Positions 1-56,125 of a DNA stretch of 56,125 nucleotides are shown one piece after another. The first letter of the stretch is position 1. Each line of letters begins with the position of its first letter. Location: the NCBI GenBank assembly GCA_001805645.1, contig MHGQ01000014.1, forward strand, positions 49,325 through 105,449. Reading direction: 5' to 3'. The translations under genes were made by a program, and so were the position numbers. The notes under the pieces are model-generated. The model was given only the letters and a program-made list of their open reading frames with translations, made no database searches and was not told where the DNA came from. The stretch comes from Omnitrophica WOR_2 bacterium RIFCSPHIGHO2_02_FULL_50_17. Its GTDB lineage: Bacteria > Omnitrophota > Gorgyraeia > Zapsychrales > Zapsychraceae.

Positions 1-1395
1 CACTTCCCCTAGCGCATCCTTCCCCTGGGTTACGGAATGGATGGAGTAATCTAACAATTTCCCGGAGGTCTTGGTAATGGCATCAATGGCCTTGTAGCAG
101 GCGTCCACAGGCCCGTCGCCGGAGGAGCTCTTCTCATAGGTCTTCCCCTTGGATTTTAAGACGATCTCGACAGAGGGTTTCATCCTCGTCCCGCTTCTGG
201 CCGAGAGGCTGACCAGGCTCCAGGTTTTTTGAAAAACCTCGATCTCGTCTTCGACGATAGCAACCAGATCTTCGTCAAAGACCTGCTTTTTCTTGTCCGC
301 CACCCTCTTAAAGCGGTCAAAGGCCTTGTCCAAAGAGGAATCTCTTAACTCTATCCCCAGATGTTTCAACCGCACCTTAAAGGCATGGCGACCGGAGTGC
401 TTGCCCAGGACCAGTCCCGTCCCGACGAAGCCCACGTCTTCGGGACGCATAATCTCATACGTGGAACGCTCCTTTAAGATGCCGTCCTGATGGATGCCGG
501 CCTCATGACGAAAGGCGTTATTGCCGACAATCGCCTTGTTGGGGGCGATGGCAAAGCCCGTGCACTTACTCACCAGACGCGAGATACGGTAAATCTCGGG
601 GGTACGGATATTGGTCGTGCATCCGTACACGTCAAACCGTGTTTTTAAGGCCATGACAATCTCCTCCATCGAGGCATTGCCGGCCCGCTCTCCGATGCCG
701 TTGATGGTGCATTCGATTTGTCTGGCGCCGTTCTTGACAGCCGCCAGCGAATTGGCCACAGCCACCCCCAAATCGTCGTGGCAATGGACAGAGATGACCG
801 CCTTAGGGATATTCGGGACATGGCTGCGGATATCCGCAATAAGCCCGCCGTATTCAGCGGGCATGGCATAACCCACAGTATCGGGGATATTGACTGTTGT
901 GGCGCCGGCCTCAATCACGGCCTCCAGGATGCGGTACAAAAATAACTTTTCGGAGCGCGAGGCATCTTCCGGCGAGAACTCCACATCCTCAACCCTTTGC
1001 CGGGCGTATCTTACCGATTCAACGGCCATCTGCAGAATCTCTTCCTGCGTCTTTTTCAACTTATGCTGCATATGAATCTTGGAGGTGGCTAAAAAGACGT
1101 GGATGCGTTTTCTCCTGGCCGGCTTCAAGGCCTCGCAAGCCGCATCCATATCCTCCTTGAGGGATCGGGCCAGACCGCAGACAATAGATCCCTTGATATG
1201 TTTGGCCACCGATTGGACAGAGTCAAAATCCCCTTTGGAAATCACAGGGAAACCGGCCTCGATGATATCCACCCCTAACCGCTCCAGGCCAAAGGCGATC
1301 TCCAGCTTCTCCCCCTCGTTCATGCTCGCGCCCGGCGCCTGCTCGCCGTCGCGCAGCGTCGTATCAAAAATGAGAACTTTATCGTTTGGGGCCAT
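1..1395 (-). CDS. leuA: 2-isopropylmalate synthase, C-terminus cut by window edge
   Basis: Minus-strand reading from ATG at 1395 gives [26 protein letters not shown]..., the LeuA/HMGL-like N-terminus. The far end reads [17 protein letters not shown], like the LeuA regulatory domain. No stop before position 1, so it is absent from the ORF track. Confidence 0.9.
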
Positions 1396-1398
1396 TTC

Positions 1399-2022
1399 TT
1401 ATCTCACAAAACTCTGCTGTGAACTCTCCTGGAAACATTGAATTTTCTCCCGCGCCGATTTCAGGGAGACATATTCTTCGCCTTTGCCGCATTTGTTCGC
1501 CTGCGAATATATGGGAATGTCGTCCAGATCCGTCCAAGAAATGTGTTTACGTTTAACGCCCTGCAGCCGCAGATTCAAGCCAATCTCATCTGTCTTAACC
1601 GCCACAATCCCGAACGTCTGCACGAATTCCTCAAGCGTTTTCCTGGAATATCCCCATTTATGATTGCCGAAGTACCCTATATAAATCCGGGACTCCCACA
1701 GGTTCTCGCCGAACACGGCATCAACGAAATGATCGTATCCGAATTTGAAATACCGGAAAAGAAGTTTCTTAAAATTCGGGACCTGAACCGTTATCTTCCC
1801 GCCGATCCGCAAAACCCGCGCCCACTCGTAAAAAACGACGTAACGGGCGTATTTGTCAAAGTGCTCCAAAAGATCCTCGGCCAGGATCTCATCAACCGTC
1901 GAATCCTCATAAGGCAGGGGTGTTGTGATATCATGCACCCGATCCGGCTCACAGGCCTCCACCGAATCGATATTGATCCATCCTTCCAGCCTTTTAGTCC
2001 CGCAGCCTAAGTGCAATTTCAT
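1399..2022 (-). CDS. SAM-dependent class I methyltransferase
   Basis: [20 protein letters not shown] motif I. Start trimmed from the ORF-track start to the ATG at 2022, which overlaps the ilvC stop by 4 nt (ATGA). Confidence 0.75.
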
Positions 2023-3011
2023 TTTTTCATCCAGGACATCATACCGCGCAGCCTCTCGCCGACTTCTTCGACGGAATTCTGCTGGGCCTCGCTGCGATAT
2101 TGATTGAAATGCGGCCTTCCCTTTTTGTTCTCCCGCATCCATTCACGGGCGAATTTGCCGGATTGCACCTCCTTCAGAATTTTTTTCATTTCTTTGCGCG
2201 TGCGCTCGTTGATGATTCTCGGCCCCCGCGTGTAATCGCCGTATTCCGCCGTATCCGAGACGCGCTGGCGCATCCCCTTAATGCCGCCTTCGTAAATCAA
2301 ATCCACAATCAACTTCAACTCATGCAGACATTCGAAATAGGCGATTTCGGGCTGATAGCCGGCCTCCACAAGAGTCTCAAAACCGGCCTTAATCAAAGCG
2401 CTTGTGCCGCCGCACAAGACCGACTGTTCGCCGAATAAATCCGTTTCTGTCTCCTCCTTAAATGTCGTCTCAAGAACGCCGGCCCGCGTGCCGCCGATTC
2501 CCTTGGCGTAGGCCAAGGCATCCTTTAAGGCATGGCCGGAGGCATTTTGATGAATGGCCACAAGACACGGGACACCTCTGCCTTCCTCATACTGGCGGCG
2601 CACAAGCGCCCCGGGCCCTTTGGGCGCAATCATCCAGACATCCACGTCCTGCGGCGGTTTGATCTGGCCGAAGTGGATATTAAATCCGTGCGAGAACGCA
2701 AGGCTTTTCCCTTTTTTGAGATAGCGGCGGATAGACTTTTTGTAAATATCCCCCTGCAGGTGATCCTGCGTCAACATCATAATGACATCGGCCTTTTGGG
2801 CAAGGATGTTGGCCTCCACAGGTTCAAACCCGTCCTTCTTGGCCTGCGCATAATTCGCCCCCCCCTCGCGCTGGGCGACCAATACATTGAGCCCGCTGTC
2901 GCGCAGACTCAACGCCTGACCGCGGCCCTGGATTCCATAGCCAACGATAGCGATCGTCCGCCCTTTATACACGTTTAAATCAGCATCTTTATCATAATAA
3001 ATTTTTGGCAT
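2019..3011 (-). CDS. ilvC: ketol-acid reductoisomerase (class I)
   Basis: [40 protein letters not shown]..., with [17 protein letters not shown] at 3011 preferred over upstream TTG because a purine-rich SD precedes it. Confidence 0.93.
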
Positions 3012-3084
3012 CGTTTTCCCTTTCCTCAATAACTCTACGATTTAAAATGAATGAATTGGACATTATTTTATCATAATTGCTGGA

Positions 3085-4056
3085 TTATGTTAATATTTTT
3101 ATAAGTCTATAATATTCCTTGACATGCGGATTTTTCCTTGTGCCAGCCTCGGATAGGTCTACGATATGGATCTTGTCTTGTAAAACACCGACCGCCTTCC
3201 CATAGCAGCCCTTAGCCAATAAATCAACCGCAACCGCCCCCAAGCGTGTTGCCAAAATCCGATCCGCCCCCACAGGCGCACCACCTCGCTGAACATGCCC
3301 GAGTACGACAAAACGCGCTTCCAACCCCGTCTTGCGATGGATCGTGGCAGCCACCTCCGGAGCCTTAGCCGCCCCTTCCGCAACCACAATGATCCAACTT
3401 ATCTTTCCTTTTCGGCCACCTTCAAGGATGTGCTGACAAAGCGCATCGTAATCAAAAGAACGTTCGGGGATAAGAACATCTTCCGCTCCCGCGCCGAGCG
3501 CCACTTCCATGGCAATATATCCCGATTGATTGCCCATTACTTCGATAATAAAAATGCGTTCCATGCTGTTGGCCGTATCCCGGATCTTGTCGATCGATTC
3601 AAGTGCCGTATTAACGGCGGTATGACAACCGATTGTTTGATCAGTCCCATGCAGATCATTATCTATCGTACCCGGCAACCCGATCGTTGGGACGCCAAAT
3701 TTCTGATACAATGCCAGGGCGCCACGGTAAGAACCGTCCCCCCCAATCACCACTAACGCGTCAATAGCGTGCCTTTTTATCCTTTCAACGGCAGTTTTCT
3801 GGCCCTCGAGCGTTTTAAATTCTTCGGAACGCGCCGTTTTTAGGATCGTGCCGCCACGATTAATGATGTTGGCGACCGAGCGATGATTCAAAGAAATCAC
3901 CTCATCTTCGATAAGGCCGCGGTATCCGCGCATCACGCCATCAACCAGGAACCCTTGCGAAAGGGCGCATCGTACCACACTGCGGATGGCCGCGTTCATG
4001 CCCGGTCCATCACCACCGGAAGTCAAAACACCGATTTTCTTGATTTTTTTATCCAT
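3085..4056 (-). CDS. pfkA: ATP-type 6-phosphofructokinase
   Basis: MDKKIKKIGVLTSGGDGPGMNAAIRSVV, VVIGGDGSYRGA and PGTIDND motifs. Start trimmed from 4320 to ATG at 4056, since the upstream part overlaps ahcY. Confidence 0.92.
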   Translation of the reverse strand: MDKKIKKIGVLTSGGDGPGMNAAIRSVVRCALSQGFLVDGVMRGYRGLIEDEVISLNHRSVANIINRGGTILKTARSEEFKTLEGQKTAVERIKRHAIDALVVIGGDGSYRGALALYQKFGVPTIGLPGTIDNDLHGTDQTIGCHTAVNTALESIDKIRDTANSMERIFIIEVMGNQSGYIAMEVALGAGAEDVLIPERSFDYDALCQHILEGGRKGKISWIIVVAEGAAKAPEVAATIHRKTGLEARFVVLGHVQRGGAPVGADRILATRLGAVAVDLLAKGCYGKAVGVLQDKIHIVDLSEAGTRKNPHVKEYYRLIKILT

Positions 4057-4135
4057 TAATGAAATATCGTCATGCCAGAACATCCGACACCGCGGCCGAT
4101 ATGACCCGGCGACCTTGTAATGGATGACTTTAAAA

Positions 4136-5551
4136 TTAATACCGATAATGTTCGGACTTATAGGGCCCCTCGGCGGGGACGCCGATGTAATCGGCTTGCT
4201 TGCGCGTGAGTTTGGTAAGTTTCGCGCCGAGAAGATCCAAATGTAATCGGGCGACTTCCTCATCAAGCTTTGGAGGGAGACGGTAAACTCCGACTTTATA
4301 TATATTCTGCCAGAGCTCAAGCTGCGCCAAGGTCTGATTGGTGAAAGAATTGCTCATCACAAACGAGGGATGCCCTGTGGCACAGCCCAGATTGACCAGC
4401 CGCCCCTCCGCCAGGACAATAATGGAACGTCCGTCAGGAAAACGATATTCGTCTACCTGCGGTTTGATGTTGACTTTGCGAATCCCAGTCATTTTTTCTA
4501 ATTCCGTCACCTGGATTTCGTTGTCAAAGTGCCCGATATTGCACACGATGGTTTTATCCTTCATCCGCCTCATGTGCTCCAGCGTAATCACCTCGCAATT
4601 GCCTGTGGCCGTCACATAAATATTGCCTTCATTCAAAGTCTCCTCAAGAGTCTTTACTTCATAACCTTCCATAGCCGCCTGAAGGGCGCAGATAGGGTCA
4701 ATTTCCGTGATGATAACACGTGCCCCGTAGCTGCGCATCGAATGGGCGCATCCCTTGCCCACATCCCCATAGCCGCAGACAACGACTATTTTACCGGCCA
4801 GCATAATATCCGTTGCCCTCTTGATACCGTCCGCCAGAGACTCCCGGCATCCGTAAAGATTATCAAATTTAGATTTGGTCACCGAGTCATTCACATTAAA
4901 GGCCGGAAATAATAACCGGTTTTCTCTCATCATCTGATAAAGCCTATGAACGCCGGTTGTGGTCTCCTCCGAGACGCCGCGGATTTCTTTGACAGCCTTG
5001 TGCCATCTCTGCGGATCCTCCGAAAGCGTTTCTTTTAAACAGGCATACAACTCAACCTCGTCTTGTGTCTGGGTTTTCATATTCAGGAGCGAAGGATTTT
5101 TCTCGGCCTCATATCCTTTATGGATCATCAGGGTGGCATCCCCGCCGTCATCCACAATAAGATTGGGCCCCTTTCCCTCGGGGAAAGACAAGGCCTTTTG
5201 GGTGCACCACCAATACTCCTTAAGGGTTTCCCCCTTCCAGGCAAAGACGGGAATACCCAGATCCGCTATGGCCGCGGCCGCATGGTCCTGCGTTGAAAAA
5301 ATATTGCAGCTGGCCCAGCGAACATCCGCGCCTAAGGCCTGCAAGGTCTTAATGAGGACGGCTGTCTGAATGGTCATGTGCAGGGAGCCGCTGATCCTTG
5401 CCCCTTGAAGCGGCCGCTGCCCTTTGTATTTTTTTTGGATAGCCATCAAACCCGGCATTTCCGCCTCAGCGAGCTCAATCTCTTTATGCCCCCAGGCGGC
5501 TAAAGACAGGTCTTTCACTTTGTAGTCATGAAATGCCGCTGCTTTCACCAT
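4136..5551 (-). CDS. ahcY: adenosylhomocysteinase
   Basis: [43 protein letters not shown] and the C-terminal KSEHYRY. Start trimmed to [15 protein letters not shown]. Confidence 0.96.
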
Positions 5552-5565
5552 CTCTTTTTCTCCAA

Positions 5566-6735
5566 TTATGCCGAGGCCATGACCTCTTTCTTCAATATCT
5601 CCGCCTTTGAGACCTTCTCCCAAGAGAATTCTTCCCGTCCAAAATGTCCATACACCGCTGTTTTTTGATAGATCGGCTTGAGAAGATCCAGCTCCTTGAT
5701 AATACCCTTGGGAGTAAGGTCAAAATGCTTGCGGGCAAGTTCCACAAGATCCTGCTCCGGCACCCTTCCTGTTCCGAAAGTATCAATCATGACGCTGATT
5801 GGTTCTGCCCGGCCAATCGCATAGCTTAATTGGATCCAGCATTTCCGGGCGAGCTTTGCCGCCACGATATTTTTGGCAACATGACGGGCCATATAGGTGG
5901 CCGACCGGTCGACCTTGGTGGGGTCCTTGCCGGAGAATGCCCCGCCGCCGTGGGAGACAACGCCGCCGTAGGTGTCGACAATGATTTTGCGCCCCGTCAT
6001 CCCCGTATCGGACTGCGGCCCGCCGACGACAAACTTTCCTGTCTCATTAACATAATACTTGGTCCGGCCGTCTGCCAGATTGCCTACAATGGGGCCGGCG
6101 ATGGTCTCGATGATCTCTCTCTTGGCCTTCTCCGTAATCCGCTTACCAGTCTCATCCAGGATATCCTCGGTATGCTGGCAGGCCAGAACAACCGTATCTA
6201 CCCGCAAAGGCCGTCCATCTTCGTATTCGACAGTGACCTGGCTCTTACAGTCAGGCCCCAGATAATTCAAAATCTTCTTCTTGCGCACCTCTTCGATACG
6301 CTGCACCAGCCGGTGGGCCAGCATAATCGACAGAGGCATCAGTTCAGGGGTCTCGTCACAGGCGTAACCGATCATAATCCCCTGGTCACCGGCCCCGCCC
6401 GTATCCACCCCTTGGGCGATATCCGGAGATTGCCCCACAATCGCATTTAAAACAGCGCACGTCGAGGAGTTGAAGCCGTATTTATGATCCGTATATCCTA
6501 TATCCGTCAGGACACGGCGGACCAGCTTTTGGACATCCACATAGGTTGTTGTCGTGATTTCACCGCCGACCACGACAAGGCCTGTCGTGATAAACGTCTC
6601 ACAGGCCACGCGTCCTTTAGTGTCCGCGGCCAAAACACAATCCAGTACCGCATCCGAGATCTGGTCGCACACCTTATCCGGATGACCGCATCCTACAGAT
6701 TCTGATGTAATAAAATACCTTCCTTTCACTTTCAA
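5566..6735 (-). CDS. metK: S-adenosylmethionine synthetase
   Basis: [37 protein letters not shown] and [17 protein letters not shown] motifs. Confidence 0.96.
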
Positions 6736-6757
6736 CCTTCCTTTCTTTTGTCAACCT

Positions 6758-7498
6758 TCAGCTTGGAAATTTTTCCTGGGCTTGTTTGTAGGTCTCGACA
6801 CTCCCGATATCATACCATTTTCCCGTAAATTGAAAACCGTAAACATTTTTACGTTTATGGAGCCACCAGATATAATCCCCGGCCGCATCGGATGTCCCTG
6901 ACTCTGCCAGATAATCGGCAATGAAACCAAGCGATTTTCTGGGGAAGAAATACAGACACATGGCCACAAGGGTGGATGTAGGCTGAGCGGGTTTCTCCTC
7001 AAACGAAATCACTCTTCCTTGGGCATCCAGGACAACCACGCCGAATTTCCTGGCCTCTTCCCTGTCCCCGAGATCATAAAGTCCGATCGTCACCGACGGG
7101 ACCTTCTTTAAGGCAAATCCTATATACGCATCCAGGTCGTAGTCAAACAGATTATCGCTGCCGATAACCAGCATATCGTCATCGACCGTCCGCTTTTTCA
7201 GCACAAAATCAATGTCTCCGATAGAACCCAGACGGTCCTCAGGCGTGTTCGTCCCGTCATTGATGACATGAATAGGATGCGGATACGCCGTTTGCCGCTC
7301 TGCCCAGTCCTGAAAGGCCGCATAAAATTTATTATTGGTTACCAGAATCACTTCATCGAGGTCAGGAAGCGCTGCAACCTTCTCGAGGATATAATTAACA
7401 AGCGGCTTGGCCTTAATCTCCAACAAGGCCTTCGGGGTGTCCTTCACCAGAGAATAGAGCCGTGTCCCGTAACCGGCGGCTAGTATCAGGGCCTTCAT
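6758..7498 (-). CDS. sugar-1-phosphate nucleotidyltransferase (RmlA-like)
   Basis: MKALILAAGYGTRLYSLVKDTPKALLEI..., W-D-I-G-S-V near the C-terminus. Confidence 0.82.
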   Translation of the reverse strand: MKALILAAGYGTRLYSLVKDTPKALLEIKAKPLVNYILEKVAALPDLDEVILVTNNKFYAAFQDWAERQTAYPHPIHVINDGTNTPEDRLGSIGDIDFVLKKRTVDDDMLVIGSDNLFDYDLDAYIGFALKKVPSVTIGLYDLGDREEARKFGVVVLDAQGRVISFEEKPAQPTSTLVAMCLYFFPRKSLGFIADYLAESGTSDAAGDYIWWLHKRKNVYGFQFTGKWYDIGSVETYKQAQEKFPS

Positions 7499-7499
7499 C

Positions 7500-9266
7500 C
7501 TAACTGCCCCGCTCATTGCCGATGATGTGCGGCGCCCATTCGTTTAACCGCGCCTTACTGAGCTCTTCCACCTCATCGCCGGTTGACAGCTTCATCACGT
7601 CTTCCGCCAGTTTCTGGGCATCCGTCCAGCGGACACTGCGGATAAGCTTCTTGATCTGCAGAATATTCAAAGGGGACATGCTGAATTCATCTAAGTTCAA
7701 TCCCAGCAGGATAACGGCCAAAACAGGCTCGCTGCACATCTCGCCGCACAATCCTACTTTAATATTCGCATGATGGGCCGCCTCAATTGTATTTTTGATT
7801 AGCCGTAAAATAGACGGATGCCCCGGCTCGTATAAATGAGCCGTTTGTTCGTTGACCCGGTCAACCGCCAGGGTATATTGAATCAGGTCATTGGTCCCAA
7901 TGCTAAAAAAAGCCGCCTCCTTGGCCAACAGATCCGCCGTCATGGCCGCCGAGGGTGTCTCCACCATAATCCCGATGGGAATATTCTCATTAAAGGCAAT
8001 GTTTTGCTCCCTTAATTTGTTTTTGACTTCATTCAGGATCGCATTGGCCTGACGCAGTTCGCCGGGGCCTGTAATCATCGGATACATCAGGCGAATGTTC
8101 CCGTGGCCCGAGGCCCTGAGAATAGCCCTCAGTTGTGTCTTGAAGATATCGGGCCGCGCAAAACAGAACCGGATCGCCCTCCACCCTAAAAAGGGATACA
8201 TCTCCCGAGGGATTTGAAGGCTCGAAATAAATTTATCTCCCCCCAGATCCAGTGTGCGGATCGTCACAGGGAAAGGGGCCATCGCCTCCGCCACCCGTTT
8301 ATACGCCTCGAACTGCTCCTCTTCGGAAGGAAGATCCACGCGGTTCATATAAAAGTATTCGGTGCGGTAGAGACCGATGCCGCTTGCCCCATGCTTTTGA
8401 ACCGACGGCATCTCCTCGGGCAATTCCAAGTTCGCCAGAATCTCCACCTTTCTTCCGTCCAAGGTTTCACAGGGCAGGTCCTTGATTTCCTGGTATTGAT
8501 CCCGGAACGCCAAGATACGGCTTTGCTCATTGCGATAAAGCATCTTTGTTTCTTCGGTGGGATTAATAACGACCAGCCCTTTTCGGCCGTCGACAATAAC
8601 ATGATCCTGATTATTAATGCGCAACGTCGCGTCTTTGAGGCTGACCACCGCAGGGACGCCTAGGGATTTTGCCATAATCGCCGTGTGCGAAGTCCTCCCC
8701 CCGATATCCGTGACGAACGCCAGGATGTTTTTATTGTACATGCTGGCCGTATCCGATGGGGAAAGATCGTGGCTGACGATAACGATCTCCTCGCTTAAAT
8801 GATCGAGCTCGTGGAGCTTGTTTTCATCCATGAGGTTCTTCAAGATGCGGCGTCCCACATCGTTGATGTCGCCGACCCTCTCCCTTAAGTATTCATCTTC
8901 GATATTGGAAAACATCTTGATATATTTCTTCAAGACCTCGAAGAATATATACTCGGCGGACAATTTCTCCTCTTTAATCCGTTTGATCACTTCCTCAATC
9001 AGAGTCCGATCCTCGAGGACCAGAAGATGGGCGTCAAAAATCTGCGCATGAATGCCCTGGAAATCGGTGGACATCTTTTTCTGGATATCTAAGATTTCCT
9101 CCCGTGTTTTTATCAGGGCCTCCTCAAAACGGGCAATCTCGATAGGGATTTCTTTTTCCATAATCGCCCGCGGCGGAACGATAAACTCCTGCTTGTCCAG
9201 AATAAAAGCAAGGCCCAAGGCAATCCCCGCTGCCGCCGGTATCCCTTTTAAGATGATCTCTTTCAT
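7500..9266 (-). CDS. ptsI: PTS enzyme I (phosphoenolpyruvate-protein phosphotransferase)
   Basis: [50 protein letters not shown]. Confidence 0.95.
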
Positions 9267-9532
9267 CCCATATCCTCTTTCGTCAATAAATTAGACAATT
9301 CCTCCAAAACCTCAGGGGCATCCTCCCCTTCCGCTTCAATCGTGATTTTGCTGTTTTTTTCGGCCCCCAGGGTCAATATCCCCATGATGGATTTCCCGTT
9401 GACCCGCTCGGTCCCTTTTTGCACGATGATATGGGAATTATATTTTGAAACGATTTGGACGAACATGGCGGCCGGGCGGGCATGAAGTCCTTGTCTATTT
9501 TTTATCACAATTGCCTTTTCGATCTTAGTCAT
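9263..9532 (-). CDS. phosphocarrier protein HPr
   Basis: [16 protein letters not shown] with the active-site His, [11 protein letters not shown] Ser46-type motif. Stop overlaps ptsI start (ATGA). Confidence 0.93.
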
Positions 9533-9572
9533 AAAAAGACAGAACCAACCTCTGTCCGTCGTAAGTTCTGAT

Positions 9573-10814
9573 TTATCGCCGAACCACCCTGTGCGACTCG
9601 ATGAGCTTGATCAACGCCTGATTTAATTTTTGGGAATCATGACGCACATAGTCCGTGACTCCCAACAAATCTGCCGCCACCACCTTATATCCCATTTCCT
9701 TAATTCCTTCGATATCCGGCTTAACTGGAAATGAGGCCTCTTCCTTATAACGGCTTAAGGCCTCCGGCGGCGCCTCGGCAACATTAATCAGGCAGGCATC
9801 AATAACGTCCCTTTGGGAATGCTCCATCAGGGCCTTCACATGATCACTGGCCGAATAATTATCCGTCTCCCCGTGCTGGGTCATGACGTTGCAGACATAA
9901 ATCTTAAATGCCTGGGATTTGGCAATCGCCTCGCTCATCCCCGGTATGATCAGATTCGGTATGACACTCGTATATAAACTGCCCGGGCCTAAGATAATCA
10001 CATCCGCCTCCTCAATAGCATCGATGGCGTCTTGCGTGGGATGAGCCTCTTGTCCCGTAAGACAGACCCTCTTGATGCGCGAATGGGGACTCGGTATTCT
10101 GGCCTCCCCTTCGGTCCGTGTCCCATCCATATATTCTGCCGCCAGGTGGACATTACTGACGGTAGAGGGGACAACCTTACCGCGGATCGCCAGAACCTTA
10201 CTGGTCTCTTTGACAGCCCGCTCAAAGTCCCCCTGGGTTAACTGAACCATGGCGGTTAAGAAAAGATTCCCAAAATTATGCCCTTTAAGCTGTGAATCCT
10301 GCGAGAATCGAAACTGAAAAAGTTCACCCATCAACGCCGGCGCATCGGCCAAGGCCACCAGACAATTCCGGATATCTCCGGGGGCCACAATATTAAACTC
10401 CTCCCTTAGGCGCCCCGAGGAACCGCCGCTATCTGCGACAGTCACAATGGCAGTAATATTGGCTGTATATTCCTTCAGGCCAAAAATCAAGTGAGAAAGA
10501 CCGTGTCCGCCGCCGATCACAACAATTTTGGGCCCGCGCTCCAAATACCGTTTCTGGTAAAGGATATTCACAAGATCCCGTTCCCCTTTGGGAAGAAACA
10601 GCGTCAAAAGAGACACAATCATCTTCCCCATGCCCATCACGATCAGGACCATCCCGCAGAGAATCCATACGATCCCGATCATAGTGACGAAGGTATCGGG
10701 TTCGGCTGTCCAAACGGCCCCAGCGCCAACAATCACGACCCCCAGCAAGGAAGTCAATAGCCAGCGTTTGACCTTCATGCCGGGATACAACCATTTAAAA
10801 GGATTTATTGGCAT
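9573..10814 (-). CDS. yvcK: YvcK/CofD-like gluconeogenesis factor with N-terminal transmembrane segments
   Basis: IVVIGGGHGLSHLIFGLKEYTANITAIVTVADSGGSSGRLR, DIRNCLVALAD, GPGSLYTSVIPNL. About 70 aa hydrophobic N-terminal extension. Confidence 0.88.
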   Translation of the reverse strand: MPINPFKWLYPGMKVKRWLLTSLLGVVIVGAGAVWTAEPDTFVTMIGIVWILCGMVLIVMGMGKMIVSLLTLFLPKGERDLVNILYQKRYLERGPKIVVIGGGHGLSHLIFGLKEYTANITAIVTVADSGGSSGRLREEFNIVAPGDIRNCLVALADAPALMGELFQFRFSQDSQLKGHNFGNLFLTAMVQLTQGDFERAVKETSKVLAIRGKVVPSTVSNVHLAAEYMDGTRTEGEARIPSPHSRIKRVCLTGQEAHPTQDAIDAIEEADVIILGPGSLYTSVIPNLIIPGMSEAIAKSQAFKIYVCNVMTQHGETDNYSASDHVKALMEHSQRDVIDACLINVAEAPPEALSRYKEEASFPVKPDIEGIKEMGYKVVAADLLGVTDYVRHDSQKLNQALIKLIESHRVVRR

Positions 10815-10816
10815 GC

Positions 10817-11293
10817 CTAAACTTTGGATAATCGAACGTCTTCTTGCTGGATAATCTGCAACATGGATTTTTCATCCTTGACGGATTTCAAACCATCTCG
10901 GATATATTTGTCTTTTAAGAGACGGGAGATGCGTGCTAAGGCCTTCAGATGAGGACCGGCGGAATCGATGGGGGCCAGCAACAAGAAAAATATATAGGCG
11001 GGTTCGCCGTCCAGGGAATCGAAATTGATGCCGGACTTGCTTATGCCTAAACAGCCAACCAACTTTTTAACACAATCGCATTTCCCGTGAGGAATAGCGA
11101 TTCCTTGTCCGATAGCCGTTGAGCCGAGGGCCTCGCGCGCCATAAGAACTTCCAAAACCTTGTTGCGGTGTTTCTTCTCAACGGCCCCAGCATTGATAAG
11201 AAGACCCACCAACTCCTCTATGACCTCTTTTTTAGTCGTGTTTCTGAGATCAGAAGAAACCGCTTTGGAACAAAGGAAATCACCGATTCTCAT
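10817..11293 (-). CDS. PTS fructose/Ntr-type EIIA domain protein (PtsN-like)
   Basis: ALGSTAIGQGIAIPHGKCDCVKKLVGCLGISKSGINFDSLDGEPAYIFFLLLAP with the conserved phospho-His context. Confidence 0.88.
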   Translation of the reverse strand: MRIGDFLCSKAVSSDLRNTTKKEVIEELVGLLINAGAVEKKHRNKVLEVLMAREALGSTAIGQGIAIPHGKCDCVKKLVGCLGISKSGINFDSLDGEPAYIFFLLLAPIDSAGPHLKALARISRLLKDKYIRDGLKSVKDEKSMLQIIQQEDVRLSKV

Positions 11294-11310
11294 GGGATGC
11301 TCCTCTCAAA

Positions 11311-11349
11311 AGTTCGATCCTAAGCTTATCGAAGGGCTTTAGGATAACT
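11311..11349. repeat. short dispersed-type palindrome related to TTCGA...CCTAAGCTTATCGAAGG
   Basis: AGTTCGATCCTAAGCTTATCGAAGGGCTTTAGGATAACT. Arms TCCTAAGC/GCTTTAGGA are near complements; it looks like a degraded CCTGAGCTTGTCGAAGG-type repeat. Confidence 0.5.
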
Positions 11350-11381
11350 CTGCATCAATGTTCAGGATTAAAAATCTCAAA

Positions 11382-11454
11382 GCGGCGGATGGGGTTCGAA
11401 CCCACGACATCCACCTTGGCAAGGTGGCATTCTAGCCAACTGAATTACCGCCGC
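11382..11454 (-). tRNA. tRNA-Gly (GCC)
   Basis: Minus strand GCGGCGGTAATTCAGTTGGCTAGAATGCCACCTTGCCAAGGTGGATGTCGTGGGTTCGAACCCCATCCGCCGC. Complete cloverleaf, anticodon GCC. Confidence 0.95.
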
Positions 11455-11580
11455 ATCAGTTACGGAGTATTTTCTTCGATCCCTCGTGGTGAATCATGGA
11501 TGTAAACCACTCAGGTCTCGCTCTCTAAAGTCCCGACACCAAGCGAAGTTCAAACACAAAAATTTTTGAACGAAGCCTGG

Positions 11581-11662
11581 TGGGCGAGAGAGGGGTCGAA
11601 CCTCCACCCCTTTCGGGACAGGATCCTAAGTCCTGCGCGTCTGCCAGTTCCGCCACTCGCCC
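11581..11662 (-). tRNA. tRNA-Leu (TAG)
   Basis: Minus strand GGGCGAGTGGCGGAACTGGCAGACGCGCAGGACTTAGGATCCTGTCCCGAAAGGGGTGGAGGTTCGACCCCTCTCTCGCCCA. Long variable arm, anticodon TAG. Confidence 0.94.
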
Positions 11663-11774
11663 GCGATGGGACGCTGTCCGCCCAATTCCTCTCTCTTTTT
11701 AAAAATCCTTCAGGCTGCCACGAGGTTTAACCCCGAAGGCAGAACCCCACGGACACTTTAGGAAATCTTATAAT

Positions 11775-11850
11775 TGGTGACCCACCCGCGACTCGAACGC
11801 GGCACACCTGCCTTAAAAGGGCAGTGCTCTACCAGATGAGCTAGTGGGTC
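11775..11850 (-). tRNA. tRNA-Lys (TTT), CCA encoded
   Basis: Minus strand GACCCACTAGCTCATCTGGTAGAGCACTGCCCTTTTAAGGCAGGTGTGCCGCGTTCGAGTCGCGGGTGGGTCACCA. Confidence 0.95.
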
Positions 11851-11895
11851 GTTTTTATTTTTCAGAAAATTTTAAAAGAACAGGGCGGATCACGC

Positions 11896-12459
11896 CTACG
11901 CCGTCAAGGCCTTATTTTTTTCTTCTAGGATTTTGTCAATTTCCCTGATGTATCTATCCGTCAGCTTTTGTATCTCATCCTGCGATTTAAAACTTTCGTC
12001 CTCAGAGATTGTCTTCTCGTTCTGCATCTTCTTTATTTTCTCATTGGCATCGCGTCTTATCGTCCGCAATGACACCCGCGCCTTTTCCGCCATATCCTTG
12101 ACAACCTTTTTAAGTTCTTGTCTGCGCTCCTCAGAAAGAGCTGGGATGTTTAAACGGACAATCTTACCATCATTGGAAGGCAGCGCTCCCAGGCTGGAGT
12201 TGGAAATCGCCTTCTCCAGCTCAGGAATCACGCTGACATCCCACGGCTGAATGAGAACGGTGCGGGGATCCGGGATGCTGATCGAGGCCAACTGCTTGAC
12301 GAGAGTAAGCGTCCCGAAATAATCCACATGCAGCCCCTCAATGAGACCAGGATGGGCGCGGCCGGTACGCACCTCACTGAATTCCCTCTGGGCAGATTCA
12401 ATCGATTTCTTCATTTTGGTTTCTGTGTCATGTAACAATTCCCTGTTTGCCATTTTCAT
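11896..12459 (-). CDS. frr: ribosome recycling factor
   Basis: SAQREFSEVRTGRAHPGLIEGLHVDYFG, IQPWDVSVIPELEKAI, LSEERRQELKKVVK. Confidence 0.95.
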   Translation of the reverse strand: MKMANRELLHDTETKMKKSIESAQREFSEVRTGRAHPGLIEGLHVDYFGTLTLVKQLASISIPDPRTVLIQPWDVSVIPELEKAISNSSLGALPSNDGKIVRLNIPALSEERRQELKKVVKDMAEKARVSLRTIRRDANEKIKKMQNEKTISEDESFKSQDEIQKLTDRYIREIDKILEEKNKALTA

Positions 12460-12467
12460 GCCCCCGT

Positions 12468-13190
12468 TTATTGGACGACTGTCCCGATTTTCTCCCCTAA
12501 AACAACCCTTTTAATATTTCCATCCTCAAGAAGGTTGAAGACAACAATGGGCAGATTATGATCCATGCACATACTGATGGCCGTCGCATCCATGACCTTA
12601 AGCTTTCTCTTAAGGACATCGATAAATTTCAACTTTTTGTACTTCTTGGCCGATTGTTCCTGAACAGGATCTGCCGAATACACGCCGTCGACCTTGGTCG
12701 CTTTCAAGATCACCTCAGCGTTGATCTCCTTGGCGCGCAGGGCCGCAGCCGTATCCGTCGTAAAATACGGATTCCCCGTCCCTGCCACAAAAATAACCAC
12801 ACGGTTTTTCTCAAGATGCCGCATGGCCCGACGGCGGATGTAAGGTTCGGCAATGGCCGCCATCTGGATGGCAGTCATAACTCTGGTCGGGATACTGATC
12901 TGTTCGAGGGCGTTCTGGAGGGCAAGACCGTTGAGGACCGTGGCCAGCATCCCCATATAATCCGCAACGGACTGATCCAGGCCAAATCGTTTGGACTCGA
13001 CATGCCCTCGGAAGATATTACCACCCCCGACCACAATGGCCACCTCCACACCGAGGTCGCACACTTCTTTGATCTGGGCGGCAAATGAGGCGCATGTCTC
13101 AGCATCAATGCCGTGCTGCTTTCCTCCCAACAAGGCCTCACCGCTTAATTTAAGGAGGACCCTTTTATAGATGGGCTTTTTTTTAATCAA
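12468..13190 (-). CDS. pyrH: UMP kinase, probable TTG start
   Basis: [58 protein letters not shown]. The ORF-track start at 13259 lies inside tsf; an in-frame TTG at 13190 sits next to the tsf stop. Confidence 0.92.
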
Positions 13191-13713
13191 TTTCGCTGAC
13201 CTTGTATCTGACAAAACGGCCAATAAATATATTTTCGCCGATGCTGGCAATAAGGGCATTCAGGCAATCGTGAACAGTTCTCTGCTGATCTTTCACAAAG
13301 GGCTGATCGAGAAGACAAACAGCCTTGACAAAGGCTTCAGGATCCGGCTGCTCCTTTAAAATCTCAACGGGGATATCTTCTCTCTTTATATATTTAGGAC
13401 TAATGGCCGCGATATGCATGGCAATATCTTTGGTGAATTGACAGAATTTGTCGCTTCTGGCCACAAAATCTGTCTCGCAATTAACCTCAAGCAAAACCCC
13501 GATTTTGTTGCCAAGATGAACATAAGATTCGACACGGCCCTCTTTGGCGACGCGGTTCCCCTTCTTAACGGCCAATTCAAGACCTCTTTTTCGCAGGACA
13601 TCCTTGGCCATATCGATATTCCCCTTGGCCTCCTCCAATGCCTTTTTGCATTCAATGACCCCGCAGGAGGTCATCTCACGCAATTCTCTAATCATTTCCA
13701 CGGTGATTTCCAT
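13183..13713 (-). CDS. tsf: elongation factor Ts (short form)
   Basis: [58 protein letters not shown]. 176 aa. Confidence 0.94.
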
Positions 13714-13767
13714 ATCAAATCCTTTCCAAGGTCGAAGAGTGCATAGTTTATTCTTTTGAATACCTCG

Positions 13768-13885
13768 CCCCCCATTGATGGGACGGGGTTACCACGTAAA
13801 GTGGCTTTACGCCACTCCCCCAAGGAATGGAGCCTAACGCGAATACCCCGATGGCTTGCTTGCCCGTCTGGCAGGCGGGCATCGG
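13768..13885. repeat. multi-hairpin spacer between rpsB and tsf
   Basis: Contains CCCATtgATGGG, CGTAAAGtggCTTTACG, GTGGCtttacGCCAC, and CCGAT...GCCCGTCTGGCAGGCGGGCATCGG. Confidence 0.7.
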
Positions 13886-13900
13886 AGAGTGTGGAAAGCT

Positions 13901-14701
13901 TCATTTCTGGACAGTTGAGGCGGTTGTTGAAGATTCCTCAGGGGCGGCCGGCGCGGCCTCTGTCAGCACAGATTCTGTCTTTTCCGTCTTCTTCTTGATG
14001 GCCTCGCTGGTCAAGTATTCTTTTCTACCTTCAACGATACTCTCGGCAATCAACGAGGCAATAAAATGGATCGATTTGAGGGCGTCGTCATTGCCGGGAA
14101 TAGGGTAATCCACGACTTCCGGATCGCAGTTTGTATCCACAATCGCTATGATGGGAATTTTGAGTTTCCGGGCTTCCCGCACGGCAATCTCCTCCCTCTT
14201 GGGATCGACAATAATTATGACATCGGGAGGCTGGATCATCTCACGAATACCGCTCAAGTTACGCACCAATTTTTCTCTCTCCTTGGTAAGACGAGCGGTT
14301 TCTTTTTTCTTTAAATTCTCCCAAACAGAGGCGTCTTCGCTCATGCGCTCAATTTCCTTAAGGCGGCTGATGGACTTCTTGATGGTCTGGAAATTGGTCA
14401 AAAGCCCGCCTAACCAGCGGTTATTGACATAAAACATCTCTGTTTTCTTGGCCTGCTCCTCAACCGTCGTTTGAGCCTGTTTTTTTGTCCCGACAAAGAG
14501 CGCCCTGCCGCCTTTAGAGGCGACATCGCGCGCAAAATCCCTGGCGCGGTTAAGACATTCAACGGTTTTCTCGAGATCGATGATATAGATGCCGCTTCTT
14601 TGCCCAAAGATATATTTCTTCATCTTGGGACACCAGCGTTTCGTTTGATGACCAAAATGCACACCGGCTTCCAGCAATTTCTTAATCAGATCTTCAACCA
14701 T
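13901..14701 (-). CDS. rpsB: 30S ribosomal protein S2
   Basis: LLEAGVHFGHQTKRWCPKMKKYIFGQRSGIYIIDLEKTVE, NNRWLGGLLTNFQTIKKSI, NDDALKSIHFIASLIAES. Confidence 0.96.
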   Translation of the reverse strand: MVEDLIKKLLEAGVHFGHQTKRWCPKMKKYIFGQRSGIYIIDLEKTVECLNRARDFARDVASKGGRALFVGTKKQAQTTVEEQAKKTEMFYVNNRWLGGLLTNFQTIKKSISRLKEIERMSEDASVWENLKKKETARLTKEREKLVRNLSGIREMIQPPDVIIIVDPKREEIAVREARKLKIPIIAIVDTNCDPEVVDYPIPGNDDALKSIHFIASLIAESIVEGRKEYLTSEAIKKKTEKTESVLTEAAPAAPEESSTTASTVQK

Positions 14702-14950
14702 CCTGCCTCCATTGTTTGTGGTTCAATATTATACTTCATTAATCTTAAAGCAGCACCAATGAGGTACCCTCAAATAACGTTGGCGCCGTCAATGTCCCTA
14801 CCCTTCGCAGAGGACAAGACATTCACGGAATAACTCCGCATAATATTGTTGTTAATATATTGAATTTAACCCGAATTTTGCGTGATAGTATACCCAATAA
14901 TACCCTTCTTTGCAACTATTTCTTTGCAACCTGGCCAACCCATCGTCCTT

Positions 14951-16744
14951 TTATGTCTTAAACTGCATCGTATGCAATTTCTCATAGAGAGGGCACGTCT
15001 TTAAAAGCTCCTCATGGCGCCCCATGCCGACAATCCGGCCTGCCTCCAGAACCACAATTTTGTCCGCCTTCTTCACGGTAGATAACCGATGGGCAATGGC
15101 CACGACGGTGCGGCCCTGCATGAGTTTATCAAGGGCATCCTGAACGAATTTTTCCGATTCGGAGTCCAGTTGCGAGGTGGCCTCATCCAGAATCAAAATC
15201 GGAGGGTTTTTCAGGATAGCGCGGGCAATGGCGAGACGCTGTTTTTCCCCGCCGGAGAGACGAAAACCGCGATCCCCGATGAGGGTGTCATACCCTAACG
15301 GCATCTTCTCGATAAAGGGGTGCGCAAATGCCCTTTCAGCGGCTTCCCGGATTTCCCCAAGAGCGGCCTCGTGGCAGCCGTAGGCAATATTCGCCTTAAC
15401 GGTATCATTGAATAGAATGGTCTCCTGCAGAACGATACCGATTTGCTGCCGCAGCGACAGGAAAGTAACGCCGCGCAAATCGATCCCGTCGATTCTCACC
15501 GCTCCGCGGGCAGGATCATAGAAACGAGGAATTAAATTCGCGAGCGTGGTTTTTCCCGCGCCGGTCGGCCCGACGATAGCGACGATCTCGCCTTTTTTGA
15601 TCTCAAGATTGATATCGTTAAGGACGACACCTGCCTCCCCGCCATACTGAAAATCCACATGTTCAATTCTAACCGCCTCTTTCATCTCCCCCAGCGTGGC
15701 TGCTCCTGCTTTTTCCCTGACCGTGGGCTGGGCGTCCAATATATCATAAATGCGTTCATTAGCCGCCAGGGCCTGCTGAATAAGGGCATGGACATTGCCT
15801 ATTTTTTTGATGGGGCTGATCATCGACATGATGGAGCCGAAGAACAGGATAAAGACGCCGAAGGAAAGCCCTCCCTGCATCACGGTCTGTCCCATCCACA
15901 GGATAACGGCCACCCCGCAGACGGCCCCGAAAATTTCTGTTAAAGGGGCGATAGCCATAATCCGCTTAATCGACTTCATTCGCAACTTGTAATAATCGTG
16001 ATTTCTCTGCCGAAACCTGTTGATCTCGTATTGTTCCGTGCAAAATGCCTTCACCACCTTCACCCCGGAGATCGTCTCCAGCAGCAACGTGTTGATATCC
16101 GCCATTTTTTCCTGGGTCCCTTTAGAGATTTTGTGAAGACGCCTCCCGATAGAGGCCATAGGGATCCCAATCAGAGGAAAAACAACGAAGATAATAAAAG
16201 CCGCCTTAGGATAGATGGAAAAGGCGATCACGACAAACATGGCAATGACAAAAGTCTGACGAAAAAAATCCGTCAGGCCGTAGGAGACGGCATTCTCCAC
16301 CACATTGACGTCGTGGGTAATGCGCGAGATCAATTCCCCTGTCCGCTTGTAGCTGAAATAATCCAGAGACAACCCCTGAATCTTGGCATATAACTGGTAA
16401 CGAATATCCCGCATCACCCTTTGAGAGACATCGCTCATCAGGTATTGGTACCCAAAGACGAAAAGGTGTTTCACCACAAGAGCCGCAACGACAACGGCAG
16501 GGAACATCCAAAACAATGTCTGGGGATCGATAGCATTCAACTTCTCAATGACGTCCGTTACGAAGGCGGGGAGTTTGTTGGGAACAACAATTTTTTTATT
16601 ACTAAAAATGCGGTCGGTCATGGGCACAAGAAGGGACAGCTGGAATCCCTCAAACAGGCTGGCAATAAACATTGTGGCGACCGCCGCGATAAAAAGACGG
16701 CCATGCCCTTTAAGAAATTTTAGGAGTCTTAAGTAATCTTTCAT
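14951..16744 (-). CDS. ABC transporter, permease-ATPase fusion (MsbA-like lipid exporter)
   Basis: Six-TM N-terminal part, Walker A IVGPTGAGKTTLANLIPR, signature RLSGGEKQRLAIARAIL, Walker B ILILDEATSQLD. Confidence 0.9.
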   Translation of the reverse strand: MKDYLRLLKFLKGHGRLFIAAVATMFIASLFEGFQLSLLVPMTDRIFSNKKIVVPNKLPAFVTDVIEKLNAIDPQTLFWMFPAVVVAALVVKHLFVFGYQYLMSDVSQRVMRDIRYQLYAKIQGLSLDYFSYKRTGELISRITHDVNVVENAVSYGLTDFFRQTFVIAMFVVIAFSIYPKAAFIIFVVFPLIGIPMASIGRRLHKISKGTQEKMADINTLLLETISGVKVVKAFCTEQYEINRFRQRNHDYYKLRMKSIKRIMAIAPLTEIFGAVCGVAVILWMGQTVMQGGLSFGVFILFFGSIMSMISPIKKIGNVHALIQQALAANERIYDILDAQPTVREKAGAATLGEMKEAVRIEHVDFQYGGEAGVVLNDINLEIKKGEIVAIVGPTGAGKTTLANLIPRFYDPARGAVRIDGIDLRGVTFLSLRQQIGIVLQETILFNDTVKANIAYGCHEAALGEIREAAERAFAHPFIEKMPLGYDTLIGDRGFRLSGGEKQRLAIARAILKNPPILILDEATSQLDSESEKFVQDALDKLMQGRTVVAIAHRLSTVKKADKIVVLEAGRIVGMGRHEELLKTCPLYEKLHTMQFKT

Positions 16745-16833
16745 AACCTTTTCTATTATAATAGGTTACCACCCCAACGAAATGCGGGTGTTCCCAGAAA
16801 AAGTCGACATGAGTGGTGATATTACCATACCGA

Positions 16834-16862
16834 TTGACTTTTGTCGAGGCATTTGTTATGCT
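16834..16862 (+). promoter_or_regulatory. sigma70-like promoter for Gfo/Idh-lpxB
   Basis: TTGACT - 17 nt - TATGCT, 10 nt upstream of the preferred ATG at 16873. Confidence 0.5.
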
Positions 16863-16872
16863 GATATTCCTT

Positions 16873-17811
16873 ATGAGAAAAATTAAGGTTGCCATTGTCG
16901 GAATCGGCCATCTGGGTTCCAAACACCTTAAAGTCTATCACGAACTGAGAGATCGGGCGGAAATCATCGGCATCTGCGATATCAAGCGGGAACGCACCTT
17001 GAAGCTGGCCGATCACTACAAAGTCCCTTTCTGCGAAGATTACCGTAAACTGGCAGGGAAAATCGAGGCGGTCAATATCTGCGTCCCGACCGAGTCCCAT
17101 CACCCTATCGCCAAGTTTTTCCTGAACGCCCATATCCACACCTTTATCGAGAAGCCCATCACAACAACTGTTGAGCAGGCCGAGGAGCTCGACCAGCTTG
17201 CCCGAGAAAATCGATTGAAATTGCAGGTCGGCCATGTGGAACGTTTTAACGCCGGCTTTCAATCGATCAAACATTTTGCGTGCAATCCCCTTTTTATTGA
17301 GTGCCACCGTCTCAACCAGTTCCCTAACCGCTCCCTCGATATCGGCGTTGTCATGGACTTAATGATCCACGACATTGATATCGTCCTGGGGCTTGTCCAG
17401 TCCCCCCTTAAAGATATCCAGGCGACCGGCATCCCTGTCCTCACTCCCTTGGAGGACATTGCCAGCGTGCGCCTCACTTTTGAAAACGGCTGCGTGTGCA
17501 ATTTAACTGCCAGCCGCATCTCGGATGATGTGATGCGTAAAATCCGCCTCTTCCAGAAAGACGCCTACATTTCCCTCGACTACGTCAAACAGGAGGCTTA
17601 TATCTACAAAAAACATGAACAGCAGATCCTCAAACACAGCCTTCCTATCGAAAAAGAAGAACCTCTCAAAAAAGAGATCGAACACTTCCTCGAATGTATT
17701 CAGGAGGATAAGACCCCTCTCATCTCCGGGCACGAGGCCAAAGAGGCCCTGAGGGTGGCTTTGCAAATCACAGAAAAAATATGGGAGAGTCCAAGAAACA
17801 TCTTATTCTAG
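16873..17811 (+). CDS. Gfo/Idh/MocA family oxidoreductase (possible UDP-GlcNAc-type dehydrogenase)
   Basis: MRKIKVAIVGIGHLGSKHLKVYHEL, EKPITTTVEQAEEL, GHVERFN. Start trimmed from 16813. Confidence 0.85.
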   Translation: MRKIKVAIVGIGHLGSKHLKVYHELRDRAEIIGICDIKRERTLKLADHYKVPFCEDYRKLAGKIEAVNICVPTESHHPIAKFFLNAHIHTFIEKPITTTVEQAEELDQLARENRLKLQVGHVERFNAGFQSIKHFACNPLFIECHRLNQFPNRSLDIGVVMDLMIHDIDIVLGLVQSPLKDIQATGIPVLTPLEDIASVRLTFENGCVCNLTASRISDDVMRKIRLFQKDAYISLDYVKQEAYIYKKHEQQILKHSLPIEKEEPLKKEIEHFLECIQEDKTPLISGHEAKEALRVALQITEKIWESPRNILF

Positions 17812-18926
17812 TTGCCGGCGAGGCCTCCGGCGACATGCATGCGGCCCATCTGGTAAAGGAGCTGAAACACCTGGACCCCTCTCTTGCCTTTTCCGGACTT
17901 GGCGGCCCCCAAATGCAGGAAAACGGCGTTGAGATCTATAAAGATTTAACCCGTATGGCGGTCGTGGGATTTATCGAAGTGCTCCAACATTATCGGGAAA
18001 TCCGAGAGGCATTTCATTTGATCCTCACGAAGGCCTGTGAAATCATGCCTGCCGCCGTCATCCTTGTGGATTATCCCGGCTTCAACTTAGCTTTAGCCCG
18101 CGAGTTGAAAAAACGAAATATCAAGGTCATCTACTATATCAGCCCGCAGGTCTGGGCGTGGGGAGAAAAGCGGGTTTATAAAATTCAGCGATACGTCGAC
18201 AGGATGCTCGTCCTTTTTCAATTTGAGAAGGACTTCTATACCCGCTTCGGCATCCATGTCGATTTTGTCGGGCATCCCCTCCTAGATACCGTTCAGGTGA
18301 CCCAGTCTAAAGAGGCCTTCCTCCGAAGCCATGGGTTACAAACAGAGAAGCTGACCGTCGGCCTTCTGCCCGGCTCGCGCGAGAAAGAGGTGGAACACCT
18401 TCTTCCCGTCATGCTGGAGGCGGCCGATATCTTGGCAGGAAAATTCCCTCATATACAATTTCTTATCCTTAATGCCCCCACCATCAAAAAATCATTGATA
18501 GAAAAATTCTGCCGACGGTCTCCCTGCCGGCCCCTCATCATCGGGGGAGAGACGTATGACGGCATCCATGCCTGCGATGTCTGTATCGTGGCCTCAGGGA
18601 CCGCCACCCTCGAGACAGCTATTCTTAAAAAACCGATGGTGGTTGTTTACAAAACCTCTTTTCTGACGTGGCTTCTGGCCAAATGCCTTGTTAAGATCCC
18701 GGATATCGGGCTGGTCAATGTGGTGGCAGGGAAAAGGATTGTCCCGGAATGCGTGCAATTTCAGGCCACCGGCCCTAAAATTGCTGAAGAATTAGAGAAT
18801 ATTTTTACGAATGAGATTAGGATTGCGGAAATGAAAGCGGAATTTGATAAAGTGAAGAGCGTCCTGGGAAGCGGCGGCTCAAGCCGCAGGGCCGCTCACA
18901 AAATCATCGAGAGCGTTAGGACCTAA
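17781..18926 (+). CDS. lpxB: lipid-A-disaccharide synthase
   Basis: LILVAGEASGDMHAAHLVKEL, VLVDYPGFNLALARELKKRNIKVIYYISPQVWAWGEKR, GSREKEV, VASGTATLETAI. Confidence 0.95.
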   Translation: MGESKKHLILVAGEASGDMHAAHLVKELKHLDPSLAFSGLGGPQMQENGVEIYKDLTRMAVVGFIEVLQHYREIREAFHLILTKACEIMPAAVILVDYPGFNLALARELKKRNIKVIYYISPQVWAWGEKRVYKIQRYVDRMLVLFQFEKDFYTRFGIHVDFVGHPLLDTVQVTQSKEAFLRSHGLQTEKLTVGLLPGSREKEVEHLLPVMLEAADILAGKFPHIQFLILNAPTIKKSLIEKFCRRSPCRPLIIGGETYDGIHACDVCIVASGTATLETAILKKPMVVVYKTSFLTWLLAKCLVKIPDIGLVNVVAGKRIVPECVQFQATGPKIAEELENIFTNEIRIAEMKAEFDKVKSVLGSGGSSRRAAHKIIESVRT

Positions 18927-19201
18927 GTGTCCAATCCGTCTTCTGGTAGGTATAAAATCGGTTCCGTTATCGCACCCGCCTTCTTTTCCGCCTCTTTGAA
19001 GAGCTTGCTTTGGGAATACTTCATGGCGTTCTGGATGTCATCCCACTCCAACAGAAGCGTTATCTCGTTCGGGTCCTCGGTATTACGGAAAATCTTGCAG
19101 CTCCGTTCCCCGCTGGCCTTCCGGATGGCGTAGGCAGCATTAAAAATCTTCTTCCATGCCCGATAATCCTTGACTTTTTGCTGTACGATCATTAAAGGCA
19201 T
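18923..19201 (-). CDS. small ferredoxin-fold protein, antibiotic-biosynthesis-monooxygenase/cyclase-like
   Basis: MPLMIVQQKVKDYRAWKKIFNAAYAIRKASGERSCKIFRNTEDPNEITLLLEWDD. Pattern typical of ABM-like dimeric alpha/beta barrel proteins. Confidence 0.55.
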   Translation of the reverse strand: MPLMIVQQKVKDYRAWKKIFNAAYAIRKASGERSCKIFRNTEDPNEITLLLEWDDIQNAMKYSQSKLFKEAEKKAGAITEPILYLPEDGLDT

Positions 19202-19247
19202 TTCACTCCTCCTGTATTAAAATTCCCCTGAATACCTTAGCACACAT

Positions 19248-20033
19248 TTAAATATACTCAAAGACTTTTTGCGGCACCCATCCCATCTTGCCGTCTTCCC
19301 GCCTGATTTTCGCCCAAGCCTCTTGCGTTTTGAGAATCTTTATCTTTGTGCCGGCCTTCACAGAAAAGTACGTTGTCGCCTCATCTCTGGGCTCAAACTT
19401 GGCCTCGCTGTTTGCCACAGCAACAGCTGAATTCCGCCGGGATTCCATCTTAACAACAGAACCGAATAGATAGAAAATCAGGAAAACGGATAAAGCGCCT
19501 AGAATACTCCTTCTTATCCTCCGCGATCCCCTCAGGTAAAGAGAGGCCAAATGCACGACGGCGATAAGGAAACTTAACCCGGCGCTGATAAGAATCATCT
19601 CATCCAGAGTGTAAAAGAGAACATGACTCGCCATCATTTTTCGAAAAAAATTGAGTTCGCCTCTCCTCCGGTCGGCACCGGCCTGCGCCAGCGCATAATA
19701 ATAGTTGAAATTCAAGTCGCTGTCTCTGGGGATAAGACGCCGGGCGCGCTCATAATTCAGGATGGCCCGCCCGTAATCTTTCTTCCTGAAATAACTATTT
19801 CCTAAATTATAGTAAAGCGTGCCGCTTTCCCTTCCGCCCTTTAGGATTTCCTCATATTCTTTGATAGCCCGGTCGTAATCCCCCTCCTTGTAAGCCAGCC
19901 CCCCTGAGACAAATTGAGACATGGCCTCCTCAACGGAAATAAGGCTGCTCTCCGCCGCTGATAGAACCCCTCCCCCCGGCCCGAGGGGCACCGCTAGAAT
20001 AAACAGAAACAGCATCATTTTAAGCCATCTCAT
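19248..20033 (-). CDS. BatE-like protein: signal peptide, TPR, TM, SH3-type domain
   Basis: YKEGDYDRAIKEYEEILKGGRESGTLYYNLGNSYFRKKDYGRAILNYERARRLIPRDSDLNFN, then C-terminal VKAGTKIKILKTQEAWAKIRREDGKMGWVPQ. Confidence 0.8.
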   Translation of the reverse strand: MRWLKMMLFLFILAVPLGPGGGVLSAAESSLISVEEAMSQFVSGGLAYKEGDYDRAIKEYEEILKGGRESGTLYYNLGNSYFRKKDYGRAILNYERARRLIPRDSDLNFNYYYALAQAGADRRRGELNFFRKMMASHVLFYTLDEMILISAGLSFLIAVVHLASLYLRGSRRIRRSILGALSVFLIFYLFGSVVKMESRRNSAVAVANSEAKFEPRDEATTYFSVKAGTKIKILKTQEAWAKIRREDGKMGWVPQKVFEYI

Positions 20034-21880
20034 CTTAAATGCCTTTCCAGATAATCGATAATTTTTTGCACGCGTTCGTAGCTCCCGCTCATGGCCGTTT
20101 CATCCAGCGCCGCCGGCGCATAGCGCACGGCATCACATTCTTCGAAGATGTGTTTCAGCTCTTCCAGGACAGCGGGCTCGATACATCCGGATAACCGCGG
20201 CTGCACGGTTGCAAAGGTCACGGCCCCTGAGGAAAGATGCAGTTTATTCCCCAGATACTGCTGCAGCGTCTTGAAAAGGGCGGTATAAAACTCTCCCTTT
20301 TGGTTCAAGGCCTTCAGGCGCGCGGCCTGCCTTAGGCCTTTGCCGGCCTCTTTAGGGGCCAACAGACGTCTGGCATACACGACATCGGTTTCCATCTTGT
20401 GCGTCCTTTGATAAAACGCATAAAGCGCTATCCACACCCCCACGCCGATGACAATCACCGTATAAAACCGGCTGTCATGACAAACATGCCTGCCCATCAG
20501 ATAAAATGTGCCTGGGCTGTCTTTAATGAAAATAATGTCCTGACCCACGACTTCCGGTTCCACAATGTCCAGTTGTTTCTCTCCTCCGACGATCTTTAAT
20601 CCCTCCCTGTCTTCGGCCTTGCGGACACGAATCGGAAAAGGCCCGCGGCTGATCGTCTGATATTTCTTAAGGCCCGGGTCAAAATAGAAAAATTCGATCG
20701 CGGGAATATCCTTGATCTCAGAAGAGTTAGGGATCACAACCTGTTCGAGCGTCTTGGCCTGCTCCTCCTCCTTCACTTGCGGATCGTAAATCTTAAACCC
20801 CTGGAGGCTGCTCAAAGCCGGCAATTGAACCGCCTTTAAATTGCCGTCGCCATGGACGTTCATTCTTAAAGTAATCGGATCGCCGGCATTGACCTCCAGC
20901 GGACTGGCAGAGACATCAAAGTTAAACTGTCCCACAGCCCCTGAAAAATTCTGCGGCTTGCCTTCCTCCGGCAGCGGCAGCACATGCAGGACAGCTTCTT
21001 GCGAGCGCAAAGTAACCGGCCTCTTTTCCTGGCGGTCAAAGAACGCATCGAAAAAGTCATCGTCAAAAATACTGCTTGGTCCCCGTACCCCGGGAGATCC
21101 CCTGGAAGAGGTGCGGACAATAATATTGCATTCTAAGTTTACCGGCCCCAGCGTCAAGTCTCCCGTGCGGGTCGGATAAACGGCCATATTAAATTCAACC
21201 ACCTGATACCGGACGCCCTGCATAATCTGCTGATACTGCTTCGGCCTGTCCAACTTTCCCACGTCAATTCCGATTTGTTTTAATTCGGGGAAATGAATGT
21301 CCGTTACGGTTAAGTCCGTTACATACAGAATAACCCGCACAGGCACTTTTTGATAAAGATAAATTTCCTTTTGTGGAACCTCCAATACTAGAAATATTTT
21401 ATCTTCCAGACGGGATGTCTCTGGCTGGGCCGGCGACGGAGCGGGTGCCGTGCCTGCCGGCAGGCGGGCGGACGTATCCGTGACCTCAATCTCAAGAGGA
21501 TCGGTTGTATAGGTCTTACCGGAGACATGGATGGCAACGGAGGGAATCGTGAGCCTTCCCGTCTTGAGGGGAAATAAGGAATAGACGAACGACTTTGAGC
21601 TCGAATAACGGCCGTTGACGATGGACACCCGCGTTGTCGGCCCGAGATAACGGATATCAAAATTATCGATCTCTGTGAGCGGGAGGGAGACAATTTCCTG
21701 CGTTCCTTCAAGGGTGAAAGTAAGCTGGATTGTCGAGCCGAGACCCACGCTCTTACGGTCAACCTCGGCGTAAAAGCCGATATCCTGAGCTCCCCCCGCC
21801 CTTAAAAGGAGAAACCAAAACCCGAGGCCAATCCAAAATATTTTTCTATATTGCCCAACGAATAATGCCTTTACTCTCAT
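20030..21880 (-). CDS. BatD-like (oxygen tolerance) protein
   Basis: Signal peptide, GFYAEVDRKSVGLGSTIQLTFTLEGTQ..., Ig-like repeats; position in the operon matches BatD. Confidence 0.82.
   Translation of the reverse strand: MRVKALFVGQYRKIFWIGLGFWFLLLRAGGAQDIGFYAEVDRKSVGLGSTIQLTFTLEGTQEIVSLPLTEIDNFDIRYLGPTTRVSIVNGRYSSSKSFVYSLFPLKTGRLTIPSVAIHVSGKTYTTDPLEIEVTDTSARLPAGTAPAPSPAQPETSRLEDKIFLVLEVPQKEIYLYQKVPVRVILYVTDLTVTDIHFPELKQIGIDVGKLDRPKQYQQIMQGVRYQVVEFNMAVYPTRTGDLTLGPVNLECNIIVRTSSRGSPGVRGPSSIFDDDFFDAFFDRQEKRPVTLRSQEAVLHVLPLPEEGKPQNFSGAVGQFNFDVSASPLEVNAGDPITLRMNVHGDGNLKAVQLPALSSLQGFKIYDPQVKEEEQAKTLEQVVIPNSSEIKDIPAIEFFYFDPGLKKYQTISRGPFPIRVRKAEDREGLKIVGGEKQLDIVEPEVVGQDIIFIKDSPGTFYLMGRHVCHDSRFYTVIVIGVGVWIALYAFYQRTHKMETDVVYARRLLAPKEAGKGLRQAARLKALNQKGEFYTALFKTLQQYLGNKLHLSSGAVTFATVQPRLSGCIEPAVLEELKHIFEECDAVRYAPAALDETAMSGSYERVQKIIDYLERHLR
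21452..21465. repeat. perfect palindrome GCCTGCCGGCAGGC inside BatD coding sequence
   Basis: gcctgccggcaggc, encoding part of TSARLPAGTAPA. Confidence 0.8.
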
Positions 21881-21886
21881 ATCCGT

Positions 21887-22810
21887 CTACCAGTCTTTAA
21901 GAACAGGCGCTGTGTCTCTTTTTCCCTGAAGAATATTTAAAAGACCTTGAGGTTCTTCCCTCTGCCCATAACCTTCCAGCAGCATCTCGGCCTCCTGTTG
22001 CGTCATCTCCTGCGCATTTCCGGCCCGGGGGGATTGTCCTTCCTGATGTCCACCCTGCGGTTGACTCTGAGGCTGACGCTGTGTCCGCTCATCAGATTCT
22101 GTTGACGGTTGATCCTGCCTGTCTTGTGCAGGCATTCCTTGTTCCGACTCCTGCTGACCTTGCTGCTGTTGGCCTTGGGTTTGTTGCTCCCGTTGGGCTT
22201 CTTGTCCCTCTGGGCCCTGCGACTCGGATTCGGCGGAACGTTCTTGTTTGTTCTCCTCTTTCGGGGGCTCCTGACGCTGCTGATTCTGCCGAGACTGTTT
22301 CTGCTTCTCCAGCAATCGCTCCAGTTCTTTCCCGACGAAATCGTGGTTATACCGCGCATCCTCATCGTTTTTGTTCACGGACAGCGCATTTTCGTACTGC
22401 TTCAATGCCTTTTGAAGCGAGGCAATCGCAAAAAAAATGTCCTTATCCTCTTTAGCTATGCCGGCCATGTAAAAGGCGTTGCCCAGATTATAATGCGCCT
22501 TCTCTTTTAAATCGTCATCCTCGCTTAAAAGGGCCTTCTGCAGATGTTCAATCGCGCGTTCATATTCATCCTGTTTATAAACGGCCGTCCCCATATTAAA
22601 GTGAATAATATCCGACTCAGGATTTTTTTGAAGGGCTTCCTGATACTTTTCGAGGGAATGTTCAAAATCACCTTTCTTATAAAGACGGTTGCCCTCGGCA
22701 ACGGCCATTCTCTGTGAGGCGGCATACGCCTCTGTAGAGAAAAGCGGCGTAAGTAAAAAAACTCCGCCCCCCACAAGGAGCATTATCTTGTTTTTCGGGT
22801 CGTTAACCAT
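21887..22810 (-). CDS. BatC-like TPR protein with Gln-rich C-terminus
   Basis: TPR repeats (YKKGDFEHSLEKYQEALQKNPESDIIHFNMGTAVYKQDEYERAIEHL) followed by Q/E-rich tail. Confidence 0.78.
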   Translation of the reverse strand: MVNDPKNKIMLLVGGGVFLLTPLFSTEAYAASQRMAVAEGNRLYKKGDFEHSLEKYQEALQKNPESDIIHFNMGTAVYKQDEYERAIEHLQKALLSEDDDLKEKAHYNLGNAFYMAGIAKEDKDIFFAIASLQKALKQYENALSVNKNDEDARYNHDFVGKELERLLEKQKQSRQNQQRQEPPKEENKQERSAESESQGPEGQEAQREQQTQGQQQQGQQESEQGMPAQDRQDQPSTESDERTQRQPQSQPQGGHQEGQSPRAGNAQEMTQQEAEMLLEGYGQREEPQGLLNILQGKRDTAPVLKDW

Positions 22811-23784
22811 GTCTCTGCAAAAAGCAAAAGAAATGCCATCGCCAAAGGAATCTGGAACCGGTCATAATAACGCTTTTCCTTCCGGCCTTCGATCTCCCGG
22901 CGCTCCAGCCTGGCCAATTCCTGCCCATAAATCAAATCCAAACCGAACGCCGCACCGCTGGCGCGGACATAAACCCCTCCCGTCGAAAGCGCAATCTCCT
23001 GAAGGAGTTTCTCATTGAGACGGGATTTGACAAAATTGCCCTCACGGTCTTTCAAAAATTCGGCCTCCCCGCTCTCAGAAGCGAATTGAATCAATTCCCC
23101 GTCTTGAGTGCCGATGCCGATACAATATATTTTGATTCCCATTTCTTTGGCCTTCCGCGCCTGGACCAAGGGATCGCCCTCAAGATTATCGCCGTCGGTG
23201 ATCATCACAATGACCTTATATTTATTAAGCACATGATCGTAGCCCCGCAGGGCCTCGGCAATAGCCCGCGATAAGTTGGTCCCCCCCCGAGGCACCGTCT
23301 CCACATTCAGGTCATTTAAGCTTAACAGAAATCCCCCATAATCCACCGTCAAGGGACAAATCATAAAGGCGTCGCCCGCGAAGGCGATGAGTCCGATGCG
23401 ATCCCCTTTTAATTTTTTAATGAGATCTTGGACAGCCAGTTTGGTGCGTTCCAGACGGTTGGGCTTCACATCCTGGGTCAGCATGCTCTTGGAGGTATCC
23501 ACAGCAACCAGGATATCCAAGCCCTGGCGCTTGATCTCCTCCCACTTGAATCCCCATTGAGGCCGCGCGAGGCCCAGAACAGAAAACGCCAAGACCCCCG
23601 TCAGCATAATATATTTCCCCGCCAGCCGTGCCCGGCGAAAGAACGGGACAATAGCATTCCAAAGGTGTTCCTGGGAAAACCGGTGTAAAATTTTTTTGTG
23701 ATACGCGATCCTCCCGTAAAGGAATACCCCCAGGATCAAGACACCCCACAATAAATGCAGCAGGAAAGGCTGCGCAAAACGCAT
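22783..23784 (-). CDS. BatB-like von Willebrand factor A domain membrane protein
   Basis: ILVAVDTSKSMLTQDVKPNRLERTKLAVQDLI MIDAS motif, TM helices at both ends. Confidence 0.85.
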   Translation of the reverse strand: MRFAQPFLLHLLWGVLILGVFLYGRIAYHKKILHRFSQEHLWNAIVPFFRRARLAGKYIMLTGVLAFSVLGLARPQWGFKWEEIKRQGLDILVAVDTSKSMLTQDVKPNRLERTKLAVQDLIKKLKGDRIGLIAFAGDAFMICPLTVDYGGFLLSLNDLNVETVPRGGTNLSRAIAEALRGYDHVLNKYKVIVMITDGDNLEGDPLVQARKAKEMGIKIYCIGIGTQDGELIQFASESGEAEFLKDREGNFVKSRLNEKLLQEIALSTGGVYVRASGAAFGLDLIYGQELARLERREIEGRKEKRYYDRFQIPLAMAFLLLFAETWLTTRKTR

Positions 23785-23785
23785 A

Positions 23786-24781
23786 TCATGGCACCTGAAA
23801 GAATAATGTCTGCGACAAAAGGATCTGGGCCAAGAGAATCCCTAAAGCCGCGAGAAGCACCCTGTCGAAGAGCTCCTCATATTCAAAATAACCGTGTTCC
23901 TCAATCTCTGTCTTCTCCAGGGCATCGATCTCCCTGTAAATCTGGCGCAACGACTCTGTATCGGTTGCCCGGAAATATTTCCCCGCCGTCACAGCAGCTA
24001 TTTTTTGCAGCGTCTCTTCATCCAAATCAATCTGGACCCTTTGATAGACTTTCCGTCCGTAGAAGTCCTGGACAGGAAAAGGCACAAGGCCTTTGGTACC
24101 GGCGCCGATGGTATAAATCTTGACCCCTAAAGCCTGGGCGACACGGGCCGCCGCAAGAGGATCGATCTCCCCTGCGTTATTCATCCCGTCCGTCAGGAGA
24201 ATAATAATCTTGCTCTTGGCCTCGCTTTTTTTCAAGCGGGCCAAAGACGAGGCGACGGCCGAACCGACCGCGGTCCCATCTTTGATGATCCCGAGGCTTA
24301 TAGGTCTTAAGTTGGCCGTCAGCCACGCGTAATCGGTGGTCAAGGGGCACACGGTATACGCCAAAGCCGCAAAAGTCACAAGCCCTATCTTATCGTGTTG
24401 GCGCTGTGCGATAAAGTCCTCAACCACATTTTTCACAATCTCCAGGCGGTTGACACGCTTACTGCCGATGGTAAAATCCTCTGCGGCCATACTTCCCGAG
24501 GAATCAATCGCCAGGATAATGTCGATGCCTTCCGTCTTATGAACCGCTTCCTTCAGCACAGAGCGCGGGCCGGCCAAGGCTATCAAAAACAAAACAAGGA
24601 CAATTCCCCGCAGGACATTCGGCACATGGCGAAACTTGACCTTCCATGAGACGGGAAGCGAGTCCACTAAACTCACCGAAGAAAAACGGACAGCGGCTTC
24701 TTTGCGTCTCTTCCTCAAGAAATACAAGATCCCTAAGGTAACAGGAATCAAAAAAAGAACCCCGAAATCCTTAAATACCAT
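23786..24781 (-). CDS. BatA-like von Willebrand factor A domain membrane protein
   Basis: IILAIDSSGSMAAEDF, ILLTDGMNNAGEIDPLAAARVAQALGVKIYTIGAGTKG. Confidence 0.87.
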   Translation of the reverse strand: MVFKDFGVLFLIPVTLGILYFLRKRRKEAAVRFSSVSLVDSLPVSWKVKFRHVPNVLRGIVLVLFLIALAGPRSVLKEAVHKTEGIDIILAIDSSGSMAAEDFTIGSKRVNRLEIVKNVVEDFIAQRQHDKIGLVTFAALAYTVCPLTTDYAWLTANLRPISLGIIKDGTAVGSAVASSLARLKKSEAKSKIIILLTDGMNNAGEIDPLAAARVAQALGVKIYTIGAGTKGLVPFPVQDFYGRKVYQRVQIDLDEETLQKIAAVTAGKYFRATDTESLRQIYREIDALEKTEIEEHGYFEYEELFDRVLLAALGILLAQILLSQTLFFQVP

Positions 24782-25379
24782 GGCCTCTTCCTGTCATGCT
24801 TTCCACTTCCTTCTTCGTCTCATCAATAAGGCGCCTGGCCAATTGGGTATTCTTGTGCGCCTCCTCGATTCCCGGCCGATGGCGGGCGAATTTGACCATA
24901 TCGCAACAGACAAGGAATTCCCGCAGGACACCCCTTTGCATATCCGTCAACACCGGGGAGTCTTGAAGGGACACGAGGAATTCTTCTGTCGTCATCTCGG
25001 GCGCCCTGATGTTAAACTGCGCCTCGAAATAACGGCGCACAATATCCGACAACCGGCGGTAATACTCCTCCATTTTCCCTTGCGCCAGAAGGGGGCTTTT
25101 CGCCAGGGCCTCCAATTGCTCGCATGCCTCTTCCCAGGGAGTCTTCAATACCGTCTTCGGGGGCGGCTCTTTCTTGGTTTTCATCCATTGGCGGTACACA
25201 AAGAATATAAGACAAAAGATAACGCACAGCCCTAAAAAGACCAATAGAGGCGCGGGGTTGGCCGGTAAGGCAACAGGCGGCCTGACATCCCGGATATCCT
25301 CGGATCCTTGCGCCGCCCTCCCAGCCAGAAGGCACCCACTCCCTAAATATATCCCAAGCCCCTTCAGGAAACATCTCAT
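24771..25379 (-). CDS. DUF4381-like membrane protein of the MoxR/Bat operon
   Basis: Single TM helix after a proline-rich segment, then LEALAKSPLLAQGKMEEYYRRLSDIVRRYFEAQFNIRAPEMTTEEFL. Confidence 0.7.
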   Translation of the reverse strand: MRCFLKGLGIYLGSGCLLAGRAAQGSEDIRDVRPPVALPANPAPLLVFLGLCVIFCLIFFVYRQWMKTKKEPPPKTVLKTPWEEACEQLEALAKSPLLAQGKMEEYYRRLSDIVRRYFEAQFNIRAPEMTTEEFLVSLQDSPVLTDMQRGVLREFLVCCDMVKFARHRPGIEEAHKNTQLARRLIDETKKEVESMTGRGHGI

Positions 25380-26293
25380 GACCGCGCCCTTCGCCTTCGG
25401 CGTTTGAGAAAAAATTTTACCAAGGCATCGGCATAGGGAAGAGAGGTGTGAATATCGATGTGATCCATGCCGATGGCATTAAAAAGCTGTCCGCGTTTTT
25501 TAAGACGCTCTCTATTAAGCGTTTGATATTGAACCCGCAGCTCTCTGCTGGAGGAATCCACATACACCCGCTCTCCCGTCTCGGCATCTTCCAGAAGAAT
25601 CATCCCGCAATCGGGCATCTCACTCTCCCGGAGATCGTTTAAAGTAACGGCAATCATGTCATGGCGTTTATTCGCGATGGATAAGGCCTTTTTAAGCCGT
25701 TCCCGCGCATGATTCTGCCCTCTTGAATCGGCATGTTCCAGGAAATCCGAGACGAGGAAGGCAATCGTCTTTCGGGTCGTAACCTTGCTGAGGTATCCCA
25801 GGGCGCCCACAATGTCGGTAGTATGCCCCTGCGGCTGATAATAAAGCGCCTCGCGAATGATGCGCAAGACATGCTGTAGGCCTTTGCGCGGGGGGATAAA
25901 CTTTTCTATTCTGTCCGTAAAGACAATCAGCCCAACTCTATCGTTATTGCGGATGGCGGAAAAGGCCAGTGTTGCGGCCACCTCGGTCGCGAGCTGGCTC
26001 TTCAACATATTCACCGAGGCAAAACGGCACGAGGAAGAAAGATCAACTAGAATCATAACGGTGAGCTCCCGTTCCTCGACGTATTTCTTGACGTGCGGCT
26101 TTCCGGTGCGGGCCGTGACATTCCAGTCGATGGTGCGGATATCATCGCCGATCTGGTATTCCCGCACCTCGTCAAACTCAATGCCCCGCCCCTTAAAGAC
26201 GCTGTGATACTGGCCGGCAAAGACATCCGTCACCAAACGGGACGTTGTGATCTCGATGCGCCTGACTTTTTGAAAAAGCTCTTTGGGAATCAT
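25376..26293 (-). CDS. DUF58 domain protein
   Basis: FDEVREYQIGDDIRTIDWNVTARTGKPHVKKYVEERELTVMILVDLSSS. Confidence 0.9.
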   Translation of the reverse strand: MIPKELFQKVRRIEITTSRLVTDVFAGQYHSVFKGRGIEFDEVREYQIGDDIRTIDWNVTARTGKPHVKKYVEERELTVMILVDLSSSCRFASVNMLKSQLATEVAATLAFSAIRNNDRVGLIVFTDRIEKFIPPRKGLQHVLRIIREALYYQPQGHTTDIVGALGYLSKVTTRKTIAFLVSDFLEHADSRGQNHARERLKKALSIANKRHDMIAVTLNDLRESEMPDCGMILLEDAETGERVYVDSSSRELRVQYQTLNRERLKKRGQLFNAIGMDHIDIHTSLPYADALVKFFLKRRRRRARS

Positions 26294-26299
26294 CGCGGG

Positions 26300-27295
26300 T
26301 TACGGCACTTCGACCTCATCGAAAATAGCCTTAATGAGATCCTCCGAGGTTTTTTCTTCGGCCTCGGCCTCGTAACTGATGATCACGCGATGGCGCAGGA
26401 CGTCCATGCCGATGGACTTGACATCCTGCGGCGTGACGTAGCCGCGCCCTTGCAAGAAGGCATAGGCCTTGGCGGCAAGGGTAAGATAAATACTGGCCCG
26501 GGGCGAGGCCCCGTAATGGATAAGACCTTTAAGTTCGCTCAAACGATAATTCTGGGGACTGCGGGTAGCATCCACGATATCCACGATGTATTTCTGAATT
26601 TTCTCGTCGATATAAATCTCATCGACCACGGAACGGGCGCGCAAGAGATCCTGAGGGGTGATGATGGTCTGAATGCCAATCGCCGGACTTGTGAAAGACA
26701 TCCTCTGCAATATCTTCAATTCCTCGTCTTTGTTGGGATAATCAACCTTGACCTTCAGCATAAAGCGATCGACCTGGGCCTCGGGCAGAGGATACGTCCC
26801 TTCCTGCTCGATGGGGTTTTGGGTCGCCAAAACCAGAAAGGGTTCCTCCAGCCTGAAGGTCTCCTCGCCGATCGTGATCTGCCGCTCCTGCATGGCCTCT
26901 AAGAGGGCGCTCTGGACCTTGGCCGGGGCGCGGTTAATCTCGTCGGCAAGAATGATATTGGCAAAGAGAGGCCCTTTTTTGACCTTAAACTCCCCTGTGC
27001 GCTGGTCATAAATGAGGGTCCCGGTCAAATCCGCCGGCAGCATATCCGGCGTAAACTGCAGGCGCCGGAATTTTGTCTGAATCGTCGCGGAGATGGTCTT
27101 GACGGCTGTCGTTTTGGCAAGACCCGGGACGCCTTCCAAAAGGATATGGCCGTTGGCCAAAAGCCCTACCAGGAGCCGTTCCAGGAGATCCCTCTGCCCC
27201 ACGATAACCTTTTGGGTCTCCAATAAAATCCCATCGATAAAACTGCTCTCCTTTTTAACCTTTTCGTTAATGGCGGTGATGTCTGAATGGGTCAT
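26300..27295 (-). CDS. MoxR-family AAA+ ATPase
   Basis: GHILLEGVPGLAKTTAVKTIS, LADEINRAPAKVQSALLEAMQERQ, FLVLATQNPIEQEGTYPLPEAQVDRF. Confidence 0.95.
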   Translation of the reverse strand: MTHSDITAINEKVKKESSFIDGILLETQKVIVGQRDLLERLLVGLLANGHILLEGVPGLAKTTAVKTISATIQTKFRRLQFTPDMLPADLTGTLIYDQRTGEFKVKKGPLFANIILADEINRAPAKVQSALLEAMQERQITIGEETFRLEEPFLVLATQNPIEQEGTYPLPEAQVDRFMLKVKVDYPNKDEELKILQRMSFTSPAIGIQTIITPQDLLRARSVVDEIYIDEKIQKYIVDIVDATRSPQNYRLSELKGLIHYGASPRASIYLTLAAKAYAFLQGRGYVTPQDVKSIGMDVLRHRVIISYEAEAEEKTSEDLIKAIFDEVEVP

Positions 27296-27332
27296 GCTCT
27301 TCCTCCGTTATCTTAAACAAAATAGAATTGAC

Positions 27333-30300
27333 CTATTCGAAATAAACGTCGATGCGCCGGACTTTTTTATCCCGGATATCCGATGCGTACGGCGCAGGTA
27401 TCGTTGCCGAAGAAATAACCACAGCCTGCGCGCAACCCGGATAAGTCAGGCGGACCTCGCGGATGCGCGTCCTATAGGTATCCCGACGTTTCGGATTATG
27501 GTAAACAACGAGAATCCATCCCAAGAAATTAAAGGCATAAACGTTGGCAGGCAGCGGGATTTTCTCCGTCCCGTCGGATGCGCGGAAATCATCGAGCGTT
27601 GAGGCCTTCGTGGTAAACAGCCAGCCTGCCAGGATGGGCTTTAAGGTTAGGCTCAACCCCTCAGAGGAGCTAAATGTAAAGGGATTTTTCCCCGTATTCA
27701 TATGAAGCCATATGCTTAAAAATTCGGCCGTGCTCCCCGACAGGCGGGCCACAAACCCCTGGCCATGCAGGGCGCTGTCCTCATGGATACTGCTGACCAA
27801 AAAGGAGGAATTCTCCAAGATGCTTCGGCCGTACTGCTGCGGCTTAAGAAAAGGAATGAACACGTGGCGGAAATTCTCGTAGAACTCGTCATATAATCCG
27901 CCCCTGAGGAGCTCCAGCATCAGTTTATATTCCATATGAAGCCAGATAGAACCGTTCTCCAGCCAGCCGGGAGGGAAAATACGCGTGCGTCCGATCTCCT
28001 CGGTCTCTTGAGACAAATCGGCATTGACCCGGTACATCTTTAATTTTTTATCATAAAGCCCGGTTCGCCGCAGCTTTTGATAGAGAGCGCGCGCCGCTTG
28101 AGGGCCTTCCGCCATCCGCAGGGCATGCACATAGCCCTCCAGAAAAGGCGGCAGGGTATGCCTTTCGAACTCCAACGGCCACACATGACCGCTGGGTTTC
28201 CCGCCGTCCTCCAGCTTTTCGTAACGGCCAACCTCATAATAAAAATAGGTCGCCAAGAACCCTTCTGCCTCATGGGCCGAAACAATGGCCTTTTCCGTCT
28301 TAGCAATAACAAGATCCAGAAAATCTTTAATCTCGGCAACGGAGAATTCTCTTTCGCTTCCGTCGATGCCAAGACGGATTTGATGACGATAATGTTCTTT
28401 CAAATCGTTCGATTTAAACCAATACCCTGAAGGATCGCATTCCAGAGAAAGCACTTGACGTAACTTCACGATAAAATCCGCTAACTCCTCGAAAATTCCT
28501 ACACGGTCGTTGTCGTTAAGGGCAAGCCGGCTGAAGGCCTTAAGGAGAAATCGACTCATCCGTTTGATCTCAAAGGTCTCGCTCACAGAAGACCCCAAAA
28601 GCCCGGGGAGACCATTGAGGGCATCGTACCAGTTGGGTTTGTCCGCCTCCATCTCGACTCCTATGCCGCCGGGATCCAGCGAAGCAATCTTATTGGCGAT
28701 AAGACACAGCAGTTTACAGACAAGATGCGTATGGTAAACCCCGCCTTCCCCTTTCTGAGTACGCAGGAGATTCCCCCGTTCCGTCATCTTATGACTGTGC
28801 GGGTCTTTGGCCACGGATTTATATTGCCGCACCCCCTGGGCCGTGAGGATGTAGCGCTGGGTGCGCGGCACGATATAATGAGTATTCTGGTAAAAATGAA
28901 ACACCTTCCTTTCCAACAACAGGCCGCGCAGGTCCTCCGGATATAGACCTAAATAACTTTCGATTAAGTCCAGATTGTACGTCCAGTGGTCCGTCCAAAA
29001 TCCCTCGCCGTGCTCGGCGCCCTCCTGGGTGTGGCATATCTCTAAAATGAGCCCCAAAAATTTCGGATGAGAAATCTTTAAAGTAACGGCTTTTCGATCC
29101 AGGTATTCCAGGAGGGTGCCCGGCGAAAAACTCTTCGAGAGAAATTCCTTCAGATGTTCTCGTCCCTCTTGAACGTATTGCTCGAGGATATCGCTTAACC
29201 GCTGATGGTCTGTAACCGTCAGGACCGTGCCCTTGACGATAAGCGGATTATAGCCGTCGGCCTGCAGGAGGTTGAGGAAATTGACCACATGGCTGTCGCG
29301 GACATCCGTATTAAACCACACATCATTACGGCGATTTTGGTTAACATCCCGGTAATTGCCGTTCCCTTGCGAATAAAACGTCGGAGAAACCACGAAGTAA
29401 TTGTAATCCCGTTCCAGGTCCCCGTGTTTACGGCTGTAGACATTGAACGTAACGCCCCCTTCACTTGTCTTCACCGAAACGGGAAGCCCCCCGCGCAGGA
29501 TATTATCCAAAAACGTCTGCGTCGTATATAAATCCAGCTCGCGGCAGGAACTTTGCGTCACGGCAAAATTCCTTATCCCGTCGATAATCGCCTCGTTCCT
29601 TTGGGCCTTACGCTCCACGAAACCGGATTGTCTAACCTGCCGCACAATCCTATTAAGTCTTTGCACATCCCGCGCATAACCAAATAAGGAAATAATCTCC
29701 TTTTCCTGATGCGGCTTTAACGGATAGCGCGCGTAGCTGAAAGCCGAAGGCATGCGATTGCTTGTCTGCTGCAGGGAAGGTCCCTGGAATTTCGGATCGA
29801 GGAACCGGACGGGCGCAACGAAATCCTGGGATGCCCCGAAGATACAGGAAGCCTCCGCAATCGGCTCCAGCAGCTGCGCCCCTTGGGAGTGTGGGTCGAA
29901 ACTGAAGAAAAAATTGCCTTCCTGGATATGCGTCACCTGGGGCGTATCAGCCACCTCAACGTTGAGCTGATAAAACGGCGCCTTCTTTTCTAAATTGCGC
30001 ACCTTCACCCACGCCTCGACGGTGCGGGACATGTTCTTCCCCATCCAGTCCTTTAAACCGTAAGGGACAATGACAGGAAGGCCGTCCATAATCTCAATTG
30101 TATACCTGCGGCGGCCGGTGTTCATGACCCTGACCCGCCGCACAATGGCCGCAAACGGCTCCTCCGGCATCGTAAAATAATTTACGCGCACCTCTAAGCC
30201 CAGATCCTTATTGACCTCCACAAGCGTAAGGTCATGCGCGGAGATTATCAAACGCTGCGTCTTGGCAAAATCAGTCCCTTGTAAATAATTTTGAAAAGGC

Positions 30301-30608
30301 TCCCAATAATATGTCTTTGTGCCTGTTGCGGCCTTGATGAAGGTGCGGAACCCCTGAAGGGCTGTCAAGCGGTAGGATTTATTCGCCGGCTGAAATTCCA
30401 TCATGGCCTTATCTTTGGACTCGATGCCGAAGCCTGCGATACACTGCCCGCGATTCACGTAAAAAACCCACATCGGGATTCCCCACAAGCCGGCGATCCC
30501 AGGGAAAAAGTTGCTGAAGGGTTTACTGAAATTGTAATGATCGATGACAAAACAGCCGTTGTCATCCAGAAAATAATTCACAGATGCCGGTCTATTCATT
30601 CGGCCCAT
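27333..30608 (-). CDS. very large GH94/cellobiose-phosphorylase-like (six-hairpin) protein
   Basis: 1091 aa. N-terminal beta-sandwich-like region (GIWGIPMWVFYVNRGQCIAGFGIESKDKAMMEFQPANKSYRLTALQGFRTF) and alpha-rich part with EADKPNWYDALNGLPGLLGSS. Remote family recognition only. Confidence 0.5.
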   Translation of the reverse strand: MGRMNRPASVNYFLDDNGCFVIDHYNFSKPFSNFFPGIAGLWGIPMWVFYVNRGQCIAGFGIESKDKAMMEFQPANKSYRLTALQGFRTFIKAATGTKTYYWEPFQNYLQGTDFAKTQRLIISAHDLTLVEVNKDLGLEVRVNYFTMPEEPFAAIVRRVRVMNTGRRRYTIEIMDGLPVIVPYGLKDWMGKNMSRTVEAWVKVRNLEKKAPFYQLNVEVADTPQVTHIQEGNFFFSFDPHSQGAQLLEPIAEASCIFGASQDFVAPVRFLDPKFQGPSLQQTSNRMPSAFSYARYPLKPHQEKEIISLFGYARDVQRLNRIVRQVRQSGFVERKAQRNEAIIDGIRNFAVTQSSCRELDLYTTQTFLDNILRGGLPVSVKTSEGGVTFNVYSRKHGDLERDYNYFVVSPTFYSQGNGNYRDVNQNRRNDVWFNTDVRDSHVVNFLNLLQADGYNPLIVKGTVLTVTDHQRLSDILEQYVQEGREHLKEFLSKSFSPGTLLEYLDRKAVTLKISHPKFLGLILEICHTQEGAEHGEGFWTDHWTYNLDLIESYLGLYPEDLRGLLLERKVFHFYQNTHYIVPRTQRYILTAQGVRQYKSVAKDPHSHKMTERGNLLRTQKGEGGVYHTHLVCKLLCLIANKIASLDPGGIGVEMEADKPNWYDALNGLPGLLGSSVSETFEIKRMSRFLLKAFSRLALNDNDRVGIFEELADFIVKLRQVLSLECDPSGYWFKSNDLKEHYRHQIRLGIDGSEREFSVAEIKDFLDLVIAKTEKAIVSAHEAEGFLATYFYYEVGRYEKLEDGGKPSGHVWPLEFERHTLPPFLEGYVHALRMAEGPQAARALYQKLRRTGLYDKKLKMYRVNADLSQETEEIGRTRIFPPGWLENGSIWLHMEYKLMLELLRGGLYDEFYENFRHVFIPFLKPQQYGRSILENSSFLVSSIHEDSALHGQGFVARLSGSTAEFLSIWLHMNTGKNPFTFSSSEGLSLTLKPILAGWLFTTKASTLDDFRASDGTEKIPLPANVYAFNFLGWILVVYHNPKRRDTYRTRIREVRLTYPGCAQAVVISSATIPAPYASDIRDKKVRRIDVYFE

Positions 30609-31455
30609 TTCTTCTTTGCCTTTCCATGGCGCCGCGTATTACTGTTCCGCGAGATAACGCGTGGGGATCTTTCATCTCACGGAATAGATTATAAAACCCC
30701 GTCATCTTCATCCAGAGGTAATCCCGGCGGTTATCCTTATTGCTGAAACGCACGCGCTTGAGTTCAAAGACATCACGGTTTAAGCGGTCATAACCGCGGT
30801 TGGTCGTGCATGCGCCGTCATACCCCGCCCCCCGCACCAATTCCTTGATGCGTTCGGTAAAACCGCCGCCGGGATAAGCAAAATATTTTACAGGGACGCC
30901 CAAAATTTCTTCCAAACGTTTTTTGCTTCCCTGAATTTCTTCAATCTGTTCTTGTTCTGTCAATTCGGGGAGATAAACATGGGTGCGCGTGTGGCTTCCG
31001 ATATCCATGCCGTGGGCCATCATTTCTCTCATCTGAGCGATTGTTAAATACCCCGGCATATCCATCAAATCGGAGGAAACGAATATCGTCGCCGGAAAGC
31101 TGTATTTCTTCAAAACAGGAAAAACGTGCGTGTAATTATCCTCATAACCGTCATCAAAGGTAATAACGACACTTCTGGGCGGGAGATATCTTCCCTCTCG
31201 AATGGCCTGCACCAGCGCATCCAATCTCAGGACGTTAAAACGATGCTTTTTCAAATACGCCATATGCCATTCAAATCTCTGGGGACTGACCGTATCCAGT
31301 TTAAGGGGGCCGGTCTCGGCCACATGATGATACATCATGATGGGAACGACGTATCGAGAGGGAAGCCATAGACAAAAGCCCCCGGCCAGAACAACTAAAA
31401 CCGACACGCCTATAAATATAAATCTTAATGCCCGCTTAAATTTCATGCGAACCAT
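30592..31455 (-). CDS. polysaccharide deacetylase, membrane anchored
   Basis: VVITFDDGYEDNYTHVFPVLKKY, DIGSHTRTHVYLPEL, FAYPGGGFTERIKELV. N-terminal TM; start may be the internal ATG at 31446. Confidence 0.9.
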   Translation of the reverse strand: MVRMKFKRALRFIFIGVSVLVVLAGGFCLWLPSRYVVPIMMYHHVAETGPLKLDTVSPQRFEWHMAYLKKHRFNVLRLDALVQAIREGRYLPPRSVVITFDDGYEDNYTHVFPVLKKYSFPATIFVSSDLMDMPGYLTIAQMREMMAHGMDIGSHTRTHVYLPELTEQEQIEEIQGSKKRLEEILGVPVKYFAYPGGGFTERIKELVRGAGYDGACTTNRGYDRLNRDVFELKRVRFSNKDNRRDYLWMKMTGFYNLFREMKDPHALSRGTVIRGAMERQRRNGPNE

Positions 31456-31460
31456 ATATC

Positions 31461-31910
31461 TTAAGACGGCGTGAGGACTTTCTGGACCATAGCGCTCACA
31501 AGTTTGTTATCCGCCCTGCCTTGAACCTTCACAAAAAGCGCCTTCATGACCTTGCCCATGTCTTTCATGGACTGCGCGCCCGTCTCGTGAACAGCCTCCT
31601 GCACAAACACCTTTAATTCCTCTTCAGAAATCTCCTGCGGCAGATACCCCTTTAAGACAGCCATTTCCGCCGATTCCTTTTCCACCAAATCCTGCCGCCC
31701 GCCCTGGCCGTAGAGATCGATGGAATCCTGCCTTTGCTTGATCTGCTTTTTAATCACCGCGACGACATCGCCGTCTTCCAGATGATCGGCCCTTTTATCG
31801 ATCCGGACATTCTTTAAATCGGCCCTTAAGAAATTCAGCGTGGATGACCTCACGTGATCCCTGTCCTTCATGGCCTGGACATAATCTTTGGCAATTCTTT
31901 CTTCCAGCAT
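31461..31910 (-). CDS. GatB/YqeY domain protein
   Basis: STLNFLRADLKNVRID, LKGYLPQEISEEEL, MKDMGKVMKALFVKVQGRADNKLVSAMVQ. Confidence 0.9.
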   Translation of the reverse strand: MLEERIAKDYVQAMKDRDHVRSSTLNFLRADLKNVRIDKRADHLEDGDVVAVIKKQIKQRQDSIDLYGQGGRQDLVEKESAEMAVLKGYLPQEISEEELKVFVQEAVHETGAQSMKDMGKVMKALFVKVQGRADNKLVSAMVQKVLTPS

Positions 31911-31922
31911 AGCGTCCTCTCC

Positions 31923-32144
31923 TTAAATGTTTTGTATATTAACGATTTTACGCCGTGATTGCAACCCCTTTATAATCTCTATTTGCCCCACACGCACCTT
32001 ATAATGCCGCGCCAACAAATCACAGAGGGCCTTATTGGCTTTGCCATCCACCGCCGGGGCCGTTACATAGACCTTCAGGCCTTCCTCCCCCTCCTGAATG
32101 AGATTCTTTCTTGCACCCGCAACAACTTTCACATCAATTCTCAT
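31923..32144 (-). CDS. DUF167/YggU family protein
   Basis: VVAGARKNLIQEGEEGLKVYVTAPAVDGKANKALCDLLARHYKV. Confidence 0.87.
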   Translation of the reverse strand: MRIDVKVVAGARKNLIQEGEEGLKVYVTAPAVDGKANKALCDLLARHYKVRVGQIEIIKGLQSRRKIVNIQNI

Positions 32145-32225
32145 TAAAGCAGACCCCGCACAAAAGGATAAAATGCGTTTAAAATCTCGAGGGTGAACAC
32201 GAAAGGAAAAGAACTGCCGAAGGCC

Positions 32226-33395
32226 TCATTTCTGAAAAATAGTAACATCGACTTTGGCTTTCCGAGAAGCGGGAGGTGATGCGGCTGCGGAAGGAATATA
32301 ACCGGATGCGGCTTGATACTGTTCCCTATCGACCCTGACGATCTGGCCGTCCCTAAAAAAATAACCGTTGTTGCCGAGCATCAGGCGTATTCTATCGCGT
32401 TCTTGAAAAGCGGCGATTCTGGCTGTCCAAGTTTCCCGTTTTATCTGGCGTATTCTTGATCGGACATCCCTGATTTTCTGATGATAAAAATCAACCAGGG
32501 CGTTCCCCTCCTGGATACTGTGGACATCCCCGGCATAATCCGTCAATTGATTCTGAAAAACCTTTATCTCGTTGGTCAAATGCACATCTTTTGTCCTTAG
32601 CGCAGGGACAGATTCCATTTCCTGTTTAAGCTGCAGGTTTTCTTGATAGGCCAAGGAAAGCATCGTTTCCGTCTCAGAGAGAACAGTTTTAATGACGCTC
32701 AATTCCTTGGCGGCGGCTGTCAGCATAGCCCGACTCTCCTGGTAGAGCCTTGTAGTTGCCCCTAACTGCCGGCTGACACCGGCCAATCTAAGACTTGTCT
32801 CCTGATAGCGACGCTGATAATTCCTAATCATGGCCGCCTGTTGGACAGATATCCTGAATAATTGGTCATAGGACCGAACAAGATCCCGATAAAGTGCATA
32901 ACTCAAATAGAGCATATACCCTGTCAATACAGTGACGACTATTGTCAGAAAAGTATTGAGATCCCTTTTAAATTTATCCGCGCTGGCAAGCCGAGAGGTG
33001 CCCTTGCGGGTACGGTGGGATAATTTGGCCACTATCGCCTCAGGGGTATCTGCAAACTGTATCCCGCAGAGATACTGATTCTTAAAATAACGCTTCTTCA
33101 TGTGCCAGATCAGCCGGCCGCTCGACGGGATAAAACCGGCATTCTGCAGATTCGCATCAAAGGTAAATATGCTCTGGTCCGTAGGATTGACAGGCGAGTT
33201 GATTTCCAAAAGCATGCCGGAGGTGCTGATATCGCGCACTCGGCCATAACCCAAAAGTTCGCTATCCTTAACACGCCATGATATCCGCTTGTTTTCTCTG
33301 ACACGTACATCTTTACGCTCATCCTGCCTGCCCCCGCCGTCAGCGGAGCAGGCGGCAGACACAGCGCTGGACAAAATTTTAGAACGAATCACCAT
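32226..33395 (-). CDS. PilZ domain protein with TM helix and periplasmic coiled coil
   Basis: RENKRISWRVKDSELLGYGRVRDISTSGMLLEINSPV, GRLIWHMKKRYFKNQYLCGIQF, then TM FLTIVVTVLTGYMLYLSYALY and a heptad-rich region. Confidence 0.68.
   Translation of the reverse strand: MVIRSKILSSAVSAACSADGGGRQDERKDVRVRENKRISWRVKDSELLGYGRVRDISTSGMLLEINSPVNPTDQSIFTFDANLQNAGFIPSSGRLIWHMKKRYFKNQYLCGIQFADTPEAIVAKLSHRTRKGTSRLASADKFKRDLNTFLTIVVTVLTGYMLYLSYALYRDLVRSYDQLFRISVQQAAMIRNYQRRYQETSLRLAGVSRQLGATTRLYQESRAMLTAAAKELSVIKTVLSETETMLSLAYQENLQLKQEMESVPALRTKDVHLTNEIKVFQNQLTDYAGDVHSIQEGNALVDFYHQKIRDVRSRIRQIKRETWTARIAAFQERDRIRLMLGNNGYFFRDGQIVRVDREQYQAASGYIPSAAASPPASRKAKVDVTIFQK
33325..33358. repeat. imperfect palindrome in the 5' coding region of the PilZ gene
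   Basis: Minus strand GCCGCCTGCTCCGCTGACGGCGGGGGCAGGCAGG. GCCTGC/GCAGGC outer arms. Confidence 0.6.
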
Positions 33396-33481
33396 AGACT
33401 ATTCATTCCTCCCTCAATCTTTTTATACTGATTACAGTATATAAACAAATCAAGGCGAAAACAAGAAAATTTCGTGAGGAT

Positions 33482-35464
33482 TTAGAAAGGCTGATCCCCC
33501 TTGAAAATGGCATCCAGGATGCCGTTAATGACGGCTTCCTCTGGCCGGACGTCCTTTTCCTGGGAATCTGAAGACGGTTGTCCGGACTCCTGTATCTGAG
33601 AGGGCTCCCCTTGGGCATCGGCATTGGAGGACTCTTCTTCGATATCAAGGGCGCGAAAGATAACCTTTTTCAGCTCTTCCCTGCCTTTACTGCGGATCAC
33701 TTGCCTGCCGACATCCCCCACATCCGGATAAATCCGCAGATCCCTGAACCTGCCCTGATAAGGCATAAGGGGAATATGAATCCGATTGTCCTCGTCCTGG
33801 AGGTACGCAAACTCCTCTACGGCCGTTACCATACCGGCAGATAAATCTTCAAGGATATAGAAATCGGCCTTGAGGACCAGATTCTGAGCGAAATCCATCT
33901 GGCCGTTTGCCGTCATCAGAAATCCATCCGCGCCGAATGCCGCTTTAGGAACAAAAATGGTGTCGTCCTGCATTTTTACCGACAATTCAACCAAATCCAA
34001 AGTCGTCTCTTCTTTTTTCAGGATATCCTTATACCTCTCCGGCAGGTCCGCCTCTATCTGAGACGCCAGATGAGGGATAAAGGATATTTTATCAAGGACA
34101 AACCTCAATAAATTAACATTGCTGAATTTGCCCTCCCGGACCTCAAACGCGCCTTCCCCTTTCCAAGATGCCGTTAGAGATACCGAATCTTCCGGCTCCT
34201 GCCCCTGCCCTTCCCCGCTGAAATCACCGAGGAGCTTCCCTGCCAATATCACCGGCCCGGCCCCCTCCTCCAGCACCGGCATGACCCGGGAAGGAATCAA
34301 CTCCGCCAGTTGAATGTCTTCGATATGAAGATCATAAAAAAATGCCCGTTCTCTTAAATAATCCTCCACACGCCCCTGGCCGGCCACTTTCCCGGCGCCA
34401 TAAAAAAAAGACAGCGTTTTTATATCCAAATCTGATTCCGTCATCTGAAAGGCAACCTGGATGCCTTCAAAAGGTTTTTGCAGCATCTCGACCTTGACTT
34501 TGCCGTCCGTTAACTGCCCCTCGGCGGACAAGTCCAAAAGACCGGTGGGGCCGGCCTTCAACTGAGGAACGGTGACCTGCAATTTCCCCTCCGGATTCCC
34601 TTCCAGCCTTAAGTTTCCCCTCAGGAGGGCATAAAAAGGCGCCTTTCTTATCTGCAGGCGCGCTAAATCCGTCTCGACTTTAAAATCACTCATATGAACC
34701 TGCTGATTATCCAAATCAAGGAATAAATTGCCGCGGCCCCGGATATTGGCCTGATCGGCCCAAACGGAACAGTTGAATCGAAACGCCGACGGTCTCTTCA
34801 AAGACAAATCCGTGATTTGAAAATCAATTCCCTCGACGGGGATAACCCAGGGCGGGTCATATCCTTGGTCCGTAAAAGTCAAGGAACCGTCCTCAATACG
34901 AAACGCTTGAATAAAAAACTCTAAAGGCGCATCTCGCCCGCCCTCCTCTTCCGCCTGAGCCGCATAAACTACGGAGGAAAAAGGGAGATGGAGCCCCACG
35001 GGCATATCCGCCGTACCTTTGGGTTCCGCCCGCGGGGCAGGACTTTTACCGGAAGGCATGGATAATTCCGGCAGATTGATTTTCCCTTCGGCGGTGCGGA
35101 TCAGCTGAAGAGCGGGGCTGCGAATCTCAGCCCGAGAAATATGAATCTTCTTTCTAATAAGAAAATCAAAGATGTTCACATCCAGATAAACAGAGGCGGC
35201 CGTCAAAAAAGGACCTGCGGAGAATGCCGGGTCATCTAAAATGGATACCCCCTGCACATTGAGGATAATGCCTTTATCGGCCGCAATGCCAAGCTGAAGT
35301 CCTTGAATCCGCACCTCCCGTCCCAGCGCGGAGCCTATGTACCGGGCAAGATAAGCACGATACTGATCGATATTATACGTCTTTAAAAAAACGAATGCGG
35401 CTGTTCCCAAAAGGAGAATGAAAACAAAAAAAACAAGAATGACAATCTTGACGGTTTTCTTCAT
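33482..35464 (-). CDS. AsmA-family protein
   Basis: N-terminal [50 protein letters not shown]. 660 aa, beta-rich. Confidence 0.75.
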
Positions 35465-37692
35465 CGGAGTTTGTCTAAAAGCTCCTCAAATTTTTTAATA
35501 TCCGTAAGGGGGAGTTTGCAGGCATGATTTTCGCAGACATAGGCCGTCACCTGCCCCTCCCGGGGGATCTGATCCTTGATAAAAGGGGCCATCGCGACAA
35601 TCTGATTTTTTTCTTTTGCTCCCGTCTCGTGAAGCATGATAACCGCGCGGGGAAGAAAACGAGCGGAGACCGCATCCCTCATGGCCTGAACCCGCTCATC
35701 GCTGCGGAGAGCGGCAATGACGATTTCCTGCGAAGGCCCCTGCGCAAAATCAAAGGCAATCAGCACCTGCGCGTAAGAGCCCGGATTACGCTCAATGGCG
35801 GCGGCAAAGGCTTGAAAAAAACTTTTAAACTTCTCCTCAAGGCCTTTATCCAGCGTTATATGATAAAGCCTCGCCAAATCAAGCGCCGCCACTCCATTGC
35901 CCGAGGCCACAGCCCCGTCATAAACGATTTTCGGCCGGAACAAAAGTTTCTCGGCATCATCGGCCGTAAAATAAAAACCTCCGTCTGTCTCGTCCCAAAA
36001 CAAATGGATCATCTCTTCGGTCAAACGTCGGGCCTGCTTAAGATACACAGCCGAAAACGTGGCCTCATACACATCCAGCAGCCCTTGAATAAAAAAAGCG
36101 TAATCTTCAATTGTTCCCACCCCCCCCGCTTCCCCCTGCCTGTAACGATGCCGTAGACGTCCCTTTTCATCGACAAAGCGTTTAAGAATAAAATCAGCCG
36201 CCCCTTGCGCCGCCTCTTGATAACGGGGCTCATGGAGCACACGCGATCCAAAGGCCAGAGAGGAAATCATAAGTCCGTTCCAGTCAACAAGGATTTTGTC
36301 GTCCAGAAAGGGTCGGGGTCTTCCCTGCCGGTATCGAAACAGCTTCTCCCGGGAGCGTCTTAAGACGGCCTCCACATCGGAAAGGGACTCTTGAAAATAC
36401 GCGGCGGTCTCCTGCAAATCTTTTTCCGTATAAAGAATGTTCTTCCCTTGGAATTCCCCATAGGGATCCGTTTCGGCATTGCCGTCGGGCTTCACGCCAA
36501 AGTAATAATTAAAAATTTCAGCCTCTCTCGCATCCAAGATGCGGACGATTTCCGCCTCTTGCCACAGATAAAATGCCCCTTCCTTCTTCTGAGAAGACTG
36601 AGCAGGATCGAGACTGTCCGCATCTTCAGCGGAATAAAATCCACCGTCCGGAGACTGCATATCCCGTAAAACATAATCTAGAATCTCGCGGGCGATGCGG
36701 GCATAGAGCTCTTTTTTCGTTACCTGATAGGCTTCCAGATATGCCCGGGAGAGCGCGGCCTGGTCATAAAGCATTTTTTCGAAATGAGGGATCCGCCACC
36801 TCCGGTCGGTCGCATACCGGTGAAATCCCCCGCCCAGATGATCGTAGAGGCCGCCTGCGGCCATTTGCTCGAGAGTATGCTCCACCATGGCGAGGGCCTC
36901 TGTGCTGCCATACCTTTGCCCATACCGCAGCAAAAAAGACAGATGATGTCCAGATGGAAACTTGGGGGCCGTCCCAAACCCGCCAAAATGAGAATCATAA
37001 GACATGTTCAATGCGCCAAAACCAGCCTTAAGGACGTCGTCTTTCAATTCCCCTCCCTGAGGTTGTCGGGACGCCTCCTGCCGCAGCACATCCGCTATCG
37101 AATCCCCGGACTGGGCAATCCGGCTGCGCTCGTTCTGCCAGGCATCGTAGACACTGCGCAATATATCCATGAGTCCCGGTGAGCCTCCTTGCGCGTAAAG
37201 AGGAAAATACGTTCCGCCGAAAAACGGTTTGCCCTCCGGCGTCAAAAATACCGTCAGAGGCCATCCGCCCTGGCCTGTCATGGCCATAACCGCCGTCATA
37301 TAGATGTGATCAATATCCGGCCGCTCCTCCCGGTCGACTTTAATAGGGACAAAATAATTATTGATGATTTGAGCCGCTTCCTGATTTTCGAAAGACTCGT
37401 GCTCCATGACATGACACCAATGACAGGTGGAATATCCGACAGACAAAAAGATCGGTTTATCTTCGGCTTTGGCCTTTTCAAAGGCCTCCTTGCCCCATGG
37501 ATACCAGTCCACCGGATTATCGGCATGCTGCAGGAGGTAGGGACTTTTTTCACGGCTCAAACGATTCTGGAACTCGGACCGGGGAGGCATCAGCGGGCCT
37601 TTCGTTTCCTGGTCTTGAGCAAAAAGCGGAAGACAAAAAATAATAAAAAAAAATATATATAAGGATAGATAATATCGCAGAGGACAACTCAC
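35461..37692 (-). CDS. thioredoxin-domain protein DUF255 (YyaL/SSP411 family) with signal peptide
   Basis: [60 protein letters not shown]. Hydrophobic N-terminus [20 protein letters not shown]. Confidence 0.94.
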
Positions 37693-38045
37693 GGGATAAT
37701 CAATGTCTCTTCTTTATACCCGGCCTCGCTGCAGACGGCCTTAACACGGATGACATCGCCGGAGGAGGCCTCCATGGGGACATCCTGAACAAGAGTGGTC
37801 GATGTTGTCTGTTTGGCATAAGGAAAATTTTCTATCGGCGCATCATTCTTGTAAACATAAAGCCTGCGGATATGATGCCCCTTTTGATCATGCGTCACAT
37901 GCCCGATCTCGGCATGAAGGACTTTTGTCTGGGAATCGTATTGAAGCTCAATAGTCGCCGGGGGATGCCCCCATGCCAGTCGGCCCGACGGCAAAATCAG
38001 GGCCAAGACAATAAACACCCTCAACCGATCAGGGCATCGGAACAT
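37689..38045 (-). CDS. small secreted beta-sandwich (Ig/desulfoferrodoxin-like) protein
   Basis: Signal peptide, then [42 protein letters not shown]. Fold assignment is a guess. Confidence 0.6.
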
Positions 38046-38047
38046 AG

Positions 38048-41000
38048 CTATTTTCCTGTCTCAATGGTATCCAGGGTCTGGGCCATAATATCTGAACGTG
38101 CAGGAGGCGTCTTTGCATTCGACGCCCATGGCGCCGACGGGGACCGTCGAGATCCCATCGCCGTCTTCCGACGAATCTCGGCAAGATAACTTTCCGTGCG
38201 TTCATAACCGGGACGCAAGCCGTTAATCTCTACGAATAACTCCCATGCCTCTTCGTAAGACCCCTCCTTATATAATTTAACGGCTTTTTTATATGTTTGC
38301 TTGAGTTGAGCCTGGATCGTCTTTTGGATCTCCCGCCGCTTTGCCCGCAATTCTTCCTGCGGACTAAAAAAAGATTGTAAAGGTTTGGGTTGGGGTTGAG
38401 AAGCCTGCCCCCTGGCGGACTCAACGTGTGCCGGTTTTTTCCGCTGTTCATCTCGTTTTTCAACAGGAGCCTCTGCTTTCTCGTCGTCCTTTTTCATTAC
38501 TGACTTTTCAATGCGCCCGGGGCGTTTTGGTCTGCCCAGCTTCTCCTTCATGGACTGCCGCTTTTCTTGGGCCAGCCTCTGGTCAATCTTCTGCAGATAG
38601 TCCTTTGTTGTCTTGTAGCCCGGGATTAACCTGTCCACCTCAATCCATTTCTCCTGTGCCTGAGCCAACTGATTGGCCTCATAAAATCGCAAGGCCTGCT
38701 GAAAGAGCTCCTCGGCTTTTAAACGGAACTGTCGATCAACCCTGTCATCCGTTATAGGGACACGGGCATCCCCTTGGCCAGAATCTTTTTTAGGCTTCCC
38801 TGCCTGTTGTGCGATATCTTCATCGATACGGATCAAATAATTGCGCGTAGCCTTATATCCCGGCAAAAGCGCCTCAACCTCAATAAATTTTTGTTTTGCC
38901 CCCTCGAGATCCAGAGACGTATATCGTCTCGTAGCCTCCGCATATTTCGCCTTCGCTTCTTTTTGCAGACGATGACGGCGATCTTCTTCTTTCTTTTGGA
39001 TGAACACTCGATCCTCCTCGTCCATGCCTTGAACCAGCGCCTCCGACCGGGTAGAGGATAGTTTCTCCTTGGGGGGGGACAACTGCTCCTGGCGCTTCCA
39101 GGCTAATTTTTCTTTCCTCACCTGCCGCGCAAAATCATCCTGCTCCTTCTCAAACTCATGCGTATACTGTTTTCGTATCTCCTCGTTGATCCGCCCTACA
39201 TATCCATCCGTCGATTTATAATGCGGATAGGATTGTTTGATCTTTAAGAATTTCTCCCTCGCCTCAGGATAATATTTATGCTTAAAAAGCAATATCCCCT
39301 CCCTATAAAACGAAGCCGCATCTTTAAAGGAGGCGATGCGCCCGGGGGTCTCTAATCTCTTTGTCTGATCCCTCCGAGAAGGCTGCCGTTCGGTCTGCCT
39401 GCGCTCATTTTTCTCTCGCTTGTATTCTTCCTTTTCAATCACAGAGGCGATATGCGCCAAATATTTCTCCGTCGATCTGTAACCCGGGTAAATCTGCTGA
39501 ATCTCCTGAAAACGCCCTTCAGCCATTTCCAAGAGATGCCCCTTGTAATAGGTTTGAGCCTCTTGATACAGCGAAGCAACGTATTTTTCCAGCCGCGCCT
39601 TTCGATCCTGCTTGATCCGTTCCAGCGTTTCTTTTAATTTGGCCTTTCCTTGCTGGCGGACAACAGCTCTCTGCTTCTCTTCCCTCCCTTGAGAAAGTCT
39701 CTTTTCTTTTAACGGACGCTCATATTCCCGTTTTTGCCGCGCCTTCTGATATTCCTCCTCATTTTTGATATCCACATTGATACGCGCCAGGAATTTATCT
39801 GTGGATTTATAACCCGGCACGGCGTCCGCAATTTTCTTGAAAATTTGTTTGGCCCTTCTAAAATCCCTCTTTTGATAAAAATCCCTCGCCTCATCGTAAA
39901 GCCCCTGTGTCTCAGTCTGAAGCGCCTGCAAGCGTTGCTGCTTTTCATCATGCTCTTGTCTGGTTTCCTTAAAACGAGTTGAGGCCATCTGGCGGTGTTC
40001 CTTCTTAAGACGTCGGCGCTCTTCGCGGGCGATGTCCTCGGCGGTCCGCTCCAGGAATTTTGCCGTCGACCTGTACCCCGAAAGAATCTTCTCGACTTCC
40101 TGAAAATAAAAGCGGGCCTTTTCATAGTCCCCCTTCTCGTAGGACGCCCGTCCCTTCTGATAAATAGTCTCGGCCTCTTCTTTCAAACGGTCCAGATTAA
40201 GCCTTTCGCTTCCTTCAACAGTTTTATGCCATTCCTCCTGTTGTTTTTTACTGGCCAGGGCCTCGGCTTGAAGCCTCTCTTCAAGAGAACGGCGTTCTTC
40301 CTTCTTGATATCCCCTTCGATACGCTCCAGATACTGATTTGTCAACTTGTAATCTGGATAAATGAATGCCACATCTTCAAAACTCGCCTTGGCCTGCTCG
40401 AATTGCCGCGCCTGATACTCCTCAAAAGCCCTTTGGTAAACCGGATCGGCCTGCGCCTGGAGGTCTTCTATGCGCCTTTTCTCGCTTTCTTCAACGGATT
40501 GCCGAAACTGCGCCTCCTCTTCCTGAGGCTCGAATGCCTCCTTTTCAGGCTGACTTTGCGCGAGATCCTCATCCAATTTTTGTTTTTCGCTCCGGCTATC
40601 TTCCTCCAGCATCAGATCGTTGATGATGGATAAATAATTCTCCGTATCCTTATATCCGGCAGAGGCCGCCTTCACCCGCAGGAAGGCCTCCTGGGCCTGC
40701 GTATATTTTTTCTCTTCAAAGAAAGACAGACCGGATTGATACGCCTGTTCAACGCTATCTTCCCCTTTAACGACCACAATCTCTTTCTCTTCAGATGCAG
40801 CACCTCTCAACTGCTCTGAACGCTCAATGATCCCGATAGCCTTCTGCCATAATTTCTGGGCCTCGGTGTAGTTCCCCTCCTCAAAAAGACGAATCGCTTC
40901 CCGATTATAAGCCTCTGCCTTCTCGATCAGCTTATCCCAGGGGACGGTCAGATCCTCGGCGCGCTCCGGCAGAGGCTTCATCTGTTTCTTTTCTTGGGAA

Positions 41001-41107
41001 GGAATCCCTGAATCATCCTCCAATGAGATTTGAGCAAATGCGGGGACAAAAAACAGTAACGCGACAAGGAACGTCTCAAAAAATATCCTGTAAAACTTCA
41101 TTTTCAT
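38048..41107 (-). CDS. 1019-aa secreted TPR protein with about ten PGYKxTxxYL-type repeats
   Basis: Signal peptide FFETFLVALLFFVPAFAQ; recurring blocks such as LYDEARDFYQKRDFRRAKQIFKKIADAVPGYKSTDKFLARINVDI. Confidence 0.85.
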   Translation of the reverse strand: MKMKFYRIFFETFLVALLFFVPAFAQISLEDDSGIPSQEKKQMKPLPERAEDLTVPWDKLIEKAEAYNREAIRLFEEGNYTEAQKLWQKAIGIIERSEQLRGAASEEKEIVVVKGEDSVEQAYQSGLSFFEEKKYTQAQEAFLRVKAASAGYKDTENYLSIINDLMLEEDSRSEKQKLDEDLAQSQPEKEAFEPQEEEAQFRQSVEESEKRRIEDLQAQADPVYQRAFEEYQARQFEQAKASFEDVAFIYPDYKLTNQYLERIEGDIKKEERRSLEERLQAEALASKKQQEEWHKTVEGSERLNLDRLKEEAETIYQKGRASYEKGDYEKARFYFQEVEKILSGYRSTAKFLERTAEDIAREERRRLKKEHRQMASTRFKETRQEHDEKQQRLQALQTETQGLYDEARDFYQKRDFRRAKQIFKKIADAVPGYKSTDKFLARINVDIKNEEEYQKARQKREYERPLKEKRLSQGREEKQRAVVRQQGKAKLKETLERIKQDRKARLEKYVASLYQEAQTYYKGHLLEMAEGRFQEIQQIYPGYRSTEKYLAHIASVIEKEEYKREKNERRQTERQPSRRDQTKRLETPGRIASFKDAASFYREGILLFKHKYYPEAREKFLKIKQSYPHYKSTDGYVGRINEEIRKQYTHEFEKEQDDFARQVRKEKLAWKRQEQLSPPKEKLSSTRSEALVQGMDEEDRVFIQKKEEDRRHRLQKEAKAKYAEATRRYTSLDLEGAKQKFIEVEALLPGYKATRNYLIRIDEDIAQQAGKPKKDSGQGDARVPITDDRVDRQFRLKAEELFQQALRFYEANQLAQAQEKWIEVDRLIPGYKTTKDYLQKIDQRLAQEKRQSMKEKLGRPKRPGRIEKSVMKKDDEKAEAPVEKRDEQRKKPAHVESARGQASQPQPKPLQSFFSPQEELRAKRREIQKTIQAQLKQTYKKAVKLYKEGSYEEAWELFVEINGLRPGYERTESYLAEIRRKTAMGSRRSPSAPWASNAKTPPARSDIMAQTLDTIETGK

Positions 41108-41258
41108 AAAATATGTTTATCAGTGTTAATAATAATCCTCTTCGAAATATTATAAGTTTATTTTACCATACCCGCTTTCGAGACTTCCAGAGATTTCTGT
41201 AAATATTTTGAAGAAAAATGGCGGGAAAACGAAAATTTCAGAGACGAGGGAAGTGTTT

Positions 41259-42767
41259 TTATTCTTCCAGGTCTTTTTCGGCGAAGACCTCGGCCGTAAA
41301 GATTTCGATTCTTGTTTTAGGATCCTTCCAGGCATCCGCAGGAAGACCGGCCTTTTGTACGCACAATTGAGACAAAAACTCTTCTTTCGTCCAGCCTGTC
41401 TCCGTTGCTACCTGAGGAAGGAAAAGCCCCTGATGCAAGGGCCCTTGGCTGATGATCACCCCATGTTTACCTAAGACAATCTCATCTGTATTCTTAATAA
41501 TGCGGGGCATGGAGAGCACCGAGACCTCCACATCAATCGCATCAAACTCCTGCGGCGTAACCGGCCGGAACCGGGGGTCTTTTGTTGCCGAAGAAATCGC
41601 CATATCCCGCACCGTCAAATACAAAGGGCCGCGTCCGAGGATATTGCCGATACAGCCGCGCAGATGGCCGGCTTTACGAATCGTGACAAACGCCCCCTCT
41701 TCTTTCATCAGACGCGGATCGGTTTCCTCAACAGCAAGGACATTTCCCTTTTGGACATACTCAGAGATCGTATCCTGCGCGATTTTTAAAAGGCGCTTCT
41801 TTTGTCCCGGCGTCAAAGATCCTTCAGACACTTTCTGTTCTTTCCCATAATTCTGTTGCAAAGATTCCCCCGATTCGTCGTCGTAAATAACAATCGAGGC
41901 ATACCCCACGACCCTGTTCTTATCACCTGTCACATCCCCCGAGTTGGCATGACGAAGGACATCAACATGCCTCAACCCTTTTTGTCTGGCGTAAAGTAAC
42001 GCGGCCGTCATCGGGACAACGCCGCACATCTCCATTGTGGTCCTTGACTGACAAGCCTTCCAGATCTCCTCTGCCTTCAACCCCTGCACGGCCTCCAGGG
42101 TGCGTCGATCCATCTGGCGCGCCTTGGCATCATCATGGTAATGAGACAAATCAGTGCTCACGACGATAAGGACGTCTTTGCGGCTGCCAATCACTTTATG
42201 CAAAACTGCCGCGAACTTTTCCAAAAGCTGAAAACCCGGCTGCCCCATAATCACGGGGACAATCTTGAAATTCTTGAAGGCCTTCTGAAGAAACGGAATC
42301 TCAACCTCTAAAGAATGTTCCTGGGCGAAGGCCTGCGGGGCATCATAAAATTTCTCATCCTCGGCCATCAGCTGCCGGGCCAACGGCGTATCCACTTCAA
42401 CGACGCCTAAAGGCGTCTGAAAACCTCCCTCTTCCCAAATGGAGATCCCGTCAAACCCGAAGTAATGACTGGGAGCCAGGATGATAACGGTTTTGTACGG
42501 ATTCTGGCTGGCGGCCTTAAATCCGTACGCCGCCACCCCTCCGGAATACATATAACCGGCATGGGGAGCGACCATGATATCAATGTGTTTATCGAAAGGG
42601 CGGACAGCGGCCTTTTGCATGAACTCGTCGATCTCAGCCGATAATCGTTGAGGATTGGCTGTATAAAACTGGCCGCTCACATTAGGCGACTTGATTCTTT
42701 GATCACCTAGAGCCATGGGAGAACCCCCTATGACCAAAAATGTTAACAGGATAAAAATGCGTCTCAT
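41259..42767 (-). CDS. AmmeMemoRadiSam B (MEMO) - A (AMMECR1) fusion with apparent signal peptide
   Basis: MRRIFILLTFLVIGGSPMALGDQ, APHAGYMYSGGVAAYGFKAA, ILAPSHYFGFDGIS, STDLSHYHDD; C-terminal AGHLRGCIGNILGRGPLY. Confidence 0.92.
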   Translation of the reverse strand: MRRIFILLTFLVIGGSPMALGDQRIKSPNVSGQFYTANPQRLSAEIDEFMQKAAVRPFDKHIDIMVAPHAGYMYSGGVAAYGFKAASQNPYKTVIILAPSHYFGFDGISIWEEGGFQTPLGVVEVDTPLARQLMAEDEKFYDAPQAFAQEHSLEVEIPFLQKAFKNFKIVPVIMGQPGFQLLEKFAAVLHKVIGSRKDVLIVVSTDLSHYHDDAKARQMDRRTLEAVQGLKAEEIWKACQSRTTMEMCGVVPMTAALLYARQKGLRHVDVLRHANSGDVTGDKNRVVGYASIVIYDDESGESLQQNYGKEQKVSEGSLTPGQKKRLLKIAQDTISEYVQKGNVLAVEETDPRLMKEEGAFVTIRKAGHLRGCIGNILGRGPLYLTVRDMAISSATKDPRFRPVTPQEFDAIDVEVSVLSMPRIIKNTDEIVLGKHGVIISQGPLHQGLFLPQVATETGWTKEEFLSQLCVQKAGLPADAWKDPKTRIEIFTAEVFAEKDLEE

Positions 42768-43234
42768 GGCGCTTCATTTTTAAATAGATACTGATCCAAA
42801 CTGAAACGCTGCGTCTTTTCAATTTTATAATACATCAATCCTGTCAAAATGAAAAGTGCCGTATCAAATACGAGAACGCTGGGGAGCGGAAAGGACATCA
42901 GCCCCCCGAAACAGCCGCACTCCTCAATAGGCAGATGACGCAGGATGGCCTGGGCGACGGCTTCTAAGAACATGACAAGAAGAAACGCAAGACCCAGCAA
43001 ACTCCTATTCAACCAGAGACCGAGGACAAGAAAAATACCGATGAAAAATTCGCACCAGGGAAGGAGATGGGCTGCCATTTCTTCAAGCAGGGGGTTCAAA
43101 AACGCATAACTTTGAATAACATAAAGGAAATTCTGATGGGGACTTATGACCTTTTCAAAACCGGAGGTCATAAAAAGAAGACCTGTGAGGATTCTCAAGA
43201 AAGGATAAATGTTAATGCCCTGCCTCCTGCACAT
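42764..43234 (-). CDS. DoxX/MauE-like membrane protein
   Basis: PFLRILTGLLFMTSGFEKVISPHQNF, GLWLNRSLLGLAFLLVMFLEAVAQAILRHLPIEECGCFGG. ATG at 43234 preferred over the ORF-track start 43270. Confidence 0.78.
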   Translation of the reverse strand: MCRRQGINIYPFLRILTGLLFMTSGFEKVISPHQNFLYVIQSYAFLNPLLEEMAAHLLPWCEFFIGIFLVLGLWLNRSLLGLAFLLVMFLEAVAQAILRHLPIEECGCFGGLMSFPLPSVLVFDTALFILTGLMYYKIEKTQRFSLDQYLFKNEAP

Positions 43235-43853
43235 ATTTATTGAGTTCCGTTCCCAAAGAGGCTGCGCCAACCACCATCTTGCCGTTAATATAGTAGGTAG
43301 GCGTGCTCTTGATGCCTAAGGTATCTCCTTCTTGTCTGTCTTTCTGAATCGACTCTGTGACCGAGGTATCCTTAAGACATTGGCTTAATATCTCGAGGTT
43401 CATATCGACGTCCTGAGCTATCTGTTCAAAGGCCGGCGCGGCATGGGCAAGACGTTTCCAATTTGCCTGACGCTCGATCAGATAATCGTGAAATGGCCAG
43501 AACTTTCCCTGACGGCCGGCGCACTCGGCATACTGGGCAGACAAGAGGCCATATCGATGACTGCTCAAAGGAAAATATTTTAGTTCTAAATAAACCGTTG
43601 GAGGGTGTTCCGTCATAAACTTTTTAATATGGCGCGCGCCTTCCGCACAGGCCGGACATTCAAAGTCGATGAACTCGGTTATATGGACAGGGGCTTTCTT
43701 GTCCCCCTTAACCCTGGCCGAGATATTCGCCTGAACACTCCCTTTTACGAATGCCTTAAGCGATTTAACGCCGAGGACGACAGCCACACTCAAGACAACG
43801 ACGATGATCGTTATTTTAATCTTCGCTGATACCTGGGATCGTTTATCAGCCAT
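43212..43853 (-). CDS. membrane-anchored DsbA-like thioredoxin-fold oxidoreductase
   Basis: ITEFIDFECPACAEGARHIKKFM (CPAC), GIKSTPTYYINGKMVVG cis-Pro region. Confidence 0.9.
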   Translation of the reverse strand: MADKRSQVSAKIKITIIVVVLSVAVVLGVKSLKAFVKGSVQANISARVKGDKKAPVHITEFIDFECPACAEGARHIKKFMTEHPPTVYLELKYFPLSSHRYGLLSAQYAECAGRQGKFWPFHDYLIERQANWKRLAHAAPAFEQIAQDVDMNLEILSQCLKDTSVTESIQKDRQEGDTLGIKSTPTYYINGKMVVGAASLGTELNKYVQEAGH

Positions 43854-43863
43854 AAACCTCCCT

Positions 43864-44241
43864 TTACCTTAGATAAGGTTTAATTTTCCCCATCAATGCC
43901 TCTGCCTTAAAGGGCTTGACGACATAACCGGCCAAATCCGGATTGATCATCTGGGCAATCCTCTTTTGTTCATCCGCCCAGGCCGATGTGACCATGATAA
44001 TGGGAATTGCGGCTAACGCCGGATCCTTACGGGAGAGGTGCATAAACTCTAATCCGTCCATGCGGGGCATCTGCCAATCCAAAAGGATGAGACCAATATC
44101 CCTATACTGCTCACGCAGCATATCCAACCCCTTCTGGCCGTCTTGTGCCTCCAAAATCTCATTCGTGACTTTGGCCTTTTTCAGCAGGGCGGTTAAGAGT
44201 TTACGGTCCATAGGGGAATCATCGACAATCAGAATTTTCAC
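43864..44241 (-). CDS. stand-alone response regulator receiver domain protein
   Basis: MKILIVDDSPMDRKLLTALL, LILLDWQMPRMDGLEFM, VTSAWADEQ, GYVVKPFKAEAL. Confidence 0.93.
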   Translation of the reverse strand: MKILIVDDSPMDRKLLTALLKKAKVTNEILEAQDGQKGLDMLREQYRDIGLILLDWQMPRMDGLEFMHLSRKDPALAAIPIIMVTSAWADEQKRIAQMINPDLAGYVVKPFKAEALMGKIKPYLR

Positions 44242-44450
44242 TTCTCATCAATTCTCAAAAAATGATTGAACGCCTTAAACTTCCATATCCAAAGACCAGT
44301 CAGGATAATTAGGGGAATAACAGCAAACTGGACGGCTCTCTTAAAGAGAACCTCTTTTCCAAAGGGAGAATAGATATAGCACATGAGAACAAGCCCCAAC
44401 CCCATATGAATCCAGCGCAACATAATACGTAGCCTGGCCTCGCGCGACAA
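44238..44450 (-). CDS. small two-TM hypothetical protein
   Basis: 70 aa with two hydrophobic helices; stop overlaps the response regulator start (ATGA). Confidence 0.6.
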   Translation of the reverse strand: MSREARLRIMLRWIHMGLGLVLMCYIYSPFGKEVLFKRAVQFAVIPLIILTGLWIWKFKAFNHFLRIDEK

Positions 44451-44470
44451 TCGCTTCTCCTTGTCACCCC

Positions 44471-44502
44471 TTCGACTATCCCCGCCTTAAAGCGGGGTCG
44501 AA
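44471..44502. repeat. hairpin TTCGACtatCCCCGCcttaaaGCGGGGTCGAA
   Basis: 6-bp GC arm plus outer TTCGAC/GTCGAA arm; no downstream T-run on the minus strand. Confidence 0.7.
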
Positions 44503-44527
44503 TGAGTCAAAGAAAGAATAACGTCGA

Positions 44528-44824
44528 CTATTGTTCTCTGAGTTTCAACTCAACACCATGCTTGGGGCAATAGACCACATCCTCCGTGTAGGTCTCACCG
44601 CCTACGGGACAGAACTTCTTCTGCATATGCTCCCCGACGATCATACCGCCGACGGTTCCAACCACACCTCCGATAGCTGCGCCTGCGACATTGTCACCGG
44701 TCTGATGACCGATGATGCCGCCGAGGGTCGCGCCGGCCAACCCGCCGGTAGCGGCTGTCTTTTGGGTCGTGGTGCAACCGGCAACGGTCAATACCATGCC
44801 TAGGATAATCGCGAATTTCTTCAT
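44528..44824 (-). CDS. glycine-zipper lipoprotein with Cys-rich C-terminus
   Basis: Lipobox VAGC, GGLAGATLGGIIGHQTGDNVAGAAIGGVVGTVGGMIVG, C-terminal CPVGGETYTEDVVYCPKHG. Confidence 0.82.
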   Translation of the reverse strand: MKKFAIILGMVLTVAGCTTTQKTAATGGLAGATLGGIIGHQTGDNVAGAAIGGVVGTVGGMIVGEHMQKKFCPVGGETYTEDVVYCPKHGVELKLREQ

Positions 44825-44933
44825 AGTCCTCCCACTCCCTTCATCTCTTGAAAATTGTTTATAGAGAATTGACTTTATTCTAACAAAAATTTCTATTTTT
44901 CCAATTTGATTATATCTTATTTACCGTGATGAA

Positions 44934-45218
44934 TCAAACCTTCTCCCTCAAGTCTCTGTCCTCCGCTTTCCTCTTTTTAAAAATCAGGCGCAGATTCCGC
45001 CCATAAACGATCAAACCCGTTGTCTGGCCGACAATAAAGACAGGATCCCCGATATGGATGGCATACACAAGAAGGGCTGCTCCGCCCAAGAGACTGAAAT
45101 ACCAGAAGCTCACAGGGACATGGCTCTCCTTCTTCCTCTCCGAGCAAATCCACTGGATAAGAAACCTCGCCCCGAACAACAACTGCCCTGCAAAACCCAC
45201 CCAAAGCCATTTGTTCAT
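44934..45218 (-). CDS. LAB_N (lipid A biosynthesis N-terminal) domain membrane protein
   Basis: GFAGQLLFGARFLIQWICSERKKESHVPVSFWYFSLLGGAALLVYAIHIGDPVFIVGQTTGLIVYGRNLRLI. Confidence 0.9.
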   Translation of the reverse strand: MNKWLWVGFAGQLLFGARFLIQWICSERKKESHVPVSFWYFSLLGGAALLVYAIHIGDPVFIVGQTTGLIVYGRNLRLIFKKRKAEDRDLREKV

Positions 45219-45913
45219 CGCCGCCCCCTTGCTCTTAGAACCCGAAAAAAATCAAGTATGACTTTAAAAATCCTCTTATGGCTGTATTTGGTATGACCAA
45301 ACGAACGCTTACGATGATGCGAAACAATCTCGCCGACCTTACAGCCCTGTAACGAGAGACTTAAAGGGATAAAACGATGCTGTCCCTCCCACCGCAGGGG
45401 AATCTTGCCGACGGATTCTTTCCTATAAGCCCTCAAAGTGCAAGAAACATCATGGATAGTCATCCCCGTCAACCAACGCTGCAAGATATTGCCGACTTTG
45501 GATAGGCCTGCCTTCAAGGGAGTATCCTGGCGGTTTTTACGCCATCCGCAGACGCAATCATAGCCCTCTTTCATCTTTTCCAATATCTGAGGGATATCCG
45601 CCGGATCATTCTGCAGATCCGCATCGAGGGTAATCACGACAGAACCTTGAGCCGCATCCAATCCCTGACGCAGTGCCCGTGTCTGACCGCCTCTTGGGAA
45701 AAGATCGATCACGCGAACCACTTCAGGCAGCTGCCCTTCAAACTTTTTTAAAAGAGCAGGCGAACTATCCGTCGAGCCGTCATTGACAAAGACAATCTCA
45801 TACGCACAGCATAAAGGCGTCATCGCCTGCAGGATCTCACCCCAAAGCGGCTCCAAGGAGCCTTCTTCATTATAGACAGGAATGACAAGGCTGTAATCTT
45901 TTTCTTTAGGCAT
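45215..45913 (-). CDS. family 2 glycosyltransferase (DPM/ArnC-like)
   Basis: YSLVIPVYNEEGSLEPLW, VFVNDGSTDSSPALLK, TLDADLQNDPADIP. Confidence 0.92.
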   Translation of the reverse strand: MPKEKDYSLVIPVYNEEGSLEPLWGEILQAMTPLCCAYEIVFVNDGSTDSSPALLKKFEGQLPEVVRVIDLFPRGGQTRALRQGLDAAQGSVVITLDADLQNDPADIPQILEKMKEGYDCVCGWRKNRQDTPLKAGLSKVGNILQRWLTGMTIHDVSCTLRAYRKESVGKIPLRWEGQHRFIPLSLSLQGCKVGEIVSHHRKRSFGHTKYSHKRIFKVILDFFRVLRARGRR

Positions 45914-47648
45914 GGCGGTCTTTCCTGACCAGTATCAATTTTTCCATAAAATAATCCCGCACCGTCTTCTGATCCCCTTTAAAAAGGGCGATAAAAAATC
46001 CCTTGTCAATATGCATCCGTTTGCGGACAATGTAGCCTTCCTGCACGATGTCAAATGGCCTTATCTCTTCCTCATTCAGATAACGCTTAAAGTCCCTCTC
46101 CGTAATAAGGCAATACACCTTCGGGGACGTCGTAAAAAAGCCAACCAAGCGGCTTTGCGTCTCCTCGTCGCGGCTGGTAGCCACCTTCTCCACCTTCTTT
46201 TCAAAATACACCTGGAACTCTTTTTCATGGATATCATGGCTTCCCACCCCGACGACAAATCCCGGATCCGCCTTTTCCTGAATGACTGCGGCGAATCTCT
46301 GCAGGGCCGCGTGCGCCGTTATCCCGCCCTTGCCCAATAACGAGGATTGGACAAAGATACCCAACAAAAAAATGCCCAGCGTCAATGGGGCCGCCATCGC
46401 CCTCGGACTCTTGAGAACAAGAAAGACCATCCCTGCGTAAAGAACTCCGAAGGGGACAATCCACCAGCGGCTGGCGCCGATAAGGAAAACAAACAAAAAA
46501 CTAAAAGCCAATGTCCCTGCCGTTATAATGAGCGCAATTAAAAATTTCTCCGATAAACGCCATATCTTCCCCGAGACCGCATCCTCTTTCCCCTCACCCA
46601 CAAGAAAAAAACTGAGGAGAATCGCAAAAGGCGTGGTCAGGATAAGCATATAATGGTTGATGACAAAATGCATGCTGCTGAAAAACAAGAAAACAACGCC
46701 AAGCCAAATAGGCAGCCAGCGCTGAAGGCCGTCGAGCCTTTGACGCCATGGCCCGCATCGAGCCAGAAGGATGGCGCAAAAAAACAAAAGACTCCATGGC
46801 GCAAAATAGGAGAGAACCGTCCGTACGTAAAACCCTGTGTGGCTTATAAGTGTCCCCACTTGTCCCCCAAGGACTTGGCCGCTTCCTTGCCCCAGCAATC
46901 GATTCCTCGTCTCCTCAATGAGCATATACTCCGTGTAAGCGCGGCCGTGGGTTGCCATCATATATAGAAACCACGGGCAAATAAAAACGGCCATAATCAA
47001 CAAACCGCGGCCGAATCGCATCGCACGCAAGACATCGCCTTTTCTGTGAAGGAGGGCATAAACAAAGAGAGAGAGAAACGGCACAATGACGGCGGCAGGC
47101 CCTTTGGTCATAAACCCCAGGGCGCAGGAGACAAAAAATAAGATGCTGTATCTTTTCTTTTGAGGATTCTTCGCAAAAAGAATCGCACAATACATCGCCC
47201 CAACAATAAAGAAATTAAGCGGCATATCAGGGACGGCATTCTTGGCATGCCGGAAAAAAAGGGGCGTCGTCGTCAGGATGAGGGCGCTTAAGTGCGCTAT
47301 CCTGCGGCAACGGAAAAGCTCCCGGGCCATGAGCCAGGTGACACAAACGCTCAGACTGCCGAAAAAAGCGGCCACGAATCTGGCAGCGAACCAATTCACG
47401 CCGAAAATCTTGTAGGACAAAAGAATCAGCCAGTAAAAAAGGATGGGTTTCTGGAAGCGATTCTCTTCAAAATAGGTGGGCGAGAAAAAATTTCCCGAGC
47501 GCAGCATCTCCTGCGTACTCTTGTAATAAAAAATCTCGTCGTCGCGGTATTCCAAGCCGTGCATCTCAAGGCTGCGGGTAAAGATCAAAAGGCTAAAAAG
47601 AAATAAAAAAAATGAGATCAATATCTCGCGCGGGAATCGAAACATCAC
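45906..47648 (-). CDS. GT83 ArnT/PMT-like membrane glycosyltransferase
   Basis: MHGLEYRDDEIFYYKSTQEMLRSGNFFSPTYFEENRFQKPILFYWLILLSYKIFGVNWFAARFVAAFFG; many TM helices. Confidence 0.87.
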   Translation of the reverse strand: MMFRFPREILISFFLFLFSLLIFTRSLEMHGLEYRDDEIFYYKSTQEMLRSGNFFSPTYFEENRFQKPILFYWLILLSYKIFGVNWFAARFVAAFFGSLSVCVTWLMARELFRCRRIAHLSALILTTTPLFFRHAKNAVPDMPLNFFIVGAMYCAILFAKNPQKKRYSILFFVSCALGFMTKGPAAVIVPFLSLFVYALLHRKGDVLRAMRFGRGLLIMAVFICPWFLYMMATHGRAYTEYMLIEETRNRLLGQGSGQVLGGQVGTLISHTGFYVRTVLSYFAPWSLLFFCAILLARCGPWRQRLDGLQRWLPIWLGVVFLFFSSMHFVINHYMLILTTPFAILLSFFLVGEGKEDAVSGKIWRLSEKFLIALIITAGTLAFSFLFVFLIGASRWWIVPFGVLYAGMVFLVLKSPRAMAAPLTLGIFLLGIFVQSSLLGKGGITAHAALQRFAAVIQEKADPGFVVGVGSHDIHEKEFQVYFEKKVEKVATSRDEETQSRLVGFFTTSPKVYCLITERDFKRYLNEEEIRPFDIVQEGYIVRKRMHIDKGFFIALFKGDQKTVRDYFMEKLILVRKDRHA

Positions 47649-48247
47649 GGATTCTGCAAAAGCAGGATGAAGCTGTCTTTGTAATCCTGTTGAATCTTGG
47701 CCAGCAGTTCCGTGGCCTCCTGTTTGGCATTAAATTGGCCGATGTAAACCCGGTACCAGAATCCGCCGCCTTCCCTGGGTTTCGAGCCGATATAAGCGGC
47801 AGAATACCCTTTCTGCTGAATTTGAGTTACGGCCTTTTCAGCCCTCTCTTTATCCTTAAACGAGGCCACCTGGATGGTAAAAAAATTTTTCCCGGATTGA
47901 GGCGCTGGGACAGAAACGGCGACGCTGGGGCCTGAGGGCTTGGCAGAAACCTGCGAGACACTCACAGGAGGCACTGCGCTTAATTTCGGGACAGGGCGTT
48001 GGGAGGGCTCGGGGGCTTTAGACGCGGCAGCCGTTACCTGACCTCGCTCGCTGGTTGTAACATTATTAACAAGACGCGAGAGCGTATTGTCAGCCTCGAT
48101 AAACTCATATTCGATGGCACGCGTCTCTTCCTCGGAGAATATCTCATTCAAAGGCACCGTCTGTTGTCTTCCCTCATAATTAAGGGCGACCAGGATCGTT
48201 ACAATGACCCCCACAATCAAAAACCATATGAGCCACGTATGTTTCAT
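47645..48247 (-). CDS. SPOR-domain protein
   Basis: TM near N-terminus, C-terminal FFTIQVASFKDKERAEKAVTQIQQKGYSAAYIGSKPREGGGFWYRVYIGQF. Confidence 0.85.
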   Translation of the reverse strand: MKHTWLIWFLIVGVIVTILVALNYEGRQQTVPLNEIFSEEETRAIEYEFIEADNTLSRLVNNVTTSERGQVTAAASKAPEPSQRPVPKLSAVPPVSVSQVSAKPSGPSVAVSVPAPQSGKNFFTIQVASFKDKERAEKAVTQIQQKGYSAAYIGSKPREGGGFWYRVYIGQFNAKQEATELLAKIQQDYKDSFILLLQNP

Positions 48248-48272
48248 ATCCCCCTCCCGCTTTTATTAAATT

Positions 48273-49535
48273 TCATTTTTTACGCACATCCTCGTACCAG
48301 CCCAAAGTATGCCCCTTAACCTCAACGAGTAAACCGACTTTGCAGGTGGCCGGTTCAAGGATCAGCACTCCTAAATATCGGTGTTGCATAATAGCATATC
48401 GGCCACCGGGAATCCAGCGAATTTGCTCGATGACAAGGTCCCCTCCCTTATATTGATGCCTGGGCATCTGACTAATGACCGGTTCACGAACGATTTTAAA
48501 TAATCTCTTACGAAACCACCGATTCGGCACAAAATACAAATGCCCTTCCTCGTCAATTCCCAAAGACTGTCCCTTTTGTGAGACTAATGACTCCCTCGGG
48601 ATGGACGGATTGAACGAAAGGCGATCGCCTCCCAAGAAAAGATCAATACCGCGGATATCGAGATTTTCAATAGGAATGGTCGATTGTTCATAAGGAATCT
48701 CTGTAACGAATTCCGGCTGTAAGGCAGCCAAAGAAATGCGAAAGACCCTGACATCGAATGGATACGCATGGACAGAAGTATCCTTGGCCTCATGACGCAA
48801 ATAATAGAGATTCTGGCTGTCTTTATCCCAGTAAAGAGAAGAGATTCGTCGGGTCGGGCTTTGAATAGCCATTTTCTTCCCTTCGACAAGATCATAGACA
48901 TACAACTTGTCTTGTGAGGCATAACGCGACCACCGGGCCATCTCGTAACAAAACTTGCGGCTGTCAGGCGCCCAGTGAATGCCGCTTATGGCACCTTTAA
49001 GTTCTTGCGAGGACTCCATCTCTCCCAGGGAATCGATCAGGGTGATTCGCCCGCTCCCCCGTTCGACAGAATGAAGTTTTTTGGAAGTAGACACTAAGAT
49101 GAATTTGCCGTCCGGCGAGAAATGGTATTCTTTAATTGGATCCTCAGCCTGAAATATATCCTTCTTGTCCTGCCCGTTAATCCTGACGGAACCGAGCGTA
49201 TTCCCGTCGATAAAATAAACCTTGAGGCTGTCCCTCACCCAATGCGTATGAGGCAGGATATCCCCGGGGAACTGAACAACCGGCGCGGGATGACGATAAT
49301 TGACCCAAAAAAGGTACCCTGCCATAGAAAGCATCGAGGCCAATCCCACGGCCACACTATAAAACATAATATTATGAAAAGCTAAAGAGAAAAGCTCCTT
49401 TAGCGAAACTTCTCTAAATTTAAGAGAAATAATGACAAGCAGAAATAATACGCTTGCGGCGCCGGCGACCGAGGAAAACAATTCAAAATGATTGCTGAGA
49501 TACTGAACGACTTCATTAAACCGCTCTTCAAACAT
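48273..49535 (-). CDS. membrane protein with TolB/WD40-like beta-propeller
   Basis: Two N-terminal TM helices, repeats such as IKEYHFSPDGKFILVSTSKKL, ISGIHWAPDSRKFCYEMARWS, ISSLYWDKDSQNLYYLRHE. Confidence 0.65.
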   Translation of the reverse strand: MFEERFNEVVQYLSNHFELFSSVAGAASVLFLLVIISLKFREVSLKELFSLAFHNIMFYSVAVGLASMLSMAGYLFWVNYRHPAPVVQFPGDILPHTHWVRDSLKVYFIDGNTLGSVRINGQDKKDIFQAEDPIKEYHFSPDGKFILVSTSKKLHSVERGSGRITLIDSLGEMESSQELKGAISGIHWAPDSRKFCYEMARWSRYASQDKLYVYDLVEGKKMAIQSPTRRISSLYWDKDSQNLYYLRHEAKDTSVHAYPFDVRVFRISLAALQPEFVTEIPYEQSTIPIENLDIRGIDLFLGGDRLSFNPSIPRESLVSQKGQSLGIDEEGHLYFVPNRWFRKRLFKIVREPVISQMPRHQYKGGDLVIEQIRWIPGGRYAIMQHRYLGVLILEPATCKVGLLVEVKGHTLGWYEDVRKK

Positions 49536-49609
49536 GCCTTGACCCCCTGTCCTATTTTTCTAGTGCCTTGTCAGACAAATTTCCATAATTTTTTGTAGTA
49601 TTTTTTCAA

Positions 49610-51310
49610 TCATAGACTGCCTTTTAAATCCCGCCGTGTCTTTAAGCTGTAGGCGTCTTCAGGATCAATCTTCAGAATCTCTTCAAGCAATGGGATAGCT
49701 TCCTTGACCTTCCCTTGCTGGCGGTAGATGGTTGCGAGATTTTTCTTCGCCTCGATCAAGCGGGCATCCAGGCGTATGGCCCGTTGGAGGTATTCCTCGG
49801 CCTTACCTAGCCTACCGACGTTAATCAAGTGCGCGGCCAAATTGCTATAGGCCTCCGCCGCGTTGGGGTTGACGGCAAGGGCACGGTAATAATAATCGAC
49901 CGCCGAAGCGCTGTTTCCCAGGGCGCCTTCGATGACCCCCAGATTAATATAAGTCTCCCAATCACGATATGTCCCGCGCAATGTTTTCTCAAACAATACC
50001 TTTGCCTCGGCATAATGGTGTGCCCTTAAATGGGCATAGGCAAGCCACCAAAGAGGAAGCTCCATCCCGGGACTCAAGGAAAGCATGTATCGGCAATATT
50101 TCATTTCATTGGACCAAAGTTTGTTATATTGACGAGAGCTCAATATATAAGAAGCCATCAACGGAAGAACTATAAGAATCGACAGGAGAGAAAATGGCGC
50201 AGCAGAACGGCGGATATTCAAAAGAAACGACGCTGTAAACAAAAAGAACCCTATCGATGCAAAAAACATCCAATGAGTTTCGATGATAAAACCCAAATTA
50301 GGCCTCGAAAAGCAGGCCAGACCCACGGGCAGCAAACCTACCAAAAACCATGAGAACGCCAATGTCTTTTCGTTTCTTTTTCCATAGAGATGCATCATAA
50401 CCAGACAAAGAATGACAAGACCCCCCAAAGCGATATTCCAGAAAAATAAGCTGCTTTTTATGATCGGAGAAGCCCAAATGAGAACAATCTTATCAAAAAA
50501 AATGAGATTGCGGACGTAAAAAAACATCAGATTAGAAAATGTAGCCGTGTAACTGGACAAAGACATATGGAAATGGGGAATATGTGCCAGAGTCCCCGAG
50601 TTGAAGCCGACGTAAGCGCTGCGGAAAATAGCATAGACAATGAGAATCAAGATAAAAGGCATATTAACGACGCATATTTTTCGAAAAGAATAATTTTTAA
50701 GGAAAAACAAAACGCAGGAAAGATAAAGAGGAAACACAACAGCAATTTCATGGCATAATAACGCTATCGAAAACCAAGAAAGGCTCAGGAAATAGGCCGC
50801 GGCTTTCCCGCCCTCTTGTGCCGCAAGGGAATACCGCAGCCCCAAAATGACGGCAAGGACTAAAACGGAATAGCCGGTCGTTGTTATATAATTCACAAGG
50901 ACGCCGTTAATGGGGTGAACACAAAACAACAGGCTTGTAAGAAGCGCCAGCTGCCAACGGTTAAAAAGGCTATTCAACAGTTCATAAAGAACGACCCCGC
51001 AAGCATAAACGAGCAATAAATTGAGCAGGTGATACCCGAAGGGGTCTTTGTTAAATAATAAAAAAGAAAATAAATTCAAGAGATGTGTGACCGGCCTCCA
51101 GTAGACATGATCGGCGGAATTATATTCTGTATCTGATTTCAAAAAAGGCGCTATCTGCAGGAAATGAGGATCTTTTATGGCCCTATTATCGATAATAATA
51201 GGATAATCATCCATAAGGAAGGCATTGGGAAGGGCGTTACTGTATGTCACGAAACATACTAAAAACAAAAAGACGGCGACGAGAAAATTTTTATTCCTAT
51301 TCTGTTGCAC
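49610..51310 (-). CDS. PMT/TMTC-like multi-TM protein with C-terminal TPR
   Basis: FVTYSNALPNAFLMDDYPIIIDN, multiple TMs, then TPRs (AVDYYYRALAVNPNAAEAYSNLAAHLINVGRLGKAEEYLQRAIRLDARLIEAKKNLATIYRQQGK). Confidence 0.8.
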   Translation of the reverse strand: MQQNRNKNFLVAVFLFLVCFVTYSNALPNAFLMDDYPIIIDNRAIKDPHFLQIAPFLKSDTEYNSADHVYWRPVTHLLNLFSFLLFNKDPFGYHLLNLLLVYACGVVLYELLNSLFNRWQLALLTSLLFCVHPINGVLVNYITTTGYSVLVLAVILGLRYSLAAQEGGKAAAYFLSLSWFSIALLCHEIAVVFPLYLSCVLFFLKNYSFRKICVVNMPFILILIVYAIFRSAYVGFNSGTLAHIPHFHMSLSSYTATFSNLMFFYVRNLIFFDKIVLIWASPIIKSSLFFWNIALGGLVILCLVMMHLYGKRNEKTLAFSWFLVGLLPVGLACFSRPNLGFIIETHWMFFASIGFFLFTASFLLNIRRSAAPFSLLSILIVLPLMASYILSSRQYNKLWSNEMKYCRYMLSLSPGMELPLWWLAYAHLRAHHYAEAKVLFEKTLRGTYRDWETYINLGVIEGALGNSASAVDYYYRALAVNPNAAEAYSNLAAHLINVGRLGKAEEYLQRAIRLDARLIEAKKNLATIYRQQGKVKEAIPLLEEILKIDPEDAYSLKTRRDLKGSL

Positions 51311-51325
51311 AGATTGAATTCACTT

Positions 51326-54022
51326 TCATGCCAATTTGCGTAAAACGCTGGGCAGGATGCCGCTGTTACGGAAATAGTCAATCTCAACCGGCGTATCCAG
51401 GCGGACGGTCGCTGGGAATTCTCTCGCCGGACCCTGCGCCCCCCGCACAATAACCGTGATATCCTGTAAAGCTTTAAGATGTTCGTCGATACCTTGAAAA
51501 TCAAAGACCTCGTCCCCTTGAATGCCTAACGATTCAACCGAATCGCCCGGCTTAAACTCCAAAGGCAGCACACCCATGCCGGCCAGATTGCTTCGGTGGA
51601 TGCGTTCAAAGCTCTGCGCCAATACGACCCGCACGCCCAAAAGCGCGGTTCCCTTCGCAGCCCAGTCACGGCTGGAGCCGGTGCCGTATTCTTTGCCTGC
51701 TAAAACAATCAAGGACGTATTCTCCTTTTTATAACGCATCGCGGCGTCATAGATGTTCATCTTCTCCCCCGTCGGAAAATGGATCGTCCATGAGCCCTCG
51801 GTCCCCGGGGCCAGCAGATTGCGCAGCCGGATATTGGCAAAAGTACCGCGGGTCATCACGCGGTCGTTGCCCCGGCGGGCGCCGTAGCTATTAAAATCCT
51901 GCGGCTTGACGCCCTGGGCCATCAGATATGTGCCGGCCGGACTCTCTGGTGCAAAGGCCCCTGCCGGCGAGATATGGTCGGTTGTAATCGAATCCCCAAC
52001 CACAACCAGGACGCGCGCCTGCCGGATGCCCTGAATCACGCCTCTTTTCCTTCCCATCCCTTCGAAAAACGGCGGCTCCTGAATATAGGTGCTGGCGGGA
52101 TCCCACGCGTAGAGATCAGACTTCTTTGCCTGAATCGTATTCCAATTTTTATTGCCGCTGGTGACATCTTTGTAACGCTTGCGAAAGGCCTGGACCGTGA
52201 CAACCTTGGCAATCACCGCGTTGATTTCTTTCTGTGTCGGCCAAATGTCCTTAAGATAAACATCATGGCCTTGCCTGTCTTGACCGAGGGGCTCTTTAGT
52301 CAAATCAATGTTGACGGTCCCGGCCAAGGCATAAGCCACCGCCAAAGCCGGGCTGGCCAGATAATTGGCCCTCACATGCGGATTGATGCGGCCTTCAAAA
52401 TTACGGTTCCCGCTTAGGACGCTCACAGCGATCAGATCCCCCTCCTGAATAGCCCTCGCCACGGCCTCAGGCAAAGGGCCGCTATTGCCGATACAGGTCG
52501 TACAACCGTAACCGACGATATAAAATTTCAACTTTTCCAAATAAGCCAGCAATTCCGCTGAACGCATATACTCCTCAACCACCTGCGAGCCCGGGGCGAA
52601 ACTCGTCTTGACATAGCTTTTGACCTTAAGGCCTCTGGCCACGGCCTTTTTAGCCAAGAGCCCCGCCCCGATCAAGACGGATGGATTCGAGGTATTCGTA
52701 CAGCTGGTAATGGCCGCAATCACAACCGCCCCATGTCCAATACTGATTCCACCACCGACGGAAGCCTTCTTTTCGAGCATAACCTCATCCAGCCCGAAGC
52801 CCCGCTCCTGAACCGGCTTAACCAGGGCCTCGCCAAAGGTCTGTTTCATTGCCGCCAGCGCCACCCTATCCTGCGGACGCTTAGGCCCGGCAAGGCTCGG
52901 CTCCACGGTCGATAGATCCAATGTCACAGTGTCCGTAAACCGCGGTTCATCCGCCCCGTAGCCATAGAACATCCCCTGCTCCTTCATATAACGCTCGATC
53001 AAATCCACCTGGGCCGGTGAGCGGCCCGTCAGACGGTAATAACGGAGGGCCTCTTCATCGACGGGAAAAAGCCCGATGGTCGCCCCATATTCCGGCGCCA
53101 TATTCGAGAGGGTGGCCCTGTCCGGCAGCGTCAAATATTTGAGGCCGTCACCGTAGAATTCCACAAATTTATCGACAACCCCTTTGCGGCGCAGGATCTG
53201 TGTCACCGTCAAGACAAGGTCGGTGGCCGTCACCCCGTCGTTCAACCGGCCCGTCAATTTCAACCCGATCACCTGGGGCATCAGCATGGAAACAGGTTCC
53301 CCCAGCATCACCGCTTCGGCCTCGATGCCCCCGACTCCCCAGCCGACGATGCCAAGCCCGTTAATCATCGTCGTATGGCTGTCCGTCCCTACCAGGCTGT
53401 CGGGATAGATGACCGACTCTTTGCCGACTTTCTTCCTTAAAACCCCCTGGGCCAGATATTCAAGATTCACCTGATGGACGATTCCCGTCCCCGGCGGCAC
53501 CACGCGGAAATTCCGGAAGGCCTTCTGGCCCCATTTCAAAAAAGTATAACGCTCTTTATTGCGCTTGAATTCCAGCGAAATATTTTGGGCAAACGCCCCC
53601 TTGCTGCCGAAGGCATCGACCTGCACCGAATGATCAATCACCAAGTCGCAAGGCACCTGCGGATTGATTTTCTTTATATCCCCGCCCAGGCGCTTCATGG
53701 CCGAACGCATCGCGGCCAGATCAACGACGCACGGAACACCGGTAAAATCCTGAAGGATCACGCGCCCGGGCTTAAAGGCGATTTCCCTGCCTCCCTGATA
53801 AGCCGGCGACCATTCCAGAAGGGTGCGGATGTCGTTGAAAGTGATCTGATAATTGTCATAATTGCGCAAGGCGCTCTCCAGCAAGATCTTAATCGAAAAC
53901 GGCAGCCCCTGCGGATCCCCTATCCCTCCCTGGGCTAATTGAGCCAGAGAAAAAATCGTGCGGGAACCTGCTTTTGTCTTGAGACGTGTCTTGACATCGT
54001 TAGAATTGAATCTATCGCGCAT
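51326..54022 (-). CDS. acnA: aconitate hydratase
   Basis: [98 protein letters not shown]. Confidence 0.97.
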
Positions 54023-54112
54023 GGATCGCTCCCTCTTTACAAGTTGAAACTTTACCCTACGGTTAAGAGCGTATTATAAGCAACACCCATCCTTGAGTCA
54101 ACCGCGCCGACA

Positions 54113-54865
54113 TCAAACAATCTTTATATAAGAACGGATGATGCCGGCAAGATATTCATAATGGGCCCCTTGCCAATAAACCTTGCGGCAGGACCGGCAC
54201 ATATAAAACCGCGTATAAAACTCTTTCGTCAAGGGCGGCAGTCTATGCATTACCTTATCTTTGGCGACCCTGTGAATCCGGCCGTTACATCTCAGACAAA
54301 CCCGAAACGGCTTGATTCTGCCCGAGAGATTAAACCTTTGAATAATCTCCTTAAGTTGCTTTTTAGGGTCTATGGCCCGAACAAAATATCCGTATCGGAC
54401 GGCCTTATTCTTTAGAATCCCTATATCACGGGTGAGAACCACCCTCCCTGTCCTGCGCGTCGCCGCAACAATCTGCTGATCGGCGATATCCTTCCTATAA
54501 AGGACATCGAAACCCAAGAGCCGCAGATGCCGTGTGAGTTTTCCTAAATGGGCGTCCAGGATAAATCGAGGCCTGGCCGGCGGTTTTGCCTTTAACCGCA
54601 CAATGCGTTTCAGCCGGAGATGACTTGCCTGTGGGTAAACCCTGATGCGCTCATCCCCCTTAATCTGATAGTCAAATCCTACAGATTGGCCGTTGACGAG
54701 GATACAGTCGACCTCCACATGCGGCACGCCCAAAGCCTCGACCGTATCCTTAATAGCCGGTGTCCCCTTGACCGCATACACGAATGTTTTGTGTTTCCGC
54801 TGCGGCGCTAAGAACCTGTTCAATTGCCCATAGAAACGGCAGGTTACAAGGCGCGTGAAAATCAT
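54113..54865 (-). CDS. Ub-Mut7-C fusion protein (ubiquitin-like domain plus Mut7-C RNase domain with Cys motifs)
   Basis: RFILDAHLGKLTRHLRLLGFDVLYRKDIADQQIVAATRRTGRVVLTRDIGIL, CLRCNGRIHRV, CRSCRKVYWQGAHYE. Confidence 0.87.
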   Translation of the reverse strand: MIFTRLVTCRFYGQLNRFLAPQRKHKTFVYAVKGTPAIKDTVEALGVPHVEVDCILVNGQSVGFDYQIKGDERIRVYPQASHLRLKRIVRLKAKPPARPRFILDAHLGKLTRHLRLLGFDVLYRKDIADQQIVAATRRTGRVVLTRDIGILKNKAVRYGYFVRAIDPKKQLKEIIQRFNLSGRIKPFRVCLRCNGRIHRVAKDKVMHRLPPLTKEFYTRFYMCRSCRKVYWQGAHYEYLAGIIRSYIKIV

Positions 54866-54922
54866 GGATTTTATTATATCTCAGTTATTGAAAACCATGA
54901 AAAACGTTTTGAGAAAATGTGC

Positions 54923-54951
54923 TTGAAATTATCAACTCTAACAAGTAGTAT
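54923..54951 (+). promoter_or_regulatory. sigma70-like promoter upstream of ferredoxin
   Basis: TTGAAA - 17 nt - TAGTAT, with GAGGAGG SD before ATG 55009. Confidence 0.4.
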
Positions 54952-55008
54952 AAATGTTGTTTTTTAAAAACCAAATATCGTCTAACCTACCATCAGAGGA
55001 GGTTTCCT

Positions 55009-55287
55009 ATGTCTCATGTTGTCTGCGAACCTTGCGTCAAGTGCAAGTACACCGACTGTGTCACCGTATGTCCCGTCGACTGCTTCCATGAAGACGCGGA
55101 AATGCTCGTGATTGACCCTGATGTCTGCATCGACTGCGGGGCATGCATCCCCGAGTGTCCTGTCCAGGCCATCTATGTGGAAGAAGATGTCCCGGCACAG
55201 TGGAAGAGTTACGTAGAGCTCAACAAAACGAAATCAAAGACACTGCCTACCCTCACGGAAAAAAAAGAGCCGCTGGCAAAAAAGTAG
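55009..55287 (+). CDS. 7Fe/8Fe ferredoxin (FdxA-like)
   Basis: [56 protein letters not shown]. Confidence 0.92.
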
Positions 55288-55350
55288 TCTTGATAACAAT
55301 GGCGGATCAGAGGCAGGTTTTTAAGGAAGCAGCATCAACGGAGAATACTC

Positions 55351-55728
55351 TTGACAGCGCCTTACGACCATTACAAGACCATCCCTAACCCGCCGGCAAA
55401 ATTTACCCAGAAGAAAAAAAAGCCGAAGATGGTGGCCGTCGTCGATGAGGATAACTGCACGGGCTGTCAGGCCTGTGTCCCTTTCTGTCCCGTGGATTGC
55501 ATCCGCCCCGTCCCGCCGGAGAAATACGCTATCCCCATTGCGCCGGTGCAAATCCGCTTCAATGAATGTATCGGCTGCTCGGTCTGCGCGCGCGTTTGCT
55601 CGCAACTGACATGGGATGCGATCGAGATGCTTCCCACGGCGGAATTTGAGGCAAAATATAATATCGAGTTAACGGATGCCCTCACCCCTCCTTATGGCCG
55701 GCTCAAGACAGCCGCATCACCTCTCTGA
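55351..55728 (+). CDS. 4Fe-4S dicluster ferredoxin-type protein, TTG start
   Basis: CTGCQACVPFCPVDCIRPVP and CIGCSVCARVCSQLTWDAI. Confidence 0.85.
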   Translation: MTAPYDHYKTIPNPPAKFTQKKKKPKMVAVVDEDNCTGCQACVPFCPVDCIRPVPPEKYAIPIAPVQIRFNECIGCSVCARVCSQLTWDAIEMLPTAEFEAKYNIELTDALTPPYGRLKTAASPL

Positions 55729-55778
55729 AAAACCTGACGGCTATTCAAATTCAAGAAAGAATCTTTCCCTCAAAACCC

Positions 55779-56048
55779 TTAAAACACATACAGCATAAGA
55801 TAGATCAGCACACCTGTAACAGAAACATAAAGCCATGCCGGCAGAAGTCTGTGTGTGATCCGGGTGTGCTTAGAGAAATCACCGCGGAAGGCAAAATAGA
55901 CAGCGGCTATACAAAAAGGCACAATGAGAACAGCGAGTGGGGTGTGCGTCAAAAGAATAAAGAAATAAACAATCCTTAAGAGGCCTTCCCCCTTGTAGCG
56001 CGTGATGCCGGTCCCGTATAAATGATAAAAAAGGTCACAGCTGTCCCA
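55779..56048 (-). pseudogene. DUF420-like membrane protein, N-terminally truncated (no start codon in frame)
   Basis: Minus frame reads WDSCDLFYHLYGTGITRYKGEGLLRIVYFFILLTHTPLAVLIVPFCIAAVYFAFRGDFSKHTRITHRLLPAWLYVSVTGVLIYLMLYVF*, with an in-frame TAA immediately upstream at 56049-56051. Confidence 0.6.
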
Positions 56049-56125
56049 TTATAAGTTGAACATAGTCAATTGGTTAGCGTTTTGAGTATTTTGTTTATTG
56101 ATATCAGTTTTCGTAAGTGCTTGCA

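Follow-up and report, generated by a model that had tools for sequence, protein, structure and literature searches.

A putative extracytoplasmic version of the AmmeMemoRadiSam system in Omnitrophota

The AmmeMemoRadiSam system, composed of protein A (AMMECR1, TIGR04335), protein B (Memo, TIGR04336) and a radical SAM enzyme (TIGR04337), is conserved from archaea to humans, where it is represented by MEMO1 and AMMECR1, and its chemistry is unknown. A 2019 study by Burroughs reportedly deals with Memo-Ammecr1 systems; AmmeMemoRadiSam appears in no title or abstract of the open-access literature that we searched. Described Tat-exported Fe-S enzymes with a NosR-like membrane partner include the reductive dehalogenases with PceC, and hydrogenases provide an example of Tat hitchhiker pairs. 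Thiol-redox modules of the MauE/MauD and CcdA/DsbD types serve methylamine dehydrogenase and cytochrome c as clients. Human MEMO1, in which H49, H81 and C244 bind Fe or Cu (PMC11081632), is intracellular and, unlike the protein described below, has neither an AMMECR1 domain nor a signal.

The window, by which we mean the whole 56,125-nucleotide stretch of DNA analysed here, is part of contig C14 in a genome of 1.92 Mb that is 93% complete. It contains a three-gene operon (Table 1) that includes a gene for a fusion of Memo and AMMECR1. As in the described AmmeMemoRadiSam, the family models for all three components are met above cut-off in this genome, and the Memo metal ligands, the LRGCIG motif of AMMECR1 and the radical-SAM CxxxCxxC motif are kept. 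In contrast to it, Memo and AMMECR1 are fused behind a signal peptide, the radical SAM bears, or is accompanied by, Tat or Sec export signals, and thiol-redox and NosR-like partners are present. The radical SAM gene is unlinked to Memo-AMMECR1 in the window genome, and the usual cytoplasmic location is not met either, judging on sequence grounds only from the signal peptide of the fusion and the radical-SAM leaders of relatives. The best reading is a predicted extracytoplasmic version of this known yet unexplained system.

The earlier note, made from the letters of the window alone, had described three minus-strand ORFs overlapping in series, a DsbA-like protein with a membrane anchor and a CPAC motif, and a MauE-like protein with CGCFG. 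All of these features were confirmed, with a cis-Pro TPT besides in the DsbA-like protein. The ORF coordinates give an overlap of 23 nt, with the MauE ATG at 43234 lying inside the 3' end of the DsbA-like gene, and then the ATGA; a 4-nt overlap of the latter type is seen again at many loci of the window's order. This ATG is most likely the MauE start, and the longer TTG start at 43270 given by the ORF finder is less likely. The Pfam matches to Memo, AMMECR1, MauE and Thioredoxin_4 are all well over their cut-offs. For instance, the DsbA-like protein, whose N-terminal transmembrane segment has a positive N-flank, matches Thioredoxin_4 (3.7e-25) and DSBA (1.5e-12), and the product of the second gene matches MauE (PF07291, 2.2e-18, 67 bits against a cut-off of 27).

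Table 1. Features of the operon (window positions) and of the radical-SAM gene cluster on contig C70 (positions in locus L116, or as stated)
Feature	Position	Strand	Remarks
DsbA-like membrane-anchored thioredoxin-fold protein	43212..43853	(-)	213 aa; CPAC, cis-Pro TPT
MauE/DoxX-type membrane protein	42764..43234	(-)	156 aa; CGCFG motif; MauE match
Memo-AMMECR1 fusion, AmmeMemoRadiSam proteins B and A	41259..42767	(-)	TIGR04336 and TIGR04335 matches
Predicted Sec signal peptide of the fusion, MRRIFILLTFLVIGGSPMALG	42705..42767	(-)	cleavage after ALG; from sequence
Memo domain of the fusion	41889..42686	(-)	Pfam match; H69, H101, C248
AMMECR1 domain of the fusion	41283..41789	(-)	Pfam match; LRGCIG with C372
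ATGA stop/start overlap of MauE and fusion genes	42764..42767	(-)	translational coupling
NosR-like flavo-ferredoxin membrane protein (FMN_bind, Fer4_5, Fer4)	L116 8366-9739		C70 cluster
68-aa membrane protein with a variant EAxYW linker at its end	L116 8179-8385		C70 cluster
Leaderless radical SAM	L116 7187-8179		C70 cluster
66-aa Tat protein ending KEAKHYTSGDNLAG	L116 6972-7172		C70 cluster, directly after radical SAM
Fused MFS/spermidine-synthase-like membrane protein	L116:4660-7002; also L092:3551-5791		beside radical SAM

Residues 28-293 of the fusion correspond to Memo (Pfam, 6e-66) and residues 327-495 to AMMECR1 (Pfam, 4.5e-55), and the family models for proteins B and A are matched with 284 bits (7.7e-85, cut-off 26) and 177 bits (1.6e-52, cut-off 99), respectively. 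The leader, MRR-(IFILLTFLVIGG)-SPMALG followed by D at the cleavage point, combines a positively charged n-region with a hydrophobic core and an A-x-G site for cleavage, so that the Sec signal regarded earlier as plausible is a good one in the window protein, and leaders also stand before Memo in homologues. An AlphaFold2 model built with 30 homologues reached a pLDDT of 92, and its best solved matches in Foldseek were human MEMO1 (PDB 7kq8, 7l5c; PMC11081632) and archaeal AMMECR1 proteins, followed by LigB-type dioxygenases. H69 and H101 of the Memo domain are invariant in alignment A3 and C248 is kept in at least 90%; by motif position they are the counterparts of the three MEMO1 ligands, and metal binding itself is inferred. 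The cysteine of the AMMECR1 LRGCIG motif, C372, is likewise invariant. The single Memo domain and the single AMMECR1 domain of the window genome both lie within this putatively exported fusion.

Matches to the fusion were found in 254 of the 285 Omnitrophota genomes. N-termini were read at 80 fusion loci, among which L088, an example of the fragments, and L113, with a masked ORF, could not be judged. A hydrophobic, positively led signal precedes Memo in essentially all of the approximately 78 fusions read, and several leaders have ends that look lipobox-like by eye (L066, L067). DsbA and MauE accompany the fusion at 19 of the 80 loci, all from the window's own order, and one of the two stands beside it at four further loci, also of this order. 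All 22 DsbA-like proteins keep CxxC (CPxC save for one CYPC) and the cis-Pro TP[TS], and CGC[FY]G is kept in all MauE homologues. Since the arrangement is conserved among relatives to this extent, the operon is not a chance one; the DsbA/MauE partners are conserved across the order and not unique to the window genome.

Elsewhere in the class, the gene order radical SAM, fusion, CcdA-like (DsbD_2), RsmE and MtaB is common. In family f2 of the window's order, DsbA and MauE are absent beside the fusion and a CcdA-like gene adjoins the radical SAM gene (L185, L186), and such a gene neighbours either the fusion or the radical SAM gene at 27 of the 39 loci with a Sec-leader radical SAM. Because the CcdA-like carrier replaces the absent DsbA and MauE, a membrane thiol carrier recurs with the system while its type varies. 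This agrees with the MauE/MauD and CcdA/DsbD modules, in which MauE and a thioredoxin-like partner, or a CcdA-like carrier, stand beside an exported cysteine-containing protein; the neighbour here, in contrast to their known clients, is Memo-AMMECR1. The earlier suggestion of an exported Memo-AMMECR1 coupled to a thiol/disulfide pair is supported by the signal in homologues and by the operon kept across the order. Its extension to an envelope metal or redox role held only in part: conservation extends to the MEMO1 metal ligands and the thiol-redox partners, but an activity has not been shown.

No radical SAM gene had been seen within the window, which is correct, and a search of the remaining genome found two TIGR04337 genes, one on contig C60 (635 bits) and one on contig C70 (379 bits), both over the cut-off of 220. 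Many other lineages of the class have the radical SAM gene adjacent to, overlapping or fused with the genes for proteins A and B. Altogether 240 of the 285 phylum genomes have the enzyme, and some genomes of the window's order are without a match. The C70 enzyme begins with MAKVVECQLC and is leaderless. Its AlphaFold2 model is a confident single domain (pLDDT 94.5), and, by sequence, the solved structures nearest to it are those of PFL-activating enzymes. In Candidatus Omnitrophota nDJH6bin5 (L233), the radical-SAM N-terminus and the gene spacing are the same as in L130 from the window's family. The C60 gene (L115:12061-13158) encodes a canonical leaderless AmmeMemoRadiSam radical SAM, though a cytoplasmic Memo or AMMECR1 is absent from the genome.

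Altogether we read 92 distinct radical-SAM enzymes, 91 of which are phylum relatives of the C70 gene, and judged their leaders from motif, hydropathy and charge. CxxxCxxC followed by QN or NN is kept in 91 of the 92, and four enzymes tested against TIGR04337 scored 379-397 bits, all over the cut-off. Among the 91 phylum enzymes, 19, L097 and L157 among them, have a Tat-type leader with a twin-arginine n-region (for instance SRREFLK) and an h-region, 39 a Sec-type leader or anchor, and 33 none. Outside the window's clade, the leader is followed by the linker EAxYYxKLxxxxVQCxLCPRxC; leaderless paralogues from the same genomes start directly with MKEAxxYxKL (e.g. MKEALLYKKL). Sec-type leaders are more positively charged ahead of the hydrophobic stretch than behind it in 37 of 38 cases, with the reverse in none, which agrees with the positive-inside rule for an N-in/C-out orientation. 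A standard cytoplasmic set in close relatives, which according to the earlier note would have refuted its proposal, was not found, because the adjacent or fused radical SAM of the sister lineages itself carries an export leader.

The distribution of TatC follows leader type: it is present in 18 of 19 genomes with a Tat leader, 32 of 33 with leaderless enzymes and 7 of 39 with a Sec-type leader (Fisher p 2e-15, with kinship ignored and few independent events). Mapped on the enzyme tree, leaders switch between Sec and not-Sec approximately 4 times and TatC changes state 12 times, and the independent evidence for the association is small because the leader changes are so few. The tatC gene directly adjoins the enzyme gene in G220 (L160), is no more than about 1 kb away in G175 and lies within several kb in G027, G201, G260, G053 and G244. 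Two radical-SAM paralogues, of which only one bears a Tat leader and the other is leaderless, were observed in tandem at L287 (genome G205, contig C88); TatC was not found in this 95% complete genome despite the Tat leader.

In the window's order, the leader appears from the sequences to have been split off from the radical SAM. Just downstream of nearly all leaderless phylum enzymes with enough flank lies a small Tat protein, as in the C70 cluster; none is visible at L149 and L162, which are near contig ends, or at L165. Members of this family have 47-120 aa; their C-terminus ...EAKYY..xLAG is strictly conserved, its last residues being LAG (in rare cases LLG or MAG), with a divergent form in family f36, and the only model that matches them is TAT_signal, slightly under its cut-off. 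The small proteins share the EA.YY/EA.YW linker that joins leader to enzyme in fused relatives. Tat hitchhiking of the leaderless enzyme is the natural reading, in which binding is inferred from adjacency and the shared linker only. A role of the small proteins as radical-SAM peptide substrates is not excluded, although a split leader fits better because they were found only beside leaderless enzymes. The system resembles the PceC-type and hitchhiker systems in its Tat leader on an Fe-S enzyme, its NosR-like neighbour and its leader on a partner protein, and differs from them in that the enzyme is a radical SAM of the PflA-like AmmeMemoRadiSam family. The MFS/spermidine-synthase-like protein (NCBIfam MFS_SpdSyn, 57 bits, cut-off 40) is encoded beside the radical SAM at 53 of the 91 phylum loci.

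Two natural fusions bear on the location of the enzyme. At L186:2743-5064, in a genome that lacks TatC and belongs to family f2 of the window's order, a NosR-like FMN/ferredoxin protein and a radical SAM form one protein of 773 aa with seven membrane segments and K/R-rich cytoplasmic loops, and this predicted topology would place the radical-SAM domain outside. At L092, signal, radical SAM, Memo and AMMECR1 make up a single polypeptide of 849 residues, whose sole hydrophobic segment is N-terminal. Beyond the phylum, Tat-type leaders on the enzyme were found in a named genome collection in Stahlbacteria, Planctomycetota, Thermodesulfobacteriota, Latescibacterota, KSB1, Poribacteria, Acidobacteriota, Bacteroidales, Kiritimatiellae, Ignavibacteria and others, with Desulfobacterales lineages also among the carriers, often near Memo-AMMECR1 fusions that bear a signal and near a gene of the MFS/spermidine-synthase-like type. 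Sets of a leaderless radical SAM with a signal-less Memo-AMMECR1 also occur (L225, L230), and L227 is one of the exceptions to the overall pattern. Misassembly of single genomes was ruled out, as the same patterns occur in many genomes.

We regard it as fairly probable that the whole is an extracytoplasmic AmmeMemoRadiSam, radical SAM included. The signals of the fusions, the conservation of the operon, the enzyme leaders of relatives, the natural fusions and the co-occurrence with TatC can be read directly from the sequences; actual export, complex formation and a redox role are inferred. The Memo-AMMECR1 fusion would act in the periplasm together with a radical-SAM enzyme, encoded for the window genome by the C70 gene elsewhere in the genome, and DsbA/MauE, or CcdA, would set the redox state of Memo C248 at the metal site and of AMMECR1 C372. 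Relatives may export the radical SAM by a Tat leader, or by a Sec-type leader in lineages mostly without TatC. In the window's order, the folded enzyme would be exported along with the separate small Tat protein, a hitchhiking that is probable because the leader sits on that protein. Electrons may be supplied outward by the NosR-like protein, with its extracytoplasmic FMN domain, or by thiols, and the MFS/spermidine-synthase-like neighbour is, by position only, a candidate for supplying SAM or dealing with the product. For the wider proposal that many bacterial phyla carry out radical-SAM catalysis outside the cytoplasm, with an enzyme exported in folded form by Tat, on a fused leader or by hitchhiking, or by a Sec-type anchor where Tat has been lost, and with an exported Memo-AMMECR1 and NosR-like or thiol electrons, we see the chances as evenly balanced.

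Several points count against such a location. An extracytoplasmic enzyme would need SAM and a low-potential reductant outside, it is difficult to see how Sec would export a 4Fe-4S enzyme, the radical SAM of the window genome itself is leaderless, and the DsbA-MauE pair is limited to the window's order. We know of no non-cytoplasmic radical-SAM enzyme, which gives the proposal a low prior. A periplasmic, Tat-exported or hitchhiking radical SAM was not reported in the open-access literature searched, and an earlier mention is not excluded. All localisation claims made here derive from sequence, without experiment. An extracytoplasmic version would fix the compartment of the system, name its redox partners and point to lineages for testing; if the radical SAM does work outside the cytoplasm, SAM, a reductant and a 4Fe-4S cluster that stays intact must exist there, and envelope biochemistry would need reconsidering.

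Somewhat unlikely, in our estimate, is a division in the window's order between an exported fusion and a cytoplasmic C70 radical SAM, with the small proteins as separate partners, anchors or substrates. The missing leader of the C70 enzyme speaks for it, and the strict LAG tail of the small Tat proteins, absent from leader-fused enzymes, could suggest a function of their own. However, the small proteins have the same linker as the leader-enzyme junction of fused relatives, the leaderless enzymes with small Tat proteins occur in TatC-positive genomes (32 of 33), and two fused architectures (L186, L092) join a radical SAM to exported domains. The fusion might instead be a stand-alone exported Fe- or Cu-binding metalloprotein of the MEMO1 type, reduced by DsbA/MauE and independent of any radical SAM, as the kept metal ligands, the unlinked radical SAM genes of the window's order and the genomes there without a match would allow. 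We consider this quite improbable, given that many relatives have overlapping radical SAM and fusion genes, that L092 joins the two in one gene, and that they co-occur phylum-wide (fusion in 254, radical SAM in 240 of 285 genomes).

That DsbA and MauE are merely a general oxidative-folding pair sharing the operon is unlikely: the gene overlaps are conserved over 19 loci, and the CcdA-like carrier takes the pair's place in relatives, so some thiol partner recurs. Their restriction to the window's order and their missing or partial presence at L040, L043, L044, L047 and L048 fit this idea nonetheless. ORF starts were assigned mechanically and some 5' ends are over-extended, from which one could argue that the leaders are start-site artefacts and all the proteins cytoplasmic. 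This is scarcely credible, as the n/h/c layout, Tat motifs, lipoboxes and (-3,-1) residues recur over hundreds of divergent genomes and leaderless paralogues lack such features.

Other genes for exported proteins were observed in the window downstream of the fusion gene. Positions 35461-37692 encode a YyaL/DUF255 protein (Thioredox_DsbH domain) with a signal peptide and CHWC, another envelope thiol protein nearby, and a YyaL/DUF255 gene also follows the fusion in L046 and L050. It is overlapped by the gene for a 118-aa secreted protein (37689-38045) that had no Pfam or NCBIfam match and has a homologue in L050. Positions 38048-41107 encode a 1019-aa exported protein of repeated TPR-like units with charged linkers between them; several members of the family encode proteins of this type, whose length varies widely (394-1558 aa), downstream of the fusion gene.
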